Source: Microbacterium sp. Clip185
GTDB taxonomy: Bacteria > Actinomycetota > Actinomycetes > Actinomycetales > Microbacteriaceae
Assembly: GCF_028743715.1 (NCBI RefSeq)
Contig: NZ_CP117996.1
Location: forward strand, 1,116,001 to 1,180,000
DNA: 64,000 nucleotides
Reading direction: 5' to 3'
In this document: positions 1-64,000 of the stretch, piece by piece
How positions within the stretch are numbered: position 1 is the stretch's first letter
How the letters are laid out: each line of letters starts with the position of its first letter
Made by a program: the position numbers and the translations under genes
Notes under the pieces: generated by a model
What the model was told of the DNA's origin: nothing
The model's input: the letters and a program-made list of their open reading frames with translations, nothing else
The model's database searches: none

Positions 1-1120
1 GGAGGCGCACGCGAGCGGCGTCCCGGTGGTCGCCACGGGCACGGGCGGCCCCGTCGACCTCGTGCGCTCGAGCATCGACGGATGGCTCTATCGCCCCGGA
101 GATCTGGCTGATCTGCGGGCCCGCGTGGGCGACCTCCTGGGCGATGACGCGAAGCGACAGGCCTTCTCGCTCGCCGCGCGCGACGCCGTCGCCGAGCGCA
201 CCTGGGCGTCGCTGTACGGCCAGCTGCTCGGCCACTACGACGAAGCGCGGGAGCTGCGCCGAATCGACGACCGTCTCCTGGCTCGCGGCGACACACGTCC
301 TGCCATGCCGGCGCTGCTTCCCGCACCGCGCCGGTGGGGGCGCTTCGTCGCCCTCGGCGACTCGCTCACCGAGGGATTGTGCGACACCTCACGTACACCG
401 CACGGGCAGTATCGCGGCTGGGCCGACCGGCTCGCCCCGCTGCTGGCGCAGCAGCACCGAGGCCGCGAACCCTTCCGCTACGCGAACCTTGCGGTCCGCT
501 CGCGTCGGGTGCGCGATCTCACGACGACGCAGATCCCGCGGGCGCTCGAACTGCGCCCCGACCTCGTGTCGATCCTCATGGGCGCGAACGACCTCGTCGG
601 CCACGGCGCGGCCCCGCGGGCGCTCGCCGCCGAGCTGGAGGAGGGCGTCGCCGCACTCCGGGCGGCGGGCTGCGACGTGCTCCTGGTGACGCCGTTCCTG
701 CCGCATCGTCGAGCCGCGGGACTCTTCGCCCGCCGATTCGCCCAGTACGCCTCCGAGCTGCGTCGTATCGCCCGTGTGCACGGTTGCATGCTCCTGGACC
801 TGGAAGCCCTGCCGGCGATCGGCTCGCTGGAGATGTGGGCCGACGACAAGGTGCACCTGCGGTCGCGGGGTCATCGTTTCCTGGCCTATCGCGCCGCCGA
901 GGTGCTGGGGATCCCGGATGCCGAGGCTCTGGGTGATCTGGATGCGGCCCTCCACGACGACGAGCCCTCGGCGGGTGGCTGGCTGCGCCGTGACGCGCTG
1001 CCCTGGCTGTGGCGTCGGATGCGGGGGCGCACCGCGGGCGATGGCCTGGATGCGAAACACGCCGACTATGTCGAGATGCCCGGCGCGGGGCGCTCTCGCC
1101 GTGCCTCCTCATCAGCCTGA
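1..1120 (+). CDS. Glycosyltransferase (GT4-type C-terminus) fused to SGNH/GDSL hydrolase, 5' partial
   Basis: The gene enters from the left edge; the reading frame is open from base 2. The first residues, EAHASGVPVVATGTGGPVDL, are the C-terminal nucleotide-sugar-binding part of a GT4 (glycosyl transferase group 1) enzyme, including the conserved E of that block. With no stop, the frame runs on from about base 305 into an SGNH hydrolase: block I is VALGDSLTEG, the Asn block is LMGANDLVG, and the catalytic Asp/His are in WADDKVHLRSRGH. An ATG at 305 could restart translation, but no clear ribosome-binding site precedes it, so I read this as one bifunctional protein. A sugar transferase joined to an esterase or deacylase suggests assembly and acyl-editing of a cell-envelope glycan or glycolipid (inference). 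Confidence 0.8.
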   Translation, partial: EAHASGVPVVATGTGGPVDLVRSSIDGWLYRPGDLADLRARVGDLLGDDAKRQAFSLAARDAVAERTWASLYGQLLGHYDEARELRRIDDRLLARGDTRPAMPALLPAPRRWGRFVALGDSLTEGLCDTSRTPHGQYRGWADRLAPLLAQQHRGREPFRYANLAVRSRRVRDLTTTQIPRALELRPDLVSILMGANDLVGHGAAPRALAAELEEGVAALRAAGCDVLLVTPFLPHRRAAGLFARRFAQYASELRRIARVHGCMLLDLEALPAIGSLEMWADDKVHLRSRGHRFLAYRAAEVLGIPDAEALGDLDAALHDDEPSAGGWLRRDALPWLWRRMRGRTAGDGLDAKHADYVEMPGAGRSRRASSSA

Positions 1121-1198
1121 CGCGTTTCGTCTCGCCTGCGGCTCGCTCAACGACCGCTCGCCCCCGGTCATTGAGCGAGCGGAGTGAGCCGAAACGCG
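1121..1198. repeat. Long interrupted inverted repeat, probable bidirectional terminator
   Basis: A dyad fills the whole gap between two convergent genes. The outer arms CGCGTTTCG (1121-1129) and CGAAACGCG (1190-1198) are perfect complements. The inner arms GCTCGCTCAACGACCG (1141-1156) and CGGTCATTGAGCGAGC (1165-1180) match at 15 of 16 positions around a C-rich loop. It begins right after the upstream stop codon and ends two bases before the stop of the opposite gene. From memory, the GTCGTTGAGCGAGCG word is common between genes in Microbacteriaceae, so this is probably a dispersed family member; no second copy lies in the window. Confidence 0.7.
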
Positions 1199-1200
1199 AG

Positions 1201-2364
1201 TCAGTACCAGCCGGTGGCCTGCGAGTGGTCCCACGCACCGCAGGGCGAGCCGTAACGGCCAGCGATGTACGACAGGCCCCAGTTGATCTGGGTCGCCGCG
1301 TTGGTGCGCCAGTCCGCGCCCGCGCTGGCCATCTTGTCGCCCGGTAGCGACTGCGGGATCCCGTAGGCGCCGCTGGAGGGATTGAGCGCGTCGGCACGCC
1401 AGCCGGACTCCCGGTTCCACAGCGACACGAGACACGCGAACTGATCCTGCCCCCAGCCGTAGGCGCCGATCGCACCGCGCGCGTACTCCCGTGCTCCGGC
1501 CGGGTCGACGACGACGCCTCCGGACGGAGGGGACGGGACCGGGGGAGCAGGGGGAGCGGGTGACCCGGAGGGCGGGGAGCTGGGTGCGGGATTCGCCGGT
1601 TGCGCAGCGACCTGGCTCGCCAACCGGTACCGGCGCTCCACGTCGGCCGTCGTGCCCTTGAGGGTCGCCAACTGCGCATAGAGGGTGTTCGCCTGCGTGG
1701 TGAGCTCGGCGACGGCGGCGGATTCCGCATCCGCGGCCGACTGCGCCGCGGCGGCGGCGCTCTCGGCCTGCGCGGCGGCGTCCTCGCGCGCGGTGCGTGC
1801 GAGCGTTGCCTGATCGTTGAGCGCCGCCACCACCTGCGCCGCGCCCTGCACTTGCGCTGCGCGGCCGGCCCACGCCGTTCCCATCGTCTCGAGCAGACCG
1901 AGGCGGTCGAGCAGGTCGTCGGGATCCGCCGCGGTGAGCAGCCGAGCGGCGAGCGGCCCGTCGGACTGCAGACGGTACATGGAGGATGCAAGAGCGCCGG
2001 TGCGAGCGCGCTGCGCTTCAGCCTCCGCCTGAGCGGCGGTCACCTGCGCATCGAGGGCTGCGGAACGCTGTGCCGCGTCGTCCGCCCGTCTCCGGGCGTC
2101 CTCGGCGATGCGCGCGGCGTCCAGTGCCGCCGTGGCGGAGGCGGCGCTGCGCTGCTGGGCGGCGTCGAGTTCGGCGTCGATGCGGGCGACGAGCTCTGCC
2201 GCGGCCGCTTGGTTGTTGCGGGCGTTCTGCACGTCGTCCCAGGAGGGGGTGTCAGCGGCGCGAGCAGGGGCGGTCGAGCTTGCGAGCAGGGCGACGATGG
2301 TGACGGCGACCGCGAGCACAGACGGGCGCAGTGCCCGAGGGCGTGGCGCGAGCTCGACGGTCAT
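1201..2364 (-). CDS. Secreted coiled-coil protein with lysozyme-like (transglycosylase) C-terminal domain
   Basis: 387 residues. An N-terminal signal peptide (hydrophobic run about residues 15-30, cleavage probably after ARA) is followed by a long Ala/Glu/Gln-rich coiled coil (about 40-245), a Pro/Ser linker, and a C-terminal domain with CLVSLWNRESGWRADALN and SGAYGIPQSLPGDKMASAG. The Glu in NRESGW is the expected catalytic acid of the lysozyme-like fold, and the YGIPQS block is typical of actinobacterial aggregation-promoting-factor or lytic transglycosylase-like proteins. It is likely exported to act on peptidoglycan, with the coiled coil for oligomerisation or wall contact. The start is supported by a -10 box TAGCGT (2376-2371) exactly six bases upstream, so the mRNA is probably leaderless. 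Confidence 0.85.
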   Translation of the reverse strand: MTVELAPRPRALRPSVLAVAVTIVALLASSTAPARAADTPSWDDVQNARNNQAAAAELVARIDAELDAAQQRSAASATAALDAARIAEDARRRADDAAQRSAALDAQVTAAQAEAEAQRARTGALASSMYRLQSDGPLAARLLTAADPDDLLDRLGLLETMGTAWAGRAAQVQGAAQVVAALNDQATLARTAREDAAAQAESAAAAAQSAADAESAAVAELTTQANTLYAQLATLKGTTADVERRYRLASQVAAQPANPAPSSPPSGSPAPPAPPVPSPPSGGVVVDPAGAREYARGAIGAYGWGQDQFACLVSLWNRESGWRADALNPSSGAYGIPQSLPGDKMASAGADWRTNAATQINWGLSYIAGRYGSPCGAWDHSQATGWY

Positions 2365-2408
2365 GCGAACACGCTATTGCGTCACACTCGTCACACCAAC
2401 CCCACGAG

Positions 2409-3089
2409 TCACATAGACCAGCGGTATTCGCTCTCCGGACGGCCGGGACGTCCGTGGCGCGCCCGTCGTTCGGCGGCGCCGATCTCCACGAGGTGCTCCA
2501 GATAGCGGCGGGCCGATACGCGCGACAGGCCCAGCAGTCGTGCCGTCTCGACGGCGGAGAGCCCCTCGCCGTCGCGCAGCGCGCGGCCGACCGCATCCAG
2601 GGTCTCGGGCGAGATGCCCTTCGGCGTGACCGGGATGGGAGCGGTGCGCCCGGCGCCGAGCAACGCGTCGATCTCGGCCTGTGTCGCCCGACCGCGCGGG
2701 CTGCGCAGCTCGACGGTCTGTGCGTACTGCTCCAGCCGCTCTCGGAAGACGCCGAAGGTGAAGGGCTTCACGAGGTACTGCACGACCCCGAGGCTCGCGG
2801 TGGCCCGCACGGTCTCGGCGTCGCGCACGCTGGTCACGGCGATCACATCCACCGTGCTGCCGGCGGCACGGATGCGGCGCAGCACATCCAAGCCGCTCGC
2901 GTCCGGCATGGTCATATCCAGCAGCACCAGGTCGACGGCGGGCCGGGGGTCCGTGCCGATCAGCGCGCGCAGGGCCGCCCCGGCGCCGGCGCACAGTCCG
3001 CTCACCTCGAAGCCGTCCAGTCGCCCGACGTACTGTCCGTGCAGCTCGAGGGTCAGAGCGTCGTCGTCGACGACCAGGACATGGATCAT
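2409..3089 (-). CDS. CitB/DcuR-family response regulator
   Basis: 226 residues. The N-terminal receiver domain has acidic residues D8-D10, phospho-acceptor D58 in LVLLDMTMP and the conserved Lys in LVKPF. A linker leads to a C-terminal helix-turn-helix (LSAVETARLLGLSRVSARRYLEHL) of the DcuR/CitB/DctR type. Its start overlaps the stop of the kinase gene by four bases (ATGA), so the two are translationally coupled. The pair is divergent from dctA, which fits C4-dicarboxylate- or citrate-responsive activation of dctA (inference from neighbourhood and family). Confidence 0.9.
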   Translation of the reverse strand: MIHVLVVDDDALTLELHGQYVGRLDGFEVSGLCAGAGAALRALIGTDPRPAVDLVLLDMTMPDASGLDVLRRIRAAGSTVDVIAVTSVRDAETVRATASLGVVQYLVKPFTFGVFRERLEQYAQTVELRSPRGRATQAEIDALLGAGRTAPIPVTPKGISPETLDAVGRALRDGEGLSAVETARLLGLSRVSARRYLEHLVEIGAAERRARHGRPGRPESEYRWSM

Positions 3090-4342
3090 CCTCGCCCCTT
3101 CAGCATGACGACGAAGCGGCTGGGATCGGCGTCGTCGATGCGGATGCTGCCGCCGGCCGCCGTGACGATGTCGCGCACGAGCGCGAGGCCGACACCGCGA
3201 CCCTCCGCCCCCGCCGGTTTCGTGCTGAAGCCCATCTCGAACACCCTCTCGCGCATCTCGGTCGGCACTCCGGCGCCTGAATCCGTCACCGTGAGGATGA
3301 GGTCCCGCCCGGAGCGCATCATCGCGAAATCGACCGTGCGGGGCGCGGGGCCGGCGGCTGCCGCATCCACGGCGTTGTCGAGCAGATTACCCACGACCGT
3401 GACGGCGTCGACGGCGGTGAGCACGGAGCGGGGTGCGTCGGAGGCGATCTCGGTGCGCAACAGCACCCCGCGCTCGGCCGCCTGCGACACTTTGCCGAGC
3501 ACGAGGGCGCCCACGGTGGCGTCGCCGTCGGTGCGGGCCGTGACCTGATCGACGAGCTGCTGCGATGCGTGTGCGGAGTCGGTCAGCAGGGCGATCGCCT
3601 CGTCCCGCCGGTCCATCTCGAGAAGAGCGACGGCGGTGTGGATGCGATTGCCGTGCTCGTGGGTCTGCGCCCGGAGAGCTTCGCCCAGCGTGCGCATCGA
3701 CTCGGCGCTCGAGAGCGTGTCGCGGATCTCGGATGCGGCCAGATCTCCCGTGACGCGCCGCGCCTGGCCTCGCGCGAGCACTGCGCCGACCAGACCCGCA
3801 GCCAGCACGATGAGCGCCACCGCGAGGGCGAACGGCAGTCGGGCGGCGATCCCGTCTCCGATGCTGCCCAGTGTCACCCCCGCCGACACCCACCCCACCA
3901 CCTCGTCGCCCTCGGTGACGGGGGCGATCGTACGGACGGACGGGCCCAGCGTCCCCGCCCGCTCCTCGGTGAGCGACTCGGGGGATGCGGGGATGGTGCC
4001 GATGTAGCGCTCGCCGATCCGCGCGGGGTCACGGTGCGTGAAGCGCACGCCGTCGGGCGACATGATCGTCACGAAGTCGAGGTCGCTGGCGGCCATGACC
4101 GACTCGGCGAACGGCTGGAGGACGGCGGAGGGATCGGCGGAGGTGATGCCGCCGCGGACGAACGGGTCCTCGGCGAGCGTGCGCGCGACGATCTGCGTCA
4201 CGCGTTCGGCTTCCGCGCGCTCCGCGCGCTGCGCGTCGAGCACGAGGACCGCGCTGAGCACGGCCGCCACCGCGACCGCCGCGGCGGCGATCAGCAGGAA
4301 CAGTCGCGTGGCAGCGCTCGTCGGGAACTTCGTCGGTCTCAC
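3086..4342 (-). CDS. CitA/DcuS-type sensor histidine kinase, short form without cytoplasmic PAS
   Basis: 418 residues from GTG at 4342, chosen because GGAGG stands five bases upstream; a longer frame exists but runs into dctA. Order: TM1 (about residues 12-36), an extracytoplasmic sensor with the family-typical FTHRDPARIGERY block, TM2 (about 170-195), the phospho-acceptor helix THEHGNRIHT, then an HATPase domain with GNLLDNAVDAA (N box), DSGAGVP (G1) and GRGVGLALV (G2). Family members usually carry a PAS domain between TM2 and the His helix; here that stretch is only about 40 residues, so the PAS is absent. The likely ligand is a C4-dicarboxylate or citrate. Confidence 0.88.
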   Translation of the reverse strand: MRPTKFPTSAATRLFLLIAAAAVAVAAVLSAVLVLDAQRAERAEAERVTQIVARTLAEDPFVRGGITSADPSAVLQPFAESVMAASDLDFVTIMSPDGVRFTHRDPARIGERYIGTIPASPESLTEERAGTLGPSVRTIAPVTEGDEVVGWVSAGVTLGSIGDGIAARLPFALAVALIVLAAGLVGAVLARGQARRVTGDLAASEIRDTLSSAESMRTLGEALRAQTHEHGNRIHTAVALLEMDRRDEAIALLTDSAHASQQLVDQVTARTDGDATVGALVLGKVSQAAERGVLLRTEIASDAPRSVLTAVDAVTVVGNLLDNAVDAAAAGPAPRTVDFAMMRSGRDLILTVTDSGAGVPTEMRERVFEMGFSTKPAGAEGRGVGLALVRDIVTAAGGSIRIDDADPSRFVVMLKGRG

Positions 4343-4448
4343 CGCATCCTCCGTGACCAATACGACCACAACTCGACCCCGTCCGTCAGCGGGAGCGAGG
4401 GTACGAGCGTGGCCACGATGAGGCGGCCCGATCGAGAAGGAGACGACG

Positions 4449-5861
4449 ATGGCTCTGCGACTTCCCCGCACGACGACGGTGACCCTGCCGCGGCTGACAG
4501 GCCGACCCGGTCGCAAGAAATGGGACAAGCACACCTGGCTGTACGTCTCGGTGATCATTGCAGTGGTCGCCGGCGCCGTGGTGGGGCTGGCCTTCCCCGA
4601 GTTCGCGGTCGGTCTGAAGCCTCTCGGCACCGCGTTCGTGTCGCTGATCACGATGATGATCGCGCCCATCATCTTCTGCACGATCGTGGTGGGGGTCGGA
4701 TCCATCGCCAAGGCGGCCACCGTCGGCAAGATCGGCGGACTCGCCCTGGTCTACTTCCTCGGCATGTCGACGTTCGCGTTGGCGATCGGCCTCGTGGTCG
4801 GCAACATCATCCACCCCGGCGAGGGGCTGGACATGTCCGGCTCGACCTACCAGGCGACGGGTGAGGCGACCTCTACCGTCGACTTCCTGCTGCACATCGT
4901 CCCGGAGTCGTTCTTCGCGGCGTTCACCGGCGGCAGCGTGCTGCAGGTGCTGTTCATCGCGCTGCTGGTCGGCTTCGCCCTGCAGGGGCTGGGGGAGAAG
5001 GGCAAGCCGATCATGACGGCCGTCACCCACCTGCAGACGCTCGTGTTCCGCATCCTGGGCATGATCCTCTGGCTCGCTCCCGTCGGCGCGTTCGGCGCCA
5101 TCGCCGCCGTCGTCGGCTCGACCGGTGTCGGCGCGATCCTCGGGCTCGGCCTTCTGATGGTCGCGTTCTACATCACGTGCTTCGTCTTCATCGCGGGTGT
5201 TCTGGGCTCGCTGCTCTACGCGGTTGCGCGGGTGAACATCTTCTCGCTCATGAAGTACCTCGGCCGTGAGTACCTGCTCATCGTCGGCACGTCGTCGTCG
5301 GAGTCCGCGCTGCCCCGGCTCATCGCGAAGATGGAGCACCTGGGTGTCTCCAAGCCGGTCGTCGGCATCACGGTGCCCACCGGCTACTCGTTCAACCTGG
5401 ACGGCACGGCGATCTACCTCACGATGGCGTCGCTGTTCATCGCGACGGGCATGGGCGCCCCGATGTCGATTCCCGAGCAGATCGGCCTGCTCGTGTTCAT
5501 GATCATCGCCTCGAAGGGCGCTGCGGGCGTCACCGGCGCGGGACTCGCGACCCTCGCGGCGGGCCTGCAGACCTACCGTCCCGACCTCGTCGGCGGGGTG
5601 GGCGTCATCGTCGGCATCGACCGCTTCATGTCGGAGGGCCGTGCGGTCACGAACTTCACCGGCAATGCTGTGGCGACCGTGCTGATCGGCACGTGGACCC
5701 GGCAGATCGACAAGGCGCGGGTGCGCGAGGTGCTCTCCGGCGCCCGCCCCTTCGACGAGTCCACGCTGACCGGCGGACACGGCGCGGATGCGGGGGAGAA
5801 GGCTCCCGCCGCAGAGGGCGCAGATGCGGCCGCCAAGGCGATGGCTGCCACGCCCCGCTGA
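4449..5861 (+). CDS. dctA: DctA-type C4-dicarboxylate:cation symporter
   Basis: 470 residues, a DAACS-family inner-membrane carrier for succinate, fumarate, malate or related acids. Many hydrophobic segments are visible, plus the family signatures IVGTSSSESALPRL (serine-rich re-entrant loop), GYSFNLDGTAIYLTM and GIDRFMSEGRAVTNFTGN. The length fits a family range of about 420-470; the extra length is a hydrophilic Ala/Glu-rich C-terminal tail. AAGGAG precedes the ATG by six bases. It is transcribed divergently from the CitA/DcuS-like kinase-regulator pair, a classical arrangement for substrate-induced dctA. The hairpin just after the stop ends the unit. Confidence 0.93.
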   Translation: MALRLPRTTTVTLPRLTGRPGRKKWDKHTWLYVSVIIAVVAGAVVGLAFPEFAVGLKPLGTAFVSLITMMIAPIIFCTIVVGVGSIAKAATVGKIGGLALVYFLGMSTFALAIGLVVGNIIHPGEGLDMSGSTYQATGEATSTVDFLLHIVPESFFAAFTGGSVLQVLFIALLVGFALQGLGEKGKPIMTAVTHLQTLVFRILGMILWLAPVGAFGAIAAVVGSTGVGAILGLGLLMVAFYITCFVFIAGVLGSLLYAVARVNIFSLMKYLGREYLLIVGTSSSESALPRLIAKMEHLGVSKPVVGITVPTGYSFNLDGTAIYLTMASLFIATGMGAPMSIPEQIGLLVFMIIASKGAAGVTGAGLATLAAGLQTYRPDLVGGVGVIVGIDRFMSEGRAVTNFTGNAVATVLIGTWTRQIDKARVREVLSGARPFDESTLTGGHGADAGEKAPAAEGADAAAKAMAATPR

Positions 5862-5869
5862 CCCACGAA

Positions 5870-5906
5870 AGAGGGGCCCGGAACGCGATGCGTGCCGGGG
5901 CCCTCT
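5870..5906. terminator. Hairpin terminator between dctA and the convergent small gene
   Basis: Arms 5870-5885 and 5891-5906 pair at 14 of 16 positions around the loop CGATG. It lies nine bases after the dctA stop and just beyond the 3' end of the convergent small gene, so it can serve both directions. There is no strong T-tract. Confidence 0.7.
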
Positions 5907-5917
5907 CCTCGTTCCCC

Positions 5918-6121
5918 TCAGCCCTCGATGCCCTGCTCGAACCCGTCGAAGCGCATCTCGCGCTCGAGCTGCGCCTGCAACTGCGCTTCTTCGCGCGGGT
6001 CCGGTGTCTCCGGAGTGCCGTCGAGCAGTCCGTCCTCGACCAGCTGCTCCTCGCCGGTGGCGGCGGGCTCTGTGCCCGGCTCGACGTCGCGGTCGGAGCC
6101 GGGGGTGGTGTCGTGGGTCAT
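5918..6121 (-). CDS. Small acidic hypothetical protein
   Basis: 67 residues from ATG at 6121, with GAGAGGA seven bases upstream. The protein is strongly acidic and hydrophilic (MTHDTTPGSDRDVEPG at the start, REEAQLQAQLEREMRFDGF near the end), with a short predicted helix at the C-terminus and no membrane segment, signal peptide or cysteine. I do not recognise a family and propose no function. It stands alone, convergent with dctA and divergent from the pnp leader. Confidence 0.6.
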   Translation of the reverse strand: MTHDTTPGSDRDVEPGTEPAATGEEQLVEDGLLDGTPETPDPREEAQLQAQLEREMRFDGFEQGIEG

Positions 6122-6204
6122 GACGTGTCCTCTCGTCGGTTCCGCTGTCGCGGGTGTGGGTCCCACGATAGGCGGCGTCGACCCGCGTGAGAACGGGTTG
6201 CACT

Positions 6205-6451
6205 GGTAGGCTGATGTGGATCGCTCTGTGCGATCGCCAACTCCATACGAGTTCACGGAGCAGGCCGGCGGGAAGCTGGTCCCCTGTGGTGGGTTCCTCG
6301 TCGTGCGTCGCACGCCGGGTGGTCTTCTACTGGTGGCCAGCGCAGGCTCTCTGCAGTCGTGCCGCGCGCCCATAACCGCAGCCCTGCTCCTTCGCATGTC
6401 CGCTCGTCGCCCACACGGGGTGGCGAGCCTAAACAAAGAAGGAGGGACCTC
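6205..6451 (+). ncRNA. Structured 5' leader of pnp, candidate Actino-pnp RNA motif
   Basis: About 330 bases before pnp hold no convincing gene. TAGGCT at 6209-6214 is a good -10 box, giving a leader of about 230 nt. It can fold: GCTGGTC (6275-6281) pairs with GGCCAGC (6335-6341, one G-U), enclosing the hairpin CGTGC-GTC-GCACG (6302-6314). Rfam lists an Actino-pnp motif exactly in actinobacterial pnp leaders, and PNPase commonly controls its own mRNA through such a leader. The assignment rests on position and visible stems; I could not run a covariance search. Confidence 0.5.
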
Positions 6452-8731
6452 TTGGAAGGTCCGGAAATCACCGCCGCCGAAGCCGTTCTCGACAACGGCC
6501 GATTCGGCACCCGCACCGTCCGGTTCGAGACCGGGCGACTGGCGCAGCAGGCACAGGGTGCCGTTGCCGCCTACCTCGACGAGGAGACGATGCTCCTCTC
6601 GGCCACCAGCGCCGGCAAGCACCCGCGTGAAGGCTTCGACTTCTTCCCGCTGACCGTCGACGTCGAAGAGCGTTCGTACGCGGCCGGCAAGATCCCCGGC
6701 TCGTTCTTCCGTCGTGAGGGCCGCCCCTCGACCGAGGCGATCCTCGTCTGCCGTCTGATCGACCGCCCGCTGCGCCCGTCGTTCGTGGATGGCCTCCGCA
6801 ACGAGGTCCAGATCGTCGTCACCGTCCTGAGCATCGCTCCGGGCGAGTTCTACGACGCGCTGGCGATCAACGCCGCATCGCTGTCGACGCAGATCTCGGG
6901 TCTGCCGTTCTCCGGCCCCATCGCCGGTGTGCGCCTCGCGCTCATCCCGGGTCACGGCGAGCACGCCGACCAGTGGATCGCGTTCCCGAAGGCCGAGCAG
7001 CTGCAGGAGGCCGTCTTCGACCTGATCGTTGCCGGACGCGTCCTCGAGGATGGCGAAGTCGCGATCATGATGGTCGAGGCCGAGGCCACCGAGCACAGCT
7101 GGGACCTCATCAAGGCCGGCGCCACCAAGCCCAGCGAAGAGATCGTCGCGCAGGGACTCGAGGCCGCCAAGCCCTTCATCAAGGAGCTCGTCGCGGCGCA
7201 GAACGTCGTGGCGAACACCGCCGCGAAGGAGATCCAGCCCTACCCGGTCTTCCCGCCGTACAGCCAGGAGACGTACGACTTCGTCGCCGAGCGCGCCTAC
7301 GACAAGCTCGTCCCGATCTACCAGATCGCCGACAAGCAGGAGCGCCAGAACGCGGATGACGCGGTGAAGGATGCCGTCAAGGCAGAGCTCGTCGCGGCCG
7401 TCGAGGCCGAGCAGCTGCCCGCCGTGGCGACCCTCGAGTTCTCCGCCGCGTACAAGTCGGTCACGAAGAAGATCGTGCGCGGCCGCATCCTCTCAGAGGG
7501 TGTGCGCATCGACGGACGCGGTCTGGCCGACATCCGTGCGCTCGACGCCGAGGTGCAGGTCATCCCGCGGGTGCACGGCTCGGCGATCTTCCAGCGCGGT
7601 GAGACCCAGATCCTGGGCGTCACCACGCTGAACATGCTCAAGATGGAGCAGCAGATCGACTCGCTCAGCCCCACCACGAGCAAGCGCTACATGCACCACT
7701 ACAACTTCCCGCCCTACTCGACCGGTGAGACCGGCCGTGTGGGCAGCCCGAAGCGTCGCGAGATCGGTCACGGCTTCCTGGCCGAGCGCGCGCTCGTTCC
7801 GGTGCTGCCCAGCCGCGAGGAGTTCCCCTACGCGATCCGTCAGGTCTCCGAGGCTCTCGGCTCCAACGGTTCGACGTCCATGGGCTCGGTGTGCGCCTCG
7901 ACCCTGTCGCTGCTCAACGCCGGCGTGCCGCTGCGCGCTCCGGTCGCGGGTATCGCGATGGGCCTCGTGTCGGATGAGGTCGACGGCCAGACGCGCTACG
8001 CCGCGCTGACCGACATCCTCGGCGCCGAGGACGCCCTGGGCGACATGGACTTCAAGGTCGCGGGCACCAGCGAGTTCGTCACGGCCATCCAGCTCGACAC
8101 GAAGCTCGACGGCATCCCGTCGTCGGTGCTCGCTGCCGCTCTCACCCAGGCCAAGGACGCACGTCTCACGATCCTGAACGTGCTCAACGCGGCGATCGAC
8201 GCTCCCGACGAGATGGCGCCGACCGCGCCGCGCGTCATCAGCGTGCAGATCCCGGTCGACAAGATCGGTGAGCTGATCGGGCCGAAGGGCAAGACGATCA
8301 ACGCGATCCAGGACGAGACCGGCGCGCAGATCTCCATCGAGGAGGACGGCACCGTCTACATCGGCGCGACCGACGGCCCCTCGGCCGAGGCCGCCCGTGC
8401 CCAGGTGAACGCGATCGCCAACCCGACCAACCCCGAGGTCGGCGAGCAGTTCCTCGGCACCGTCGTGAAGATCGCCACGTTCGGCGCCTTCATCTCGCTG
8501 CTGCCCGGCAAGGACGGCCTGCTGCACGTCAGCGAGGTCCGCAAGCTCGCCGGTGGCAAGCGCGTCGAGAACGTCGAAGACGTGCTCGGCGTCGGTCAGA
8601 AGCTGCTGGTCAAGATCACCAAGATCGACGACCGCGGCAAGCTGTCGCTCGAGCCCGTGCTCGAAGAGGCTGCCGACCAGGAGGGTCGCGACGCGGCCAA
8701 CCCCGGTCCGGAGGCTCCCGCGGAGGGCTGA
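6452..8731 (+). CDS. pnp: Polyribonucleotide nucleotidyltransferase (PNPase)
   Basis: 759 residues. The start is TTG at 6452, chosen because AGGAGGG stands six bases upstream and it gives the family length. Phosphorolytic 3'-5' exoribonuclease of mRNA decay. Two RNase PH-like domains, with the active-site region of the second near [15 protein letters not shown], are followed by a KH domain ([17 protein letters not shown]) and an S1 domain ([28 protein letters not shown]). It is monocistronic, behind a structured leader and closed by a strong terminator. The usual upstream neighbour rpsO is not adjacent here. Confidence 0.96.
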
Positions 8732-8744
8732 TCCCCGTACGCAG

Positions 8745-8782
8745 CCGAGGCCCCCGTCGCGTTAACGCGGCGGGGGCCTCGG
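8745..8782 (+). terminator. Strong intrinsic-type terminator of pnp
   Basis: A 38-base near-perfect palindrome: CCGAGGCCCCCGTCGCGTT (8745-8763) against 8764-8782, with a single G-U pair. It lies 13 bases after the pnp stop. No long T-run follows, as is common in high-GC actinobacteria. Confidence 0.85.
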
Positions 8783-8948
8783 CCGTGCGGGACGGGCCGT
8801 GACAAAAGAGTTATGCAATGTTTATCGATCTGTCGCCGTGGCGGAATCCGGTGACCGCGCGCTCACTTACTGTCTAAGTACGCGTCGAGCTACGCGGGAG
8901 ATCCACGGTTTCCGCGTTCCGCGACACGAGTGTGCGGAAGGGGTGCGC

Positions 8949-9974
8949 GTGAGAATCTTCGGAATCGGCACGGCGACGCACCCGGTCGCGCCCGCCGACA
9001 TGGCAGAGACGCATCCGTCTGCCCCCATCCCCGTTCAGGGCCCCGGCGTCGGAGCCGGCATCCGCATCGATCTGGGCGAGAGCGGACAGCGCATCTTCCC
9101 GCTCATCCTGGGCGGCGCCGAGTTCGGCTGGAACGTCGACATCGACACCAGCCATACGATCCTCGACGCCTACGTCGAGCGCGGTGGCAACGCCGTGCAC
9201 ACCGCCGACAGTTTCGCCGGCGGACGCAGTGAGCACATCATCGGCGAGTGGCTGCGCAAGCGTCGCGTTCGCGACGATCTCGTGCTCATGACGAGGGTCG
9301 GCGCGCACCCCGACCATCCGGGCCTCGGCCCCGTCAACCTCATCCGCTCGGTCGAGGCCTCGCTCGTCAGGCTCGGCACGGACCGCATCGACGTGCTCTA
9401 CATCGACGGCACGACCGGCGTCGGCTCGCTGGAGAACACGCTTGCCACGCTCGAGTGGCTGATCGAGGCAGGCAAGGTGCGTGCCGTCGGCGCCTACGGC
9501 CTGCGTGCCGAGCAGCTGGTGGAAGCCCGCATCCTCTCGTCGGCGGGGCTGCCGCGTTTCACGGTGCTCGACGTGCCCTACAACGTGCTGCGCCGCAAGG
9601 ACTTCGACGGGGACCTGCGACTCGTCGCCGGCGCGCAGGGGGTCGCCGTGACTCCCTCGCATCCGCTGGAGCACGGATTCCTCGCGGGTGCCCGGCGTAC
9701 GCGTGACAAGGCCGTCACCTCCGTTCGTGCGGCACAGCTCGCGGGCAGCCTCACCAAGCGCGGCAGCCGCACGCTGAAGGCTCTGGACGCGGTGGCGGCG
9801 GAGTTCGGTGTGCCGGTTTCGGCGGTCGCGGTGGCGTGGCTGCTCGCGCAGCGGATCGTGGCTGCGCCGATCGCGAACGCGTATGCGCCCGCGCACGTCG
9901 AGGAAGTGCTGCAGGGCGTGGGGCTCCGTCTCACCCGCAGCCAGCTGTCGGAGATCGCGCGCGCGTCGGAGTAG
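8949..9974 (+). CDS. Aldo/keto reductase-fold protein with all four catalytic residues replaced
   Basis: 341 residues from GTG at 8949 (GGAAGGGG upstream); ATG at 9000 is an alternative. The (beta/alpha)8 AKR fold is clear from GGRSEHIIGEWLRKRRVRDD, SVEASLVRLGTDRIDVLY and IEAGKVRAVGAYGLRAEQL. Aligned by eye to the family, the catalytic tetrad is changed throughout: DTADSY reads HTADSF (Asp to His, Tyr to Phe), ATKVG reads MTRVG (Lys to Arg), and the His after DVLYxx is Asp (DVLYIDGT). Ordinary NADPH-dependent carbonyl reduction is therefore unlikely; it may be a binding or regulatory pseudoenzyme. The Ala-rich C-terminal cofactor region is still recognisable. A histidine phosphatase follows. 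Confidence 0.8.
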   Translation: MRIFGIGTATHPVAPADMAETHPSAPIPVQGPGVGAGIRIDLGESGQRIFPLILGGAEFGWNVDIDTSHTILDAYVERGGNAVHTADSFAGGRSEHIIGEWLRKRRVRDDLVLMTRVGAHPDHPGLGPVNLIRSVEASLVRLGTDRIDVLYIDGTTGVGSLENTLATLEWLIEAGKVRAVGAYGLRAEQLVEARILSSAGLPRFTVLDVPYNVLRRKDFDGDLRLVAGAQGVAVTPSHPLEHGFLAGARRTRDKAVTSVRAAQLAGSLTKRGSRTLKALDAVAAEFGVPVSAVAVAWLLAQRIVAAPIANAYAPAHVEEVLQGVGLRLTRSQLSEIARASE

Positions 9975-10033
9975 CGGGTTAGGGTGGATGAGACGCCGAT
10001 GAGGCGTTCGACCTACTCGACGGAGCGACAGGC

Positions 10034-10636
10034 GTGACTCACTACATCTACCTTGTCCGCCACGGCGAGCATCAGGATGCGGAGCACGGCATCGACGACG
10101 GACCGTTGTCGCCGCGTGGCCGCCGCCAGGCTGAGCTGCTGGCCGACCGGCTCTCGGGCGTGCCGTTCGATGCCGTCTGGCACTCGCCGCTCGTGCGCGC
10201 CGCGGAGACGGCCCGCGCGGTGGCCGAGCGCATGCCGTCGATCACGCCGGAAGCCTCCTCGCTGCTGTTCGACTGCGTTCCGACGGGGATGACGGAGGAG
10301 ACCCCCGCGGTCTTCGAGCCCTTCTTCGGCGGCATCACCGAGGCTGCGGTGGACGCGGGGCGGGCGCAGATGGCCGACGCCCTCGCCGCCTTCCTGGTGC
10401 GCAAGCAGGGCGACGTGCACGAGCTGATCATCACGCACAACGCGGTGATCGGGTGGTTCGTGCGCGAGGTGCTGGGCGCGCCCGACTGGCGCTGGATGAC
10501 ACTGAACCAGGCCAACGCGGGTCTCACGGTCATCGCGCAACGTCACGGGCGTCCCTGGACGCTCGTGTCCCACAACGACCTCGCCCACCTGCCGTTCGAG
10601 CTGCGCACGGGCCTTCCCGAGGTCCCGCCCGTCTGA
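10034..10636 (+). CDS. Histidine phosphatase family protein
   Basis: 200 residues from GTG at 10034. The phosphoglycerate-mutase-like fold is shown by YLVRHGEH (R9-H10-G11, nucleophile His), HSPLVRAAETARA (second arginine and acidic residue) and LIITHNAVIGWF (second catalytic His). The substrate cannot be told from sequence; relatives dephosphorylate small metabolites or proteins. A TAGGGT box at 9978-9983 suggests its own promoter with a leader of about 45 bases, so it need not be co-transcribed with the AKR-like gene. A weak six-bp hairpin (10652-10668) follows the stop. Confidence 0.85.
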   Translation: MTHYIYLVRHGEHQDAEHGIDDGPLSPRGRRQAELLADRLSGVPFDAVWHSPLVRAAETARAVAERMPSITPEASSLLFDCVPTGMTEETPAVFEPFFGGITEAAVDAGRAQMADALAAFLVRKQGDVHELIITHNAVIGWFVREVLGAPDWRWMTLNQANAGLTVIAQRHGRPWTLVSHNDLAHLPFELRTGLPEVPPV

Positions 10637-10978
10637 CGTTCGGGCACTCGGCCCCGGCCGGTCCGGGGTGCGGAACCTGGCGTGACAAGGCAGCAGCCGT
10701 CGTGTTCGATCGGCGCGTCCGCGCTATCGGCGCGCGGGGCTCCTCGTTTCGCCTGTAGGTGGGCAAGCGCCGGTCGCGATGATGTCGGGGTCATCCTCGT
10801 AGGAAAGGATCACGCGGACGCCGCAAAAGGACCAGGCGTTCAGTGTCTTTTCGGGCTGCTGCACCGCCGACGAGGAGGGTAGCGAGGCCGGCGCAGGTCG
10901 CCAACGATGCCACAATCCGGGTACGCGCAGACCCGACCCTATCCAGGCGTCTCGCTGCGACACTGTCGCCCACGGGCG
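10637..10978. other. 342-base intergenic region with a weak hairpin and a gene remnant
   Basis: It holds a small hairpin (10652-10668) behind the histidine phosphatase, and on the minus strand a likely frameshifted small-protein remnant, listed separately. No intact gene or RNA gene is recognised. Confidence 0.5.
10724..10915 (-). pseudogene. Frameshifted remnant of a small secreted protein
   Basis: On the minus strand one frame, from GTG near 10915, reads a signal-peptide-like SLATCAGLATLLVGGAA. The coding look (GC-rich third positions) then moves to another frame, which reads KTLNAWSFCGVRV then YEDDPDIIATGACPP and ends at 10724. Two cysteines in the second part suggest an exported, disulfide-bonded small protein. 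The switch lies near 10858-10865, in a GCAGCAG run. A TAGGGT box at 10943-10938 sits upstream. I read it as a broken gene; a sequencing error is possible. Function unknown. Confidence 0.35.
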
Positions 10979-11476
10979 TCAGGCGCTTTTCAGGTAACGG
11001 CGCGCTGCTTCACGCACGCGAGCGGTCAGTTCTTCCGCTCCACCGCCCATTCCGGTGTCGCTGAGGTCGAAGTCGTCGTCGAGCTCCGCCAGCCGATCCA
11101 GTTCATCCGAAGAGCTCGCGTGGCTGAAGGTGTCGTGAACCCAGCGCGTCAGGTCGCGCTCACTCGTCTGGCCGGACAGAAGTGCCCGACACAACCAGCG
11201 CGCTGCGAGCAGGCGTGCGTCCGCATCCGTGTCGTCGAGGCCTTCCTCCTCCGACACGCGGTCGATGAGTGCCTCGATTACGAATGGGCTCTCATCCGGC
11301 GGTATCCCTGCCAGCTCCGCAAGCGCGGTGCTCTCCGAGCCCGCGAGGAGGGCCTTCACGGCAGCATCCACGAGCACCCGGCGACCGTGCACGCCTCCGA
11401 CGCGCCACCAGGCGATCGCTTCGGCCAGAAGTCGAGGCTCTGAAGCCGGTGAGCCGGCCACGACATCATCGTTCAA
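10979..11476 (-). CDS. Hypothetical acidic alpha-helical protein
   Basis: 165 residues from TTG at 11476, overlapping the upstream stop by four bases (TTGA), so probably translationally coupled. It is cytoplasmic, acidic, Leu/Ala-rich and helical throughout (LLAEAIAWWRVGG, ALIDRVSEEEGLDDTDAD, ELDRLAELDDDFDLSD), without membrane segments or catalytic motifs. I do not recognise the family. Being third in an operon with an Imm26-like protein, and its size and acidity, allow an immunity-like or partner role, but this is speculation. Confidence 0.7.
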   Translation of the reverse strand: MNDDVVAGSPASEPRLLAEAIAWWRVGGVHGRRVLVDAAVKALLAGSESTALAELAGIPPDESPFVIEALIDRVSEEEGLDDTDADARLLAARWLCRALLSGQTSERDLTRWVHDTFSHASSSDELDRLAELDDDFDLSDTGMGGGAEELTARVREAARRYLKSA

Positions 11477-11886
11477 TCGGGGTCCTCGGGTCGCCAGGCC
11501 TCGACTCGACCCACGGCCGCCCGCCAGCCCCAGACCAGGACGCTTGAACCGATTCCCGTGGTTCGGAAGTTGTTGGGCAGGGATGTGGGCGCGACGGGCA
11601 CGTTGGCGGTGACCTGAAACCCGCCCTCACGGAAAAGTGCCGTGCCTACCAGCGCCTGCTCCACGACGGCCATATCCGCGACGTCCTGCGCCGTCGGCGC
11701 GTGTGTGCCGCGCCAAGGCAGGACGCCTGCGATGAACGACACCCGGCTGCCCACGCCGGATCGGCGCAGGTCGACCACGTGCAGCGCCCCCCAGAGGCCG
11801 TCTGTCCGGGGGATCGCGATGACGTCGCCCACCTCGAGGGACACGGTCGTCTTCGGAACGAACGGGAACTCCGTGGGCCTCGCCAC
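11473..11886 (-). CDS. Imm26-like small protein (hypothetical)
   Basis: 137 residues from GTG at 11886, one base after the stop of the upstream GNAT gene. The N-terminal part VSLEVGDVIAIPRTDGLWGALHVVDL resembles the opening beta strands of immunity protein 26 and related small beta proteins (VGDvfaiPl-dGryavgrV), which protect against polymorphic toxins. The rest (FIAGVLPW, NFRTTGIGSSVLVWGWR) is beta-rich with many Trp. No toxin gene is adjacent, so if it is an immunity protein it is an orphan. The assignment is by eye and tentative. Confidence 0.6.
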   Translation of the reverse strand: MARPTEFPFVPKTTVSLEVGDVIAIPRTDGLWGALHVVDLRRSGVGSRVSFIAGVLPWRGTHAPTAQDVADMAVVEQALVGTALFREGGFQVTANVPVAPTSLPNNFRTTGIGSSVLVWGWRAAVGRVEAWRPEDPD

Positions 11887-11887
11887 G

Positions 11888-12355
11888 TCAGAGCGCCTTG
11901 CCGTACCAGCGCGTGGCGTTCTGGTTGTCGTTGTACGGCTCGATCGCGATGAAGCCGCTGCGCGCGTAGAGCGAGCCGGCGGCCTCGAGCGAGTGGTGGG
12001 TGTCGAGCACGAGCTCTGCGGCTCCGAAGGCCCGTGCCCGCTCCTCGAGCTCGGTCACGAGCAGCCGGCCGCCGCCGCTGCCGCGCGCCTCGGGGCGGAC
12101 GAAGAGATGCTTGAGCTCGTAGCGCACGCCCGCGGGCCCGTCCGCGATGCGACGGATGCCGCCGCATCCGATCGCTTCGCCGGTGTCGTCGAAGAGAACC
12201 AGGAACACGCCGTTCGGCTGCTCGAAGGCCGCAGGATCCGGGAAGACCGTGCGGTAGCCGCCGCCGGGGAATCCCTGCGCACGGCGGGCGAAGTACAGGG
12301 TGAGCAGCTCGTGACTGACGGGGTCGTCTGCGGGAAGGGCACGCAGGGTGGGCAT
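11888..12355 (-). CDS. GNAT-family N-acetyltransferase
   Basis: 155 residues. The GNAT core is visible: beta strands GVFLVLFDDTGEAIGCGGIRR, then motif A as LKHLFVRPEARGSGGGRLLV (the R/Q-x-x-G-x-G/A acetyl-CoA loop, here RGSGGG), and a C-terminal LYARSGFIAIEPYN. Substrate unknown. The ATG has TACGCT (12367-12362) exactly six bases upstream, so the transcript is probably leaderless. This promoter is back-to-back with that of dapB, leaving only 37 bases between the two start codons. The next two small genes follow almost without gap. Confidence 0.85.
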   Translation of the reverse strand: MPTLRALPADDPVSHELLTLYFARRAQGFPGGGYRTVFPDPAAFEQPNGVFLVLFDDTGEAIGCGGIRRIADGPAGVRYELKHLFVRPEARGSGGGRLLVTELEERARAFGAAELVLDTHHSLEAAGSLYARSGFIAIEPYNDNQNATRWYGKAL

Positions 12356-12361
12356 ACCGCG

Positions 12362-12386
12362 AGCGTAGCCGGGGTACGCCTAGGGT
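12362..12386. promoter_or_regulatory. Back-to-back leaderless promoters of the GNAT gene and dapB
   Basis: TACGCT (minus strand, 12367-12362) and TAGGGT (plus strand, 12381-12386) each stand six bases from their start codon. With only 37 bases between the genes, the two -35 regions must lie inside the opposite coding sequences, so the polymerases may interfere. Confidence 0.65.
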
Positions 12387-12392
12387 GGAGAC

Positions 12393-13205
12393 ATGACGAC
12401 GCGTGTGGCCATCGTGGGAGCAACCGGCAAGCTGGGAAGCATCATCCGCGGCGTGGTCGAGGCCGAAGAGGGCTTCGAGCTCATTGCGGCCCTCTCGTCG
12501 CGCGACGACATCCAGGCCATCGACGACGCGGACGTGGTCGTCGACGCGTCCGTCCCGGCCATCTCCATCGACGTCGTGCGCGCGGCGATCGAGCGCGGCA
12601 AGAACGTCCTCGTGGGCACGAGCGGATGGTCGGCGGAGCGCATCGCGCTCGTGCGTCCCCTGGCGGATGCGGCCGGCGTCGGCGTCGTGTTCATCCCGAA
12701 CTTCTCGCTCGGCTCCGTGATGGGCTCCGCCCTCTCCGCCGCCGCGGCGCCCTTCTTCGATTCCATCGAGATCGTCGAAGCCCACCGCGAAACGAAGATC
12801 GACTCGCCCAGCGGCACCGCGGTGCGCACGGCCGAGATGATCGCCGCCGCCCGCCAGGGCACCGGTCCGGTGGAGGCGCCGCACGTCGACCAGCGGGCAC
12901 GCGGACAACAGGTCGCCAGCGTCCCGATCCATTCGCTCCGTCGCCCCGGTGTCGTCGCGCGCCAGGAGGTGGTCCTGTCCGGACCGGGTGAGGCGCTCTC
13001 GATCGTCCACGACACGATCGAGCCGGCTCTGGCCTATGCCCCCGGCATTCGCATCGCGCTCGCGGCCGCCCGCGACGCCCGCGGCGTGCACGTGGGGCTC
13101 GACAGCTTCCTCGACATCGGCATCCGCCTGCCCGGGGCACCCAAGACCGGCGCCGGGGTGACCGACGGCGCCGCATCCGGTCAGATCGCTGCGACGACCC
13201 CGTGA
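12393..13205 (+). CDS. dapB: 4-hydroxy-tetrahydrodipicolinate reductase
   Basis: 270 residues; NAD(P)H-dependent step of lysine and diaminopimelate synthesis. Nucleotide-binding loop VAIVGATGKLGS at residues 5-16; active-site block VEAHRETKIDSPSGTA, where the first His and the Lys are conserved but the second His of the usual HH pair is Arg; C-terminal block GVHVGLDSFLDIG. TAGGGT lies exactly six bases before the ATG (leaderless). The stop overlaps the GTG of the next gene (GTGA). dapA and dapF also lie in this window but in separate units. Confidence 0.94.
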   Translation: MTTRVAIVGATGKLGSIIRGVVEAEEGFELIAALSSRDDIQAIDDADVVVDASVPAISIDVVRAAIERGKNVLVGTSGWSAERIALVRPLADAAGVGVVFIPNFSLGSVMGSALSAAAAPFFDSIEIVEAHRETKIDSPSGTAVRTAEMIAAARQGTGPVEAPHVDQRARGQQVASVPIHSLRRPGVVARQEVVLSGPGEALSIVHDTIEPALAYAPGIRIALAAARDARGVHVGLDSFLDIGIRLPGAPKTGAGVTDGAASGQIAATTP

Positions 13206-13648
13206 GTGCACGCATCGGCGTCGCCGTCATGGTGGCGGCGTTCGCGCTCTACGCCGTGTTCGTAGGCCAGCGCGCCTGGCTGCTGCTGACCAGCGGCATG
13301 CCGCTGGGCGTCGCCGCGGGTGTCGCCCTGCTGGTCCTGCCGGTGATCGCGGTGTGGGCCGTCGGCCGGGAGCTGTGGTTCGGCGTGCGGGCGCAGGCGC
13401 TCGGTCGTCGGCTGGAAGCCGAAGGCGCACTGCCCACCGAGGCGCTGGAGACCCGGCCGAGCGGGCGCGTGCTGCGTGACGAGGCGGATGCGGTGTTCCC
13501 CGCATACCGCCACGACGTCGAGGAGGCGCCGGACGACTGGCGCGCCTGGTACCGGCTCGGACTCGCCTACGACGGGTCGGGCGACAGACGGCGCGCTCGC
13601 GCCGCGGTGCGCACCGCCATCCGGTTGGAGCGGCGCGACCGCGGCTGA
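13202..13648 (+). CDS. Small membrane protein with a C-terminal TPR-like motif
   Basis: 148 residues from GTG at 13202, overlapping the dapB stop by four bases. Two membrane helices (about residues 5-28 and 33-55) are followed by a cytoplasmic part ending in DDWRAWYRLGLAYDGSGDRRRARAAVRTAI, which has the W/LG/Y/A pattern of one tetratricopeptide repeat. It is a conserved-type actinobacterial membrane protein of unknown function; coupling to dapB suggests co-expression only. It is convergent with the TIGR01777 epimerase gene, three bases away. Confidence 0.75.
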   Translation: MSARIGVAVMVAAFALYAVFVGQRAWLLLTSGMPLGVAAGVALLVLPVIAVWAVGRELWFGVRAQALGRRLEAEGALPTEALETRPSGRVLRDEADAVFPAYRHDVEEAPDDWRAWYRLGLAYDGSGDRRRARAAVRTAIRLERRDRG

Positions 13649-13651
13649 GCG

Positions 13652-14557
13652 TCAGGCGGCGGGAACCGCCGCGGCGACCGCATCCTCCACCGTCGGATGC
13701 GTGAAGCGGTAGCCGGTGGAAGTCAACACCGTCGGCGACAGCAGCACGTCGTTGGTGAGCAGCGCCTCGGTGGCGTCCGTTCCGAGCGCCATACGTACCG
13801 CCCAGGCGGGCGCGCGAAGGACGTACGGACGGTTCATACGGCGGGCGAGTGCGAAACCGAGATCGTTCGCGGTGGCGTGGGTCGGGCCGGTCAGGTTCAC
13901 CGGACCCGTGATCTGCTCGGCCAGGATGTGGCGGATCGCTCCCACCTCGTCGGCCAGAGAGATCCACGGCCATGCCTGGGTGCCCCGCCCGATCGGCCCC
14001 GAGAGGCCGAACTTGGTGAGCAGGATGAGGGGCTTGAGCACGCCCTGCTGGTGCACGACGGGTGCCGTGCGCAGCAGCGCGATCCTGGTGTTGTCGCCGG
14101 CCTCGCGCGCCGCCTGCTCCCACTCGACGGTGAGCCGCGAGAGGAAGCCATTGCCTGGCCCCGAACTCTCGTCCTGCGCCACCCCTGGTGCCGATCCGTA
14201 GAAGCCCACCGCGGAGGCCGAGACGAAGGCGGGTGCGTCCGAGCCCAGCGCCCGCAGCGCCCGAGCGAGCGTGCGGGTCGGCGTCAGGCGTGACCACAGC
14301 AACGTGCTCTTGTACGAACGGGTCCACGGGAAGCGACCGACGCTCGCGCCGCTGAGCGACACCACCGCATCCGCCCCTTCCAGCGCGGCCGGATCCAGCG
14401 GCTCGGCGTCCTGAAGCCAGGGCACCTCGTCCGCGCTCTGCGCCGGACGGCGCACGAGTGTGGTCACCCGCACGCCGTCCGAGCGCAGCGACGTCACGAG
14501 GGCGCGGCCGATGAGCCCGGACGCGCCGCTGACGACGACGTGGCGGGGCTCAGGCAA
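13652..14557 (-). CDS. TIGR01777-family epimerase/oxidoreductase (YfcH-like)
   Basis: 301 residues, starting at TTG 14557 with GAGG seven bases upstream. NAD(P)-binding Rossmann start VVVSGASGLIGRALV, the family-typical DAVVSLSGASVG, SASAVGFYGS (active-site Ser/Tyr region of extended SDRs) and the C-terminal DUF1731-like end LRAPAWAVRMALG with ALLTNDVLLSPTVLTSTGYRF. The substrate is unknown. The start lies inside the end of the osmC gene (8-base overlap), so the two form an operon. Confidence 0.88.
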   Translation of the reverse strand: MPEPRHVVVSGASGLIGRALVTSLRSDGVRVTTLVRRPAQSADEVPWLQDAEPLDPAALEGADAVVSLSGASVGRFPWTRSYKSTLLWSRLTPTRTLARALRALGSDAPAFVSASAVGFYGSAPGVAQDESSGPGNGFLSRLTVEWEQAAREAGDNTRIALLRTAPVVHQQGVLKPLILLTKFGLSGPIGRGTQAWPWISLADEVGAIRHILAEQITGPVNLTGPTHATANDLGFALARRMNRPYVLRAPAWAVRMALGTDATEALLTNDVLLSPTVLTSTGYRFTHPTVEDAVAAAVPAA

Positions 14558-14975
14558 GCGTCGCCTCGAGCGTGATCTCGATGCCCGCGAGCGCCTGCGA
14601 GACCGGGCATCCCGTCTTCGCCTCGGCGGCGATACGGGCGAAGTCCTCGGACGACAGGCCGGGTACGCTCGCGTTGACGTTCAGGTGGCTGCCGCTGATC
14701 CCGGTGCCGGGAACGAACGTGACGGATGCGGTCGTCTCGATGCTCTCGGGAGGCGTGCCGTTCTCGGTCAGTGCGTGCGAGAGGGCCATGCTGAAGCACG
14801 ACGAGTGCGCAGCGGCGAGCAGCTCCTCGGGCGTCGTCACCGAGGTCGAACCCTCGCTCCGAGCCTTCCAGTTGACGGCCAGGGGACCCTGGTTGGAGGA
14901 CTCGAGGGCGACGTCGCCCGAACCCTCTGCGAGGCTTCCCTTCCAGCTCGTGCTGGCTTCGCTGGTGACACTCAT
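14550..14975 (-). CDS. OsmC/Ohr-family peroxiredoxin
   Basis: 141 residues from ATG at 14975, chosen because GGAGGGAGACGACC precedes it. The two family cysteines are present: AAHSSCFSMALSH (peroxidatic) and KTGCPVSQAL (resolving). These enzymes reduce organic hydroperoxides in the cytoplasm. The length matches the family. It is first of a two-gene minus-strand unit with the TIGR01777 oxidoreductase. Confidence 0.9.
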   Translation of the reverse strand: MSVTSEASTSWKGSLAEGSGDVALESSNQGPLAVNWKARSEGSTSVTTPEELLAAAHSSCFSMALSHALTENGTPPESIETTASVTFVPGTGISGSHLNVNASVPGLSSEDFARIAAEAKTGCPVSQALAGIEITLEATLA

Positions 14976-15066
14976 GGTCGTCTCCCTCCGGCCGCGTCTC
15001 GGCCCTCGGGCCACAGCGTATCCGCCGGATCTTTGCGTCGGCTTTGGCCTTGACAGCCGTGTGCTT

Positions 15067-15636
15067 TCAGACCGGACGAGCGGTGCGGATGATGCCAGCT
15101 CGGGCGAGCAGCAGGTACAGCTGGCATCCGAGGCACAGGCCGAACACGGCGTTGAGGAAGGCGGCGACGAAGGCGGCGGCCGCAGCGATCGGCAACGCCC
15201 ACGGCACGCCGACGAGGTAGAGCACCAGGCCGACGGCGGTGACGAGCAGGCCCACGCCCTGGGCGAAGCGCGGCGGACGCGGATCCTCGAAGTCGGTCGC
15301 CGGCTGCAGCCGCGGCTGTACGAGCTTCCGGTAGAGCACGCCCCACGGCGCGGTGCGCGGCGACACCACGCCCCACAGGAAGAGCGCCGCGATCACGGCC
15401 AGCAGGATGAAGCCGGGATCGGCCGCCCGGTACGCGAGGATCGCCCACGGTCCTGGCGAGAACGCCTGCTGGGCAGCCAGCGGTTGGTACGCGAACCACC
15501 CGACCACCTGCGCGGCCGGATCGGCTCCGCGGCCCGTGAGACCGAGCAGCACGGCGACGAGCAGGAGCGCGGCGGTGATGGACGCGGCGAAACGGGGGCC
15601 GCGCACATCGATGCGGCCAGGCGAACGATCAGACAC
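15067..15636 (-). CDS. DUF4395 membrane protein
   Basis: 189 residues with four or five hydrophobic segments and the DUF4395 landmarks RGPRFAASITAALLL at the start, the cytoplasmic loop RKLVQPRLQPATDFEDPRPPRFAQ, and FGLCLGCQLYLLL near the end, whose CxxC is at the membrane edge. It overlaps the stop of the thioredoxin-like gene by eight bases. Thioredoxin-DUF4395 pairs are common in actinobacteria and suggest an envelope thiol-redox role (inference). Confidence 0.87.
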   Translation of the reverse strand: MSDRSPGRIDVRGPRFAASITAALLLVAVLLGLTGRGADPAAQVVGWFAYQPLAAQQAFSPGPWAILAYRAADPGFILLAVIAALFLWGVVSPRTAPWGVLYRKLVQPRLQPATDFEDPRPPRFAQGVGLLVTAVGLVLYLVGVPWALPIAAAAAFVAAFLNAVFGLCLGCQLYLLLARAGIIRTARPV

Positions 15637-16066
15637 GGGTCGACTCCTCGGTCACGCGGGCGAGTTCCAGTTCCACCACGTCACGGCGAGGGGTTCCGCC
15701 GAACCGCGTGCGCACCGTGCCCCTGTGGTCGAGGATGAGCGTCGTCGGCGTCTGAAGGACGCGGAAGTGCTGGGCGATGTCGGTGCGGTTGGTGAGATCG
15801 ACGTCGAGGTGCACGACGCCTGCCCGGTCAGCGGCGATGTCGGCCAGCGTGCGGTGCACGCCGGGGCAGCGCGCGCAGAACTCGGTGCTGAACTGCAGGA
15901 GCGTGGCGACTTCGCCGAGGGCAGGAGCGCCCAGGCGTGCCGGATCCACCACCTCGTCGGGGTCCACGCGTCGCGGTCGGTTCGCTCGCCAGCGCAGGGT
16001 GAGACCGAGGCCGATGGTGGCTGCGAGGAGCGCGGCCAGCACGGCGACGGCGATGAGGGGGTCCAC
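15629..16066 (-). CDS. Membrane-anchored thioredoxin-like protein
   Basis: 145 residues from GTG at 16066. One N-terminal membrane helix (about residues 3-24) anchors a thioredoxin fold with redox motif EFCARCPG (CxxC) and the cis-Pro strand VLQTPTTLILD. TAGCCT (16080-16075) lies eight bases before the start, so the mRNA is leaderless or nearly so. It is followed by the overlapping DUF4395 gene. Likely function: thiol-disulfide exchange at the outer face of the membrane. Confidence 0.85.
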   Translation of the reverse strand: MDPLIAVAVLAALLAATIGLGLTLRWRANRPRRVDPDEVVDPARLGAPALGEVATLLQFSTEFCARCPGVHRTLADIAADRAGVVHLDVDLTNRTDIAQHFRVLQTPTTLILDHRGTVRTRFGGTPRRDVVELELARVTEESTRV

Positions 16067-16160
16067 GACATCCCAGGCTAGACCCGCACATGTATGGGCG
16101 GGCATGGAGTCGGTGAAGATGACGCACGTACGTAACACGGCGCCGGGATACGCTGAGGGG

Positions 16161-16901
16161 GTGAGTGACGCGTCCAGTGCCGAGATCCAGTTCCGCAGCG
16201 ACGTGACGGTCGAGCTCGTCCGCTCCAGTGCCTCCGACTCCGACGTGCTGTTCGCCGCACGCGTGTCGACGCAGGGGGAGCAGACGCTCGAGTCCGCCGC
16301 ATCCGGTGACCAGGCGACCGCCCGCGATCGCGGACTCATCAACTACCTCATGCGTGACCGTCACGGCTCGCCTTTCGAGCACAACTCGATGACGTTCTAC
16401 GTGCAGGCGCCCATCTTCGTCTTCCGCGAGTTCATGCGCCACCGGGTGGCCTCGTACAACGAGGAATCCGGCCGTTACCGCGAGCTTCGTCCCGTCTTCT
16501 ACGTGCCCGCGCGCGAGCGCAACCTCATCCAGGTGGGCAAGCCCGGCGCGTACGAGTTCCTCGCCGGCACCGACGAGCAGTTCGAGCTGGTCGACGAGGC
16601 CACCCGTGCCGCCAGCATCCAGGCATTCGAGGCATACCAGCGGATGCTGGATGCCGGTGTCGCCCGCGAAGTGGCACGCATCGTGCTGCCGCTGAACATC
16701 TACTCGTCGATGTACGTCACCATGAATGCGCGTGCGCTGATGAACTTCCTCTCCCTGCGCACGAAGGTGGAAGGCACCCACTTCCCGTCGTTCCCGCAGC
16801 GTGAGATCGAGATGTGCGCCGAGAAGATGGAGGCGTTCTGGACCGAGCTCATGCCCCTCACCCACGCCGCGTTCAACGCGAACGGACGCGTCGCGCCGTG
16901 A
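16161..16901 (+). CDS. thyX: Flavin-dependent thymidylate synthase
   Basis: 246 residues from GTG at 16161. It makes dTMP from dUMP using FAD, NADPH and methylene-tetrahydrofolate. The ThyX signature RHRx7S is present as RHRVASYNEESGR at residues 93-105, with SPFEHNSMTFYVQAPIFVFRE before it and NIYSSMYVTMNARALMNFLSLR after. TACGCT (16149-16154) is exactly six bases upstream of the GTG, which settles the start and indicates a leaderless mRNA. The stop abuts the stop of the convergent next gene. Confidence 0.95.
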   Translation: MSDASSAEIQFRSDVTVELVRSSASDSDVLFAARVSTQGEQTLESAASGDQATARDRGLINYLMRDRHGSPFEHNSMTFYVQAPIFVFREFMRHRVASYNEESGRYRELRPVFYVPARERNLIQVGKPGAYEFLAGTDEQFELVDEATRAASIQAFEAYQRMLDAGVAREVARIVLPLNIYSSMYVTMNARALMNFLSLRTKVEGTHFPSFPQREIEMCAEKMEAFWTELMPLTHAAFNANGRVAP

Positions 16902-17396
16902 TCAGCCCTCGTCGATCGTGACGAGGTAGCCCTCGACGTGCCGGCGGATCTCGCCGTCCGCCGGATCCGCTTCGCGGGGGAGCGGCTGCTCGTCGTCGTC
17001 ATCCTCGACAGCGCGGCGGACGCCGGAAAGAGGACTCAGCAGCGCCGTCGCCGGGAGTCGCTCGAACGTCAGGACGTAGGGGCGCGGTCGCACCTCGATC
17101 GCCCAGTCCGCGCCCGGCGACGAGAAGCGCGCGTTGCCGGGCGCGGCGGCGGCGCGGGGCACACGAGAGACCCGATGGGCGACGGAGAGCGCGGCCACGG
17201 ATCGAACGACGCCCGAGAGGTGGAACTCGGGTTCTCTCTCGTGGTGGGTCTCGACGAACGCGGGGACGGTTGCCGGGGCGCAGAGCTCGCGCACCCCGTC
17301 GTCCGCATCCACGACCCCGAACTCGACGCGGTCGCCGACCGCGAACGGCTCGCCGCAGCACGCCCATTCCCACTCCCAGAGCAGCACGTCCACCAT
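16902..17396 (-). CDS. Hypothetical protein, DUF6578-like
   Basis: 164 residues. The opening VLLWEWEWACCGEPFAVGDRVEFGV resembles the start of DUF6578 proteins (tryptophan-rich strand, CCGxPF, then VGDxV). The rest is beta-rich with a HHEREPEFHLSGVVRSV block and an acidic C-terminus (EDDDDEQ). No catalytic function can be assigned. TATCGT (17408-17403) is exactly six bases before the ATG. It is divergent from the SDR gene, with 36 bases between the start codons. Confidence 0.75.
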   Translation of the reverse strand: MVDVLLWEWEWACCGEPFAVGDRVEFGVVDADDGVRELCAPATVPAFVETHHEREPEFHLSGVVRSVAALSVAHRVSRVPRAAAAPGNARFSSPGADWAIEVRPRPYVLTFERLPATALLSPLSGVRRAVEDDDDEQPLPREADPADGEIRRHVEGYLVTIDEG

Positions 17397-17402
17397 GGAT
17401 TC

Positions 17403-17426
17403 ACGATAGACACCGGCGCGTAGGCT
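17403..17426. promoter_or_regulatory. Back-to-back leaderless promoters (DUF6578-like gene and SDR gene)
   Basis: TATCGT on the minus strand (17408-17403) and TAGGCT on the plus strand (17421-17426), each six bases from its ATG. Same architecture as the GNAT/dapB pair. Confidence 0.65.
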
Positions 17427-17432
17427 CGGCTC

Positions 17433-18197
17433 ATGGCGAAGACGGCTCTCATCACCGGTGCCAGCTCCGGACTCGGCGCCGAGTACGCAAGACAGCTGGC
17501 CGCGCGCGGCGCCGACCTCGTCCTGGTGGGCCGCGACGCCCAAGCGCTGGAATCGGTCGCCCGTGAGGTGCGCGCCGTATCCGGTGTCGCGACGGAGGCG
17601 CTCGTCGCAGACCTGCTGGACGCGGGGGAGCGGCAGCGGGTCGTCGAACGCTTGACCGATCCGGGGCGGCCGATCGAGATCCTCGTCAACAACGCCGGGT
17701 TCGGCCTCCCGCTCCACTTCGAGCGCAATGACATCGAGGACGAGGTGCGCCATCTCGCCGTGCACGTCGAGGTGCCGATGCGGCTCATGCACGCGGCGCT
17801 TGCTCCGATGCTCGCGCGCGGCAGCGGCCGCATCCTGAACGTCGCGTCGATCGCCGCCTTCATCCCGCGCTCCACCTACGGCGCCTCGAAGCTGTGGCTC
17901 GTCTCCTTCAGCCGGTGGGCGAACGCGAGCTACGCACCGCGCGGCGTCACCGTGACGGCGGTGTGCCCGGGCTACACGCACACGAACTTCCACGAGCGGC
18001 TCGGTCTCGCGCCGGGTCAGGAGGGCGTCGCCGGCTGGATGTGGCTGAATCCTGCCGATGTGGTCACACCGTCGCTGCGCGATGCGGCGCGAGGCAAGGC
18101 CGTGTCGGTGCCCACCCTCCGCTATCGGGCGCTCGCCGCGCTGGCGAACATCGCGCCCGATCGGCTCGCATCGAGGCTCGGTCGGCGAGGGCGCTGA
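17433..18197 (+). CDS. SDR-family oxidoreductase
   Basis: 254 residues, a classical short-chain dehydrogenase. TGASSGLG (cofactor loop, residues 7-14), NNAGFGLP (NNAG motif), active-site Ser in LNVASIAAF, catalytic YGASK and VCPGYTHTNF. The NADPH-type Rossmann fold is clear; the substrate is unknown. The family is close to the acyl/steroid DltE-like SDRs. Leaderless start: TAGGCT six bases upstream. It ends one base before the stop of the convergent NUDIX gene. Confidence 0.9.
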   Translation: MAKTALITGASSGLGAEYARQLAARGADLVLVGRDAQALESVAREVRAVSGVATEALVADLLDAGERQRVVERLTDPGRPIEILVNNAGFGLPLHFERNDIEDEVRHLAVHVEVPMRLMHAALAPMLARGSGRILNVASIAAFIPRSTYGASKLWLVSFSRWANASYAPRGVTVTAVCPGYTHTNFHERLGLAPGQEGVAGWMWLNPADVVTPSLRDAARGKAVSVPTLRYRALAALANIAPDRLASRLGRRGR

Positions 18198-18198
18198 G

Positions 18199-18738
18199 TC
18201 AGGCGAAACGACCGAGACGGATGCCCGCGTAGGCGAGTGCCGCAACGGTCTCGCCGTCGCGGATCCGGCCGTCCGACACCATCGCGAGGGCCTCGGTGAA
18301 CGGAATGCGCACGACATCGTCGATGCCCTCCTCCGCCTGGGCGAGCGCATCGTCGGGCGCGGAGGAGAGGCCGCGCGCGAGGAACACGTGCTCGGGCGCG
18401 ACCGCGATCCCGTTGAGCGCGTTCATGGTGCCGAGGTGCTCCCACTCCGCAGCGATCAGGCCCGTCTCCTCGGCGAGCTCGCGCTGCGCGGCGAGGAGTG
18501 GATCCTCGCCGTCGCTGCCGCCCGCCGGCACCTCCCACGAGGGACCGGTCGTGTAACGCTCCATGGACACCAGGCAGACGTTGTCGGCGTCGTCCAACGC
18601 CACGATGAACACCGCCGGATGCTGCATCTCGACGACGCCGTAGATCCCCTCGCCGTCGGGGCCGGTGACGTCGTCCTCCCTCACCCGGATCCAGCGGTTC
18701 TCGTAGACGACGCGGCTCGCGGACGTGTGCCAGACCAT
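18199..18738 (-). CDS. NUDIX hydrolase (ADP-ribose pyrophosphatase-like)
   Basis: 179 residues. The Nudix box is complete: GGSDGEDPLLAAQRELAEET fits Gx5Ex7REUxEExGU. The N-terminal NRWIRVREDDV and the Ser/Pro-rich placement upstream of the box (SWEVPAGG) are typical of ADP-ribose or nucleoside-diphosphate-sugar hydrolases. The ATG has TAGGGT (18750-18745) exactly six bases before it. Housekeeping clearance of nucleotide derivatives is likely. Confidence 0.9.
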   Translation of the reverse strand: MVWHTSASRVVYENRWIRVREDDVTGPDGEGIYGVVEMQHPAVFIVALDDADNVCLVSMERYTTGPSWEVPAGGSDGEDPLLAAQRELAEETGLIAAEWEHLGTMNALNGIAVAPEHVFLARGLSSAPDDALAQAEEGIDDVVRIPFTEALAMVSDGRIRDGETVAALAYAGIRLGRFA

Positions 18739-18770
18739 GCCGCCACCCTACGACCGCATCCGCCCCATAG

Positions 18771-19307
18771 GTCCCAGGGGTTGCCACCAGCACCACGGAT
18801 CGTGCTCGCAGTGCCCTCGCTCGCGCCGCCGATCGCGGAGCCATCGAACGTGTGCGCAAGGGCGTGTACGCGCTCGGCGCGCATCCCGATGTCCGGGATG
18901 CCGCTGCCCACGGCGGCGAGCTCGCCTGCGCTGCGGCGCTTCGCGCGCACGGTGTCTGGGTGCTGGAGGAGATCCCGACCCTGCACGTCTGGCTCGGACC
19001 CGATGGCCGATCGCATCCGCATCCGTCGTGCGCGCGCATCGGGATGCGGGTGCTTCCGCGTTCGGCGTCGTCGACTTCCCGGTCGACGGGCGACTCATCA
19101 TCGAAGTCGACGGCCGCCTCAATCACGATGGCGTCAGCCTGCGTCATAAGGATCTGGTGCGGGATGCGGAGGCCGCGGCGCAGAGGTACGAGACCCTGCG
19201 CTTCGACTATGCACTCGTCGTGCGCGACTGGCCGCGCGTGCAGCGCGCACGCCGCGTGCAGAGGGCGTGCGCACGAGAATGCGTGGGGGTGCGGCGGTCG
19301 GAACCGA
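18771..19307 (+). pseudogene. Degraded AbiEi-like/DUF559 protein gene
   Basis: Two halves of a family common in actinobacteria lie in different frames. The first (18771 to about 19050) reads ARAADRGAIERVRKGVYALG and GELACAAALRAHGVWVLEE, then LHVWLGPDGRSHPHPSC: an AbiEi-type winged-helix start. The second (about 19060-19250) reads FPVDGRLIIEVDGRLNHDG and DAEAAAQRYETLRFDYALVV, the DUF559 nuclease-like end with the D-x-E-x-D core. Intact relatives have roughly 100 more residues between these blocks. The first half has no good start codon after the in-frame stop at 18768, and the second runs into dapA without a stop. So: start lost, internal deletion, frameshift, end lost. Confidence 0.75.
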
Positions 19308-19319
19308 TAGCCTGGGAAC

Positions 19320-20297
19320 ATGACGCACACGGGCAACCCCTTCGGACAGGTGCTCGTCGCGCTGGTCACTCCCATGACCGCCGACGGCGAGGTCGATTGG
19401 CCCGCCGTCGAGAAGCACATCGACGACGTCATCACGGCCGGCGCCGACGGCATCGTGGTCACCGGCACGACGGGGGAGACCTCGACGCTGACCGACCCCG
19501 AGAAGCTCCGCCTCGTCGAGGTGGGCAAGAGTGTCGCGTCCGGCCGGGCGAAGATCATCACGGGCGGCGGCTCCAACGAGACCGCGCACGCGATCGAGCT
19601 GTACCGGGCGAGCGAGAAGGCCGGCGCGGACGGCATCATGATCGTCACGCCCTACTACAACAAGCCGACCCAGGCCGGCATCCTGACGCACTTCCGCCTC
19701 GTCGCCGACGCGACGGATCTGCCCGTCATCCTCTACGACATCCCGGGCCGCACCGGCGTGCCGATCAAGTACGAGACCATCCTGCGCCTCGCCAAGCACC
19801 CCAACATCCTGGCGATCAAGGATGCGAAGGGTGACTTCAGCGAGGTGAGCCGCGTGCTCAACCAGACCGACCTGATGTACTTCTCTGGGGACGACGCGAA
19901 CGTGCTGCCGCATCTCGCGATCGGAGCGTCGGGGCTCATCGGCGTCACCGCCAACATCGCGGCGGCCCCCTACCGCGCGATCGTGGACGCGGTGAATCGG
20001 GGCGACCTGGCCACGGCGACCGCCGAGCACAAGCGTCTCGAGCCGCTCGTGCGTGCCGTCATGACGCACGTGCCGGGCACGGTGAGCGCGAAGTACATCC
20101 TTCACGGCCTCGGCCGAATCTCCAGCCCCCGCGTCCGCCTGCCCCTCGTCGGGCCGGAGGAGTGGGAGGCCGCCATCATCGAGGACGAGCTCGCCCTGGT
20201 GCGCGATGTCCCCGGTGCCGATTTCTCCAACTTCCGTCCCGACCGCAACGCCGCTGCCGGCGGCGCCCTGCCCAAGGTGCACGGAACCACACGCTGA
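19320..20297 (+). CDS. dapA: 4-hydroxy-tetrahydrodipicolinate synthase
   Basis: 325 residues. Condenses pyruvate and aspartate semialdehyde in lysine/diaminopimelate synthesis. TIM-barrel landmarks: GTTGETSTLT (carboxylate-binding TT pair), TPYYNKPTQ (catalytic Tyr), LYDIPGRTG, and the Schiff-base Lys in ILAIKDAKGDF. TAGCCT (19308-19313) is exactly six bases before the ATG. rnj follows after 96 bases, a pairing common in actinobacteria; the hairpin between them may reduce read-through. Confidence 0.95.
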   Translation: MTHTGNPFGQVLVALVTPMTADGEVDWPAVEKHIDDVITAGADGIVVTGTTGETSTLTDPEKLRLVEVGKSVASGRAKIITGGGSNETAHAIELYRASEKAGADGIMIVTPYYNKPTQAGILTHFRLVADATDLPVILYDIPGRTGVPIKYETILRLAKHPNILAIKDAKGDFSEVSRVLNQTDLMYFSGDDANVLPHLAIGASGLIGVTANIAAAPYRAIVDAVNRGDLATATAEHKRLEPLVRAVMTHVPGTVSAKYILHGLGRISSPRVRLPLVGPEEWEAAIIEDELALVRDVPGADFSNFRPDRNAAAGGALPKVHGTTR

Positions 20298-20358
20298 CAA
20301 CCGCTCGCCACGAGGCGAGCCCCAGAGCCCGCTCCTTCACAGGAGCCGGCGAGAGACA

Positions 20359-20382
20359 CGGATGCGGCGCAGGCCGCATCCG
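20359..20382 (+). repeat. Perfect hairpin made of two inverted GGATGCGG octamers, dapA-rnj spacer
   Basis: CGGATGCGGC (20359-20368), loop GCAG, GCCGCATCCG (20373-20382): ten perfect base pairs, eleven bases before the rnj start codon. It may be a terminator, an attenuator, or a device close to the rnj ribosome-binding site (GAGAGG follows directly). Confidence 0.7.
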
Positions 20383-20393
20383 GAGAGGTACGT

Positions 20394-22070
20394 ATGGCCA
20401 ACACTGTCTACGATCCGCCCGCGCTCGATCAGGGGACGCTGCGCGTCACGCCCCTGGGCGGGCTCGGCGAGGTCGGTCGGAACATGACGATCTTCGAGTA
20501 CGACGGGAAGATCCTCGTCGTCGACTGCGGCGTTCTCTTCCCCGAGGAGCACCAGCCGGGTGTGGACCTCATCCTCCCCGACTTCGCGCCGCTGCGCGAC
20601 CGGCTCGAGGACATCGTGGGCATCGTGCTCACGCACGGCCACGAGGATCACATCGGCGCCGTCCCCTACCTGCTGAAGCTCAAGAACGACATCCCCCTCA
20701 TCGGATCCGGGCTGACTCTCGCCCTCGTCGAGGCGAAGCTCAAAGAGCACAGGGTCAAGTCGTACACGCTGACGGTTTCGGAGGGTCAGCGGGAGCAGGT
20801 CGGGCCGTTCGACCTCGAGTTCGTCGCGGTGAACCACTCGATCCCCGACGCCCTGGCCGTCGCCATCCGCACGCCCGCGGGCATGGCACTGGCCACCGGC
20901 GACTTCAAGATGGACCAGCTGCCGCTCGACGGCCGTCTCACCGACCTTCGCGCCTTCGCCCGTCTGGGCGAGGAGGGGATCGACCTCTTCCTCGTCGACT
21001 CCACCAATGCTGACGTTCCCGGCTTCACACCGCTGGAGCGCTCCATCGGTCCCGTGCTCGACCAGGTCATCGGCCGGGCTCCCCGCCGCGTGATCGTGGC
21101 GAGCTTCTCGAGCCACGTGCACCGGGTTCAGCAGGTCATCGACGCCGCGGCCGCCCACGGGCGCCGGGTCGCCTTCCTCGGCCGCAGCATGGTGCGCAAC
21201 ATGACGATCGCGCAGGACCTCGGCTACCTCAAGGTTCCCGACGGCGTCCTGATCGACTACAAGAAGGCACGTGATCTGCCCGACGACCGCATCGTCTACA
21301 TGTCGACCGGCTCGCAGGGCGAGCCGATGGCGGTGCTCTCGCGGATGGCCAACCTCGATCACGAGATCGAGCCCGGCCCCGGCGACACCGTGATCCTCGC
21401 GTCCAGCCAGATCCCCGGCAATGAGAACGCGATCTACCGTGTGATCGACGGGCTGACCAAACTGGGCGCCAATGTCGTCCACAAGGGCAACGCGAAGGTG
21501 CACGTCTCCGGTCACGCCGCCGCGGGCGAGCTGCTGTACTGCTACAACATCCTGCAGCCGCGCAACGTGCTGCCCGTGCACGGCGAGTACCGCCATCTGA
21601 TGGCGAACGCCAAGCTCGCGCAGGACACCGGCATCCCCGCCGAACGCACGATCCTCGCCGAGAACGGCACCGTGATCGATCTCAAGGACGGCGAGGCCCG
21701 AGTCGTCGGTCAGCGCGACATCGGCTTCGTCTACGTGGACGGTTCGACCGTGGGCGAGATCACGGATGCCGATCTGAAGGATCGCCGCATCCTCGGCGAA
21801 GAGGGCTTCATCTCCGTCATCGTGGTGGTCGATGCCTCCACGGGTCGCATCATCACCGGACCGGAGATCCACGCGCGCGGCTTCGCCGAGGACGACTCGG
21901 TGTTCGAGGACGTCAAGCCGAAGATCGCCGCAGCGCTCGCCGAGGCGGCGGGATCGGGCGTGCGGGACACGCACGCGCTGTCGCAGGTCGTCCGTCGCAC
22001 GATCGGTCGTTGGGTGAACCAGCGTCTGCGTCGGCGCCCGATGATCGTGCCGCTGGTGATCGAGGCCTGA
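20394..22070 (+). CDS. rnj: Ribonuclease J
   Basis: 558 residues, the usual length for RNase J1. Metallo-beta-lactamase core with HGHEDHIG at residues 81-88, a further metal ligand in VNHSIPD and the beta-CASP HIS in SGHAAAGELL, plus RNA-binding loops such as STGSQGEPMAVLSRM. It has endo- and 5'-3' exoribonuclease activity in mRNA and rRNA processing; with pnp, this window holds two major RNA-decay enzymes. Ribosome-binding GAGAGG is seven bases before the ATG, directly after the octamer hairpin. Confidence 0.95.
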   Translation: MANTVYDPPALDQGTLRVTPLGGLGEVGRNMTIFEYDGKILVVDCGVLFPEEHQPGVDLILPDFAPLRDRLEDIVGIVLTHGHEDHIGAVPYLLKLKNDIPLIGSGLTLALVEAKLKEHRVKSYTLTVSEGQREQVGPFDLEFVAVNHSIPDALAVAIRTPAGMALATGDFKMDQLPLDGRLTDLRAFARLGEEGIDLFLVDSTNADVPGFTPLERSIGPVLDQVIGRAPRRVIVASFSSHVHRVQQVIDAAAAHGRRVAFLGRSMVRNMTIAQDLGYLKVPDGVLIDYKKARDLPDDRIVYMSTGSQGEPMAVLSRMANLDHEIEPGPGDTVILASSQIPGNENAIYRVIDGLTKLGANVVHKGNAKVHVSGHAAAGELLYCYNILQPRNVLPVHGEYRHLMANAKLAQDTGIPAERTILAENGTVIDLKDGEARVVGQRDIGFVYVDGSTVGEITDADLKDRRILGEEGFISVIVVVDASTGRIITGPEIHARGFAEDDSVFEDVKPKIAAALAEAAGSGVRDTHALSQVVRRTIGRWVNQRLRRRPMIVPLVIEA

Positions 22071-22094
22071 TCGCTTCATCGCTATGATCCGGGC

Positions 22095-22589
22095 ATGCCC
22101 GCGAGCTTCCGGATCCGCGCCGCCGAACAGCCGGACGGCGTCTTCCTCGCGGACATGGTGGTCGAGGCCGCGAACTGGCGGCCCGGCGCCGCGCGCCCGC
22201 GGCACGAGATCCTCGCGGCACCCGAGCATGCCCGCTACATCTCGGGGTGGAAGCGCCCGGGCGATACGGGCTTGGTCGCCGTGAGCCCGGAGAACGAGGC
22301 GATCGGTGCCGCGTGGTACCGGATGCTGCCGCGCACCGAGCCCGGGTTCGGGTACGTCGGGACCGGAGTGCCCGAGCTCGTGATCGGCGTACGCCCTCTC
22401 TGGCGCGCCCACGGCGTCGGACGCGCCCTGTTGCAGCAGTTGGTGGCGGCGGCGCGCGTCGAGGGCTACGCACGCCTGAGCCTCAGCGTCGAGCGCGACA
22501 ACTTCGCCGCGACCCTCTACCGCTCCGAGGGTTTCGCCGTCACCTCGCCCGCCCAGGGACGCGACACCATGGTGCGTCGCCTGCGCTGA
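22095..22589 (+). CDS. GNAT-family N-acetyltransferase
   Basis: 164 residues. GNAT motif A reads [24 protein letters not shown] (acetyl-CoA loop RAHGVG) and motif B reads [20 protein letters not shown]. Substrate unknown. TATGAT (22083-22088), an almost ideal -10 box, stands exactly six bases before the ATG, giving a leaderless mRNA independent of rnj. Confidence 0.87.
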
Positions 22590-22645
22590 GGCGCTTCGCC
22601 GCGTGGCTACCGGCCGCTGTCGCGGGTCGGATCTACCGTGGGATC

Positions 22646-25339
22646 ATGGCCCGCAGTACCGCCTCGACGCGTCGCGCCCCCGCGAAGGGCGGGACCTCGC
22701 GCGCGCGCAAACCCGAACCCGCTCCCAAGCGCTACGTGGGTGAGGACGAGCGACCCTCGGTCGCCGTCCGCGCCTGGATGGGACTCGCGCACCTCACGGG
22801 CGGACTGTTCCGCACGTTCGGGCCGGAGACGCTCGAGAAAGACCAGCGCCGCGACGGGTTCCCGTTCCTGCTCGTACTCCTCGCGGTCGCCGGTGCGGTC
22901 ATCGAGTGGTTCTTCATCGGCACCGACGTCTCTGCGGCCATCAGCGCGTACTCCATCGGCGGGCTCGTCGGCAGGGTCTCCTTCATCCTCCCGGTCTTTC
23001 TCGTCCTGCTGGCCGGTTGGCTGTTCCGCCATCCCGCGTCGGTGCACGACAACGGACGTATCGGGATCGGCTTCGCGCTCTTCATTCTGACGATCGCGGG
23101 CTTCTGCCATGTTCTCGGCGGTCGCCCGCAGCCCTCGTCGGGCCTTCCGGCGCTCAGCACCGCGGGCGGTCTGTTCGGTTGGATGGCGGGGGAGCCCCTC
23201 GCGCTGCTGCTCCAGCCGGTCGGCGCGGGCATCGTGCTGACGCTCCTCGCGGTGCTCAGCGTGCTCATCCTCACTCGCACGCCCCCGAACCGCATCGGTC
23301 GCCGCCTGGGCGACCTGTACGCGTGGATGTTCGGCGCCGAGCGGCACGAGCCGGTCGAGAAGCCCGATCGCGCGAAGGATGCGGCGGCCGCTGCCGACGA
23401 CGATGCGACAGAGGCGATGCCGTGGTGGCGTCGCAACAAGACCGGGCGCGAGCAGGACCCCGACGACGGTGCCGGATCGCAGGATCTCACCGAGCTGCTG
23501 TTCACCGACACTCCGGTCTCCGGAGGCTTCGACAACGCCCTCGAGCCCGCGCGCCCCGCGCCGCCTCTGCCGGGCGCGCCGGATGCGCTCACCGAGGTCA
23601 TCGACCCCTCGGTGATCGCCGCGGCGGAACGCGCGGTCGCCGACAGTCGTGCCGCTGCGGGTCTGCAGGACGACGGGGACTCCGGTCCGCAGCCCACCCT
23701 CGACGGCATCGAGGGCTTCGGTGGCAGCGGTGATCGCGTTCCGCCGGCGGCCTCCTATTCCCTGCCCTCGGTCGCCTCCCTCGCGGCGGGGTCTGCACCG
23801 AAGACCCGTTCCGAGGCCAACGACGCGGTCGTGCGCGCCATCATGGGCGTGTTCGAGCAGTTCAAGGTCGACGCGAAGGTCACGGGCTTCTCGCGCGGAC
23901 CCACCGTCACGCAGTACGAGGTCGAGGTCGGACCGGGAGTGAAGGTTGAGCGCATCACCGCGCTGACCAACAACATCGCGTACGCGGTCGCCTCCAACGA
24001 GGTGCGCATCCTCGCGCCGATCCCCGGCAAGAGCGCCATCGGCGTCGAGATCCCGAATACCGACCGCGAGATCGTGACGCTGGGCGACGTGCTGCGTTCG
24101 CAGAACGCGCTGCAGTCCACGCATCCGATGACGATCGGCGTGGGCAAGGATGTGGGCGGCGGCTTCGTCGTCGCGAACCTTGCGAAGATGCCGCACCTCC
24201 TGGTCGCCGGCTCCACCGGCTCCGGAAAGTCGAGCTTCGTCAACTCGATGATCACGAGCCTGCTCATGCGCTCGAAGCCGTCCGAGGTGCGGATGGTGCT
24301 GATCGATCCGAAGCGCGTGGAGCTCACCTCCTACGCCGGAGTCCCGCACCTCATCACGCCCATCATCACGAACCCGAAGAAGGCGGCCGAGGCGCTGCAG
24401 TGGGTCGTGAAAGAGATGGACATGCGGTACGACGACCTCGCGTCGTTCGGGTTCCGCCACATCGACGACTTCAACAAAGCGGTCGTCGCCGGGCAGATCC
24501 AGCTGCCCCCGGGCAGCGAGCGCGTGCTGAAGCCGTATCCGTACCTGCTCGTCGTGGTCGACGAGCTCGCCGACCTCATGATGGTCGCGCCGCGCGACGT
24601 CGAAGACTCGATCGTTCGCATCACCCAGCTGGCGCGTGCGAGCGGCATCCACCTGGTGCTGGCGACGCAGCGTCCGAGCGTCGACGTCGTCACGGGCCTC
24701 ATCAAGGCCAACGTGCCCTCGCGTCTCGCCTTCGCCGTCACCAGCGTCACCGACTCCCGGGTCATCCTCGATCAGCCGGGCGCCGACCGGTTGATCGGTC
24801 AGGGAGACGGCCTCTTCCTGCCCATGGGCGCGTCCAAGGCCATCCGCGTGCAGGGTGCCTGGGTCAGCGAGCCGGAGATCGAGAAGGTCGTGCAGCACGT
24901 CACCGGCCAGGCCCGCCCCGAGTATCGGGCGGATGTCGCGGCGGTCACCGAGAAGAAGGAGATCGACGCCGACATCGGTGACGACCTCGAGCTCCTGCTC
25001 GCTGCGGCCGAGCTCGTCGTGGGCACGCAGTTCGGATCGACCTCGATGCTCCAGCGCAAGCTGCGTGTCGGCTTCGCCAAGGCCGGACGCCTCATGGACC
25101 TCATGGAGTCTCGCGAGATCGTGGGTCCGTCCGAGGGGTCCAAGGCTCGTGATGTTCTGGTGACGCCTGAGCAGCTGCCCGGTGTCCTCGCTCGCCTACG
25201 CGGCGAGGATCCGCCCGCCGGCGCTGGCACCGATGACCGTTATGGGCCGGATGCGGTGGACTCGCAGTTCGACGGCCTCGAGGTGGTCGACGGCGATGAG
25301 GGCTCCGAGGACGCCTGGAGCCTCACCGGGCGCGACTGA
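22646..25339 (+). CDS. ftsK: DNA translocase FtsK/SpoIIIE
   Basis: 897 residues from ATG at 22646, fixed by TACCGT (22634-22639) six bases upstream. The N-terminal hydrophilic part leads into about four membrane helices (residues 65-240), then a disordered acidic/Pro linker (about 240-390), and the motor with [11 protein letters not shown] (Walker A, about 521-530), [13 protein letters not shown] (Walker B) and [17 protein letters not shown]. The C-terminal gamma winged helix ([20 protein letters not shown]) recognises the polarity sequences that orient pumping towards dif. It acts at the division septum to clear and resolve chromosomes. Confidence 0.95.
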
Positions 25340-25366
25340 ACGTTCCCGGCTCGCTAGGCTCGCATC

Positions 25367-25951
25367 GTGGCGGTTCCCCGACAGCTTCCCAACGCGATCA
25401 CGATCGTGCGCATCCTGTGCGCGCCGGTCTTCCTCTGGCTCCTGCTGGCCGACGCCGGCGAGGGCGGTGGGATGCGGTGGGCGGCGACGGTGCTGTTCAT
25501 CGTCGCGATCGCCACCGACGGCATCGACGGCTACCTCGCCCGGCGCTATGAGATCGTCACCGATCTCGGCAAGCTCCTGGACCCGATCGCCGACAAGGCG
25601 CTCACCGGATGCGCCTTCGTGGGCCTGTCCATCCTCGGAGAGTTGCCCTGGTGGGTGACCATCGTCGTGCTCGTGCGCGAGGTCGGCATCACCGTGTATC
25701 GCTTCGCTGTCGTCAGCGACCACGTCCTGGCCGCCGCCTGGATGGGCAAGCTCAAGACGGTGGCTCAGGCCGTGGCCCTCTCGCTGGCACTCGCTCCGCT
25801 CGCCCCTCTGGTGGGCGAATGGATCCACGTGGTGAACACCATCACGATGTGGATCGCTGTCATCCTCACGATCGCCAGCGGAATCGACTACGTCATCAGC
25901 GAGGTGAGAGGGCGCCGTGCGCGCCGCCCGGGAGACGACCATGTCGGATGA
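25367..25951 (+). CDS. pgsA: CDP-diacylglycerol-glycerol-3-phosphate 3-phosphatidyltransferase
   Basis: 194 residues from GTG at 25367, set by TAGGCT (25355-25360) exactly six bases upstream. Makes phosphatidylglycerol phosphate. The CDP-alcohol phosphatidyltransferase motif DGx2ARx8Gx3Dx3D is complete at about residues 51-77 (DGIDGYLAR then DLGKLLDPIADK), within several membrane helices. It overlaps the start of the CinA-like gene by 11 bases. The order ftsK-pgsA-cinA-clgR-recA is typical of actinobacteria. Confidence 0.93.
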   Translation: MAVPRQLPNAITIVRILCAPVFLWLLLADAGEGGGMRWAATVLFIVAIATDGIDGYLARRYEIVTDLGKLLDPIADKALTGCAFVGLSILGELPWWVTIVVLVREVGITVYRFAVVSDHVLAAAWMGKLKTVAQAVALSLALAPLAPLVGEWIHVVNTITMWIAVILTIASGIDYVISEVRGRRARRPGDDHVG

Positions 25952-26483
25952 ACGCTTCATGGAAGACAACGCCCTCGACGAGCAGACCTCGATCGTCGGC
26001 GGTCGACGCACGGATGCCGAGCACATCGTCGAGCGCCTCGGCGAACTGGGCTGGACCATCGGCATCGCCGAGTCGCTGACCGGCGGAGAGGTGTGCAGTC
26101 AGCTGGTCGCGGTCGCCGGCGCATCGAGAGTCGTGCGCGGCGGCATCGTCGCCTACGCCACCGAGCTCAAGCACCGCCTGCTCGGCGTCGACGCTCTCGT
26201 GCTGGAGCTGGGCGGTCCGGTGCAGGCGAAGGTGGCGCGCCAGATGGCCGAGGGGGTGCGAGACGCGGTCGCGGTGGACGGTGCGGCGGCCGACGTCGGT
26301 GTCGCGACAACGGGTATCGCCGGACCCACCTCATCCGACGGGCAGCCCGTCGGTACCGTGTTCGTCGCGGTCTCCACACCCCTGGGCACCCGCGTGGAAC
26401 TGTTGCAGCTCGAGGGCGATCGTGATCAGATCCGTCAGCGCACCGCACGTCGTGCGCTGCGAATGGTGCTCGAAGCGCTCTGA
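25941..26483 (+). CDS. CinA-family protein (PncC-type nicotinamide-nucleotide amidase)
   Basis: 180 residues from ATG at 25941 (GGGAGACGACC upstream). It contains only the C-terminal CinA domain: GIAESLTGGEVCSQL with the catalytic Ser/Thr region, GGIVAYATELKHRLLGV, TTGIAGPTSSDGQPVGTVFVA. Stand-alone versions deamidate nicotinamide mononucleotide to nicotinate mononucleotide, recycling NMN released by DNA ligase. It overlaps pgsA and precedes clgR. Confidence 0.9.
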   Translation: MSDERFMEDNALDEQTSIVGGRRTDAEHIVERLGELGWTIGIAESLTGGEVCSQLVAVAGASRVVRGGIVAYATELKHRLLGVDALVLELGGPVQAKVARQMAEGVRDAVAVDGAAADVGVATTGIAGPTSSDGQPVGTVFVAVSTPLGTRVELLQLEGDRDQIRQRTARRALRMVLEAL

Positions 26484-26623
26484 GGGAACAGATCGGGTTA
26501 CCACTGGGTTACGTTGTGCGATTCTCATCCGTCACCCAGCGGCGCGGGATTAGATTGGCCGCACGCACTGTTGTAGCGTTATGCACCCGGTGCACGACGG
26601 ATTCGGTAAAAGGAGGGCTCGAA

Positions 26624-26932
26624 ATGATCCTGGTACGTCATGAGATCGGCGAAGTCCTTCGTGAGCTCCGTCAGCAGAAGGGGCGCACCCTTCGGCAGGT
26701 CGCCAGCCGCGCGAGTGTCGCGCTGGGATACCTGAGCGAGGTCGAGCGCGGACAGAAGGAAGCCTCGAGCGAGATCCTCGGTGCCGTGGCCGAGGCGCTG
26801 GATGTTCCCATCTCCACGATCATGCGTGAGGTCTCCGACCGACTCTCGGTGCTGGAGGGCATCAACTCCTTCCCGGATGTCGTGCCGGACGAGCTCGTCG
26901 CTATGGCCTCTCCCGAACTCTCGCTGCGCTGA
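26624..26932 (+). CDS. clgR: ClgR-like XRE-family transcriptional regulator
   Basis: 102 residues from ATG at 26624 behind the strong AAAGGAGGG. A Cro/C1 helix-turn-helix (LRQVASRASVALGYLSEVERGQKEASSEIL) fills most of the protein. ClgR controls Clp protease genes and, in several actinobacteria, recA and DNA-repair genes; the place between cinA and recA is the conserved one. A 140-base upstream region holds possible -10 boxes (for example TAGCGT at 26574-26579) but no operator I can assign. Confidence 0.88.
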   Translation: MILVRHEIGEVLRELRQQKGRTLRQVASRASVALGYLSEVERGQKEASSEILGAVAEALDVPISTIMREVSDRLSVLEGINSFPDVVPDELVAMASPELSLR

Positions 26933-27154
26933 ATGCGCCGCAGCGAGTTCGATCGCGCCGTCCGGGACGAGTTCGGCTCGCGCGGAGCGTATCTGGTCGA
27001 TGACCTCGTGCTCGCCGGCGCCGGCGATCGCACGGCGGCGCAAGCATTGGCCGCGGGCGAGCCCACACGCGACGTGTGGCTCGCGCTGTGCGCGGAGATG
27101 GATGTGCCGCCGAACCGGCGGTACGGAGTGGGGCGGCTCGAACCGCGGCGCTGA
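26933..27154 (+). CDS. DUF3046 protein
   Basis: 73 residues, starting at the base after the clgR stop. MRRSEFDRAVRDEFG, VLAGAGDRTAAQALAAGEPTRDVW and CAEMDVPPNRRYGVG are the DUF3046 blocks. A small actinobacterial helical protein regularly found before recA; function unknown. Confidence 0.88.
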   Translation: MRRSEFDRAVRDEFGSRGAYLVDDLVLAGAGDRTAAQALAAGEPTRDVWLALCAEMDVPPNRRYGVGRLEPRR

Positions 27155-27167
27155 CGACGGCGTGTCG

Positions 27168-27197
27168 TCGAAGATCTGTTCGATTCACGCGTAGTGT
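27168..27197 (+). promoter_or_regulatory. LexA (SOS) box and -10 of the recA promoter
   Basis: TCGAAGATCTGTTCGA (27168-27183) matches the actinobacterial SOS consensus TCGAAC-N4-GTTCGA at 11 of 12 defined positions. TAGTGT (27192-27197) is a plausible -10 box, so the operator covers the -35 region. The leader to the recA ATG is then about 180 bases. Confidence 0.8.
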
Positions 27198-27380
27198 TCT
27201 GCACAGACGGCGTCCGAGGGATGTCTGTCCACGGATGCGGAGCATTCCGACGCGATGTCGGAGGCCCTGCCTACCGTGGGAGATGTCGCAACGACACGTA
27301 CGCCTTGCCGCCGAAGCCGGACCCTGTGCCGGGCGGAGCGGCAGCCTACAGGCGACCGACATCGAGCAGAAGGAACCCTC

Positions 27381-28427
27381 ATGCCCTCACCCGCAGACCG
27401 CGAGAAAGCCCTCGAATCGGCGCTCGCCCTGATCGACCGGCAGTTCGGAAAGGGCTCGGTCATGCGACTGGGCAGCGAAGACCGCGCCCCGGTCGAGATC
27501 ATCCCGACAGGTTCCATCGCGCTGGATGTCGCACTCGGCGTCGGCGGACTGCCGCGTGGACGCATCATCGAGATCTACGGTCCCGAATCCTCCGGTAAGA
27601 CCACACTCACCCTGCATGCGATCGCCAACGCGCAGCGCGCGGGCGGAATCGCCGCCTTCATAGACGCCGAGCATGCGCTCGACCCCGACTACGCCAAGAA
27701 GCTCGGTGTCGACATCGACCAGCTCCTGGTGTCGCAGCCCGACACGGGAGAGCAGGCTCTCGAGATCGCCGACATGCTGGTGCGCTCGGGCGCCATCGAC
27801 CTCGTCGTCATCGACTCGGTCGCAGCCCTCGTGCCCAAGGCGGAGATCGAGGGCGAGATGGGCGACAGTCACGTCGGTCTGCAGGCGCGCCTCATGTCGC
27901 AGGCGCTGCGCAAGCTGACAGGTGGTCTGAACCAGACGAAGACCACCGCGATCTTCATCAACCAGCTCCGCGAGAAGATCGGCGTGTTCTTCGGATCGCC
28001 GGAGACGACCGCGGGTGGTAAGGCGCTCAAGTTCTACGCGTCGGTCCGCCTCGACATCCGTCGCATCGAGACGCTGAAGGACGGCACGGAGGCGGTGGGT
28101 AACCGCACCCGTGTCAAGGTCGTCAAGAACAAGATGGCGCCGCCCTTCAAGCAGGCCGAGTTCGACATCCTGTTCGGTACCGGCATCTCCCGCGAGGGAA
28201 GCCTGATCGACTTCGGTGTCGACCAGGGCATCGTCAAGAAGTCGGGTTCCTGGTTCACCTACGACGGCGAGCAGCTGGGTCAGGGCAAGGAGAACGCCCG
28301 TAACTTCCTGCGCAACAACGCCGACGTCGCCGCGGAGATCGAGCAGAAGATCAAGACCAAGCTCGGTATCGGCCCCGTCGTCGAGGCGCCGGTCGAAGAC
28401 GAGCTGGCTCAGCGTCGCCCGGCATGA
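27381..28427 (+). CDS. recA: Recombinase RecA
   Basis: 348 residues from ATG at 27381 (AGAAGGA upstream). ATP-dependent strand exchange and co-protease for LexA. Walker [10 protein letters not shown] at about 67-75, the L1/L2 DNA loops around [20 protein letters not shown] and [14 protein letters not shown], and the usual C-terminal domain with an acidic end. No intein. SOS box upstream; recX overlaps by four bases. Confidence 0.98.
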
Positions 28428-29128
28428 CCCGTGAGGACGACCGGGGCGAGGGGGAGACCCTCGCCCCGGTGATCCCGCTCTTCGGTGAGCGCTCGGCGGC
28501 CGCCGCGTCGTCTCGCGAGGAGTCGGTACCGCGGGCGCGTCGCCCGTTCTTCGCCCCCGAACCTGATGACGCCCCGGACGCTCCGGCATCCGGTCGGCCG
28601 TTCGAGGTCGACATCGATTCCGAAGGGGGTGATGCGGCCATCGCGCAGGCGGCGTCGGACGCGTTGCTACGGAAGCTGCGGTCGCGGTCCTTCTCCGAAC
28701 GCGAAGCGCGCACCTTCCTCGCTCAGCACGAGCTCTCGAGCGACGCCGTCGAGGACATCGTGGCGGACTTCCTCCGCCTGTCCTACCTCGACGACGCGGC
28801 GCTGGCGGAGCAGCTGGTGCACGTCGGTGTCTCCCGAAAGGGCGAAGGGCGCATGGCGATCGCGCAGGCGATGGCCCGCCGCGGCATCCCGCGCGACGTC
28901 GCCGATGCCGCTCTGGACGCCGTGGGCGATGACGACGCCGAGCGCGCCCTCGAGTTCGCGCGTCGCAAGGCGACGTCGATCGGCGGCCGGGACGACGAGG
29001 CGGCGTTGCGCCGGCTCGTCGGTCAGCTCGCGCGCCGCGGCTATCCGTCATCGGTGGCGATGACCGCGGCGAGGCAGGCCCTCGCCGAGGCGCGGCGTCC
29101 GGCCGCCCGCGGTCCCCGCTTCGACTGA
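28424..29128 (+). CDS. recX: Regulatory protein RecX
   Basis: 234 residues, ATGA overlap with recA. After a disordered acidic N-terminal third come the three tandem helical repeats of RecX ([64 protein letters not shown]). RecX binds RecA filaments and inhibits them. The long N-terminal extension is normal in actinobacteria. Confidence 0.93.
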
Positions 29129-29188
29129 ACGGACGTCGCGTCCGCCTGCGGTGCCGGTCGATCACGCGAACGTAGAATGGCTCCCATC

Positions 29189-30733
29189 ATGACGATCCCC
29201 TCGAGCGCTCCGACCCTCATCGCCGCCTCGCCCGCCGCGCTCGACGCGGACGGCCGCGCGCGGACCTACGAGGTGCGTACTTTCGGCTGCCAGATGAACG
29301 TGCACGACTCCGAGCGTCTCTCGGGATCGTTGGAGTCCGCGGGCTACGTGCCGGCCGAGCCCGGCGCCGAGGCCGACGTCGTGGTGATCAACACGTGCGC
29401 CGTGCGCGACAATGCCGCCGGCAAGCTCTACGGAACGCTCGGGCACCTGAAGTCGCGCAAGAGTGCGCACGCGGGGATGCAGATCGCCGTCGGCGGCTGC
29501 CTGGCGCAGATGGACAAGCAGACGGTCGTCGACAAGGCCCCATGGGTGGATGTCGTCTTCGGTACCCACAACATGGGATCGCTGCCGAAGCTCCTCGAGC
29601 GAGCGCGGCACAACGAGGAGGCCGAGCTCGAGATCCTCGAATCCCTCGACGTCTTCCCCTCGACGCTGCCCACGAAGCGCGACAGCGTGTACAGCGGCTG
29701 GGTCTCGATCTCGGTGGGCTGCAACAACACCTGCACGTTCTGCATCGTCCCGAGCCTTCGCGGTAAGGAGAAGGACCGCCGCCCCGGCGACATCCTGAGC
29801 GAGATCCGGCTGCTGGTCGATGACGGCGCGATCGAGGTCACGCTGCTCGGTCAGAATGTGAACTCCTACGGGGTGGAGTTCGGTGATCGTCAGGCGTTCG
29901 GCAAGCTCCTGCGCGCCGCAGGGGAGATCGAGGGTCTGGAGCGGATCCGCTTCACGAGCCCTCATCCCGCAGCCTTCACCGACGACGTCATCGACGCGAT
30001 GGCGGAGACGCCCGCGGTCATGCCGCAGCTGCACATGCCGCTGCAGTCCGGCAGCGACCGCATCCTCAAAGCCATGCGCCGCTCGTACCGTTCGGAGCGC
30101 TTCCTCGGCATCCTCGATCGGGTGCGCGCGCGCATTCCGCACGCTGCGATCTCCACCGACATCATCGTCGGTTTCCCGGGCGAGACCGAAGAGGACTTCC
30201 AGGAGACGCTGCGGGTCGTCGAACAGGCGCGGTTCGCGAGCGCCTTCACGTTCCAGTACTCGATCCGCGAAGGCACACCCGCCGCCACGATGGACGAGCA
30301 GGTGCCGAAGGAGATCGTGCAGGAGCGTTACGAGCGCCTCGTCGCCCTGCAGGAGCGCATCAGCCTCGAGGAGAACCAGAAGCAGGTGGGTCGCCGCCTC
30401 GACGTGCTCGTCTCCGCCGGCGAGGGCAAGAAGGACGCGGCCACGCGGCGACTGACCGGTCGCGCCGAAGACAATCGACTGGTGCACTTCGAGGTCCCCG
30501 ACGGCTCGCCGGTGCCGCGCCCCGGCGATGTCGTCTCGGTCGTCGTCACGCACGCGGCGCCCTTCCATCTGCTGGCCGATTCGCCGGACGGCGCCCCGCT
30601 CGCGATCCGGCGCACACGTTCGGGCGATGCATGGGATCGCGCCGAGGCCGATTCCTGCGGCGTGCCCGCTCCCGCCGGCTCGGGCCCGAAGGCGGTCTCC
30701 CTGGGTCTTCCGTCGCTGCGTCGGGATCAGTGA
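29189..30733 (+). CDS. miaB: tRNA-2-methylthio-N6-dimethylallyladenosine synthase
   Basis: 514 residues if started at ATG 29189; an ATG at 29177 overlaps the -10 box TAGAAT (29173-29178) and is therefore less likely. Radical-SAM methylthiotransferase acting on A37 of tRNAs reading U-starting codons. N-terminal cluster cysteines in FGCQMNVHD (C34), NTCAVRD and GGCLAQ; radical [11 protein letters not shown] (CxxxCxxC) near residue 178; TRAM domain at the end. miaA follows with a one-base overlap (TGATG). Confidence 0.95.
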
Positions 30734-31644
30734 TGTCCGTGCCCCGGCTGTGGATCGTGGCCGGGGCCACCGGCACGGGCAAGACCGGGATCTCGCTCGC
30801 GCTGGCCGAGGAGCTCGCAGCGCGAGGCCGCACGGCCGAGATCGTCAACGCGGACGCCATGCAGCTGTATCGCGGCATGGACATCGGAACGGCGAAGCTA
30901 CCCGTCGCCGAGCGACGCGGAATCCCTCACCACCTCTTCGACGTGCTCGAGGTCGCCGAAGAAGCCGCAGTTGCGGACTACCAGCCGCGAGCACGGCAGA
31001 CGATCGAGGCGATCAACGCCCGCGGGTCTGATGCGATCCTCGTCGGAGGCTCGGGACTGTACGTGTCCGCCGTCGCGTACGACTTCCGCTTTCCTCCCCG
31101 CGACGAAGCGCTGCGCCGGGCGCTGGAGGCGGAGCTGGACGAGGTCGGACCCGGTGTGCTGTACGAGCGCCTGCGCAGCGTCGATCCTGCCACCGCGGAA
31201 CGCGTCGACCCGCACAACGGCCGGCGCATCGTGCGGGCGCTCGAGATCCTGGCGCAGGGCGCCACGACGCACGGCGCTGCGCTGCCCGAAGACCCCCGTC
31301 TGTGGCACCCGCGGACGCACCTGCTGGTCGCGCATGAAGAGCGGGACGTCCTCGTGCCCCGTCTGGACGCCCGCGTCGATCAGATGTGGCGTGACGGCCT
31401 GCTCGACGAGGTCGCAGCCCTGCGCGAGCGCGGACTCGACAGGGGCGTCACGGCGCGCAGGGCCATCGGGTATGCGCAGGCCATCGGGGAGCTCGACGGT
31501 CGGTTGAGCCGCGACGAGGCCATCGCTCGGACACAGGCGCTCACCCGTCGCTACGCGCGACGCCAGGTCTCCTGGTTCCGCCGCTACACAGCCGCCCGCC
31601 GCGTCACAGCGGGAATGGCAGTCGCGGATATCGTCGACGGGTGA
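30733..31644 (+). CDS. miaA: tRNA dimethylallyltransferase
   Basis: 303 residues. Adds the isopentenyl group to A37 of tRNA, the substrate for MiaB. P-loop GATGTGKTG at residues 11-19, the DMAPP-binding [28 protein letters not shown], and the C-terminal RQVSWFRRY. Its start overlaps the miaB stop and its stop overlaps the GTG of the next gene (GTGA), so miaB-miaA-GNAT are one operon. Confidence 0.95.
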
Positions 31645-32087
31645 CGACGCTCCGCATCCGCCCCTTCGCGACCTCCGACACCGAGGCGGTCGTGGCGCTC
31701 TGGCGCGAAGCGGGCCTGACCCGGCCGTGGAACGATCCGTACCGCGACATCGAGCGCAAGCTCACCGTGCAACCGGAGCTCTTCCTCGTCGCGACACGCG
31801 GGGAACGTGTCTGCGGCTCGGTCATGGCCGGCTACGACGGCCACCGCGGCTGGCTGTACTACCTGGCGGTCGACTCTGCCGACCGGGGGATCGGGGTGGG
31901 GCGTCGACTGGTCCGAGAGGCCGAGGAGCGACTGACGGCGCTGGGATGTCCGAAGGTCCAGCTCATGGTCCGCCCCGAGAACTCCCGGACGCGCGGGTTC
32001 TACGCGGCCCTGGGGTACGAGGACTTCGACACCTGGGCCACCGGGAAGCGCCTCATCGCCGACGAACCAGGCCCGCCCCGCCCGTAG
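31641..32087 (+). CDS. YpeA-like GNAT acetyltransferase
   Basis: 148 residues, GTG at 31641 inside the miaA stop. By eye it matches E. coli YpeA almost block for block: [46 protein letters not shown] (acetyl-CoA loop), [21 protein letters not shown] and GKRLI at the end. YpeA has no well-established substrate. Its stop codon TAG is part of the TAGACT -10 box of dapF. Confidence 0.88.
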
Positions 32088-32096
32088 ACTGGCGGA

Positions 32097-32954
32097 ATGT
32101 CGCGCACGCTCCCGTTCACCAAGGGCCACGGAACCGGGAACGACTTCGTGATTCTCTCCGATCCCGACGGAGAGCTCGAGCTCAGTGACCATCAGATCGC
32201 CGTTCTCTGCGATCGTCGATTCGGTATCGGCGCCGACGGACTACTTCGGGTGGTGCGCTCCGCGCGGATCCCCGAGGGTGCAGCCGCCGCTCGGGCCGGC
32301 GCCGAGTGGTTCATGGACTACCGCAACGCCGACGGATCGAAGGCCGAGATGTGCGGCAACGGCACCCGTGTGTTCGCGCGCTTCCTCGAGGATCAGGGTT
32401 TCGCGTCCCTCGACGTGCCGCTCGGCATCGGCACCCGTGCCGGCGTCAAGACGCTCACGCGCAGTGAACGCGGCTTCGAGGTGGATCTGGGGCAGTGGGT
32501 CGTCGACGAGAACGACGTGCTCGTGCGTGCCCGCGGTCTGGATGTGGCGCGTCCGGGCCAGCCGGTGGACGTCGGAAACCCGCACGTCGTCGTGGCGCTG
32601 TCCTCCGAGGCCGAGCTGGAAGCGCTCGATCTGACGGTGCAGCCCCTCCTCGACCCGCAGCCTCCCGCCGGCGCCAACATCGAGTTCGTCGTGCCGAGTG
32701 ATCCCCTCGTGGTGGGTGGCGTCGGCGGCATCCGGATGCGGGTCTTCGAGCGGGGTGTCGGAGAGACCCTCAGCTGCGGCACCGGCGTGGCTGCCGCAGC
32801 TCTCGCGGTGCGCCACTGGGCAGGGCCCGCGGCGCCGGACGCGTGGGTCGTGGATGTACCCGGAGGGACGCTGGGCGTGCGCATGCACGAGGGGCACGTG
32901 CTGCTGTCCGGGCCCGCCTCACTCGTCTTCCACGGCGAGGTGACGCTCGCCTAA
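32097..32954 (+). CDS. dapF: Diaminopimelate epimerase
   Basis: 285 residues. Converts LL- to meso-diaminopimelate for peptidoglycan and lysine. The two catalytic cysteines are present in [19 protein letters not shown] and [15 protein letters not shown]; the start [12 protein letters not shown] is typical. TAGACT (32085-32090), whose first three bases are the stop codon of the upstream gene, stands exactly six bases before the ATG. The stop overlaps the stop of the convergent MFS gene by three bases. Confidence 0.95.
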
Positions 32955-34165
32955 CGGGATGCGGTGCGTGCGCGGCCCTTCGCGGCGGCGGCGCCCACGA
33001 GGCCCATCACGAGCAGGATGAGGGTGGCGGTGAGCACGGGCGCGAAGCCCGCGGCGGCTCCCAGGTTCTGCGCGAGGAGGCCGGACAGAGCGGAGCCCGC
33101 GGCGATCCCGAGGACGATACCGCTCGTGGTGAGGGTCAGCAGGATGCCTGCCCGTCCCTCGTCGGCGGCTTCGCCCACGACGCGGAAGATCGTCAGCAGA
33201 AGAGGGCCCTGGAAGGCGCCTGCGACAAGGCCCGCGCCGACGATCCAGACGACATCGTCGGCCACGAGCATGAGCGACGCTCCCACCATCATCCCGCCCG
33301 CGGCCACGCTCCATCGGGTCCAGGTGCCCACCCGCTCCGGGATCAGCACCATCGACAGCGTGGTGATCGCCGAGCCGACCGCCATGACGGCGTAGAGGAG
33401 CGCACCCGCATCCGGGATGCCGACGCGCTCGGCGAAGGCCGTGAGACCGGTCTGGCTCCCGCCGAAGAACGTCCCCATCGCCAGCATCCCGACGAGCGCG
33501 GCGACCAGCAGGGTCCGCCGTCCCGCCGGTGCCGCGCGCCGAGGCGGCGCGTGGCGCCGGCGCGGGACGCTGCGGTGCGTGCGGTGCACGGCGAACTGCG
33601 TCGCGAAGGCGACCACGAGTCCACCCGCCAGCAGGGTGGCCGCCTGCGGGGATACGAACGCGGCCGTCAGGCCCACTATGGCGGGCCCGAAGATGTAGGA
33701 GATCTCGTCGATGACGCCTTCGAAGGCGAAGGCGGTCGGCAGATCGTCGGGCGCGAGGGAGAGCCACCGCGTGCGGGAGAACGCGCCGACCTGCGGCAGG
33801 CTCAGCCCGATTCCGGCGGCGAGGGCGACCGTCCAGCCGTCGGAGACGTGTCCTGCGCCCCACGTCAGGAGAAGGAGCAGAGCCACGTGCACGACGACGC
33901 CTGCGAGCAGCACCGGGCGCTGTCCGATGCGGTCGGCGATCGCGCCGGAGGCGGGAGCGCCCACGGCCTCACCGATGGCGGCGGCCGCTGCGGCGAAGCC
34001 GCCGACGGCGATCGAACCGGTAGCGGAGGTCACGAGCGTCAGGACGGCGAGCGGGACCATCGACAGCGGAAGGCGCCCAAGGCTCGTGGCGACGAGGTAG
34101 TCCCAGCCGGCGATGCGCGGCAGGGCGCGGTACGAGCGGATGCCGACGGAGGAGGGGGAGGGCAT
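32951..34165 (-). CDS. MFS transporter
   Basis: 404 residues with about twelve hydrophobic helices in two halves split by a basic central loop ([16 protein letters not shown]). The loop 2-3 signature appears as [14 protein letters not shown]. It resembles the DHA1/SetA-like actinobacterial exporters with no ligand that can be predicted. ATG at 34165 with GGAG seven bases upstream. It interrupts the otherwise conserved dapF-hflX order. Confidence 0.85.
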
Positions 34166-34244
34166 ACGGGAACTCCGATCGGCGCATCCCCCGCCCGAAC
34201 TGCGCCCTCAGCCCATCAGTCGTTGTGAGGCGAGCGTATCACCG

Positions 34245-34886
34245 TCAGGGCAGCGGGATGGGAGCGGTGATCTCGGCCCCGTGGCGACGGATCTTGAGCA
34301 CGCGGAAGCCGCGCGCCGTCGCGGTGCGGTGCACGCTGAAGCCGGCGGGGAAGGATGCGGCCAGCCAGCGCTGGAGCGAATCAGCGCCCAGATTGCGCGC
34401 GACCACGAGCCACGCGTCCGAGCGCTCGTCCAGTCGCGGGATCCACCGCTCGAGCATGCCGTGCAACTCGTTCTTGCCGACACGGATCGGGGGATTCGAT
34501 CGGATGGTGCGGAAGGCGATGTCGTCGGGAACATCGTCGGGGGTCACCGCGTTGATGTTGCTGAGGCCGAGGTTCTCCGCGTTGCGGCGGACGAGATCGA
34601 GCGCCCGTTGGTTCACATCGACCGCCCACACCGTGGCGTGGGGCGACGCGAGCGCCAGCGAGAGTGAGATCGGGCCCCAGCCGCATCCGAGATCGAGGAA
34701 GTGCCCCCCGGCCGGCGGCGGCGGCGTGTTGCTCAGCAGCACCGCGGTGCCCGCATCCAGTCGATCCGGGCTGAACACTCCGCCGGCCGTCGTCACATCG
34801 ATGTCGCGACCGGCCACGGTCACACGGATGGTGCGGAGGTTCTCGGGACTGGCGGGTGACGCGGTGAAGTAGTGGTCACTCCCCAT
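34245..34886 (-). CDS. RsmC/RlmG-type class I SAM methyltransferase
   Basis: 213 residues. FLDLGCGWGPISLSLAL is SAM motif I, VWAVDVNQRALDLVRRNAE motif II, and SNPPIRVGK is the NPPI/F motif of N-methyltransferases acting on exocyclic amines, as in 16S and 23S rRNA guanine N2 enzymes. The long N-terminal pseudo-domain of E. coli RsmC is absent, normal for the short actinobacterial form. The start is fixed by TACGCT (34898-34893), six bases before the ATG. It is divergent from hflX. Confidence 0.87.
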   Translation of the reverse strand: MGSDHYFTASPASPENLRTIRVTVAGRDIDVTTAGGVFSPDRLDAGTAVLLSNTPPPPAGGHFLDLGCGWGPISLSLALASPHATVWAVDVNQRALDLVRRNAENLGLSNINAVTPDDVPDDIAFRTIRSNPPIRVGKNELHGMLERWIPRLDERSDAWLVVARNLGADSLQRWLAASFPAGFSVHRTATARGFRVLKIRRHGAEITAPIPLP

Positions 34887-34924
34887 ACACGAAGCGTAGC
34901 GGTAAGTCCCCGAAGGCGGGAGGC

Positions 34925-34930
34925 TAGAGT
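34925..34930 (+). promoter_or_regulatory. -10 box of hflX
   Basis: TAGAGT, 31 bases before the hflX ATG, which has its own ribosome-binding GAAAGGA. This is a leadered transcript, unlike its divergent leaderless neighbour. Confidence 0.5.
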
Positions 34931-34961
34931 GAGCGGGCGCGAGACGCCCCGAAAGGAAACG

Positions 34962-36476
34962 ATGACAGAAACACCCCCGTCCACCGACGAGCAGCGGCTC
35001 GACGACGTCGACCGGGTGCTCTCGCGAGCGGACGCTCGCGCCAGGATGCGCGGCCCCGTGGCCGGAGCGCAGGCGCTGCAGGATGCGGCGACCGTCGCCG
35101 ACGGCTTCGACGACGGTGAGCAGTTCGACCGTGAGGAACGTCAGGCATTGCGCCGCGTCGGCGGTCTGTCGACCGAACTCGAGGACGTCACGGAGGTCGA
35201 GTACCGCCAGCTGCGGCTCGAGAACGTCGTGCTCGTGGGCGTTCACCCGCAAGGTGCGACCGAGGACGCCGAGAACTCGCTGCGCGAGCTCGCGGCTCTC
35301 GCCGAGACCGCGGGTGCCGTCGTGCTCGACGGTGTGCTCCAGCGCCGCCCGCATCCTGATCCCGCGACCTACATCGGCCGCGGAAAGGCGGAGGAGCTGC
35401 GTGACATCGTCGCCGCTGTCGGCGCCGACACCGTCATCGCCGACACGGAGCTCGCTGCGAGCCAACGGCGTGCGCTCGAGGATGTCGTCAAGGTGAAGGT
35501 GATCGATCGCACCACGGTGATCCTCGACATCTTCAGCCAGCACGCGAAGAGCCGCGAGGGCAAGGCACAGGTCGAGCTCGCGCAGCTCGAATACCTCCTG
35601 CCGCGCCTGCGCGGTTGGGGTGAGTCGATGAGCCGGCAGGCCGGTGGCCAGGTCGGAGCCGGCGGCGCCGGTATGGGCTCGCGCGGACCCGGTGAGACGA
35701 AGATCGAGCTCGATCGCCGCCGCATCCGCACCCGGATGGCGCAGCTGCGCCGTCAGATCCGTGATTTCGCCCCTGCCCGCGACGCCAAGCGCGCCGAGCG
35801 CAAGCGCAACACGATCCCCGCGGTGGCGATCGCCGGGTACACGAACGCCGGCAAGTCGAGCCTCCTGAACCGTCTGACGCGCGCCGGCGTCCTCGTGGAG
35901 AACGCCCTGTTCGCCACGCTGGATGCCACCGTTCGACGCTCGGTGACCGAGGATGGGCGCATCTACACGTTGACCGACACTGTCGGTTTCGTGCGTAACC
36001 TCCCCCACCAGCTGGTCGAGGCGTTCCGCTCGACGCTCGAAGAGGTCGGCGACGCCGACGTCATCGTGCATGTCGTCGACGGCTCGCATCCCGATCCCGC
36101 CGCCCAGCTCGCAACCGTTCACGACGTGATCGGCGATGTCGGCGCACGTGACACGCGGGAGATCGTCGTGTTCAACAAGGCCGACCTCATCGACGACGAC
36201 ACCCGGCTCCTGCTGCGCGGTCTCGTGCCGTCAGCGGTGTTCGTGTCGTCGCGCACAGGCGAAGGCATCGACGAGCTCCGTCGGGTCATCGAGGACGCGC
36301 TGCCGCTCCCGGAGGTCGAGCTGCGGGTCCTGCTGCCCTACGACCGCGGCGATCTCGTTTCGGCCGTGCATGAGCACGGGATGATCTACGAGGAGACGCA
36401 CGAGGCGGAGGGCACGGCCCTGCACGCCCGCGTCGGCGCGGCACTTGCCGGCAGGCTCGAGGCCTTCCTCGCCTGA
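34962..36476 (+). CDS. hflX: GTPase HflX
   Basis: 504 residues from ATG at 34962 (AAAGGA upstream). Ribosome-associated GTPase that splits stalled 70S ribosomes. HflX N-terminal domain with the Gly-rich GGQVGAGGAGMGSRGPGET, then the G domain: P-loop GYTNAGKSS (about 293-301), switch DTVGFVRNLPHQLVEAF and NKAD in VFNKADLID. The N-terminal 80-residue extension is longer than in E. coli, usual in actinobacteria. Convergent with the S9 peptidase gene, seven bases away. Confidence 0.94.
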   Translation: MTETPPSTDEQRLDDVDRVLSRADARARMRGPVAGAQALQDAATVADGFDDGEQFDREERQALRRVGGLSTELEDVTEVEYRQLRLENVVLVGVHPQGATEDAENSLRELAALAETAGAVVLDGVLQRRPHPDPATYIGRGKAEELRDIVAAVGADTVIADTELAASQRRALEDVVKVKVIDRTTVILDIFSQHAKSREGKAQVELAQLEYLLPRLRGWGESMSRQAGGQVGAGGAGMGSRGPGETKIELDRRRIRTRMAQLRRQIRDFAPARDAKRAERKRNTIPAVAIAGYTNAGKSSLLNRLTRAGVLVENALFATLDATVRRSVTEDGRIYTLTDTVGFVRNLPHQLVEAFRSTLEEVGDADVIVHVVDGSHPDPAAQLATVHDVIGDVGARDTREIVVFNKADLIDDDTRLLLRGLVPSAVFVSSRTGEGIDELRRVIEDALPLPEVELRVLLPYDRGDLVSAVHEHGMIYEETHEAEGTALHARVGAALAGRLEAFLA

Positions 36477-36483
36477 GTGTGCC

Positions 36484-38619
36484 TCATTCGCCGTCGAGGG
36501 CCGGAAGGAGCACGAAGAGTTCCGGATCGTCCGTCGTCGCGGTGAAGCCCGCCCGCCGCAGGGCCTCGGTCCACTCGGATGTGTGTGGGCGGGCGAAGAG
36601 GGGCCGCAGGGGCTCGCTGGAGACGACGATGCGAAGGTCGCGTTCCGCGTGCTCGGCCTCGCTCGCCGCCTCGATGAACACCTCACGCCCATCCGTGCCG
36701 TCGGCGACGCGCAACGCGCCGATCGAGAGCGGAAGCTCGGGCGCATCCGCGGTGAACCCGAAGACCTCGCCGAGGAAGGCCAGTTCCGAGGTGAGAGCGT
36801 CGATCGTCGTCTCGCGGCGTCGGAACCCGTGTCCCTCGCCCTCGTACAGGACGTACGCGTGAGGCACACCGTGCTGGCGCAGAGCGTCGCGGATGGCCTC
36901 GGCCTGGGCAGGTGGGACGACGCGATCCTCGGTGCCCTGCAGGATCAGCAGAGGCACGCGGAAGCGCTCGGGGTGCGTCAGAGGAGAGCGTTCGATGTAG
37001 ACCTCCTCCGCCTCCGGCAGCGGCCCGATGAGCCCGTCGAGATAGCGCGACTCGAAGTCGTGCGTATCCGCCACGAGCGCGCGAGCATCGCCGACGCCAT
37101 AACGGGAGACTCCCGCCGCGAAGACGTCGCCGCGCGCGAGCGCCGAGAGCACGGTCCAGCCGCCGGCGGACCCTCCCTCGATCGCGAGCCGGTCCGGGTC
37201 CGCGAGACCCGCCTCGGCGAGGTATCGGGCCGCCGTGATCACGTCGTCCACGTCGGCGACGCCCCACTGGCCACGCAGCCGCTCACGGTAGCTGCGCCCG
37301 TAGCCGGTCGAGCCGGAGTAGTTGACGTCGAGGACTCCGATGCCCCGGCTCGTGAAGAACGCGATCTTGCGGGATGCGGCGGGGCCCACGTGGGCGGTCG
37401 GCCCGCCGTGCACCCACACCAGGCAGGGCGCGAGCTCGTCGTCGGGACCGCGCAGCTCGGGGTGGGTCGGCGGATAGAAGTATGCGTGCACGGGTCCGTG
37501 GACGCCGTCAGCGGTCAGGGCGCGGGGCAGGGGCAGCCACGGCTCGAGAGCGGAGAGGTCGTCGCCGGCCAGGCGTTGCGGCGCCGTAGCACCGTCCGCA
37601 TCCACGAGCCAGAGCCCGAGCGGGGAGGATGCGGAAGCCGTCGTGATCAGCAGACGCGTTCCCCGCGCATCCTCGAGGAAGGTCTGCGAGGCGTCGTCGA
37701 CCCCGACGGAGCGGGACGTGCCGTCGGCGGGATCGATCACCACGACGGAGTCCTCGCCGTTCGTGCGCACCGCGGCGATCCGTCCGTCTTCGAGGGGAGC
37801 GAACCACCGCATCCCGAGCGTCCACAGCGCGCCGCCGGTGTCGGCGTCGTCGTGGGTGAGCGCGCTGCGCTCTCCTGTATCCGTGCGCACGCGCTGCACC
37901 TGCCACCGTCCCGAGACGTCGTCGAGGTAGAGCAGTTCGTCGGAAGCGGTCCACACCGGCTGGAGCGCCGACGCAGCGCCGTCCGTCACGCTGATCGCAT
38001 CGGCGACCACTCCGTCGCGCAGCCGCCCGACATACAGGCGCGTGCGGTCCCATGGCAGATCGGGGTGGTTCCAGCCGATCCACGCGAGATGACGGCCGTC
38101 GGGCGACACCGCGGGCTGGGCGACGAAGTCGTCACCGCGCGCGACGACCCGAGCACCGGCGCCGTCCAGCGAGATCTCGACGATCGCGCGCTCGCCGCCG
38201 GATACGGCGGTGCGCTCGCGCACCGCGAGCAGTCGGCCGGACGCCCACACGAGGCCGCCGAACGCCGTGCCGACCTCCTCTGCCGTGAGCGGGGTCGGGG
38301 CGCCGTCCGTGCCGAGGAGGTAGACGCGCTGATCGCTTCCTTCCACGAAGAACAGTCGCCCGTCCTCAGCCGCGCACCACGCGCCGCCGCCGTACTCGTG
38401 CACCCGGGACCGGGCGCTCCAGGGAGCAGGAAGGACGTCCGCAGTCCGGCCGTCGCGCCGGCGGCGCACCGCCATGCGGCCGCCCTCCTCCGGCACCGAC
38501 TGCGCCCACCAGATCTCCTCGCCGATGAACCGCGCACCGTCGAAGCGCGTGGAGGCGCTCGCGACGTCGGCGGCCGAGACGGGCGAGGGCCAGGAACCGT
38601 AGGGGATGGGGGCGGTCAT
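36484..38619 (-). CDS. S9-family peptidase (acylaminoacyl/dipeptidyl-peptidase type)
   Basis: 711 residues. The N-terminal 400 residues form a beta-propeller of repeated strands; the C-terminal alpha/beta hydrolase has the nucleophile in IEGGSAGGWTVL (GGSAGG), the Asp in ILQGTEDRVVPP and His in YEGEGHGFRR. Cytoplasmic, as there is no signal peptide; it probably trims short peptides. The start is set by TAGCGT (38631-38626), exactly six bases before the ATG. It sits between hflX and lexA. Confidence 0.9.
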   Translation of the reverse strand: MTAPIPYGSWPSPVSAADVASASTRFDGARFIGEEIWWAQSVPEEGGRMAVRRRRDGRTADVLPAPWSARSRVHEYGGGAWCAAEDGRLFFVEGSDQRVYLLGTDGAPTPLTAEEVGTAFGGLVWASGRLLAVRERTAVSGGERAIVEISLDGAGARVVARGDDFVAQPAVSPDGRHLAWIGWNHPDLPWDRTRLYVGRLRDGVVADAISVTDGAASALQPVWTASDELLYLDDVSGRWQVQRVRTDTGERSALTHDDADTGGALWTLGMRWFAPLEDGRIAAVRTNGEDSVVVIDPADGTSRSVGVDDASQTFLEDARGTRLLITTASASSPLGLWLVDADGATAPQRLAGDDLSALEPWLPLPRALTADGVHGPVHAYFYPPTHPELRGPDDELAPCLVWVHGGPTAHVGPAASRKIAFFTSRGIGVLDVNYSGSTGYGRSYRERLRGQWGVADVDDVITAARYLAEAGLADPDRLAIEGGSAGGWTVLSALARGDVFAAGVSRYGVGDARALVADTHDFESRYLDGLIGPLPEAEEVYIERSPLTHPERFRVPLLILQGTEDRVVPPAQAEAIRDALRQHGVPHAYVLYEGEGHGFRRRETTIDALTSELAFLGEVFGFTADAPELPLSIGALRVADGTDGREVFIEAASEAEHAERDLRIVVSSEPLRPLFARPHTSEWTEALRRAGFTATTDDPELFVLLPALDGE

Positions 38620-38678
38620 CCCCCCACGCTACGCGGCAGCCCGGGGCCCGCCCAGCGGAACGGGCGAGAGTCGGCGAC

Positions 38679-39350
38679 TCAGACCGCGCGCATCAGAGCG
38701 ACGACTTTGCCGAGGACGACGGCATCGTCGCCGAGGATCGGCTCGAAGGCCGTGTTGCGCGGCAGCAGCCACACGTGTCCGTCGCGGCGCCGGAAGGTCT
38801 TGACCGTCGCCTCTCCGTCGAGCATCGCGGCGACGATGTCGCCGTTCTCGGCCGTCGGCTGCGAACGGACCACGACCCAGTCGCCGTCGCAGATCGCCGC
38901 GTCGATCATCGAGTCTCCCGACACCTTCAGCATGAACAGGTCTCCCTTGCCCACGAGCTGCCGGGGCAACGGGAAGATCTCCTCGACGTGCTGGTCGGCG
39001 GTGATCGGCACACCCGCCGCGATCCGCCCCACGAGCGGGACGAGAGCCGCGTCGCCCACGGCGGGTGCCGCGTCGGCCGGGTTCTCCGCGGCGGTGCCCG
39101 GCAGATCGATCAGGACCTCCATGGCGCGCGTCTTGCCGGGGTCGCGGCGGAGATAGCCGGAGAGCTCGAGCTGGTTTAGCTGGTGCGTGACGCTCGAGAG
39201 CGACTTCAGTCCCACCGCGTCGCCGATCTCACGCATGCTCGGCGGGTAGCCGTGGCGCGCGATCGAGTGCTGGATGACCTCGAGGATCGCGAGCTGCTTG
39301 TCGCTGAGGCTCTTGCGCCGGCGGGTCTGCGGCTTCTGGTTGGTGGCCAT
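38679..39350 (-). CDS. lexA: SOS repressor LexA
   Basis: 223 residues from ATG at 39350 (GGGAG upstream). Winged helix (residues 17-72: [20 protein letters not shown]), the self-cleavage site A112-G113 in [11 protein letters not shown], and catalytic S147 (KVSGDSMID) and K184 (ATVKTFRR). With RecA it controls the SOS response. It is divergent from the LysM gene. I did not find a convincing LexA box directly in front of lexA itself. Confidence 0.96.
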
Positions 39351-39494
39351 GCGGCGCTCCCGTCGGCTCTGCTCCGTTCGAATGTCGGAGGTCGGTGATT
39401 CGGTGTCTTCAGCCAAACCGTAGCGGGAATCGGCGGCGATCCAGTCCTTGCGCAGGGCGTGTCGTCTTCGAAACTCAGCCGGTTCGGCGATCGC

Positions 39495-39526
39495 TTGACA
39501 GTACCGTAAATCGAAGATAGCTTCGG
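39495..39526 (+). promoter_or_regulatory. Consensus promoter with SOS-like box for the LysM gene
   Basis: TTGACA (39495-39500), a spacer of 17, and TAGCTT (39518-39523). TCGAAGATAGCTTCGG (39511-39526) is an imperfect LexA box (TCGAAC-N4-GTTCGA with three mismatches) lying over the -10 region. Same half-site TCGAAG as at recA. Confidence 0.65.
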
Positions 39527-39599
39527 AAGAGAAGTTCGTACCCGGCGCTCCCGGCCGGAGGGCCGGGTACGAATCTCTTCCCGTCCTGAAGGAGTCGTC

Positions 39600-39953
39600 A
39601 TGAGCACGATCGAGTTCGCCGCACCCGTCGCCACCCGCCTGCGTCTGACCGCACGCGGCCGTCGGGTGCTCGCCTGGCTCGTCGCTCTGCCCATCGTCGC
39701 GGCGCTCGCCGTCGGTGTGATCAGCGGCGGATCCGCGCTCGCCTCTCGCGAGCCCGGGGCGGACGCCGGCTCGTTCGAGATGGTGACCGTGATGGCGGGG
39801 GAGTCGTTGTGGTCGATCGCGGAGGAGGTCGCCCCCCAGGACGACCCGCGCGACGTCGTCGACGCGATCATGCGGCTCAACACGCTGCCGGGTGCGCAGG
39901 TGAGCGCCGGTCAGCGATTGGCGATCCCCGCGGAGTACACCTCGGGCGAGTGA
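39600..39953 (+). CDS. LysM-domain membrane protein, SOS cell-division inhibitor-like (Rv2719c/DivS/YneA type)
   Basis: 117 residues. A short basic N-terminus, one membrane helix (about 28-46) and an extracytoplasmic LysM domain ([20 protein letters not shown] then SAGQRLAIP). The place, divergent from lexA, and the build match mycobacterial Rv2719c, corynebacterial DivS and Bacillus YneA, which delay septation during SOS. GAAGGAG lies before the ATG, with a leader of about 70 bases. SOS control is supported by the box described separately. Function inferred from context. Confidence 0.82.
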
Positions 39954-39981
39954 GGCACTGCGCGGTTCTACGATGGACCGC

Positions 39982-41067
39982 GTGACGATCAGCTTCGACG
40001 ATTTGCCGATCCGCGACGACCTGCGCGGGCTCAAGCCCTACGGTGCCCCCCAGGCGCCGCTTCCGGTGGCGTTGAACGTCAACGAGAACACGCATCCCGT
40101 CCCGTCAGACGTGGCGGCCGATATCCTCGCCTCGATCGGCGCCGCCCTCGAACAGGTCAACCGCTACCCCGACCGTGAGTTCACACACTTGCGCGAGGCG
40201 TTCGCCGGCTATCTCGGCGGCGGCCTCACGGCGGAACAGATCTGGGCGGCGAACGGATCCAACGAGGTTCTGCAGCACGTGCTGCAGGCGTTCGCGGGTC
40301 CGGGGCGCACGGCCTTCGGCTTCGCCCCCACGTATTCGATGTATCCGCTGCTCACGCGGGCGACGGGGGCGAGCTGGATCGCCGGCACGCGGGCCGAGGA
40401 CTACAGTCTGAGCGCCGCATCCGCCGCGGAGCAGGTGCGCCAGGCCGACCCCGACGTGATCTTCCTCTGTGCTCCGAACAATCCCACCGGCACGCCCATG
40501 ACGCTCGACGTCATCGAGGCGGTGTACGCGGCCAGCCGCGGCATCGTCATCGTGGACGAGGCGTATCAGGAGTTCGCCCCTCGGGACACCCCGTCCGCGG
40601 TCTCCCTTCTGCCGGGCCGCGAGCGCCTGGTCGTGTCCCGCACGATGAGCAAGGCGTTCGCCTTCGCCGGTGCGCGGGTGGGCTATCTGGCCGCCGATCC
40701 CGCCGTCGTCGACGCTCTCCGCCTGGTGCGGCTGCCCTACCACCTCAGTGCGCTCACCCAGGCGGCGGCCGAGGCGGCACTGCGCCACGCCGACACGATG
40801 CTCGGCATGGTCGACGAGATCGTCGCCCAGCGCGACCGCATCAGCCGCGAGCTGACGGCGATGGGGTACCGCCCGCACGAGTCCTGGACCAACTTCGTCC
40901 TGTTCGGCGGCGTCGCCGACCCCGCGGCGGTGTGGCAGGCGCTCTACGAGCGCGGCGTGCTCATCCGCGACGTCGGCATCCCCGGTCACCTGCGCGTCAC
41001 CGCCGGTACCGAGGCCGAGACGACGGCGTTCTTGGCGGCCATGGCGTCGATAGACTCGCAGGCATGA
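39982..41067 (+). CDS. hisC: Histidinol-phosphate aminotransferase
   Basis: 361 residues from GTG at 39982; TACGAT (39969-39974) is seven bases upstream, so probably leaderless. PLP-dependent class II fold: NENTHP near the start, [27 protein letters not shown] and the Schiff-base Lys in [16 protein letters not shown]. First of hisC-hisB-hisH, joined by ATGA overlaps. hisG, hisD, hisF and hisI are not in the window. Confidence 0.94.
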
Positions 41068-41681
41068 CTGCGCAGCCCGCATCGCACCGCACCGCCGAGC
41101 TCAGCCGGGCCACGAGCGAGTCGCAGATCGAGCTCTCGCTCGACCTCGACGGCACGGGCAAGAGCTCGATCTCGACGAGCGTTCCGTTCTTCGACCACCT
41201 GTTGACGGCATTCGCCAAGCACTCCCTCACCGACCTGACGGTGCGGGCCACGGGCGACACCCACATCGACGCGCACCACACGGTGGAAGATGTCTCGATC
41301 GTTCTCGGTCAGGCCATCCGCGCCGCACTGGGGGACAAGAGCGGCATCGCGCGCTACGGCGACGCGCTCGTGCCCCTCGACGAGGCGCTCGCACAGGCGG
41401 TCGTCGACATCAGCGGTCGTCCCTACCTCGTCCACGACGGTGAGCCCGAAGGGTACGCCCTCCACCTGATCGGCGGTCACTTCACCGGCTCCCTCGTGCG
41501 GCACGCGTTCGAGGCCATCGCCTACAACGCCGCCCTCACGGTGCACGTCCGCGTGCTCGGCGGTCGCGACCCGCACCACATCGCCGAGGCGGAGTTCAAG
41601 GCGTTCGCACGTGCCTTCCGCCAGGCCAAGGCCCTCGACCCGCTCGTCGACGGCATTCCCAGCACAAAGGGTGCGCTATGA
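41064..41681 (+). CDS. hisB: Imidazoleglycerol-phosphate dehydratase
   Basis: 205 residues, four-base overlap with hisC. Metal-binding DAHHTVEDV and [19 protein letters not shown] are the two HisB signatures; [13 protein letters not shown] is the third conserved block. Monofunctional, without the phosphatase domain of E. coli HisB. A TAGACT word seven bases before the ATG could be an internal leaderless promoter. Confidence 0.95.
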
Positions 41682-42322
41682 GCGACGCGCCGCTGGTAGC
41701 CGTCCTCGACTACGGATCGGGCAATGTCCACTCCGCCGTCAAGGCGCTGGCCGCAGCCGGCGCCGACGCACGGCTGACTGCCGACCGCGGTCTCATTCAG
41801 GATGCGGATGGCCTGCTCGTTCCGGGTGTGGGAGCGTTCCGAGCGGTGGCAGAGGCTCTGCGCGCCAGCAAGGGCGATGAGCTCATCGGCCGGCGGCTGG
41901 CCGGTGGACGCGCGGTGCTGGGCATCTGCGTCGGGATGCAGGTGCTCTTCGAGCACGGCGTCGAGCGTGGTGACGCGACCGACGGTCTGGGGGAGTGGCC
42001 AGGCGCCGTGACCGAGCTCGACGCGCCCGTGCTGCCGCACATGGGCTGGAACACGGTCTCGCCGGACCCCGGCTCGCGCCTGTTCGCGGGTCTCGAGGAC
42101 GAGCGCTTCTACTTCGTGCACTCCTTCGCGGCGCAGCAGTGGACGATGCCCCCTCAGGCCCCGTTCGCCGAGCCGATGCTGACATGGACCACGCACGGCT
42201 CCCCGTTCCTGGCCGCGGTGGAGAACGGACCGCTCAGCGCCACCCAGTTCCACCCCGAGAAGTCGGGGGCTGCGGGCATCCGCCTGCTCGCCAATTGGAT
42301 CAGCACGCTGCGACCCCAGTAG
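41678..42322 (+). CDS. hisH: Imidazole glycerol phosphate synthase, glutaminase subunit
   Basis: 214 residues, ATGA overlap with hisB. Class I glutamine amidotransferase with nucleophile C84 in [11 protein letters not shown], oxyanion region PGVGAF, and the His-Glu pair in TQFHPEKSG. It works with HisF, which is not in this window. Confidence 0.94.
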
Positions 42323-42380
42323 TCTCTTACCTCGTGCCGCACGCCGGGGAACCACCGGGTGCGCGAGCGCACGAGGAGCC

Positions 42381-43127
42381 ATGAACGATTTCGCGTCCAC
42401 CCCTGAACTCATCCTTCTGCCGGCGGTCGATGTCGCCGACGGGAAGGCCGTCCGCCTCACCCAGGGTGAGGCCGGTAGCGAGACCAGCTACGGCGACCCG
42501 GTCGATGCCGCCGTGGAATGGGCCAGGCAGGGTGCGCAGTGGATCCACCTGGTGGATCTTGACGCCGCCTTCGGCCGCGGCAGCAACGCGGCCGTGATGC
42601 GTCGGGTCATCAAGCAGGTGAAGGGCGTCCAGGTCGAGCTGTCGGGCGGGATCCGTGACGACGAGAGCCTCGACGCCGCCCTCGAGTCGGGGGCTGCGCG
42701 CATCAACCTCGGCACGGCTGCGTTGGAGAACCCCGAGTGGGCGGCCGACGTCATCGGCCGCTACGGCGAGGCCGTCGCCGTCGGCCTCGATGTGCGCGGC
42801 ACGACGCTCGCCGCGCGTGGTTGGACCCGCGAGGGCGGCGACCTCTGGGCCGTGCTCGACCGTCTGGAGGATGCCGGCTGCAGCCGCTACGTCGTGACCG
42901 ACGTCACGAAGGACGGCACACTGCGCGGCCCCAACGTGGAACTGCTGCGCGAGGTCACCGCACGCACCCCCAAGCCGGTCGTCGCATCGGGTGGGATCTC
43001 GAGCCTCGACGACATCGCCGCGCTCCGCGAGCTGGTGCCGCTGGGTGTCGAGGGTGCCATCGTGGGCAAGGCCCTCTACGCCGGCGCATTCACGCTGGCC
43101 GAGGCGCTGGATGTCGCAGGACGCTGA
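42381..43127 (+). CDS. priA: Phosphoribosyl isomerase (HisA/PriA)
   Basis: 248 residues, TIM barrel. [14 protein letters not shown] holds the first catalytic Asp, [16 protein letters not shown] [15 protein letters not shown] the second, with phosphate loops SGGIRDD and ASGGISS. In actinobacteria this enzyme usually serves both histidine (ProFAR isomerase) and tryptophan (PRA isomerase) synthesis; dual function here is inferred from that. A TAGTCT box at 42321-42326, overlapping the hisH stop, suggests its own transcript. Confidence 0.92.
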
Positions 43128-43887
43128 CGCGAGCTGCGGACACGACTCCGCGGGGGTCCCCTGGGAGGGGCGCCGTTTCCAGCCGAACACTCACGCGGGT
43201 GACGACGGCTCCGCGGATGCGGCGCTGTTCGCTGCGCTGACAGCCTTTCGTGCGGGGGAGGGCGACGCGGTCGCCGTCGTCGAGGCCTATCGTCGTGCGC
43301 GCCTGCTGATCCCTCTCATCGCCGAGAAGGGGGAGGAGGGCACCGCTCCGAGCGGGCTTCGCGTCGACAAGACGCAGGAGCTGTCGATCGTCACGGTCGC
43401 CGGACCCGACGGACGCCGCGTCCTACCGGTGTTCAGCTCCGTCGAGACCATGGCCCGGTGGGATCGATCCGCCAGGCCCGTCCCCGCCGACGGTGTCCGC
43501 ACCGCCCTTGCTGCCGCGGGGGACGACACGGATCTGATCGTCATCGATCCAGGCTCGCCGACGGAGTTCGTGCTGCGCAGGCCGGCTGTGTGGGCGATCG
43601 GCCAGGGACACCCGTGGGAGCCCAGCCCCGTGTCGCCCGAGGTCTTCGCCGGGCTGCAGGAGAGCATCGGCGGTGAACTCGCCGTGCTCGACCTGTCGGT
43701 CGCCGCGGGCGACCCGGACGCGCGTCTGCGGGGGCCTGAGCTGATCGTCGAACTGCTCTTGGTCGATGGTCTCGACAAGGAGCAGCTCGACGCGGTCCTG
43801 GCCCGCCTGGCCCGCCGCTGGTCACTCGATGACCGCATCGCGGTGCTCGTCGACTCGTTGACGGTCAAGCTCCGCCGGTCGCGCTGA
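43111..43887 (+). CDS. SseB-family protein
   Basis: 258 residues from ATG at 43111, overlapping priA by 17 bases. The SseB N-terminal domain is seen in [59 protein letters not shown]. Placement after hisA is conserved in actinobacteria. The molecular function is not known. Convergent with the DUF1844 gene. Confidence 0.87.
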
Positions 43888-43902
43888 GCCGACCGCATCC
43901 GC

Positions 43903-44313
43903 TCAGGTGACGGGGCCGGTCCACTTCTCGCCCGGCCCCTTGCCGATCGGGTCGGGGATCATCGATGCCTCACGGAACGCGAGTTGCACCGAGCGCAGGC
44001 CGTCGCGCAGCGACCGCGCGTGCATGTCGCTGATCTCGGGTGCGCCCGCCGTGATGAGACCCGCGAGGGCGTTGATGAGTTTGCGCGCCTCATCGAGGTC
44101 GGTCTGGGTGTCGGGGTCGTCGGCGAGACCCACCTTGACGGCTGCGGCGCTGAGCAGGTGCACGGCGGTCGTGGTGATGACCTCCACCGCGGGCACGTCT
44201 GCGATGTCGCGGGATGCGGCATTGGCCGCGGCCTCCTGACGCTCCCAGCGCTCCTGATTGGCGCGTGCCTGCGCGTCGATGTCGGCGGCCTGGTCGTACG
44301 GAGTCGAGTCCAC
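43903..44313 (-). CDS. DUF1844 protein
   Basis: 136 residues from GTG at 44313. Helical protein with VPAVEVITTTAVHLLSAAAVKVGL and ARKLINALAGLITAG, the DUF1844 core. Regularly found next to infC in actinobacteria; function unknown. Divergent from the infC leader. TACTTT about 15 bases before the GTG is a possible -10 box. Confidence 0.87.
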   Translation of the reverse strand: MDSTPYDQAADIDAQARANQERWERQEAAANAASRDIADVPAVEVITTTAVHLLSAAAVKVGLADDPDTQTDLDEARKLINALAGLITAGAPEISDMHARSLRDGLRSVQLAFREASMIPDPIGKGPGEKWTGPVT

Positions 44314-44327
44314 GTTGCTCTTTCTGC

Positions 44328-44555
44328 TAAAGTAGGCGAGCACCGGAGCGTCTGCTCCGATCGAAAGAGGATCACATCCCACCCGCGCTTGCCGCTCCAG
44401 GCTACCGGGTCATTGCACTCCGCCTCCTCCTGAGGGGGCAGTCAGGGTGCGAGAAAGCCGGCGCCTCGCGTCGTGCCGGGTGGCGTGGTCTTCTTCCGCC
44501 CGGGAATGTCGTCGACTTCCCGGTGGCCCCATCCGCTACGTCAGAGGAGTTCCGC
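44328..44555 (+). promoter_or_regulatory. infC operon leader with two hairpins
   Basis: TAAAGT (44328-44333) is a likely -10 box, giving a leader of about 215 nt. Hairpins: CGGAGC-GTCT-GCTCCG (44344-44359) and CCGGGAA (44500-44506) with TTCCCGG (44517-44523), the latter ending 21 bases before the AGAGGAG ribosome-binding site (44544-44550). In other phyla L20 or IF3 controls this operon through the leader; here that is inference. Confidence 0.5.
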
Positions 44556-45176
<621 letters not shown>

Positions 45177-45228
45177 GGCCACACACCTGATCCCGCGCCA
45201 CGCGGGAGTCACAACGAAGGAAGAGAAG

Positions 45229-45423
45229 ATGCCGAAGCAGAAGACCCACTCGGGTGCCAAGAAGCGCTTCAAGCTGACCGGAAGCGGAAAGCTCATGAAG
45301 CAGCAGGCGAACATGCGCCACAACCTCGAGGGCAAGTCGAGCCGTCGCACCCGTCGTCTGAACCAGGAGCAGGTCCTGGCTCCTGGCGACGCCAAGCAGG
45401 CCAAGAAGCTCCTCGGTCTCTGA
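45229..45423 (+). CDS. rpmI: 50S ribosomal protein L35
   Basis: 64 residues. Starts [20 protein letters not shown], the L35 signature. GAAGGAAGAGAAG precedes the ATG. Between infC and rplT in the standard operon. Confidence 0.97.
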
Positions 45424-45452
45424 TCGCCGACGCACGTAAGTAAGGGAAAGAA

Positions 45453-45839
45453 ATGGCTAGAGTCAAGCGGGCAGTAAACGCCCACAAGAAGCGTCGCGTC
45501 ATCCTCGAGCGCGCCTCCGGTTACCGTGGTCAGCGTTCGCGCCTGTACCGCAAGGCCAAGGAGCAGGTCACCCACTCGCTGGTCTACGCGTACCGTGACC
45601 GTCGCAAGCGCAAGGGCGACTTCCGCCGCCTCTGGATCCAGCGCATCAACGCCGCTGCCCGCCAGAACGGCATCACGTACAACCGCTTCATCCAGGGCCT
45701 CGGCCTCGCGGGTGTGCAGGTCGACCGCCGCATCCTGGCCGAGCTCGCCGTGAACGAGCCCGCCACGTTCGCGTCGCTCGTGGCGACGGCGAAGGCGGCT
45801 CTGCCGACCGACGTCAACGCCGCCAAGGCCTCGGCGTAA
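45453..45839 (+). CDS. rplT: 50S ribosomal protein L20
   Basis: 128 residues, basic. Contains the L20 signature [16 protein letters not shown] with NRFIQGL. Essential for early 50S assembly and, in some bacteria, a translational repressor of its own operon. A strong terminator follows. Confidence 0.97.
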
Positions 45840-45849
45840 TCAGAACACC

Positions 45850-45887
45850 CCGAAGGGGCGTCCTCTTCGCGGAGGCCGCCCCTTCGG
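45850..45887 (+). terminator. Terminator of the infC-rpmI-rplT operon
   Basis: CCGAAGGGGCG (45850-45860) pairs perfectly with CGCCCCTTCGG (45877-45887); the 16-base loop can itself pair (CCTC with GAGG). Ten bases after the rplT stop. Confidence 0.85.
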
Positions 45888-45916
45888 CGTGCCTGCGTCA
45901 CCCCTAGACTGAGAAC

Positions 45917-46717
45917 GTGCTGGAGAATCCCCGATCCCCACGCGTTCGCGCCGTCGCCAAACTCGCCAAGCGGGCTGCCCGCGACGAGACGGGCCTATTC
46001 CTTCTCGAGGGCCCCCAGGCGGTGCGCGAGGCCCTCGCCTTCCGACCCGAGAGCATCGTCGAGCTGTTCGCGACCCCGACCGCTCTCGAGCGACACCAGG
46101 ATCTGCGCGATGCTGCGGCCGAGGCTGGGCTCGAGATCGAGTACACGGCCGAACCGGTGCTCGAGGCGATGGCCGACACGGTCACGCCGCAGGGGATCGT
46201 AGCCGTCGCCCGCCAGTTCCCGACGTCGCTGCGCGATGTCCTGGCCGCCGGCCCCCGCCTGCTCGCGATCTGCGAGGAGGTGCGCGACCCGGGCAACCTC
46301 GGCACAATCATCCGTGCCGCGGATGCGGCGGGTGCCGATGCGGTGGTGCTGACCGGCCGCACGGTCGACCCCTACAACCCGAAGGTCGTGCGCGCGACCA
46401 CGGGATCGCTCTTCCACATCGCCCTCGCGCGCGCCGGCGAGCTCGAGACCGCCGTGACCGCCATCCGCGGGGCGGGGCTGCGCGTGGTCGCCGCCGATGT
46501 CAAGGGCGACGACCTGCTCGAGGCGCGGGCTGCGGGCCTGCTCGCGCAGCCGACGGCATGGCTGTTCGGCAATGAGGCCCGCGGGCTGGAGGACGCGGCG
46601 CTCGAGCTCGCGGATGCGGCGCTGCGCCTGCCGATCTACGGCAGCGCGGAGTCCCTCAACCTCGCCACGGCCGCGAGCGTGTGCCTTTACGAGTCCGCCT
46701 TCGCACAGCGCAGCTGA
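45917..46717 (+). CDS. TrmH/SpoU-family RNA 2'-O-methyltransferase
   Basis: 266 residues from GTG at 45917; TAGACT (45905-45910) is exactly six bases upstream (leaderless). N-terminal SpoU substrate-binding domain (FLLEGPQAVREALAF), then the trefoil-knot SPOUT domain: motif 1 EEVRDPGNLGTIIRAADAAG, motif 2 WLFGNEARGL, motif 3 SLNLATAASVCLYE. The RNA target (rRNA or tRNA) cannot be told. Located between rplT and pheST, a common site. Confidence 0.92.
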   Translation: MLENPRSPRVRAVAKLAKRAARDETGLFLLEGPQAVREALAFRPESIVELFATPTALERHQDLRDAAAEAGLEIEYTAEPVLEAMADTVTPQGIVAVARQFPTSLRDVLAAGPRLLAICEEVRDPGNLGTIIRAADAAGADAVVLTGRTVDPYNPKVVRATTGSLFHIALARAGELETAVTAIRGAGLRVVAADVKGDDLLEARAAGLLAQPTAWLFGNEARGLEDAALELADAALRLPIYGSAESLNLATAASVCLYESAFAQRS

Positions 46718-46808
46718 CGCGTCGCCCGGGCCGGGCGAACGTTAGAAGTCGGTGAGAGATCCGTCAAGAGGTCACATTGTGCGCTGGGGCGATTGATAGT
46801 CTGTCCAG

Positions 46809-47597
46809 ATGACGCCCTCGGATGCCGCGCCCCCGACTTCGAACATCACCGTGCGTCGGGGCGACCCGCTGGTCGTGCTCAGCGACGTCCAGAAGCACTA
46901 CGGCGACTTCCAAGCCCTCACCGACATCGACCTCACCGTCAACCGCGGCGAGGTCGTGGTGGTCATCGGGCCGTCCGGTTCCGGCAAATCGACGCTGTGC
47001 CGGACGATCAACCGCCTCGAGACGATCACGAGCGGCACCATCACGATCGACGGCGAGAAGCTGCCGAGTGAGGGCAAGCAGCTTGCGGCGCTGCGAGCCG
47101 ACGTCGGCATGGTCTTCCAGTCGTTCAACCTCTTCTCTCACCTCACGATCCTCGAGAACGTCACACTGGGGCCGATCAAGGTCAAGGGCATGAAGAAGGC
47201 GGACGCCGAGCGCGAGGCCAAGACGCTGCTCGAGCGTGTCGGGGTGGCCCATCAGGCGAACAAGCTCCCCGCCCAGCTCTCCGGCGGCCAGCAGCAGCGC
47301 GTCGCGATCGCCCGTGCCCTCGCGATGACACCGAAGGTCATGCTCTTCGACGAGCCCACAAGCGCGCTGGACCCCGAGATGATCAACGAGGTCCTCGACG
47401 TCATGACCTCGCTCGCCGAGTCCGGCATGACCATGATCGTCGTGACCCACGAGATGGGCTTCGCGCGCAAGGCCGCCGATCGCGTCGTCTTCATGGCCGA
47501 TGGGCGCATCGTCGAAGAGGCAGCGCCCGACACGTTCTTCACGTCGCCCAAGAGCGAGAGAGCGAAGGACTTCCTCTCCAAGCTCATCACCCATTGA
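46809..47597 (+). CDS. Amino-acid ABC transporter ATPase (GluA-like)
   Basis: 262 residues. Walker [10 protein letters not shown] at about 55-63, Q-loop [12 protein letters not shown], signature LSGGQQQR, Walker [16 protein letters not shown]-switch VVTHEMGFA: the polar amino-acid (PAAT) subfamily. First of a four-gene uptake operon. TAGTCT (46797-46802) stands exactly six bases before the ATG, so the operon mRNA is leaderless. Confidence 0.94.
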
Positions 47598-47646
47598 CCT
47601 CGAGACGTTCTTCCCGCACCAATCCCCCCACAGCAAGGAGAGAGAA

Positions 47647-48561
47647 ATGCGCACCACACGACTGACCGCCCTTCTGGGACTCGCGGCCGTCGCGACCCTC
47701 GGCCTCACGGCCTGCAACAGCGGATCACCGGCCCCGGGCGGCGCTGCCGGCGGCTCCGAGGGAACCGACGAGAGCTCGGTCTGGTTCGAGACCGCGAGCG
47801 ACGTCTCGCTCGAGGGCAGCCCCACCTTCGACCGCATCACCGAGCGCGGTGGAGTGATCGTCGGCGTCAAGGAGGACCAGCCAGGACTCGGCTTCCTGGA
47901 CGTCACGACCAACGAGCGCACCGGGTTCGACATCGACATCGCCCGCTGGATCGCCGCATCCCTCGGCTACGGCGAGGAGGACATCACCTTCCAGCCCATC
48001 GCCTCCGCGAACCGCGAGCAGGCGATCGTGAACGGCGACATCGACTACTACGTCGGCACCTACTCGATCACGGACAAGCGCAAGGAGCAGATCGACTTCG
48101 CCGGCCCCTACTTCATCACGGGCCAGGGCCTGCTGGTCGCCAGCGACAGCGACATCGCCAGTGAGGCGGACCTCGGCCCCGACACCAACGTGTGCTCCGC
48201 CACCGGTTCCACCCCGATCCAGAACATCAAGGCGAACTTCCCCGGGGTGCCCACGACCGAGTTCGACGTCTACTCGGCCTGCGTCGAGGCGTTGCTGAAC
48301 GGCCAGGTGGATGCGGTCACGACCGACCAGGCCATCCTGATCGGCTACGCGGCCCTGTACCCCGACGAGCTCAAGGTCGTCGGCGAGCCCTTCAGCGAGG
48401 AGCGCTACGGCGTCGGCCTCGAGAAGGGCGACACCGTCCTGCTCGAGCACATCAACGAGATGTTCACCGACGGCGGCGACATCTGGCAGGCCATCTTCGA
48501 CAAGAACCTCGGTGCGTCCGGGATCACCGTCGAGCAGCCCGCGGTCGACGCAGCCAGCTGA
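47647..48561 (+). CDS. Glutamate-type ABC transporter substrate-binding lipoprotein
   Basis: 304 residues. A lipoprotein signal with lipobox LTAC (Cys about residue 23) anchors an SBP_bac_3 domain: GGVIVGVKEDQPGLGFLD, GFDIDIARWIAASLGY, YYVGTYSITDKRKEQIDFAGPYF, ACVEALLNGQVDAVTTDQAIL. The closest known types bind glutamate or aspartate/glutamine. AAGGAGAGAGAA precedes the ATG. Confidence 0.93.
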   Translation: MRTTRLTALLGLAAVATLGLTACNSGSPAPGGAAGGSEGTDESSVWFETASDVSLEGSPTFDRITERGGVIVGVKEDQPGLGFLDVTTNERTGFDIDIARWIAASLGYGEEDITFQPIASANREQAIVNGDIDYYVGTYSITDKRKEQIDFAGPYFITGQGLLVASDSDIASEADLGPDTNVCSATGSTPIQNIKANFPGVPTTEFDVYSACVEALLNGQVDAVTTDQAILIGYAALYPDELKVVGEPFSEERYGVGLEKGDTVLLEHINEMFTDGGDIWQAIFDKNLGASGITVEQPAVDAAS

Positions 48562-48630
48562 CAGACCCCGAGGTGAGGGCGGTCTCCCCGGTGGGGCCGC
48601 CCTCACCGGATCACGGTAAGGACCTCTGAG

Positions 48631-49278
48631 ATGAACGTGATCGTCGACAACCTCGACATCTGGGGCATCGCACTGCGCAACACGTTGCTGCTCTTCTTCG
48701 CGGGTGCGGCCATCGCGCTCGTGCTGGGCACGCTCGTCGGCGCGATGCGCGTCTCCCCGGTGCCGATCGCCCGCGCCGTCGGCACGGTGTACGTGAACAT
48801 CGTGCGCAATACTCCGCTCACGGTCATCTTCTTCTTCTTCGCTTTCGGATACCCGGCCCTGGATCTGCCGAATCCGGGCTATACGGTGCTCGCGATCTGG
48901 GCGCTCGGCATCTACACCGCCACGTACGTCGCCGAGGTCCTGCGCTCCGGCATCAACACGGTGCCCGTCGGTCAGGCGGAAGCCGCTCGGGCGCTCGGGC
49001 TGACGTTCGGGCAGGTGATGACGCTCGTGATCATGCCGCAGGCGTTCCGTTCGGTGGTGCCGCCCATGATGAGCGTGCTCATCGCGCTGCTCAAGAACAC
49101 GACCATCGCCGCCGGCTTCTCGGTCGCCGAACTCGGCGTCATCCGTGCGAACCTCAGCGAGCGGGGCGAGAACGCGCTCGTGGTGCTGCTGTGGGTCGCG
49201 GCCATCTTCGTGGTGATGGTGCTGGTGCTCTCGCTGGTCCAGCGACGACTCGAGAACCGATGGAGGGTGGCGCGATGA
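48631..49278 (+). CDS. Amino-acid ABC transporter permease (GluC-like)
   Basis: 215 residues, His/Glu/Gln/Arg-type permease with five hydrophobic helices. The N-terminal LRNTLLLFFAGAAIALVLGTLVGAM and the EAA loop EAARALGLTFGQVMTLVIMPQAFR couple to the ATPase. ATGA overlap with the second permease gene. Confidence 0.93.
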   Translation: MNVIVDNLDIWGIALRNTLLLFFAGAAIALVLGTLVGAMRVSPVPIARAVGTVYVNIVRNTPLTVIFFFFAFGYPALDLPNPGYTVLAIWALGIYTATYVAEVLRSGINTVPVGQAEAARALGLTFGQVMTLVIMPQAFRSVVPPMMSVLIALLKNTTIAAGFSVAELGVIRANLSERGENALVVLLWVAAIFVVMVLVLSLVQRRLENRWRVAR

Positions 49279-50186
49279 GCTCCGTTCTGTACGACCTGCC
49301 GGGCCGTCGCGCGATCATCCGCAACCGGATCATCGGCGTCATCACCGTGCTCGTCATCCTCGGTCTCGGCGGTTTCGTCGTCTACCGATTCATCGAGACC
49401 GGTCAGTTCTCCGCCGAGAAGTGGTACATCTTCACCTTCACCACGGTGTGGGAGCAGATCCTCGCGGCCACGGGACGCACGCTGGCCGCGTTCGCCGCCG
49501 CCGCCGTGGCTTCGATCGTTCTCGGATTCGTCCTCTCGCTGGGCCGCATGTCCGATCACGCGTGGGTGCGCTGGCCGGCCACGGCGATCATCGAGCTGTT
49601 CCGTGCCGTGCCCGTGCTGATCCTCATGATGCTGCTCTACTACGGCCTGCCCGTCGTGGGGGTGCGTCTCGAGGCCTACTGGGCCGTCGTGATCGCACTC
49701 GCCGTGTACAACGGCTCCGTGCTCGCGGAGGTCATCCGCGCGGGCGTCGAGTCGCTGCCTCGCGGACAGAGCGAGGCAGGCTATGCCCTGGGGCTGCGCA
49801 AGGCCGGCGTGATGCGTCTCATCCTGCTCCCGCAGGCCGTCCGCGCCATGCTGCCGGTGATCGTCGCGCAGCTCGTCGTGACGCTCAAGGACACGGCGCT
49901 CGGCTACATCATCACCTACAACGAGCTGCTCTACTACGCCCGGCTCATCGGCACGCAGGCCCAGTACGACCGACCCATCCTGCAGGCCGGCATGGTGGCG
50001 GCCGCGATCTACATCGCCCTGTGTCTCGTGCTCGCCGGCATCGCCAAGTGGGTCGAGGTCCGGATGCGTTCCTCGCAGCGCGCCGGCCGGGGGACCCAGC
50101 CCGGGGCGTTGGCTCGGGCGACCACCGACACGGAGGTCATCGCGGCGCAGCGAGGCGCCGGCAAGTACGACTCCAGCGCCCTCTGA
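49275..50186 (+). CDS. Amino-acid ABC transporter permease (GluD-like)
   Basis: 303 residues from ATG at 49275. Five or six membrane helices; EAA loop QSEAGYALGLRKAGVMRLILLPQAVR. A longer hydrophilic C-terminus (about 40 residues) extends into the cytoplasm. It completes the four-gene glutamate-type uptake operon. Its stop lies two bases from the stop of the convergent biotin operon. Confidence 0.92.
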   Translation: MSSVLYDLPGRRAIIRNRIIGVITVLVILGLGGFVVYRFIETGQFSAEKWYIFTFTTVWEQILAATGRTLAAFAAAAVASIVLGFVLSLGRMSDHAWVRWPATAIIELFRAVPVLILMMLLYYGLPVVGVRLEAYWAVVIALAVYNGSVLAEVIRAGVESLPRGQSEAGYALGLRKAGVMRLILLPQAVRAMLPVIVAQLVVTLKDTALGYIITYNELLYYARLIGTQAQYDRPILQAGMVAAAIYIALCLVLAGIAKWVEVRMRSSQRAGRGTQPGALARATTDTEVIAAQRGAGKYDSSAL

Positions 50187-50188
50187 GC

Positions 50189-50785
50189 TCAGCGCACGCC
50201 GCGTGCCGTCAGCGCCTCGCCGAGCTCATCGGCGTGCTTGAGGGCGAGAACGAGGAACGGCACGACGAAGAAACGGATGCCGCCACCCGCGCCGCGGGCG
50301 CGCTGCGCCTCGCGTACCTGATGCGCCAGGCGGATGAGGGTGGGAACGGCGCCGAACGCCACGACCAGCAGGAGGGCGGCGCGGCCCGGGTCGCGTCCGA
50401 TGACGCGCAGCGGCGCCAGCGCGCGTTCGAAGACCTCCAAGAGGGCCGTGACGGGCGTCGTGAGGGCGAGCAAGGCTGCCAGCACGACGGCCGAGACGAT
50501 GCGCACCGTGCCGATCGTCGCCGCCTCCGGCCCGAGGAAGATCACCTGCCCCACGAAGCTCATCACGACGAGGAGTCGAAGCGCCCAGACCTGCCGCGCC
50601 AGCTGCCCCCATCCCGTCCCGGGGACTGCGTAGCAGAGCAGACCGAGACCCGCGGAGACGGCGCACGAGAGCCACGTGGCGGGCAGAAGCGATACCGCGA
50701 GCACGAGAAGCAGCAGCAGAAGCGTCTTGGGCCCGGCCGGCATCCGATGCCACGGCCCAGTGCCCGGTCGGTACAGGCTCAGCAT
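50189..50785 (-). CDS. bioN: ECF transporter T component (BioN/CbiQ family)
   Basis: 198 residues from ATG at 50785, overlapping the ATPase gene by seven bases. Several membrane helices, with the T-component coupling helices around VFERALAPLRVIGRDPGRAALLLVV and VREAQRARGAGGG (the ARG motif that meets the ATPase). Last gene of the minus-strand operon bioY-ligase-thiolase-bioM-bioN, so it energises biotin uptake with BioY and BioM. Confidence 0.9.
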   Translation of the reverse strand: MLSLYRPGTGPWHRMPAGPKTLLLLLLVLAVSLLPATWLSCAVSAGLGLLCYAVPGTGWGQLARQVWALRLLVVMSFVGQVIFLGPEAATIGTVRIVSAVVLAALLALTTPVTALLEVFERALAPLRVIGRDPGRAALLLVVAFGAVPTLIRLAHQVREAQRARGAGGGIRFFVVPFLVLALKHADELGEALTARGVR

Positions 50786-51465
50786 CCGAGACTCGTCGCG
50801 TACTCGCGCACGATGTCCCGCGCCTCGCCGACGGCGACCACTCGGCCCCCTGCCATATGCACGGCCACCTCGCAGCGCTCGGCCAGAGCGAGGTCGTGGG
50901 TCACGAGGAACAGGAGATGGCCGGTGTCCGCGAGGAGATGGTCGGCGACGATCCGGGCGTTGCGGCCGTCGAGGTAGGCGGTGGGCTCGTCGGCGATGAC
51001 GAGATCCGGTTCTCGCACGAACGCGCCGCACAGGGCCAGGAGCTGCTTCTGTCCGCCCGAGAGATCGTGCGCCGAACGGTCGCCGAGGTCGGTGAGCCCG
51101 AAGCGGCTCAGCGCCGCGTTCACCCGGTCCGTCCGCTCGGCGCGAGGCATCCTCTCGCCGCGCAACGAGAAGGCGACGTCCTCGGCGACGGTCGGCATGA
51201 CGATCTGTGCGTCGGGGTTGCTGAAGACGACCGCCACCCGGCGACGGAGCTCGGCTGCATCGCGGACGGGGTCGAGCTGCAGCACGTCGGCGGTTCCGGC
51301 GGTCGGTGCGACGAGGCCGCCGACCACCCGCGCGAGCGTCGACTTGCCGGAGCCGTTGTCGCCCACGACGGCGACCGTGCGCGCATCGAGAACCAGATCG
51401 AGATCGCGGAGCACCTCGGTATCGCCGAGTCGCACTCCGAGTCGCTCCAGGCGGATCGCGTTCAT
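50779..51465 (-). CDS. bioM: ECF transporter ATPase (BioM/CbiO family)
   Basis: 228 residues. Walker A VGDNGSGKST (35-44), Q-loop VVFSNPDAQIVMPTV (the NPDxQ form typical of ECF ATPases), signature LSGGQKQLLAL, Walker B LVIADEPTAYLD, His switch LVTHDL. The start overlaps the thiolase stop by four bases. Confidence 0.93.
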   Translation of the reverse strand: MNAIRLERLGVRLGDTEVLRDLDLVLDARTVAVVGDNGSGKSTLARVVGGLVAPTAGTADVLQLDPVRDAAELRRRVAVVFSNPDAQIVMPTVAEDVAFSLRGERMPRAERTDRVNAALSRFGLTDLGDRSAHDLSGGQKQLLALCGAFVREPDLVIADEPTAYLDGRNARIVADHLLADTGHLLFLVTHDLALAERCEVAVHMAGGRVVAVGEARDIVREYATSLGC

Positions 51466-52586
51466 CTCACCACCTCGACGACCATTGCGACGCCCATGCC
51501 CCCACCCACGGATGCGGCGGCGACACCGATGCTCCCGGACGGGCGTCCGGCGCGTACCAGCCGCGAGAACAGCCGCACGAGCGCGACCGCACCGCTCGCA
51601 CCCCAGGGGTGCCCGAGCGCGAGCGCTCCGCCGTCGGCGCAGACCCTGGCATCGTCGTCGGCCAGCCCCAGTCGGCCCAACACCGCGAGGGATTGCGCCG
51701 CGAACGCCTCGACGATCTCGAACGCCTCGACCTGCGCGAGTGGGGTGCCGGATGCGGCCAGCGCCGCCTCGATGGCCGGGGCCGCGCCCAGGCCGGGATA
51801 GGCCGGGTCGACGCCGACGACGGCGTGCGCGCGGACGAGGAGTCCCGGCACGTGTGCCACCCGCGGCGCGCTGACGAGGGCGACCGCGGCTGCCCCGTCG
51901 CCGATACGCGTGGCCGTGCCGGCCGTCACGGTGCCGTTCTCCCGCAACGGCGTGAGTCGGGGCAGAAGCGCCAGCGCGCCGCCGACGGCGTCATCGGCGC
52001 TCACGCCCTCGATCGGGACGATCTCCGCCGCGAAGCGCCCGGCCTCCTGAGCGGCGACCGCGCGCCGGTGGCTGCGGGCGGCCGCCGCATCCTGACGCTC
52101 GCGGTCGATGTCGTCGAGACGGGCGAGTGCGTCGGCGGCGTCGATCATGTCGGGGTCGGGCCAGCCGGTCGGCGCGAACGGTGCGCGCTCGAACGAGATT
52201 CCGTCGATGCGTCGTTCCGGAGCCGTCGACGCGCTCTCGACCCCGCCCGCCAGCCGGGGGCGCTCGTCACCGGCAGCGATCGCCTTCGCGGCCTCGATGA
52301 CCGCGGCCAGCCCGCTGCCGCACTGCCGGTCCAGCGTCGCACCCGGAGTGCGCACGCCGAAGCCCGCGGCCAGCGCGGCGAGGCGGGCGGTGTTGCCGCC
52401 CGGTCCGCGACAGTTGCCGAGGACCACGTCTGCCACGTCTATCGGCGCGCCCATCGCGCGAGCCGCATCGTCGGCCGCGGCGCGCAGCACCGGCGCGGCC
52501 AGTCGATCGGCGCTCACCTTCGCGAGCGCCCGGCCCCGCGTGGTCAGCGGGGAGCGGCGCGCCGCCACGATCAGCACGTCAGACAC
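51462..52586 (-). CDS. Thiolase-family protein with altered active site, in the biotin operon
   Basis: 374 residues from GTG at 52586 (GGAGAGGTG upstream). The thiolase fold is clear; the nucleophile is kept (C89 in DRQCGSGLAAVIEA), as is the His of GGALALGHPWGASG. Two other active-site motifs are changed: NEAFA reads VEAFA (the oxyanion-water Asn is Val), and the C-terminal CIGGGMG reads SVGGGMG (the proton-shuttling Cys is Ser). Reversible Claisen chemistry is doubtful; it might act as an acyltransferase or a decarboxylating condensing enzyme. It lies between the ligase and bioM. The homologous place in Bacillus is yhfS, next to bioY2 (yhfU). Confidence 0.85.
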   Translation of the reverse strand: MSDVLIVAARRSPLTTRGRALAKVSADRLAAPVLRAAADDAARAMGAPIDVADVVLGNCRGPGGNTARLAALAAGFGVRTPGATLDRQCGSGLAAVIEAAKAIAAGDERPRLAGGVESASTAPERRIDGISFERAPFAPTGWPDPDMIDAADALARLDDIDRERQDAAAARSHRRAVAAQEAGRFAAEIVPIEGVSADDAVGGALALLPRLTPLRENGTVTAGTATRIGDGAAAVALVSAPRVAHVPGLLVRAHAVVGVDPAYPGLGAAPAIEAALAASGTPLAQVEAFEIVEAFAAQSLAVLGRLGLADDDARVCADGGALALGHPWGASGAVALVRLFSRLVRAGRPSGSIGVAAASVGGGMGVAMVVEVVR

Positions 52587-53676
52587 GGGGCACCTCTCCT
52601 GACGCCAGTCGTCGCTCCACCTCGGCGCGGGCGATCTTGCCGGATGAGGTGCGGGCAATCGTACCGGCGAACCACAGGCGCGGCCGGTGAGCCGGTGCGA
52701 ACAGGCGGGCGGACGCCGCGCGCAGCGTCGCCGCGTCCACGGCGCCGGGATGTGCGGGTTCGATCAGGGCGGCAACGAGTCGGCCGACGCCGGGCGCGGG
52801 CAGGCCGACGACGACGGCGTCCGCCACGCCGTCCACGGTGCGCAGCACCCTTTCGAGCTCCGAAGGGATGACGGTCGCTCCCGCGGTCTGGATGGCGTCG
52901 TCCTCTCGCCCCGCCACCCTCAGCCGGCCGCCCTCCATCCTCCCGCGATCGCCGACGCTGGCCCATGCGCCGTCGCGCCGCAGCGGACCGGGCCCGCCCA
53001 GGTAACCGAGCGCGGTGTAGGCGGAGCGCGCCCAGATGACGCCACCGCGCACGGCGATCTCCACGCCGGGGAACGGGCGCAGGCCCCGTCCGTCGTCGTC
53101 GTACGCGACGAAGGACAGCTCTGCTGCGCCGTAGTACTCGACGACGCGGATGCCGCGGGCCAGGGCCGCGGCCCGCGTGTCGGCGGGTAAGGGCATCCCG
53201 CCGACGAGTGCCGCGCGCAACAGCGGCGCGCGCTCCGAGGCGAGGACCGCGGCGAGGTGGGTGGGCGTGCCGTGGAAGAGGGTTGCGCGCGAGCTGGTGG
53301 CGGCGAGTTCGGGGGCGGGGCCGCTGGTCAGCGCGTGGACCAGGGAGAAGAGCGTCAGTGACGAACTCGGCGGGGCGGGCAGCAGCACGATGTCGCCAGG
53401 GCGCGCGCCGAGCAGCCGCTCCACGGCCGGGAAGGATTTCGCCCAGGAGGCATCTGTGCGCACCACGACACGCGGTGCGCCCGACGTGCCGGAGGTGAGA
53501 GCCGCCCAGTGGGCGCCGGCGGGCGCGGGCGTCTGCGAGAGGAGCGAGAGGACTCCGACGCGGACCTCTGCGGGCCAGCGTTCGTCGAGCACCAGCGGGA
53601 TGCGGCCCGATCGTCGCGCCAGGGCGAGGCGTGCCGGAGCATCGCGCGCCTCGATCGGAACGACGAAGCAGCTCAC
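52579..53676 (-). CDS. Compact acyl-CoA synthetase (AMP-binding) in the biotin operon
   Basis: 365 residues from GTG at 53676, overlapping the bioY stop (GTGA). ANL-superfamily enzyme: phosphate loop HWAALTSGTSGAPRVVV, aromatic/ATP motif VVEYYGAAELSFVAY, hinge region VGDRGRMEGGRLRVAGREDDAIQ and the catalytic C-terminal Lys in TSSGKIARAEVERRL. About 120-150 N-terminal residues shorter than usual ligases, as in short MenE-like forms, yet all adenylation motifs are present. The acid substrate is unknown; context suggests a biotin precursor or a fatty acid. Bacillus yhfT is the positional analogue. Confidence 0.85.
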   Translation of the reverse strand: MSCFVVPIEARDAPARLALARRSGRIPLVLDERWPAEVRVGVLSLLSQTPAPAGAHWAALTSGTSGAPRVVVRTDASWAKSFPAVERLLGARPGDIVLLPAPPSSSLTLFSLVHALTSGPAPELAATSSRATLFHGTPTHLAAVLASERAPLLRAALVGGMPLPADTRAAALARGIRVVEYYGAAELSFVAYDDDGRGLRPFPGVEIAVRGGVIWARSAYTALGYLGGPGPLRRDGAWASVGDRGRMEGGRLRVAGREDDAIQTAGATVIPSELERVLRTVDGVADAVVVGLPAPGVGRLVAALIEPAHPGAVDAATLRAASARLFAPAHRPRLWFAGTIARTSSGKIARAEVERRLASGEVPRV

Positions 53677-54278
53677 GCGGCGGCGACCGCCGGGGCGCGC
53701 CACTGCCGCCGGAAGGCTCGCGGGTACCCGCGCACGAGGGTGCCGACGATCAGCGTCGTCACGACGGCCTTGACGATATCGCCGGGCAGGAACACGAGGC
53801 CCGACAGCGCCGCCTCGCCGAGGCCGATGCGCAGCACGAGAGCCTGCACCGGGATGCCGACGGCGTAGACGACGAGCACGCCCCCCACAAGGGTGCCGAG
53901 GAACGTGCGCCACCAGACCGGACGGCGCCCGGCGGCGTGCACGATCAGTCCGATGACCACCGCACCGACGAGCCAGCCGAGCAGATATCCACCCGTCGGG
54001 CCGAAGAAGACCCCGATGCCGCCCCGCCCGCCCGCGAGCAGCGGCAGGCCCGCGGCGACGAGGGCGAGCACTGCGGTGACGGAGAGCGCGCCGACGGCCG
54101 GGCCGAGGATCGCGCCGGCGAGCATGACCCCGAGTGTCTGTGCGGTGATGGGCACCGCGCCGAAGATGGTGAACGCGCCGGGGACGCCCAGCACGGCGAT
54201 GACGGCGGCGAAGACGCCGGCCCTGGCGATGTCGGTGGCGTCGAGACGGCGGCGCACCGCGGGGACGAGCGCGGTCAT
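53673..54278 (-). CDS. bioY: Biotin transporter substrate-binding subunit BioY
   Basis: 201 residues, six hydrophobic helices. Family signatures: PITAQTLGVMLAGAILGP, GIGVFFGPTGGYLLGW (biotin-binding loop) and GLVFLPGDIVKAVV. S component of the ECF biotin transporter, with BioM and BioN encoded at the other end of the operon. GGAGGATCC precedes the ATG. Two perfect BioQ-type operators lie directly upstream. Confidence 0.93.
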   Translation of the reverse strand: MTALVPAVRRRLDATDIARAGVFAAVIAVLGVPGAFTIFGAVPITAQTLGVMLAGAILGPAVGALSVTAVLALVAAGLPLLAGGRGGIGVFFGPTGGYLLGWLVGAVVIGLIVHAAGRRPVWWRTFLGTLVGGVLVVYAVGIPVQALVLRIGLGEAALSGLVFLPGDIVKAVVTTLIVGTLVRGYPRAFRRQWRAPAVAAA

Positions 54279-54287
54279 GGATCCTCC

Positions 54288-54323
54288 TGAACGGCGTTCA
54301 TGTGAACACTGTTCAGGTACAGT
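54288..54323. promoter_or_regulatory. Tandem BioQ-type operators and promoter between bioY and the TetR gene
   Basis: Two perfect palindromes TGAAC-N3-GTTCA: TGAACGGCGTTCA (54288-54300) and TGAACACTGTTCA (54303-54315), two bases apart. TACAGT (54318-54323) is the -10 box of the TetR gene, six bases from its ATG; read on the other strand the same spot gives TACTGT for bioY. Corynebacterial BioQ binds TGAAC-N3-GTTAC/GTTCA-like sites, from memory of the published motif. Confidence 0.85.
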
Positions 54324-54329
54324 ACCCGC

Positions 54330-54962
54330 ATGACGGCCGACGGCTCAAACTCCTCTCGCGCGCCCCGTCGCTCGAAGACGGACGTCGTGGATGCGGCCCT
54401 CGTGCTGCTCGATCGCGTGGGGCTGCCGGACTTGTCTATGCGCCGCCTCGCGGATGAGCTCGGCGTACAGCCGAGCGCGTTGTACTGGCACGTGGAGAGC
54501 AAGCAGGAACTGCTCGCCGCCGTCAGCGCGCGCATCCTCGCCCCGGTCACCGAGGACGCCTCGTTCGCCGCGACGGTGCAGCCGGGTGAGGCGGCACGGG
54601 TGCTGGGGGAGCGCCTCCATGACCGATTGCTCGCTCATCGCGACGGGGCCGAAGTCGTCTCGAGCTCCCTCGCGCTCGGGCTCGTGGATTCGCCCCTGCA
54701 TCTCGCGCTCGCCGAGCGCTATCCGGATGCCGGGCAGGCGCCGCAGGTCCTGGCCGACGCCGTCACGCACTTCGTCGTGGGATACACCTTCCACGAGCAG
54801 CAGCGCACCGCGGCCGACACCTTCGGGGCCGTGGCCCGTACCGCCGCGCTCACGCCGGCCGACGCGACGAGCGGGCGTGCGGATCCCTTCGCCGCGGCGC
54901 TCGGGCTCATCACCGCCGGGGCGGAGCTCCCGGCCGCTTCGGAGTACTCAGCGCGCCGGTAG
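54330..54962 (+). CDS. bioQ: TetR-family regulator, BioQ-like repressor of the biotin operon
   Basis: 210 residues. N-terminal helix-turn-helix SMRRLADELGVQPSALYWHVESKQELLAAV is of the TetR/BioQ type (ALYWHV), followed by a TetR_C-like effector domain. It starts at ATG 54330, set by TACAGT six bases upstream; it is leaderless and the operators cover its promoter, so it is probably autoregulated. Divergent from bioY. The gene symbol rests on context plus operator match, not on alignment. Confidence 0.8.
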   Translation: MTADGSNSSRAPRRSKTDVVDAALVLLDRVGLPDLSMRRLADELGVQPSALYWHVESKQELLAAVSARILAPVTEDASFAATVQPGEAARVLGERLHDRLLAHRDGAEVVSSSLALGLVDSPLHLALAERYPDAGQAPQVLADAVTHFVVGYTFHEQQRTAADTFGAVARTAALTPADATSGRADPFAAALGLITAGAELPAASEYSARR

Positions 54963-54973
54963 ACTCGATCACC

Positions 54974-56020
54974 GTGTCCGACGCACCCCAGAACGAGATC
55001 ACCCCTGATGCGGTGAGCGCCGCGGTCGACGAGGCGCTGGCCGCCATCGCCGCAGCCGCAGACTCCGCCGCCCTCAAGGCCGCGCGCAGCATCCACGCCG
55101 CAGAGGGATCGCCGCTCGCGCGGCTGAACGCCCGCCTGCGCGACGTCCCGAACGAGCGCAAGGCCGAGTTCGGCAAGCTCGTCGGCCAGGCCAGGGCACG
55201 AGTGAACCAGGCGCTCGCCGCCCGCGAGGCGGAGATCGAGACGGCAGAGACGGCGGCGCGCCTCGAGGCCGAGCGGGTCGACATCACGGCGATCCCTGTG
55301 CGCACGCGGGTGGGGGCGCGGCATCCGCTGACGCTCCTGCAGGAGCAGATCGGCGACATCTTCGTCGGGATGGGATGGGAGATCGCGGAGGGGCCCGAGC
55401 TCGAGCACGAGTGGTTCAACTTCGACGCTCTCAACTTCGACGTCGATCACCCGGCGCGTCAGATGCAGGACACGTTCTTCGTCGACCCCGTCGACCGCCA
55501 CCTCGTCATGCGCACCCACACGAGCCCCGTGCAGGTGCGGTCGATGCTCGAGCGCGAGCTTCCGATCTACGTCGTGTGCCCCGGGCGGGTGTATCGCACC
55601 GACGAGTTCGATGCCACCCACCTTCCGGTCTTCAGCCAGTTCGAGGGACTCGTGATCGACAAGGGGATCACGATGGCGCACCTGAAGGGCACGCTCGACC
55701 ACGTCGCGCGCCAGCTGTTCGGGCCGGAGGCGAAGACGCGCTTCCGCGCCAACTACTTCCCCTTCACCGAGCCCAGCGCCGAGCTCGACCTCTGGCATCC
55801 CACCTTCAAGGGCGGCGCCCGATGGATCGAGTGGGGCGGATGCGGCATGGTCAACCCCAACGTCCTGCGAGCGGCGGGCATCGACCCGCAGGAGTACTCC
55901 GGCTTCGCCTTCGGTATGGGTATCGAGCGCACGCTGATGTTCCGCAGCGACGTGCAGGACATGCGCGACATGGCCGAGGGTGATGTGCGATTCAGCGAGC
56001 AGTTCGGGATGGTGGTGTGA
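54974..56020 (+). CDS. pheS: Phenylalanyl-tRNA synthetase alpha subunit
   Basis: 348 residues from GTG at 54974. N-terminal coiled coil (to about residue 95), then the class II core: HPLTLLQEQIGDIFVGMGW, motif 2 RTHTSPVQVRSM and YRTDEFDATHLPVFSQFEG, motif 3 GFAFGMGIERTLM. TAGACT (54960-54965), which includes the stop codon of the TetR gene, is eight bases upstream. pheT overlaps by one base. Confidence 0.96.
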   Translation: MSDAPQNEITPDAVSAAVDEALAAIAAAADSAALKAARSIHAAEGSPLARLNARLRDVPNERKAEFGKLVGQARARVNQALAAREAEIETAETAARLEAERVDITAIPVRTRVGARHPLTLLQEQIGDIFVGMGWEIAEGPELEHEWFNFDALNFDVDHPARQMQDTFFVDPVDRHLVMRTHTSPVQVRSMLERELPIYVVCPGRVYRTDEFDATHLPVFSQFEGLVIDKGITMAHLKGTLDHVARQLFGPEAKTRFRANYFPFTEPSAELDLWHPTFKGGARWIEWGGCGMVNPNVLRAAGIDPQEYSGFAFGMGIERTLMFRSDVQDMRDMAEGDVRFSEQFGMVV

Positions 56021-58539
56021 TGCGCGTTCCGCTGTCGTGGTTGCGTGAGTTCGTCGAGGTTCCTGCCCAGGCCTCTCCCGAGGACGTGCTGGCCGCGTTC
56101 GTGCGGGTCGGCTTCGAGGAGGAGGACGTCCACCGCTTCGAGTTGCAGGGACCGATCGTGGTGGGCGAGGTGCTCTCCTTCGAGGAGGAGCCGCAGTCCA
56201 ACGGCAAGACGATCCGGTGGTGCCAGGTGCGTGTCGCTCCCGAGGGCGAGACGGCCGCCGACGGCGGCGCCGACATCCACGGCATCGTCTGCGGCGCCCA
56301 CAACTTCTTCCCCGGTGACAAGGTCGTCGTGACCCTGCCCGGTGCGGTGCTTCCCGGGCCTTTCCCGATCGCGGCGCGCAAGACCTACGGTCACGTGTCC
56401 GACGGGATGATCGCCTCTGCGAAGGAACTGGGGCTCGGCAGCGAGCACTCCGGCATCCTCCGTCTCGTCGAGCTCGGCATCGATGCGCCGGTGGGAACCG
56501 ATGCGATCTCGTTGCTGGGTCTCGATGACATCGCCGTGGACATCAACGTCACCCCGGATCGCGGCTACGCACTGTCGATCCGCGGCGCGGCGCGCGAGTA
56601 CTCGCACGCGACGGGCGCGGCCTTCCGCGATCCCGCGGACCGGCCGATCGACGACCCGGGTACGGGCTTCCCGCTCGCCGTGAACGACGAGAACCCGATC
56701 CGCGGCCGCGCGGGCGTCACGGAGTTCGTCGCCCGCGTCGTGCGCGGCGTCGACGCGTCCCGACCCACGCCGCCGTGGATGATCACGCGTCTGACGCTGG
56801 CTGGCATCCGTTCGCTCGGCATCCTGATCGACATCACCAACTACGTCATGCTGGAGCTCGGCAACCCGATCCACGGCTACGACCTCGACAAGCTGACCGG
56901 CGGGATCACCGTGCGCCGGGCGCGGGCGGGGGAGAAGCTCGAAACCCTCGACGGGACCGTCCGCACGCTGGATGCCGAGGACCTGCTCATCACGGACGAC
57001 TCGGGCCCCATCGGCCTCGCCGGTGTCATGGGCGGCGCCGCCACCGAGATGACCGATGCCACCACCAACGTGCTGATCGAGGCGGCGATCTTCGACCAGG
57101 TGTCGATCGCCCGCACCGCGCGGCGCCACAAGCTGCCGTCGGAGGCGTCGCGTCGCTTCGAGCGCGGCGTGGATCCGGCGGTGCCGTACGCTGCCGCGCA
57201 GCGCGTGGTCGAGCTCATGGTGCAGTACGCCGGCGGCACGGCCGATGCGACCGGCGCTGCCCTCGGCGCGGAGCTGGAGCGCGAGGCCATCGCGCTCGAG
57301 TACGACTTCGTGCCGGGTCTCATCGGCGTCGACTACACGCGCGAGCAGATCGTCGCCGCGCTGGAGCTCATCGGGGCCACGGTGCACGACACCGGCTCGG
57401 CCTGGTTCGTCGATGCGCCGACGTGGCGCCCCGACCTGACCGACGCGTGGACGCTCGCCGAGGAGGTCGCTCGCATCGAGGGATACGACCGCATCCCCTC
57501 GGTGCTGCCGGTCGCGCCCTCGGGACGAGGCTGGACCCCGGCGCAGCAGGGCCGTCGCCGTGTCTCGAACGCGCTCGCCGCGGCGGGATACGTCGAGACG
57601 CCGTCGTTCCCGTTCGTCTCGCGCGAGCAGAACGACCTGCACGGCAGTGCCGAGGGGTCGCCGATGCCCAGCATCAAGCTGGCCAACGCGCTCGATTCGC
57701 AGGCGGCCTATCTGCGTCGCTCGCTCGTGCCGGGCCTGCTGCAGGTCGCGCACCGCAACGTCGCGCGTGGACTGGTGGATCTCAGCCTGTTCGAGACCGG
57801 CTCCGTGTTCCTTCCCGAGCCCGGCATCACGTACGGGACGTCGTTCGTGCCGCCGCTGGCGGTGCGACCGGATGCGGCCACGCTCGCGCAGCTCGACGGC
57901 TCCATCCCGCCCCAGCGCCGCCACGTGGCCGTCCTCGTGGCGGGCGCCGTCGCGCCCAAGCAGCCGGGACGCGCCGCAGAGGCGGCGGGTCTGACCGAAG
58001 CGCTTGACGCGGTGCGCGTCATCGCGGCCGCGGCGGGCGTGGAGGTGACGATCGCGCAGGGCCAGCGTGCGGCCCTGCATCCGGGTCGTACCGGCATCGT
58101 CTGGGTCGACGGCACCGCCGTGGGTTACGTGGGAGAGCTGCTGCCGGCCGTGTCCGAGGCCGCTGACCTGCCGGGCCGCATCACGGTGGCCGAGCTGGAC
58201 CTCGACCTCCTCGTCGAGATCGCGGGATCGCGCGTCGTCGCCGCGTCGCTGTCGGGATACCCGGCGGCAACGCAGGACGTCTCACTCGTGGTTCCCGCCG
58301 ACGTCGCCGCCGCGGATGTGCGCGCTGCGCTCGTCGACGGAGCCGGCGCCCTCCTCGAGTCGGCGCGGCTCGTGGACGACTACCGCGGTCAGGGTGTGGA
58401 TGAGGGATCGAAGAGCCTGACCTTCGCGCTGCGCTTCCGCGCGGCAGACCGCACGCTGACCTCGGCGGAGGCGACCGAGGCGAAGCTCGCGGGTGTCGCC
58501 GTCGCGGCCGAGCGGTTCGGAGCCGTCCTGCGCGACTGA
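56020..58539 (+). CDS. pheT: Phenylalanyl-tRNA synthetase beta subunit
   Basis: 839 residues from ATG at 56020, overlapping the pheS stop (TGATG). Starts MRVPLSWLREFVEVP; tRNA-binding (OB) domain at about 40-150, B3/B4 editing domain (GITVRRARAGEKLETLDGT, ITDDSGPIGLAGVMGG), B5 (VGVDYTREQI-like), pseudo-catalytic core, and a C-terminal anticodon-binding FDX-ACB domain (YPAATQDVSLVVPADV). With PheS it forms the alpha2-beta2 enzyme. Confidence 0.96.
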   Translation: MRVPLSWLREFVEVPAQASPEDVLAAFVRVGFEEEDVHRFELQGPIVVGEVLSFEEEPQSNGKTIRWCQVRVAPEGETAADGGADIHGIVCGAHNFFPGDKVVVTLPGAVLPGPFPIAARKTYGHVSDGMIASAKELGLGSEHSGILRLVELGIDAPVGTDAISLLGLDDIAVDINVTPDRGYALSIRGAAREYSHATGAAFRDPADRPIDDPGTGFPLAVNDENPIRGRAGVTEFVARVVRGVDASRPTPPWMITRLTLAGIRSLGILIDITNYVMLELGNPIHGYDLDKLTGGITVRRARAGEKLETLDGTVRTLDAEDLLITDDSGPIGLAGVMGGAATEMTDATTNVLIEAAIFDQVSIARTARRHKLPSEASRRFERGVDPAVPYAAAQRVVELMVQYAGGTADATGAALGAELEREAIALEYDFVPGLIGVDYTREQIVAALELIGATVHDTGSAWFVDAPTWRPDLTDAWTLAEEVARIEGYDRIPSVLPVAPSGRGWTPAQQGRRRVSNALAAAGYVETPSFPFVSREQNDLHGSAEGSPMPSIKLANALDSQAAYLRRSLVPGLLQVAHRNVARGLVDLSLFETGSVFLPEPGITYGTSFVPPLAVRPDAATLAQLDGSIPPQRRHVAVLVAGAVAPKQPGRAAEAAGLTEALDAVRVIAAAAGVEVTIAQGQRAALHPGRTGIVWVDGTAVGYVGELLPAVSEAADLPGRITVAELDLDLLVEIAGSRVVAASLSGYPAATQDVSLVVPADVAAADVRAALVDGAGALLESARLVDDYRGQGVDEGSKSLTFALRFRAADRTLTSAEATEAKLAGVAVAAERFGAVLRD

Positions 58540-58590
58540 GCTCCGCAGAGATCGCCCGCCACATGGTGTGGCGCGGGGAAACGGTACCGC

Positions 58591-58617
58591 TACCCTGAGC
58601 ACGTGCACGCGCGATGA
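58591..58617 (+). promoter_or_regulatory. -10 box and possible leaderless mini-ORF before the MMPL gene
   Basis: TACCCT (58591-58596), six bases, then GTG CAC GCG CGA TGA (58603-58617). The spacing is the same as at leaderless genes in the window, but the frame holds only four codons. The MMPL ATG is 30 bases further on. It could be a tiny upstream ORF or a simple 5' leader. Confidence 0.35.
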
Positions 58618-58647
58618 TGCGCGCGCCCGGGGGAAGGGCGTCTGGGG

Positions 58648-61524
58648 ATGTCATCGTTTCTGTTCCGCGTGGGCGGCTTCGCCGTGCGCATGCGTTGGGC
58701 GGTCATCGCCGCCTGGCTCGTTCTCGCGATCGGCGGTGGGGTGCTGTCGCAGGCGCTCGGGGGGACCCTCGCGTCGACGTTCGAGATTCCCGGGACGCCG
58801 TCGCAGCAGGCGCTCGACCAGCTCGAGCAGCGTCTGCCGCAGCTGAGCGGTGCGAGCGCGCGCGTGATCATCGTCGCGCCCAGCGGGAGCACGATCACGG
58901 CCGAGGCGGATGCGGTCGCGACCGCGTGCGAAGACCTCGCCGTGGTCGACGGTGTGGCGGGAGTCACATGTCCCGTCGCGATGTCGGCCTCCGGTGCCAC
59001 CCCGGCATCCGCGGGGGAGCCCGCGCAGATCTCTCGCACCGGCGAGATGGCGTTCATCACCGTGCAGCTGAGCGTCGCCGCCACCGACATCGACGACACC
59101 CTGGTCACAGCTATCGAGAAGGCCGCGCAGCCCGCCGCATCCGGCGGGGCGACGTTGGCGTACTCGGGACTCGCGGCGAGCACGCAGGGCGGTGTGGACT
59201 GGACCGAGATCGCCGGTATGGCGATCGCGTTCATCGTCCTGGCCATCACCTTCGGCGCCGTCGTGGCCGCGGGCGTTCCGCTGGTGACGGCCGTCATCGG
59301 GGTGACCGTGGCCTCCAGCGCGATCCTCATCGTCGCGGCCTTCGCCCCGGTCTCATCCACTGCGCCGCTGTTGGCGACGATGCTCGGACTCGCCGTCGGC
59401 ATCGACTACGCGTTGCTGATCGTCTCGCGGCACCGGGCTCAGCTGGCGGAGGGGCTGGACGTGCGCGAGTCGATCGCCCTCGCCATCGCCACCGCAGGAA
59501 CCGCCGTCGTGTTCGCCGGGCTCACCGTCATGATCGCGCTCGTCGGCCTGGCGGTCGCGGGCATCCCGTTCCTCACGGTCATGGGGCTCGGCGCCGCGGT
59601 CGCCGTGCTGGCCGCCCTCGCGGTCGCCGTCACGCTCCTCCCGGCCGTCCTCGCGGTGCTGGGCCGTGCGGTGCGTCCGCGGGTGCGTCCTCGTGCGACG
59701 TCGCGCTCCTCGCGACCGCCGGCCTGGGTTCGGATGGCGACCCGGGTTCCGGCGGCCACGATCGGAGTGGTCGTGATCGCGCTGACGGTGGTCGCCAGCC
59801 CCGCGTTGAGCCTGCGTCTGACTCTGCCGGATGCGGGGTACGACCCGCCCTCGTCGCCGGCGCGCATCGCGTACGACCTGCTCGACGAGGGCTTCGGCCC
59901 GGGGTTCAACGGTCCGCTGCTGATCACCGCGGACATCTCGCACACCCTGCAGGTGCAGGACGCGCTCGACGCGCTCGACGACGCCTTCTCGAACATCCCC
60001 GACGTCGCGGTCGTCTCGAAGGCGTTCACGAACGAGGCCGTGGACCTCGCCGTTCTCAGCATCACCCCCGCAAGCTCGCCCTCCTCGGACGCGACCACAC
60101 AGCTCGTCCAGACTCTCCGGGACGACGAACCCGCCTTCGTCGCTGCCCACGGTTTCGGCTACGCCGTGACGGGGCAGACGGCGCTCGCGATCGACATCTC
60201 CGACCGGCTGGGGGCGGCGCTGCTGCCCTTCGGCATCGTGGTCGTCGGGCTGTGCCTCGTGCTGCTGACGATCATGTTCCGTTCGATCGCGGTGCCGCTG
60301 TCGGCGACCCTGGGATACCTGCTGTCCGTCGCCGCGGCGCTCGGAGTGACCTCCGCCGTGTTCGAGTGGGGCTGGGGTGCAGATCTGCTCGGGGTGGGAA
60401 AAGTCGGTCCCGTCATCAGCTTCCTGCCGATCCTCGTCATGGCCGTGCTCTTCGGCCTGGCGATGGACTATCACGTCTTCCTCGTCTCACGGATGCGGGA
60501 GCAGTACGCGACGACGCGGGACGCCCACGGCGCCGTCCTCGGCGGATTCAGCGCCTCCGCCCGGGTCGTGACGGCGGCGGCGCTGATCATGTTCTCGGTG
60601 TTCTTCTCGTTCGTGCCGGGAGGCAGCGCGATCATCCAGCCGTTGGCGACCGCACTCGCCGTCGGTGTGCTCATCGATGCGTTCGTCGTGCGGATGACCC
60701 TCGTACCCGCCGTGATGGCGCTGCTGGGTCACCGGGCGTGGTGGCTGCCGGCGTGGCTCGCTCGCGTGCTGCCCGACGCCGACATCGAAGGCGAGGCCGT
60801 CGAGCGGATGCGCGCGCAGCGCGCTCGGCTCGCCGCGCGCGCGGACGGCGGTGCCGCCGGCGACGGGGTGCTCGCGCACGGCGTGACGATCGGTGCCGAG
60901 CGGGTCTCCGATCTCGTCGCGCCCCGCGGGGCGGTCGTGCTCGTGGAGGGCTCCACGTCGGTCGCAGCGCGCTTCGTGGCCGCCGTCGCCGGCCGCACAG
61001 CGGACATCGAGGGCGATCTCGTCGTCCACGGGCACGTGCTGCCCTTCGAACGCGCGGCGGTGGCCTCGCAGGCCGCGTACGTGCCCGCCGCCCCCGAACG
61101 CGCCGACGCGAGCGCGCTGGAGGAGTACCTGCGCAGAAGCCTTCGCGCCGATGGCGTCGGTGTGCTCCGGACGCGCGGCGCGGTGGTCCGCGCCGCGTCG
61201 ACGTTCGACGCTCTGCTGGCGGTGGTCTCGGGGACATCCGCGCACACCGTGACCGAGAGGACGCCGATGGGCCAACTCAGTGACGCCGAACGCTGGGCTG
61301 CCGACGTCGCCGTCGCCGCGACCAGCGGCGTGGCGCTCGTGGCGATCGACCTCGGCGACCGCGCCGACGCGCAGGCTCTCTCCGAGATCGTGGTCGCGGC
61401 GATCGATCCGGGTATCACGATCGTCCTCGGCTCCAGCGGGGCGCGCATCGACGCGTCCCCTCTCCGGCCCGTCTTGCGCCTCGACGCCCTCGAGCGGGTC
61501 GCGAGCGAGGGGGGACCGCGATGA
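58648..61524 (+). CDS. MMPL-family transporter with a degenerate ABC-ATPase-like C-terminal domain
   Basis: 958 residues. RND/MMPL fold with two repeats, each a large extracytoplasmic domain plus about six helices; family blocks LGLAVGIDYALLIVSRHR and MAVLFGLAMDYHVFLVSRM contain the proton-relay Asp-Tyr pairs. It exports lipids or similar hydrophobic compounds. After the last helix (about residue 690) a 240-residue tail resembles an ABC ATPase without its catalytic residues: VVLVEGSTSVAARF where Walker A should be (no Lys), a GDLVVHGHVLPF strand, QLSDAERWAADVAVAA in place of the LSGG signature, and VALVAIDLGD for Walker B (no Glu). The YhgE/Pip gene follows with an ATGA overlap. Confidence 0.88.
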   Translation: MSSFLFRVGGFAVRMRWAVIAAWLVLAIGGGVLSQALGGTLASTFEIPGTPSQQALDQLEQRLPQLSGASARVIIVAPSGSTITAEADAVATACEDLAVVDGVAGVTCPVAMSASGATPASAGEPAQISRTGEMAFITVQLSVAATDIDDTLVTAIEKAAQPAASGGATLAYSGLAASTQGGVDWTEIAGMAIAFIVLAITFGAVVAAGVPLVTAVIGVTVASSAILIVAAFAPVSSTAPLLATMLGLAVGIDYALLIVSRHRAQLAEGLDVRESIALAIATAGTAVVFAGLTVMIALVGLAVAGIPFLTVMGLGAAVAVLAALAVAVTLLPAVLAVLGRAVRPRVRPRATSRSSRPPAWVRMATRVPAATIGVVVIALTVVASPALSLRLTLPDAGYDPPSSPARIAYDLLDEGFGPGFNGPLLITADISHTLQVQDALDALDDAFSNIPDVAVVSKAFTNEAVDLAVLSITPASSPSSDATTQLVQTLRDDEPAFVAAHGFGYAVTGQTALAIDISDRLGAALLPFGIVVVGLCLVLLTIMFRSIAVPLSATLGYLLSVAAALGVTSAVFEWGWGADLLGVGKVGPVISFLPILVMAVLFGLAMDYHVFLVSRMREQYATTRDAHGAVLGGFSASARVVTAAALIMFSVFFSFVPGGSAIIQPLATALAVGVLIDAFVVRMTLVPAVMALLGHRAWWLPAWLARVLPDADIEGEAVERMRAQRARLAARADGGAAGDGVLAHGVTIGAERVSDLVAPRGAVVLVEGSTSVAARFVAAVAGRTADIEGDLVVHGHVLPFERAAVASQAAYVPAAPERADASALEEYLRRSLRADGVGVLRTRGAVVRAASTFDALLAVVSGTSAHTVTERTPMGQLSDAERWAADVAVAATSGVALVAIDLGDRADAQALSEIVVAAIDPGITIVLGSSGARIDASPLRPVLRLDALERVASEGGPR

Positions 61525-63368
61525 CGACGTTGTGGAGCCTGATCGCCGCGCCCGCGCGCGGACAGCGGCGCTGGCAGCTCGCCGCCGTGCTCATCCTGGT
61601 CGTGCTCGCGCCGTTGGCGATCGTGCTGACTCTCGTGCCTTCGACCGACGAGCGCCCACCCGTGGCGCTGGTCAACCAGGACTCCCCGATCCTCACCGGA
61701 CCCACGCCCGTGGCTGCGGGCAAGCTCCTGACCGAGAACCTCATCACCTCGGTGCCCTCCGTGAAGTGGATCCTCACCGATGCGCAGACCGCCCGGGAAT
61801 CGCTCGCGAACGGCGATGTGCTGGCCACGGTCACGATCCCGCCCGATTTCTCGGCGCACGTGACGACGATCGGATCCGCCACGCCGCAACAGGCGGAGCT
61901 GACCGTGCAGACCTCCACGCAGCACGGCTACCTCGGCGGAATCGTCGCCGAGGCGCTGTCGGCGAGCCTTCCCGCCGGCGTCGCCGCCCAGCTCACCCAG
62001 CAGTACGTCACCGGAACGCTCTCGGCCATGTCGCAGATCGGCGCCGGCATGGACCAGATGGCCCAGGGTGCCTCCGCGATCACCGGTGGACTGACCCAGG
62101 CGCAGAGCGGCGCAAGCGCGCTGCAGACCTACACGCTCCAGCTGGCGGACGGATTGCGGACCATGGACGGCGTGCTCTCCGAGCTGCCCGCGGGCGCGCG
62201 AGGGCTCGGCGACCTCACGGCAGCCGGGGCCGTCGCATCGGGGGATCTCTCGCTGCGTCTCGCGGAGCGCGCGCTCGGAGCGGGTGCGGCCGATGCTGCC
62301 CAGCGGGACGTGCAGACGCGCCTGGCCGCGCTCGCCGCCTTCTCGGCGCAGCTGACCCCGGCGCAGCAGCAGGAGTTCGCGGCACTTCTGTCTCCCACGA
62401 GGGACGCCGCCGACGTCGTCTCGGCCCTGCTGGCCGGCCAGTCCGACGCGCTCGGCAAGGACGCGGAGACAGCGGCGGCGGTCGCTGTCGGCGCGGGCGC
62501 GATCTCCGCCGTCAGCGGCCCCGTGGCCGACGGCCTCGGCCGCCTGTCCACCGCGCTGGGATCCGCCGCCTCCGGAGCGGACGGACTCGCGCAGGGCAAC
62601 GGTCAGCTCGCTGCGGCGCTCGGAACCCTGGGGGAGGGCAGCGGGCAGCTCGCCCAAGGCCTCGACTCGGCACAGGCGGCGATTCCCCGCTACGACGCCG
62701 ACCAGCAGAAGCAGATCGCCGAGGTGGTCGCCAGGCCGATCGGCGTCGACAGCACCACGACGACGGGACCCCGAAGCGCCGTCGCCTCATCGATGGCCGT
62801 CTTCGGGCCGGTGGCGCTGTGGATCGGAGCGATCGGCGTGATGCTGGCGCTGCTGCCCTTCGCACGTTCGGCGCTGACCTCCGCCGCATCCGCGCTGCGC
62901 CTGGCGCGCTCCGCGGCGGTGGTCATCGTGACCGTCGCTCTCGCGCAGGCCGTCCTCGTGTGGGGCGCCGTGGCGCTGTCGGGCGTGGCCCCGGAGCGTG
63001 CGCTTGTGGCCGCGGGGCTGACCGCGGTCACCGCGGTCGCCTTCGCTCTCGTGCATCAGGGCCTGGTCGCGTTCCTCCCGCGAGCCGGTCTCGTCGTGTC
63101 GCTCGTGCTGCTGGGGCTGCAGGTGATCGCGGCGGGAACCCTGGCCGCGCCGGGAACCACGCCCGCCGCGACGGGCCCGCTGGCGGGCCTGCCGTTGAGC
63201 CTCGCCCTGCAGGGGGCGCAGGCGCTCGTGGGCGGCTCGCTGCACGCGGTGCTGAACGCCGCCATCGGCTTGGTGCTGTGGGGAGCGGTCGGCGCGCTCG
63301 CGACGGTGTTGGCGATCCGCCGAGCGCGGGTGCGTGCGCTGGCCGCGTCCGTTCTCGCGCGAGCCTGA
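61521..63368 (+). CDS. YhgE/Pip-family membrane protein
   Basis: 615 residues. N-terminal membrane helix (about 18-38), then a long extracytoplasmic region beginning with RPPVALVNQDSP and rich in GASAL/GNGQLAAAL-type helical repeats (coiled coil, about 170-400), and five or six C-terminal helices of the ABC-2 type. The class includes phage-infection protein Pip and often partners MMPL or type VII-like exporters. Overlaps the MMPL gene by four bases, so the two products probably work together at the envelope. Confidence 0.9.
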   Translation: MTTLWSLIAAPARGQRRWQLAAVLILVVLAPLAIVLTLVPSTDERPPVALVNQDSPILTGPTPVAAGKLLTENLITSVPSVKWILTDAQTARESLANGDVLATVTIPPDFSAHVTTIGSATPQQAELTVQTSTQHGYLGGIVAEALSASLPAGVAAQLTQQYVTGTLSAMSQIGAGMDQMAQGASAITGGLTQAQSGASALQTYTLQLADGLRTMDGVLSELPAGARGLGDLTAAGAVASGDLSLRLAERALGAGAADAAQRDVQTRLAALAAFSAQLTPAQQQEFAALLSPTRDAADVVSALLAGQSDALGKDAETAAAVAVGAGAISAVSGPVADGLGRLSTALGSAASGADGLAQGNGQLAAALGTLGEGSGQLAQGLDSAQAAIPRYDADQQKQIAEVVARPIGVDSTTTTGPRSAVASSMAVFGPVALWIGAIGVMLALLPFARSALTSAASALRLARSAAVVIVTVALAQAVLVWGAVALSGVAPERALVAAGLTAVTAVAFALVHQGLVAFLPRAGLVVSLVLLGLQVIAAGTLAAPGTTPAATGPLAGLPLSLALQGAQALVGGSLHAVLNAAIGLVLWGAVGALATVLAIRRARVRALAASVLARA

Positions 63369-63384
63369 TCCGCACAGCCTGCGC

Positions 63385-64000
63385 TCAGCGGCTGCCCCAG
63401 TTCCACGCGGGGACGTCCAGGAACCCCTGCCCCTCGATGATGGTGCCGTCCCCGGTGCGCGCCAGGCGGTGCGCGAGGGCGCCGCCGTCCTCGAGCCGGC
63501 GAGCGAGCTCGGCCGCGTGGGTGACCACCATCACCTGGGTGCGCCGCGAGGCGGAGACGATGAGCTGCGCGAGGGGGTCGAGCAGGCTCGCGTGCAGACT
63601 CGCCTCGGGCTCGTTGAGCACGGTCAGCGGCCCCGGAGACGCGGGCAGGAGCGCGGCGCACAGCAGCAAGTAGCGCAGGATGCCGTCGCTGACCTCGGCG
63701 ACGTCGAGCGCGCGCAGCAGACCGGGCTGGCGCACCCGGAGCCGGAGCCGCCCGTCGTCCGCGTCGACCTGCACCCGCATCCCGGGGAAGGCGCGTTCTA
63801 CCTCCGCGTCGAGGGCGTCGCCGGCACCCGCTTCGCGCACGCTCGCCCAGAGGGCCGCGACGTTCTCCCCGCCGTGGGAGAGCGCCCGGGTACGCGTGCC
63901 CACTTGCGGCGAACGCGCGGGAGCATCCGCATCCACGCGGAAGTGGTCGTAGAAGCGCCAGTTCGCGAGCGTCCGTCGCAGCGTCAACAGCTCGGGGCCG
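63385..64000 (-). CDS. AAA/ABC-type ATPase, C-terminal part (5' end beyond window)
   Basis: At least 205 residues; the frame is open to the right edge. RALSHGGENVAALWASVREA and VAEVSDGILRYLLLCAALL match the signature region, LTVLNEPEASLHASLLDPLA is Walker B, with the catalytic Glu in NEPE, and VMVVTHAAELARRL holds the switch His. This is a RecF/SMC-like AAA ATPase of the kind annotated as ATP-binding protein, used in DNA repair or defence-related roles; the Walker A is off the window. Convergent with the YhgE gene. Confidence 0.85.
   Translation of the reverse strand, partial: GPELLTLRRTLANWRFYDHFRVDADAPARSPQVGTRTRALSHGGENVAALWASVREAGAGDALDAEVERAFPGMRVQVDADDGRLRLRVRQPGLLRALDVAEVSDGILRYLLLCAALLPASPGPLTVLNEPEASLHASLLDPLAQLIVSASRRTQVMVVTHAAELARRLEDGGALAHRLARTGDGTIIEGQGFLDVPAWNWGSR

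Follow-up and report, generated by a model that had tools for sequence, protein, structure and literature searches.

Why should an operon for biotin uptake carry genes for an acyl ligase and a thiolase-like enzyme? The question is raised by a locus of Microbacterium sp. Clip185, which lies in a window of 64,000 nucleotides (the whole stretch of DNA that was analysed). Reading the sequence, we observed five intact minus-strand frames, each with a start and a stop codon, in the order bioY-ligase-thiolase-bioM-bioN and with overlaps of 4, 8, 4, and 7 bp, divergent from a TetR-family gene (Table 1). Coordinates and sequence confirm the layout given in an initial annotation, including the two perfect palindromes in between. 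The Pfam families of all six genes exceed Pfam's cut-offs, and the S, A, and T components of a BioYMN ECF biotin importer are co-encoded (PF02632, PF00005, and PF02361). A promoter scan found no sigma-70-like site.

Table 1. Features of the biotin-uptake operon and its control region (positions in the window).
Feature	Position	Strand	Description
bioN	50189..50785	-	Transmembrane subunit of the ECF importer; CbiQ PF02361
bioM	50779..51465	-	ECF importer ATPase; PF00005; top NCBIfam model is an ECF ATPase, under its cut-off
Thiolase-fold protein	51462..52586	-	GTG start; Thiolase_N/C PF00108/PF02803
AMP-forming acyl ligase	52579..53676	-	Short (365 aa); GTG start; PF00501 + PF13193
bioY	53673..54278	-	Substrate-binding subunit of the biotin ECF importer; PF02632, 119.7 bits
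Perfect BioQ box TGAACGGCGTTCA	54288..54300	.	TGAAC-N3-GTTCA
Perfect BioQ box TGAACACTGTTCA	54303..54315	.	15 bp from the first box
TetR-family regulator, probable BioQ	54330..54962	+	Divergent from the operon; TetR_N PF00440

Both boxes lie in the 51-bp gap between the TetR gene and bioY. Shuffling the window 100 times never yielded a perfect box, and the whole genome (3,305,635 bp) contains four: the two described here and two that precede a second bioY, followed by bioB. We then analysed 80 actinobacterial loci picked by ligase similarity. A perfect box was found upstream in 73 out of 78 evaluable loci, and the 15-bp step from box to box recurs 53 times. Of 133 perfect boxes, 131 are located within 400 bp upstream of the start of the cluster's bioY or ligase gene, and the remaining two precede a bioB that heads one cluster; the reversed motif, used as a control, does not occur in the 1.15 Mb of sequence of these loci. 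Eight loci lack bioY in the cluster; in six of these a separate box stands 47-259 bp upstream of the ligase match. The closest solved chains to the TetR protein are 5xs9, 5yek, and 5yej (E about 1e-24), the latter two presumably M. smegmatis BioQ structures, and tetracycline repressors score about 1e-14. TetR gene and boxes together support the earlier view that the regulator is of a type other than BirA. TGAAC-N3-GTTCA is given as the BioQ motif in passages of a study of C. glutamicum, where importer genes, box sequence, and a TetR-type regulator are shared with the window operon; however, the operon is described there as bioYMN, whereas here two enzyme genes are added, and in Corynebacterium bioQ lies apart from the bio genes, whereas here the regulator gene adjoins the operon (PMC3398298).

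The thiolase gene follows the ligase gene in 80 out of 80 loci, bioY is part of the cluster in 72 out of 80, and the same five genes are kept in several gene orders. With the boxes, this conserved tie to biotin uptake supports the initial proposal that the biotin link of the pair is real. The refuting condition set initially, that the pair be only sporadic beside bioY, gave a mixed outcome: where present, the pair is nearly always part of a biotin locus. Of the 138 genomes of the home family that have bioY, however, only 25 carry it, a ligase match (E<=1e-45) being absent in 113. The pair is an accessory of bioY genomes in this family. Phylum-wide, 40 of 396 genomes passed E<=1e-30; 30 loci were retrieved and the gene context was examined for 12. 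One locus, from a 64% complete genome, reads bioY-ligase-bioM-bioN without the thiolase gene.

Outside the phylum, the pair accompanies bioY in Paracoccus, Thioclava, Microvirga, and Azospirillum. BioY matches were found in 37 plasmid records; four of the ten examined carry the pair (P. yeei, Microvirga, Thioclava, and Paracoccus SMMA_5) and six do not, some of the ten having been chosen on sight of a ligase or thiolase gene close by. Two further BioY plasmid records with the pair, from Nonomuraea and Azospirillum thermophilum, were reached via thiolase and ligase matches. In the two Rhizobium loci examined the setting is not a biotin one: the pair follows an acyl-CoA thioesterase gene and there is no bioY close by. 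Biotin control of the alphaproteobacterial pairs is putative, since a scan upstream of eight such loci with what we take to be the BioR motif found no site with one mismatch or less. One BioR-like site adjoins a bioY locus that lacks the pair.

What sets the thiolase-fold protein apart, called atypical from the start, can now be specified as the missing second catalytic cysteine. The protein retains Cys89 and His326 (His348 in Z. ramigera numbering) and has Val292 in place of Asn316 (NEAF motif) and Ser359 in place of Cys378. We compared 240 proteins (120 close relatives and 120 from a second search): the nucleophile Cys89 and His348 are present in all 240, while the base Cys378 is kept in none, with S, G, or A in its place. 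Asn316 is lost in 148 of 240, the position being Val in the window protein and all 120 close relatives and Asn in 92 of the 120 from the second search. Both residues are retained by all of the canonical thiolases included in this alignment (6/6). The accompanying tree was built without the three home-genome rows. Ordinary thiolase chemistry is unlikely given the loss of Cys378 in 240 out of 240, and from these residues condensation by the usual mechanism appears unlikely. Since Asn316 is retained in Azospirillum, Rhizobium, and Ectobacillus members and in one actinobacterial locus (L098), some C-C chemistry may be possible there. A Cys378Ser mutant of the Zoogloea ramigera biosynthetic thiolase was reportedly made. 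The window protein is naturally the equivalent of C378S with Cys89 and His348 intact, and differs from that mutant in that Asn316 is also replaced by Val, a pattern found in 120/120 close relatives. According to passages on mycobacterial TLP1, that protein also has a thiolase fold without the thiolase residues; TLP1 lacks the nucleophilic cysteine, whereas the family described here retains Cys89 (PMC3406046).

The ligase gave o-succinylbenzoate-CoA ligase NF005877 (101.5 bits) and NF005797 (95 bits) as top NCBIfam models, both under cut-off. With its Pfam domains over cut-off and six catalytic positions in place, it qualifies as an AMP-forming acyl ligase: S62, G63, E186, D243, R257, and K347, which we take to be motif positions of these enzymes, are each invariant (81/81). 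Sequence distances correlate between ligase and thiolase (r=0.81, 69 of 80 loci) and between ligase and bioM (0.84), which suggests shared operon inheritance and no special ligase-thiolase bond. On NF005212 (PRK06690, a thiolase-type equivalog with a cut-off of 498) the thiolase-fold protein scores 247.8 bits, its best specific model, with another home-genome thiolase close behind at 225.5 bits. NF005797 (PRK07638, an acyl-CoA synthetase equivalog with a cut-off of 518) and NF005212, presumably models of Bacillus types, come first among the specific models on the five alphaproteobacterial pairs that were tested, and NF005212 is also the top-scoring model for a Bacillota thiolase relative. The kinship with the Bacillota pair suggested by the initial annotation is thus probable on the thiolase side only, where NF005212 is shared. 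The ligase matches NF005877 better than NF005797, and on NF005212 ordinary thiolases of the home genome come not far below the window protein (225 vs 247 bits).

BirA control of yhfS-yhfT, with bioY, is described for B. subtilis and S. aureus (PMC6391492, PMC7235819, PMC11089781). The Bacillota yhfT-yhfS genes are likewise a ligase and a thiolase-type gene under biotin control, a likeness drawn from descriptions and models. The window operon differs in having a BioQ box instead of BirA control, in placing the pair between bioY and bioMN, in missing both equivalog cut-offs, and in a ligase of only 365 aa. A review states that B. subtilis YhfT makes acyl-adenylates and no CoA thioesters, that it supplies ACP, and that its deletion reduces surfactin; to apply this chemistry to the window ligase is a stretch, given 95 bits against a cut-off of 518. 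The products of S. aureus yhfS and yhfT are termed 'putative', and the passages give YhfS no function beyond the thiolase name. Searches of open-access literature listed no paper that deals with the loss of Cys378 or with such a pair in Actinomycetota or Alphaproteobacteria.

We also examined biotin synthesis and attachment. In the home genome bioB is present and no match was found for bioF (E<=1e-30), bioD (1e-10), or bioA (1e-100), which leaves bioB alone of the synthesis set at these thresholds. Among 51 pair-bearing genomes, bioB was found in 9 (no match at E<=1e-30 in 42), bioD in 7, and bioA in 5 (no match at E<=1e-100 in 46), and the bioB-bioA-bioF-bioD set in 5. For bioF, 23 of the 51 have matches at E<=1e-30 with none over cut-off, a raw count that is unusable; most are probably 2-amino-3-oxobutyrate CoA ligases, and five genomes have the match beside bioB, bioA, and bioD. 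Biotin protein ligase was found in 51/51, 50 of them over cut-off, and replacement of this enzyme by the pair was rejected on that ground.

Our preferred reading, held tentatively and at somewhat less than an even chance, is a biotin-starvation operon in which the importer is joined to a ligase/acyl-transferase module, made at low biotin, that would not make biotin and perhaps serves the use of fatty acids. When biotin runs short, the pair itself probably activates an acyl group and transfers it. As the boxes suggest, BioQ would repress the operon at plentiful biotin; a shortage would yield one transcript for the BioY-BioM-BioN importer and the two enzymes. The ligase, with its motifs intact, would use ATP to convert a carboxylic acid to an acyl-adenylate or acyl-CoA, and the thiolase-fold partner would load the acyl group on Cys89, assisted by His348. 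No C-C bond is predicted to be made or broken, the base Cys378 being gone and Asn316 also in most lineages; the acyl group would pass elsewhere, for instance to acyl-carrier protein, CoA, or a different non-carbon nucleophile. The most likely benefit, a weaker step of this reading, would be that the cell can draw on ready-made fatty acids at times when its biotin-dependent acetyl-CoA carboxylase lacks the cofactor, and the acyl-handling idea of the initial annotation survives here as the favoured one. Acyl transfer is suggested by the report of YhfT passing acyl-adenylates to ACP and by the Rhizobium kin located after a thioesterase gene.

The best-surviving rival, on balance unlikely, holds that the substrate is biotin itself: the ligase would make biotinyl-adenylate or biotinyl-CoA from biotin or an imported derivative, and the partner would keep the biotinyl group or hand it on, so that the scarce vitamin is trapped or salvaged just after uptake. 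In two phyla and in several gene orders the pair is tightly linked to the importer, and most of the genomes concerned lack bioB; this fits the proposal, as does the cluster that has the ligase and bioY-bioM-bioN without a thiolase. However, biotin protein ligase in 51/51 pair-bearing genomes leaves no missing step for a biotin-acting pair to fill, the two Rhizobium loci lie beside a thioesterase gene, and the sole biochemical report found, that on YhfT, concerns fatty acids. A biotin relay, in which the ligase activates freshly imported biotin or a derivative as biotinyl-adenylate or biotinyl-CoA and the repurposed thiolase of a starving cell stores the biotinyl group as a Cys89 thioester or delivers it to an acceptor protein, we consider rather improbable; if true, several phyla would have a previously unrecognised route that handles a vitamin as an acyl thioester, alongside the universal biotin protein ligase.

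Similarly doubtful is a partner that works as a normal ketothiolase or in chain elongation, with another group standing in for Cys378. The fold is full-length, the general thiolase model TIGR01930 is passed (272 vs 240.55 bits), Asn316 is kept in the Azospirillum, Rhizobium, and Ectobacillus types, and an S. aureus abstract states that BirA regulates fatty acid elongation; against this, the 240 relatives have all lost Cys378, and 148 of them Asn316, which the canonical enzymes keep. That the pair is an operon passenger with no biotin-related role is very improbable: its rarity in the home family and the Rhizobium pair without bioY would suit a passenger, but the association recurs across phyla and gene orders, with its own BioQ boxes when apart from bioY. 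Least credible is the main example given initially, that the pair supplies biotin synthesis with a pimeloyl- or glutaryl-type CoA precursor; the lack of the downstream genes already largely refutes this reading, for which co-regulation with biotin genes and the bioB of the box-bearing set speak, and against which stand the absent bioF, bioA, and bioD matches at home, the scarcity of bioA and bioB in the 51 genomes, and the loss of the usual condensation base with Cys378.

The question is now narrowed to a partner that is probably no working thiolase and a pair that is not for making biotin. The pair was found here beside biotin-uptake genes in two phyla, to which the literature adds Bacillota, under another regulator, and it is open to study in strains without biotin synthesis. 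If the fatty-acid reading is true, some source names of these proteins, such as 'acetyl-CoA C-acetyltransferase' and 'O-succinylbenzoate--CoA ligase', would be misleading, and fatty-acid salvage would be wired directly to vitamin shortage in these bacteria.

The initial annotation placed five minus-strand genes here, and gene ends read from the sequence bear out this layout, with all six gene products assigned to families.

Operon genes and the neighboring regulator gene (positions in the window)
Feature	Position	Strand	Basis
bioY	54278-53673	-	ends from sequence, Pfam
ligase	53676-52579	-	ends from sequence, Pfam
thiolase-like gene	52586-51462	-	ends from sequence, Pfam
bioM	51465-50779	-	ends from sequence, Pfam
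bioN	50785-50189	-	ends from sequence, Pfam
TetR gene	54330-54962	divergent from operon	Pfam

In the order bioY-ligase-thiolase-bioM-bioN the genes overlap by 4, 8, 4, and 7 bp, which fits a single transcript from bioY to bioN with translational coupling. The 51-bp gap between the TetR gene and bioY contains two perfect TGAAC-N3-GTTCA boxes, a sequence predicted as a BioQ site (PMC3398298); a perfect box was found in 0 of 100 shuffles of the window. The flanks (window 47500-50186 and 54974-58539) carry genes for an ABC transporter of the polar amino-acid type, comprising a binding protein and two permeases, along with pheS-pheT, with no sign in these intervals that the neighbors belong to the biotin operon.

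When genome contigs were scanned with the ligase alignment, 307 relatives came up, of which the best 80 were used; since these loci were picked by ligase similarity, the counts describe only this ligase subfamily. The thiolase gene follows the ligase gene in 80/80 of them. bioY lies immediately upstream of this ligase-thiolase pair in 71 of the best 80 loci and within the cluster in 72, the additional one being a Garicola locus (L073) with the order bioB-bioY-bioM-bioN-ligase-thiolase. A perfect box is present within 400 bp upstream in 73 of the 78 loci with readable upstream DNA; 54 loci have more than one box, and neighboring boxes are spaced 15 bp in 53 box pairs. In 1.15 Mb, 131 of 133 boxes fall inside the upstream windows and the remaining two precede bioB of L073; the reversed control motif occurs 0 times in the same DNA. 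Eight of the best 80 loci have the pair without bioY in the cluster: six have their own box 47-259 bp upstream, and no upstream box was found in the other two (L014 and L067). BioY is encoded elsewhere in the genome in 6/6 tested of those eight, and every copy is accompanied by bioM and bioN as well as a perfect box.

In the home-family sample the ligase was detected (E<=1e-45) in 25 of 150 genomes, with the thiolase adjacent in 25/25, bioY adjacent in 23/25, and a perfect box within the retrieved DNA in 18/25; BioY is present in 138/150, including all 25 ligase genomes. The tandem box pattern occurs in 23/150 family genomes and the control pattern in 0/150. The pair is thus a minority accessory of bioY, yet nearly always in a biotin setting. 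The initial annotation had named sporadic occurrence beside bioY as evidence against its proposal; this applies to how few genomes carry the pair and not to where it sits. Across the phylum sample, 40 of 396 genomes pass at E<=1e-30; 30 loci were fetched and gene context was inspected for 12. Home genome aside, six of the 12 have ligase and thiolase together (at least 156 bits), five of these with bioM or bioY. One locus (ligase 138 bits) reads bioY-thiolase-bioM-bioN-ligase with a box, another (L178:3854-7216; ligase 136 bits, genome 64% complete) reads bioY-ligase-bioM-bioN without the thiolase, and three have the ligase alone.

The pair is also found in other phyla. Among 37 plasmid records with bioY matches, 10 chosen non-randomly were inspected, with the pair in four and no pair in six. 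The order is bioY-ligase-thiolase in a Paracoccus yeei plasmid record and bioM-bioN-bioY-ligase-thiolase in those of Paracoccus sp. SMMA_5, Microvirga, Azospirillum thermophilum, and A. oryzae; in a Thioclava plasmid record the pair is oriented opposite to bioM-bioN-bioY. A nitroreductase-family gene adjoins the pair in three Rhodobacterales loci (L124:7776-8447, L126:6496-7173, L136:7817-8509), sitting between bioY and the pair in L126. A major facilitator superfamily transporter gene immediately follows the pair in A. oryzae (L134:7571-8806), and one is also annotated in A. thermophilum (L133:7375-8624). Two Rhizobium loci (L132:4555-7713, L135:4581-7695) have a thioesterase-ligase-thiolase set with a Cys378-less thiolase (the thioesterase is of YbgC/FadM type in L132) and no bioY within 5 kb. 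A thiolase relative from Ectobacillus ponti (Bacillota), known here as a protein sequence, is 68% identical to the A. oryzae protein.

NCBIfam models NF005797 and NF005212 presumably represent the YhfT and YhfS types of Bacillus. The top-scoring model is NF005797 for the ligases of Microvirga (358 bits, runner-up 246), A. oryzae (327 vs. 250), R. johnstonii (258 vs. 184), P. yeei (145 vs. 84), and Thioclava (138 vs. 91); the window ligase is closest to NF005877 (101.5 bits vs. 95 for NF005797), and no model matched the Nonomuraea ligase at E<=1e-50. The closest named relatives of the window ligase are Microbacterium ligases (82-83% identity), which points to Microbacteriaceae as the home family. 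Its six catalytic positions are unchanged in 81/81 proteins. The Nonomuraea (480 aa, L123:4542-5984) and Microvirga (492 aa, L125:6459-7937) ligases are full-length; the window, Paracoccus, and Thioclava ligases (365-381 aa) are missing N-terminal sequence. With the general TIGR01930 set aside, NF005212 is the best specific model for 8/8 thiolases tested. The Ectobacillus protein scores 461 bits (cut-off 498), and the model separates the window protein only weakly (247 bits vs. 225 for another home-genome thiolase).

Active-site residues (Zoogloea ramigera numbering) were tabulated for 240 proteins, two lists of 120. Among the matches listed, Cys89 and His348 are kept in 240/240 and Cys378 is replaced in 240/240 (Ser 120, Gly 92, Ala 28), with Val (120), Asn (92), or Met (28) at position 316. 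Further sets, which overlap with these, were also scored: the 78 of the 80 loci with enough sequence have C, V, and H at 89/316/348 followed by S (74) or A (4) at 378, and 27 of 29 further genome-sample rows reach position 378, all 27 with Ser or Ala, and have Val, Thr (7), or Asn (1) at 316. Six canonical thiolases in one alignment retain all four residues, and in a 31-row tree, where these six rows are the only canonical contrast, 25 Cys378-less proteins lie on one side of a branch with SH-aLRT 100. In thiolases Cys89 is described as the nucleophile, Cys378 as the base, and Asn316/His348 as stabilizing the enolate (PMC3406046). Given these roles, the thiolase-fold protein likely retains acyl-enzyme formation and has likely lost the condensation half-reaction.

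The home genome (3.3 Mb, single contig, 99.99% complete) has four perfect boxes, two in the window and two at 3201798-3201824. Behind the latter, 14 bp apart, lie a second bioY and then bioB (L005:7832-9495; home genome ~3201831-3203494). bioB and biotin protein ligase are both present, and no match was found for bioF (E<=1e-30), bioD (1e-10), or bioA (1e-100). The second bioY-bioB set, in a genome with no match to these three genes, may serve dethiobiotin scavenging. Biotin genes were counted in 51 genomes that carry the pair, namely the home genome and the genomes behind 50 of the 80 loci. Biotin protein ligase is found in all 51 (50 above cut-off), bioB in nine, bioD in seven, and bioA in five. 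bioF-type matches occur in 23/51, 0 above cut-off, and accompany bioB, bioA, and bioD in five. The proposal that the pair makes a precursor for biotin synthesis is not supported by the bioB, bioD, and bioA counts in these 51 genomes; the pair very probably does not serve biotin synthesis.

A supply of fatty acids can lower the biotin need of auxotrophs; no paper on this was found in the open-access library searched. The chief rival explanation is that the acyl group handled by the pair is biotin itself. According to a review (PMC10988940), B. subtilis YhfT makes acyl-adenylates that are handed to ACP, and no CoA thioesters, and surfactin falls 38-55% on deletion of any single one of four ligases including yhfT; S. 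aureus papers place the yhfS-yhfT pair under BirA control. Combined with the lost active-site residues and the occurrence in auxotrophs, the YhfT biochemistry and the BirA control favor the reading that the pair is an acyl activation and transfer module for times when acetyl-CoA carboxylase is without biotin.
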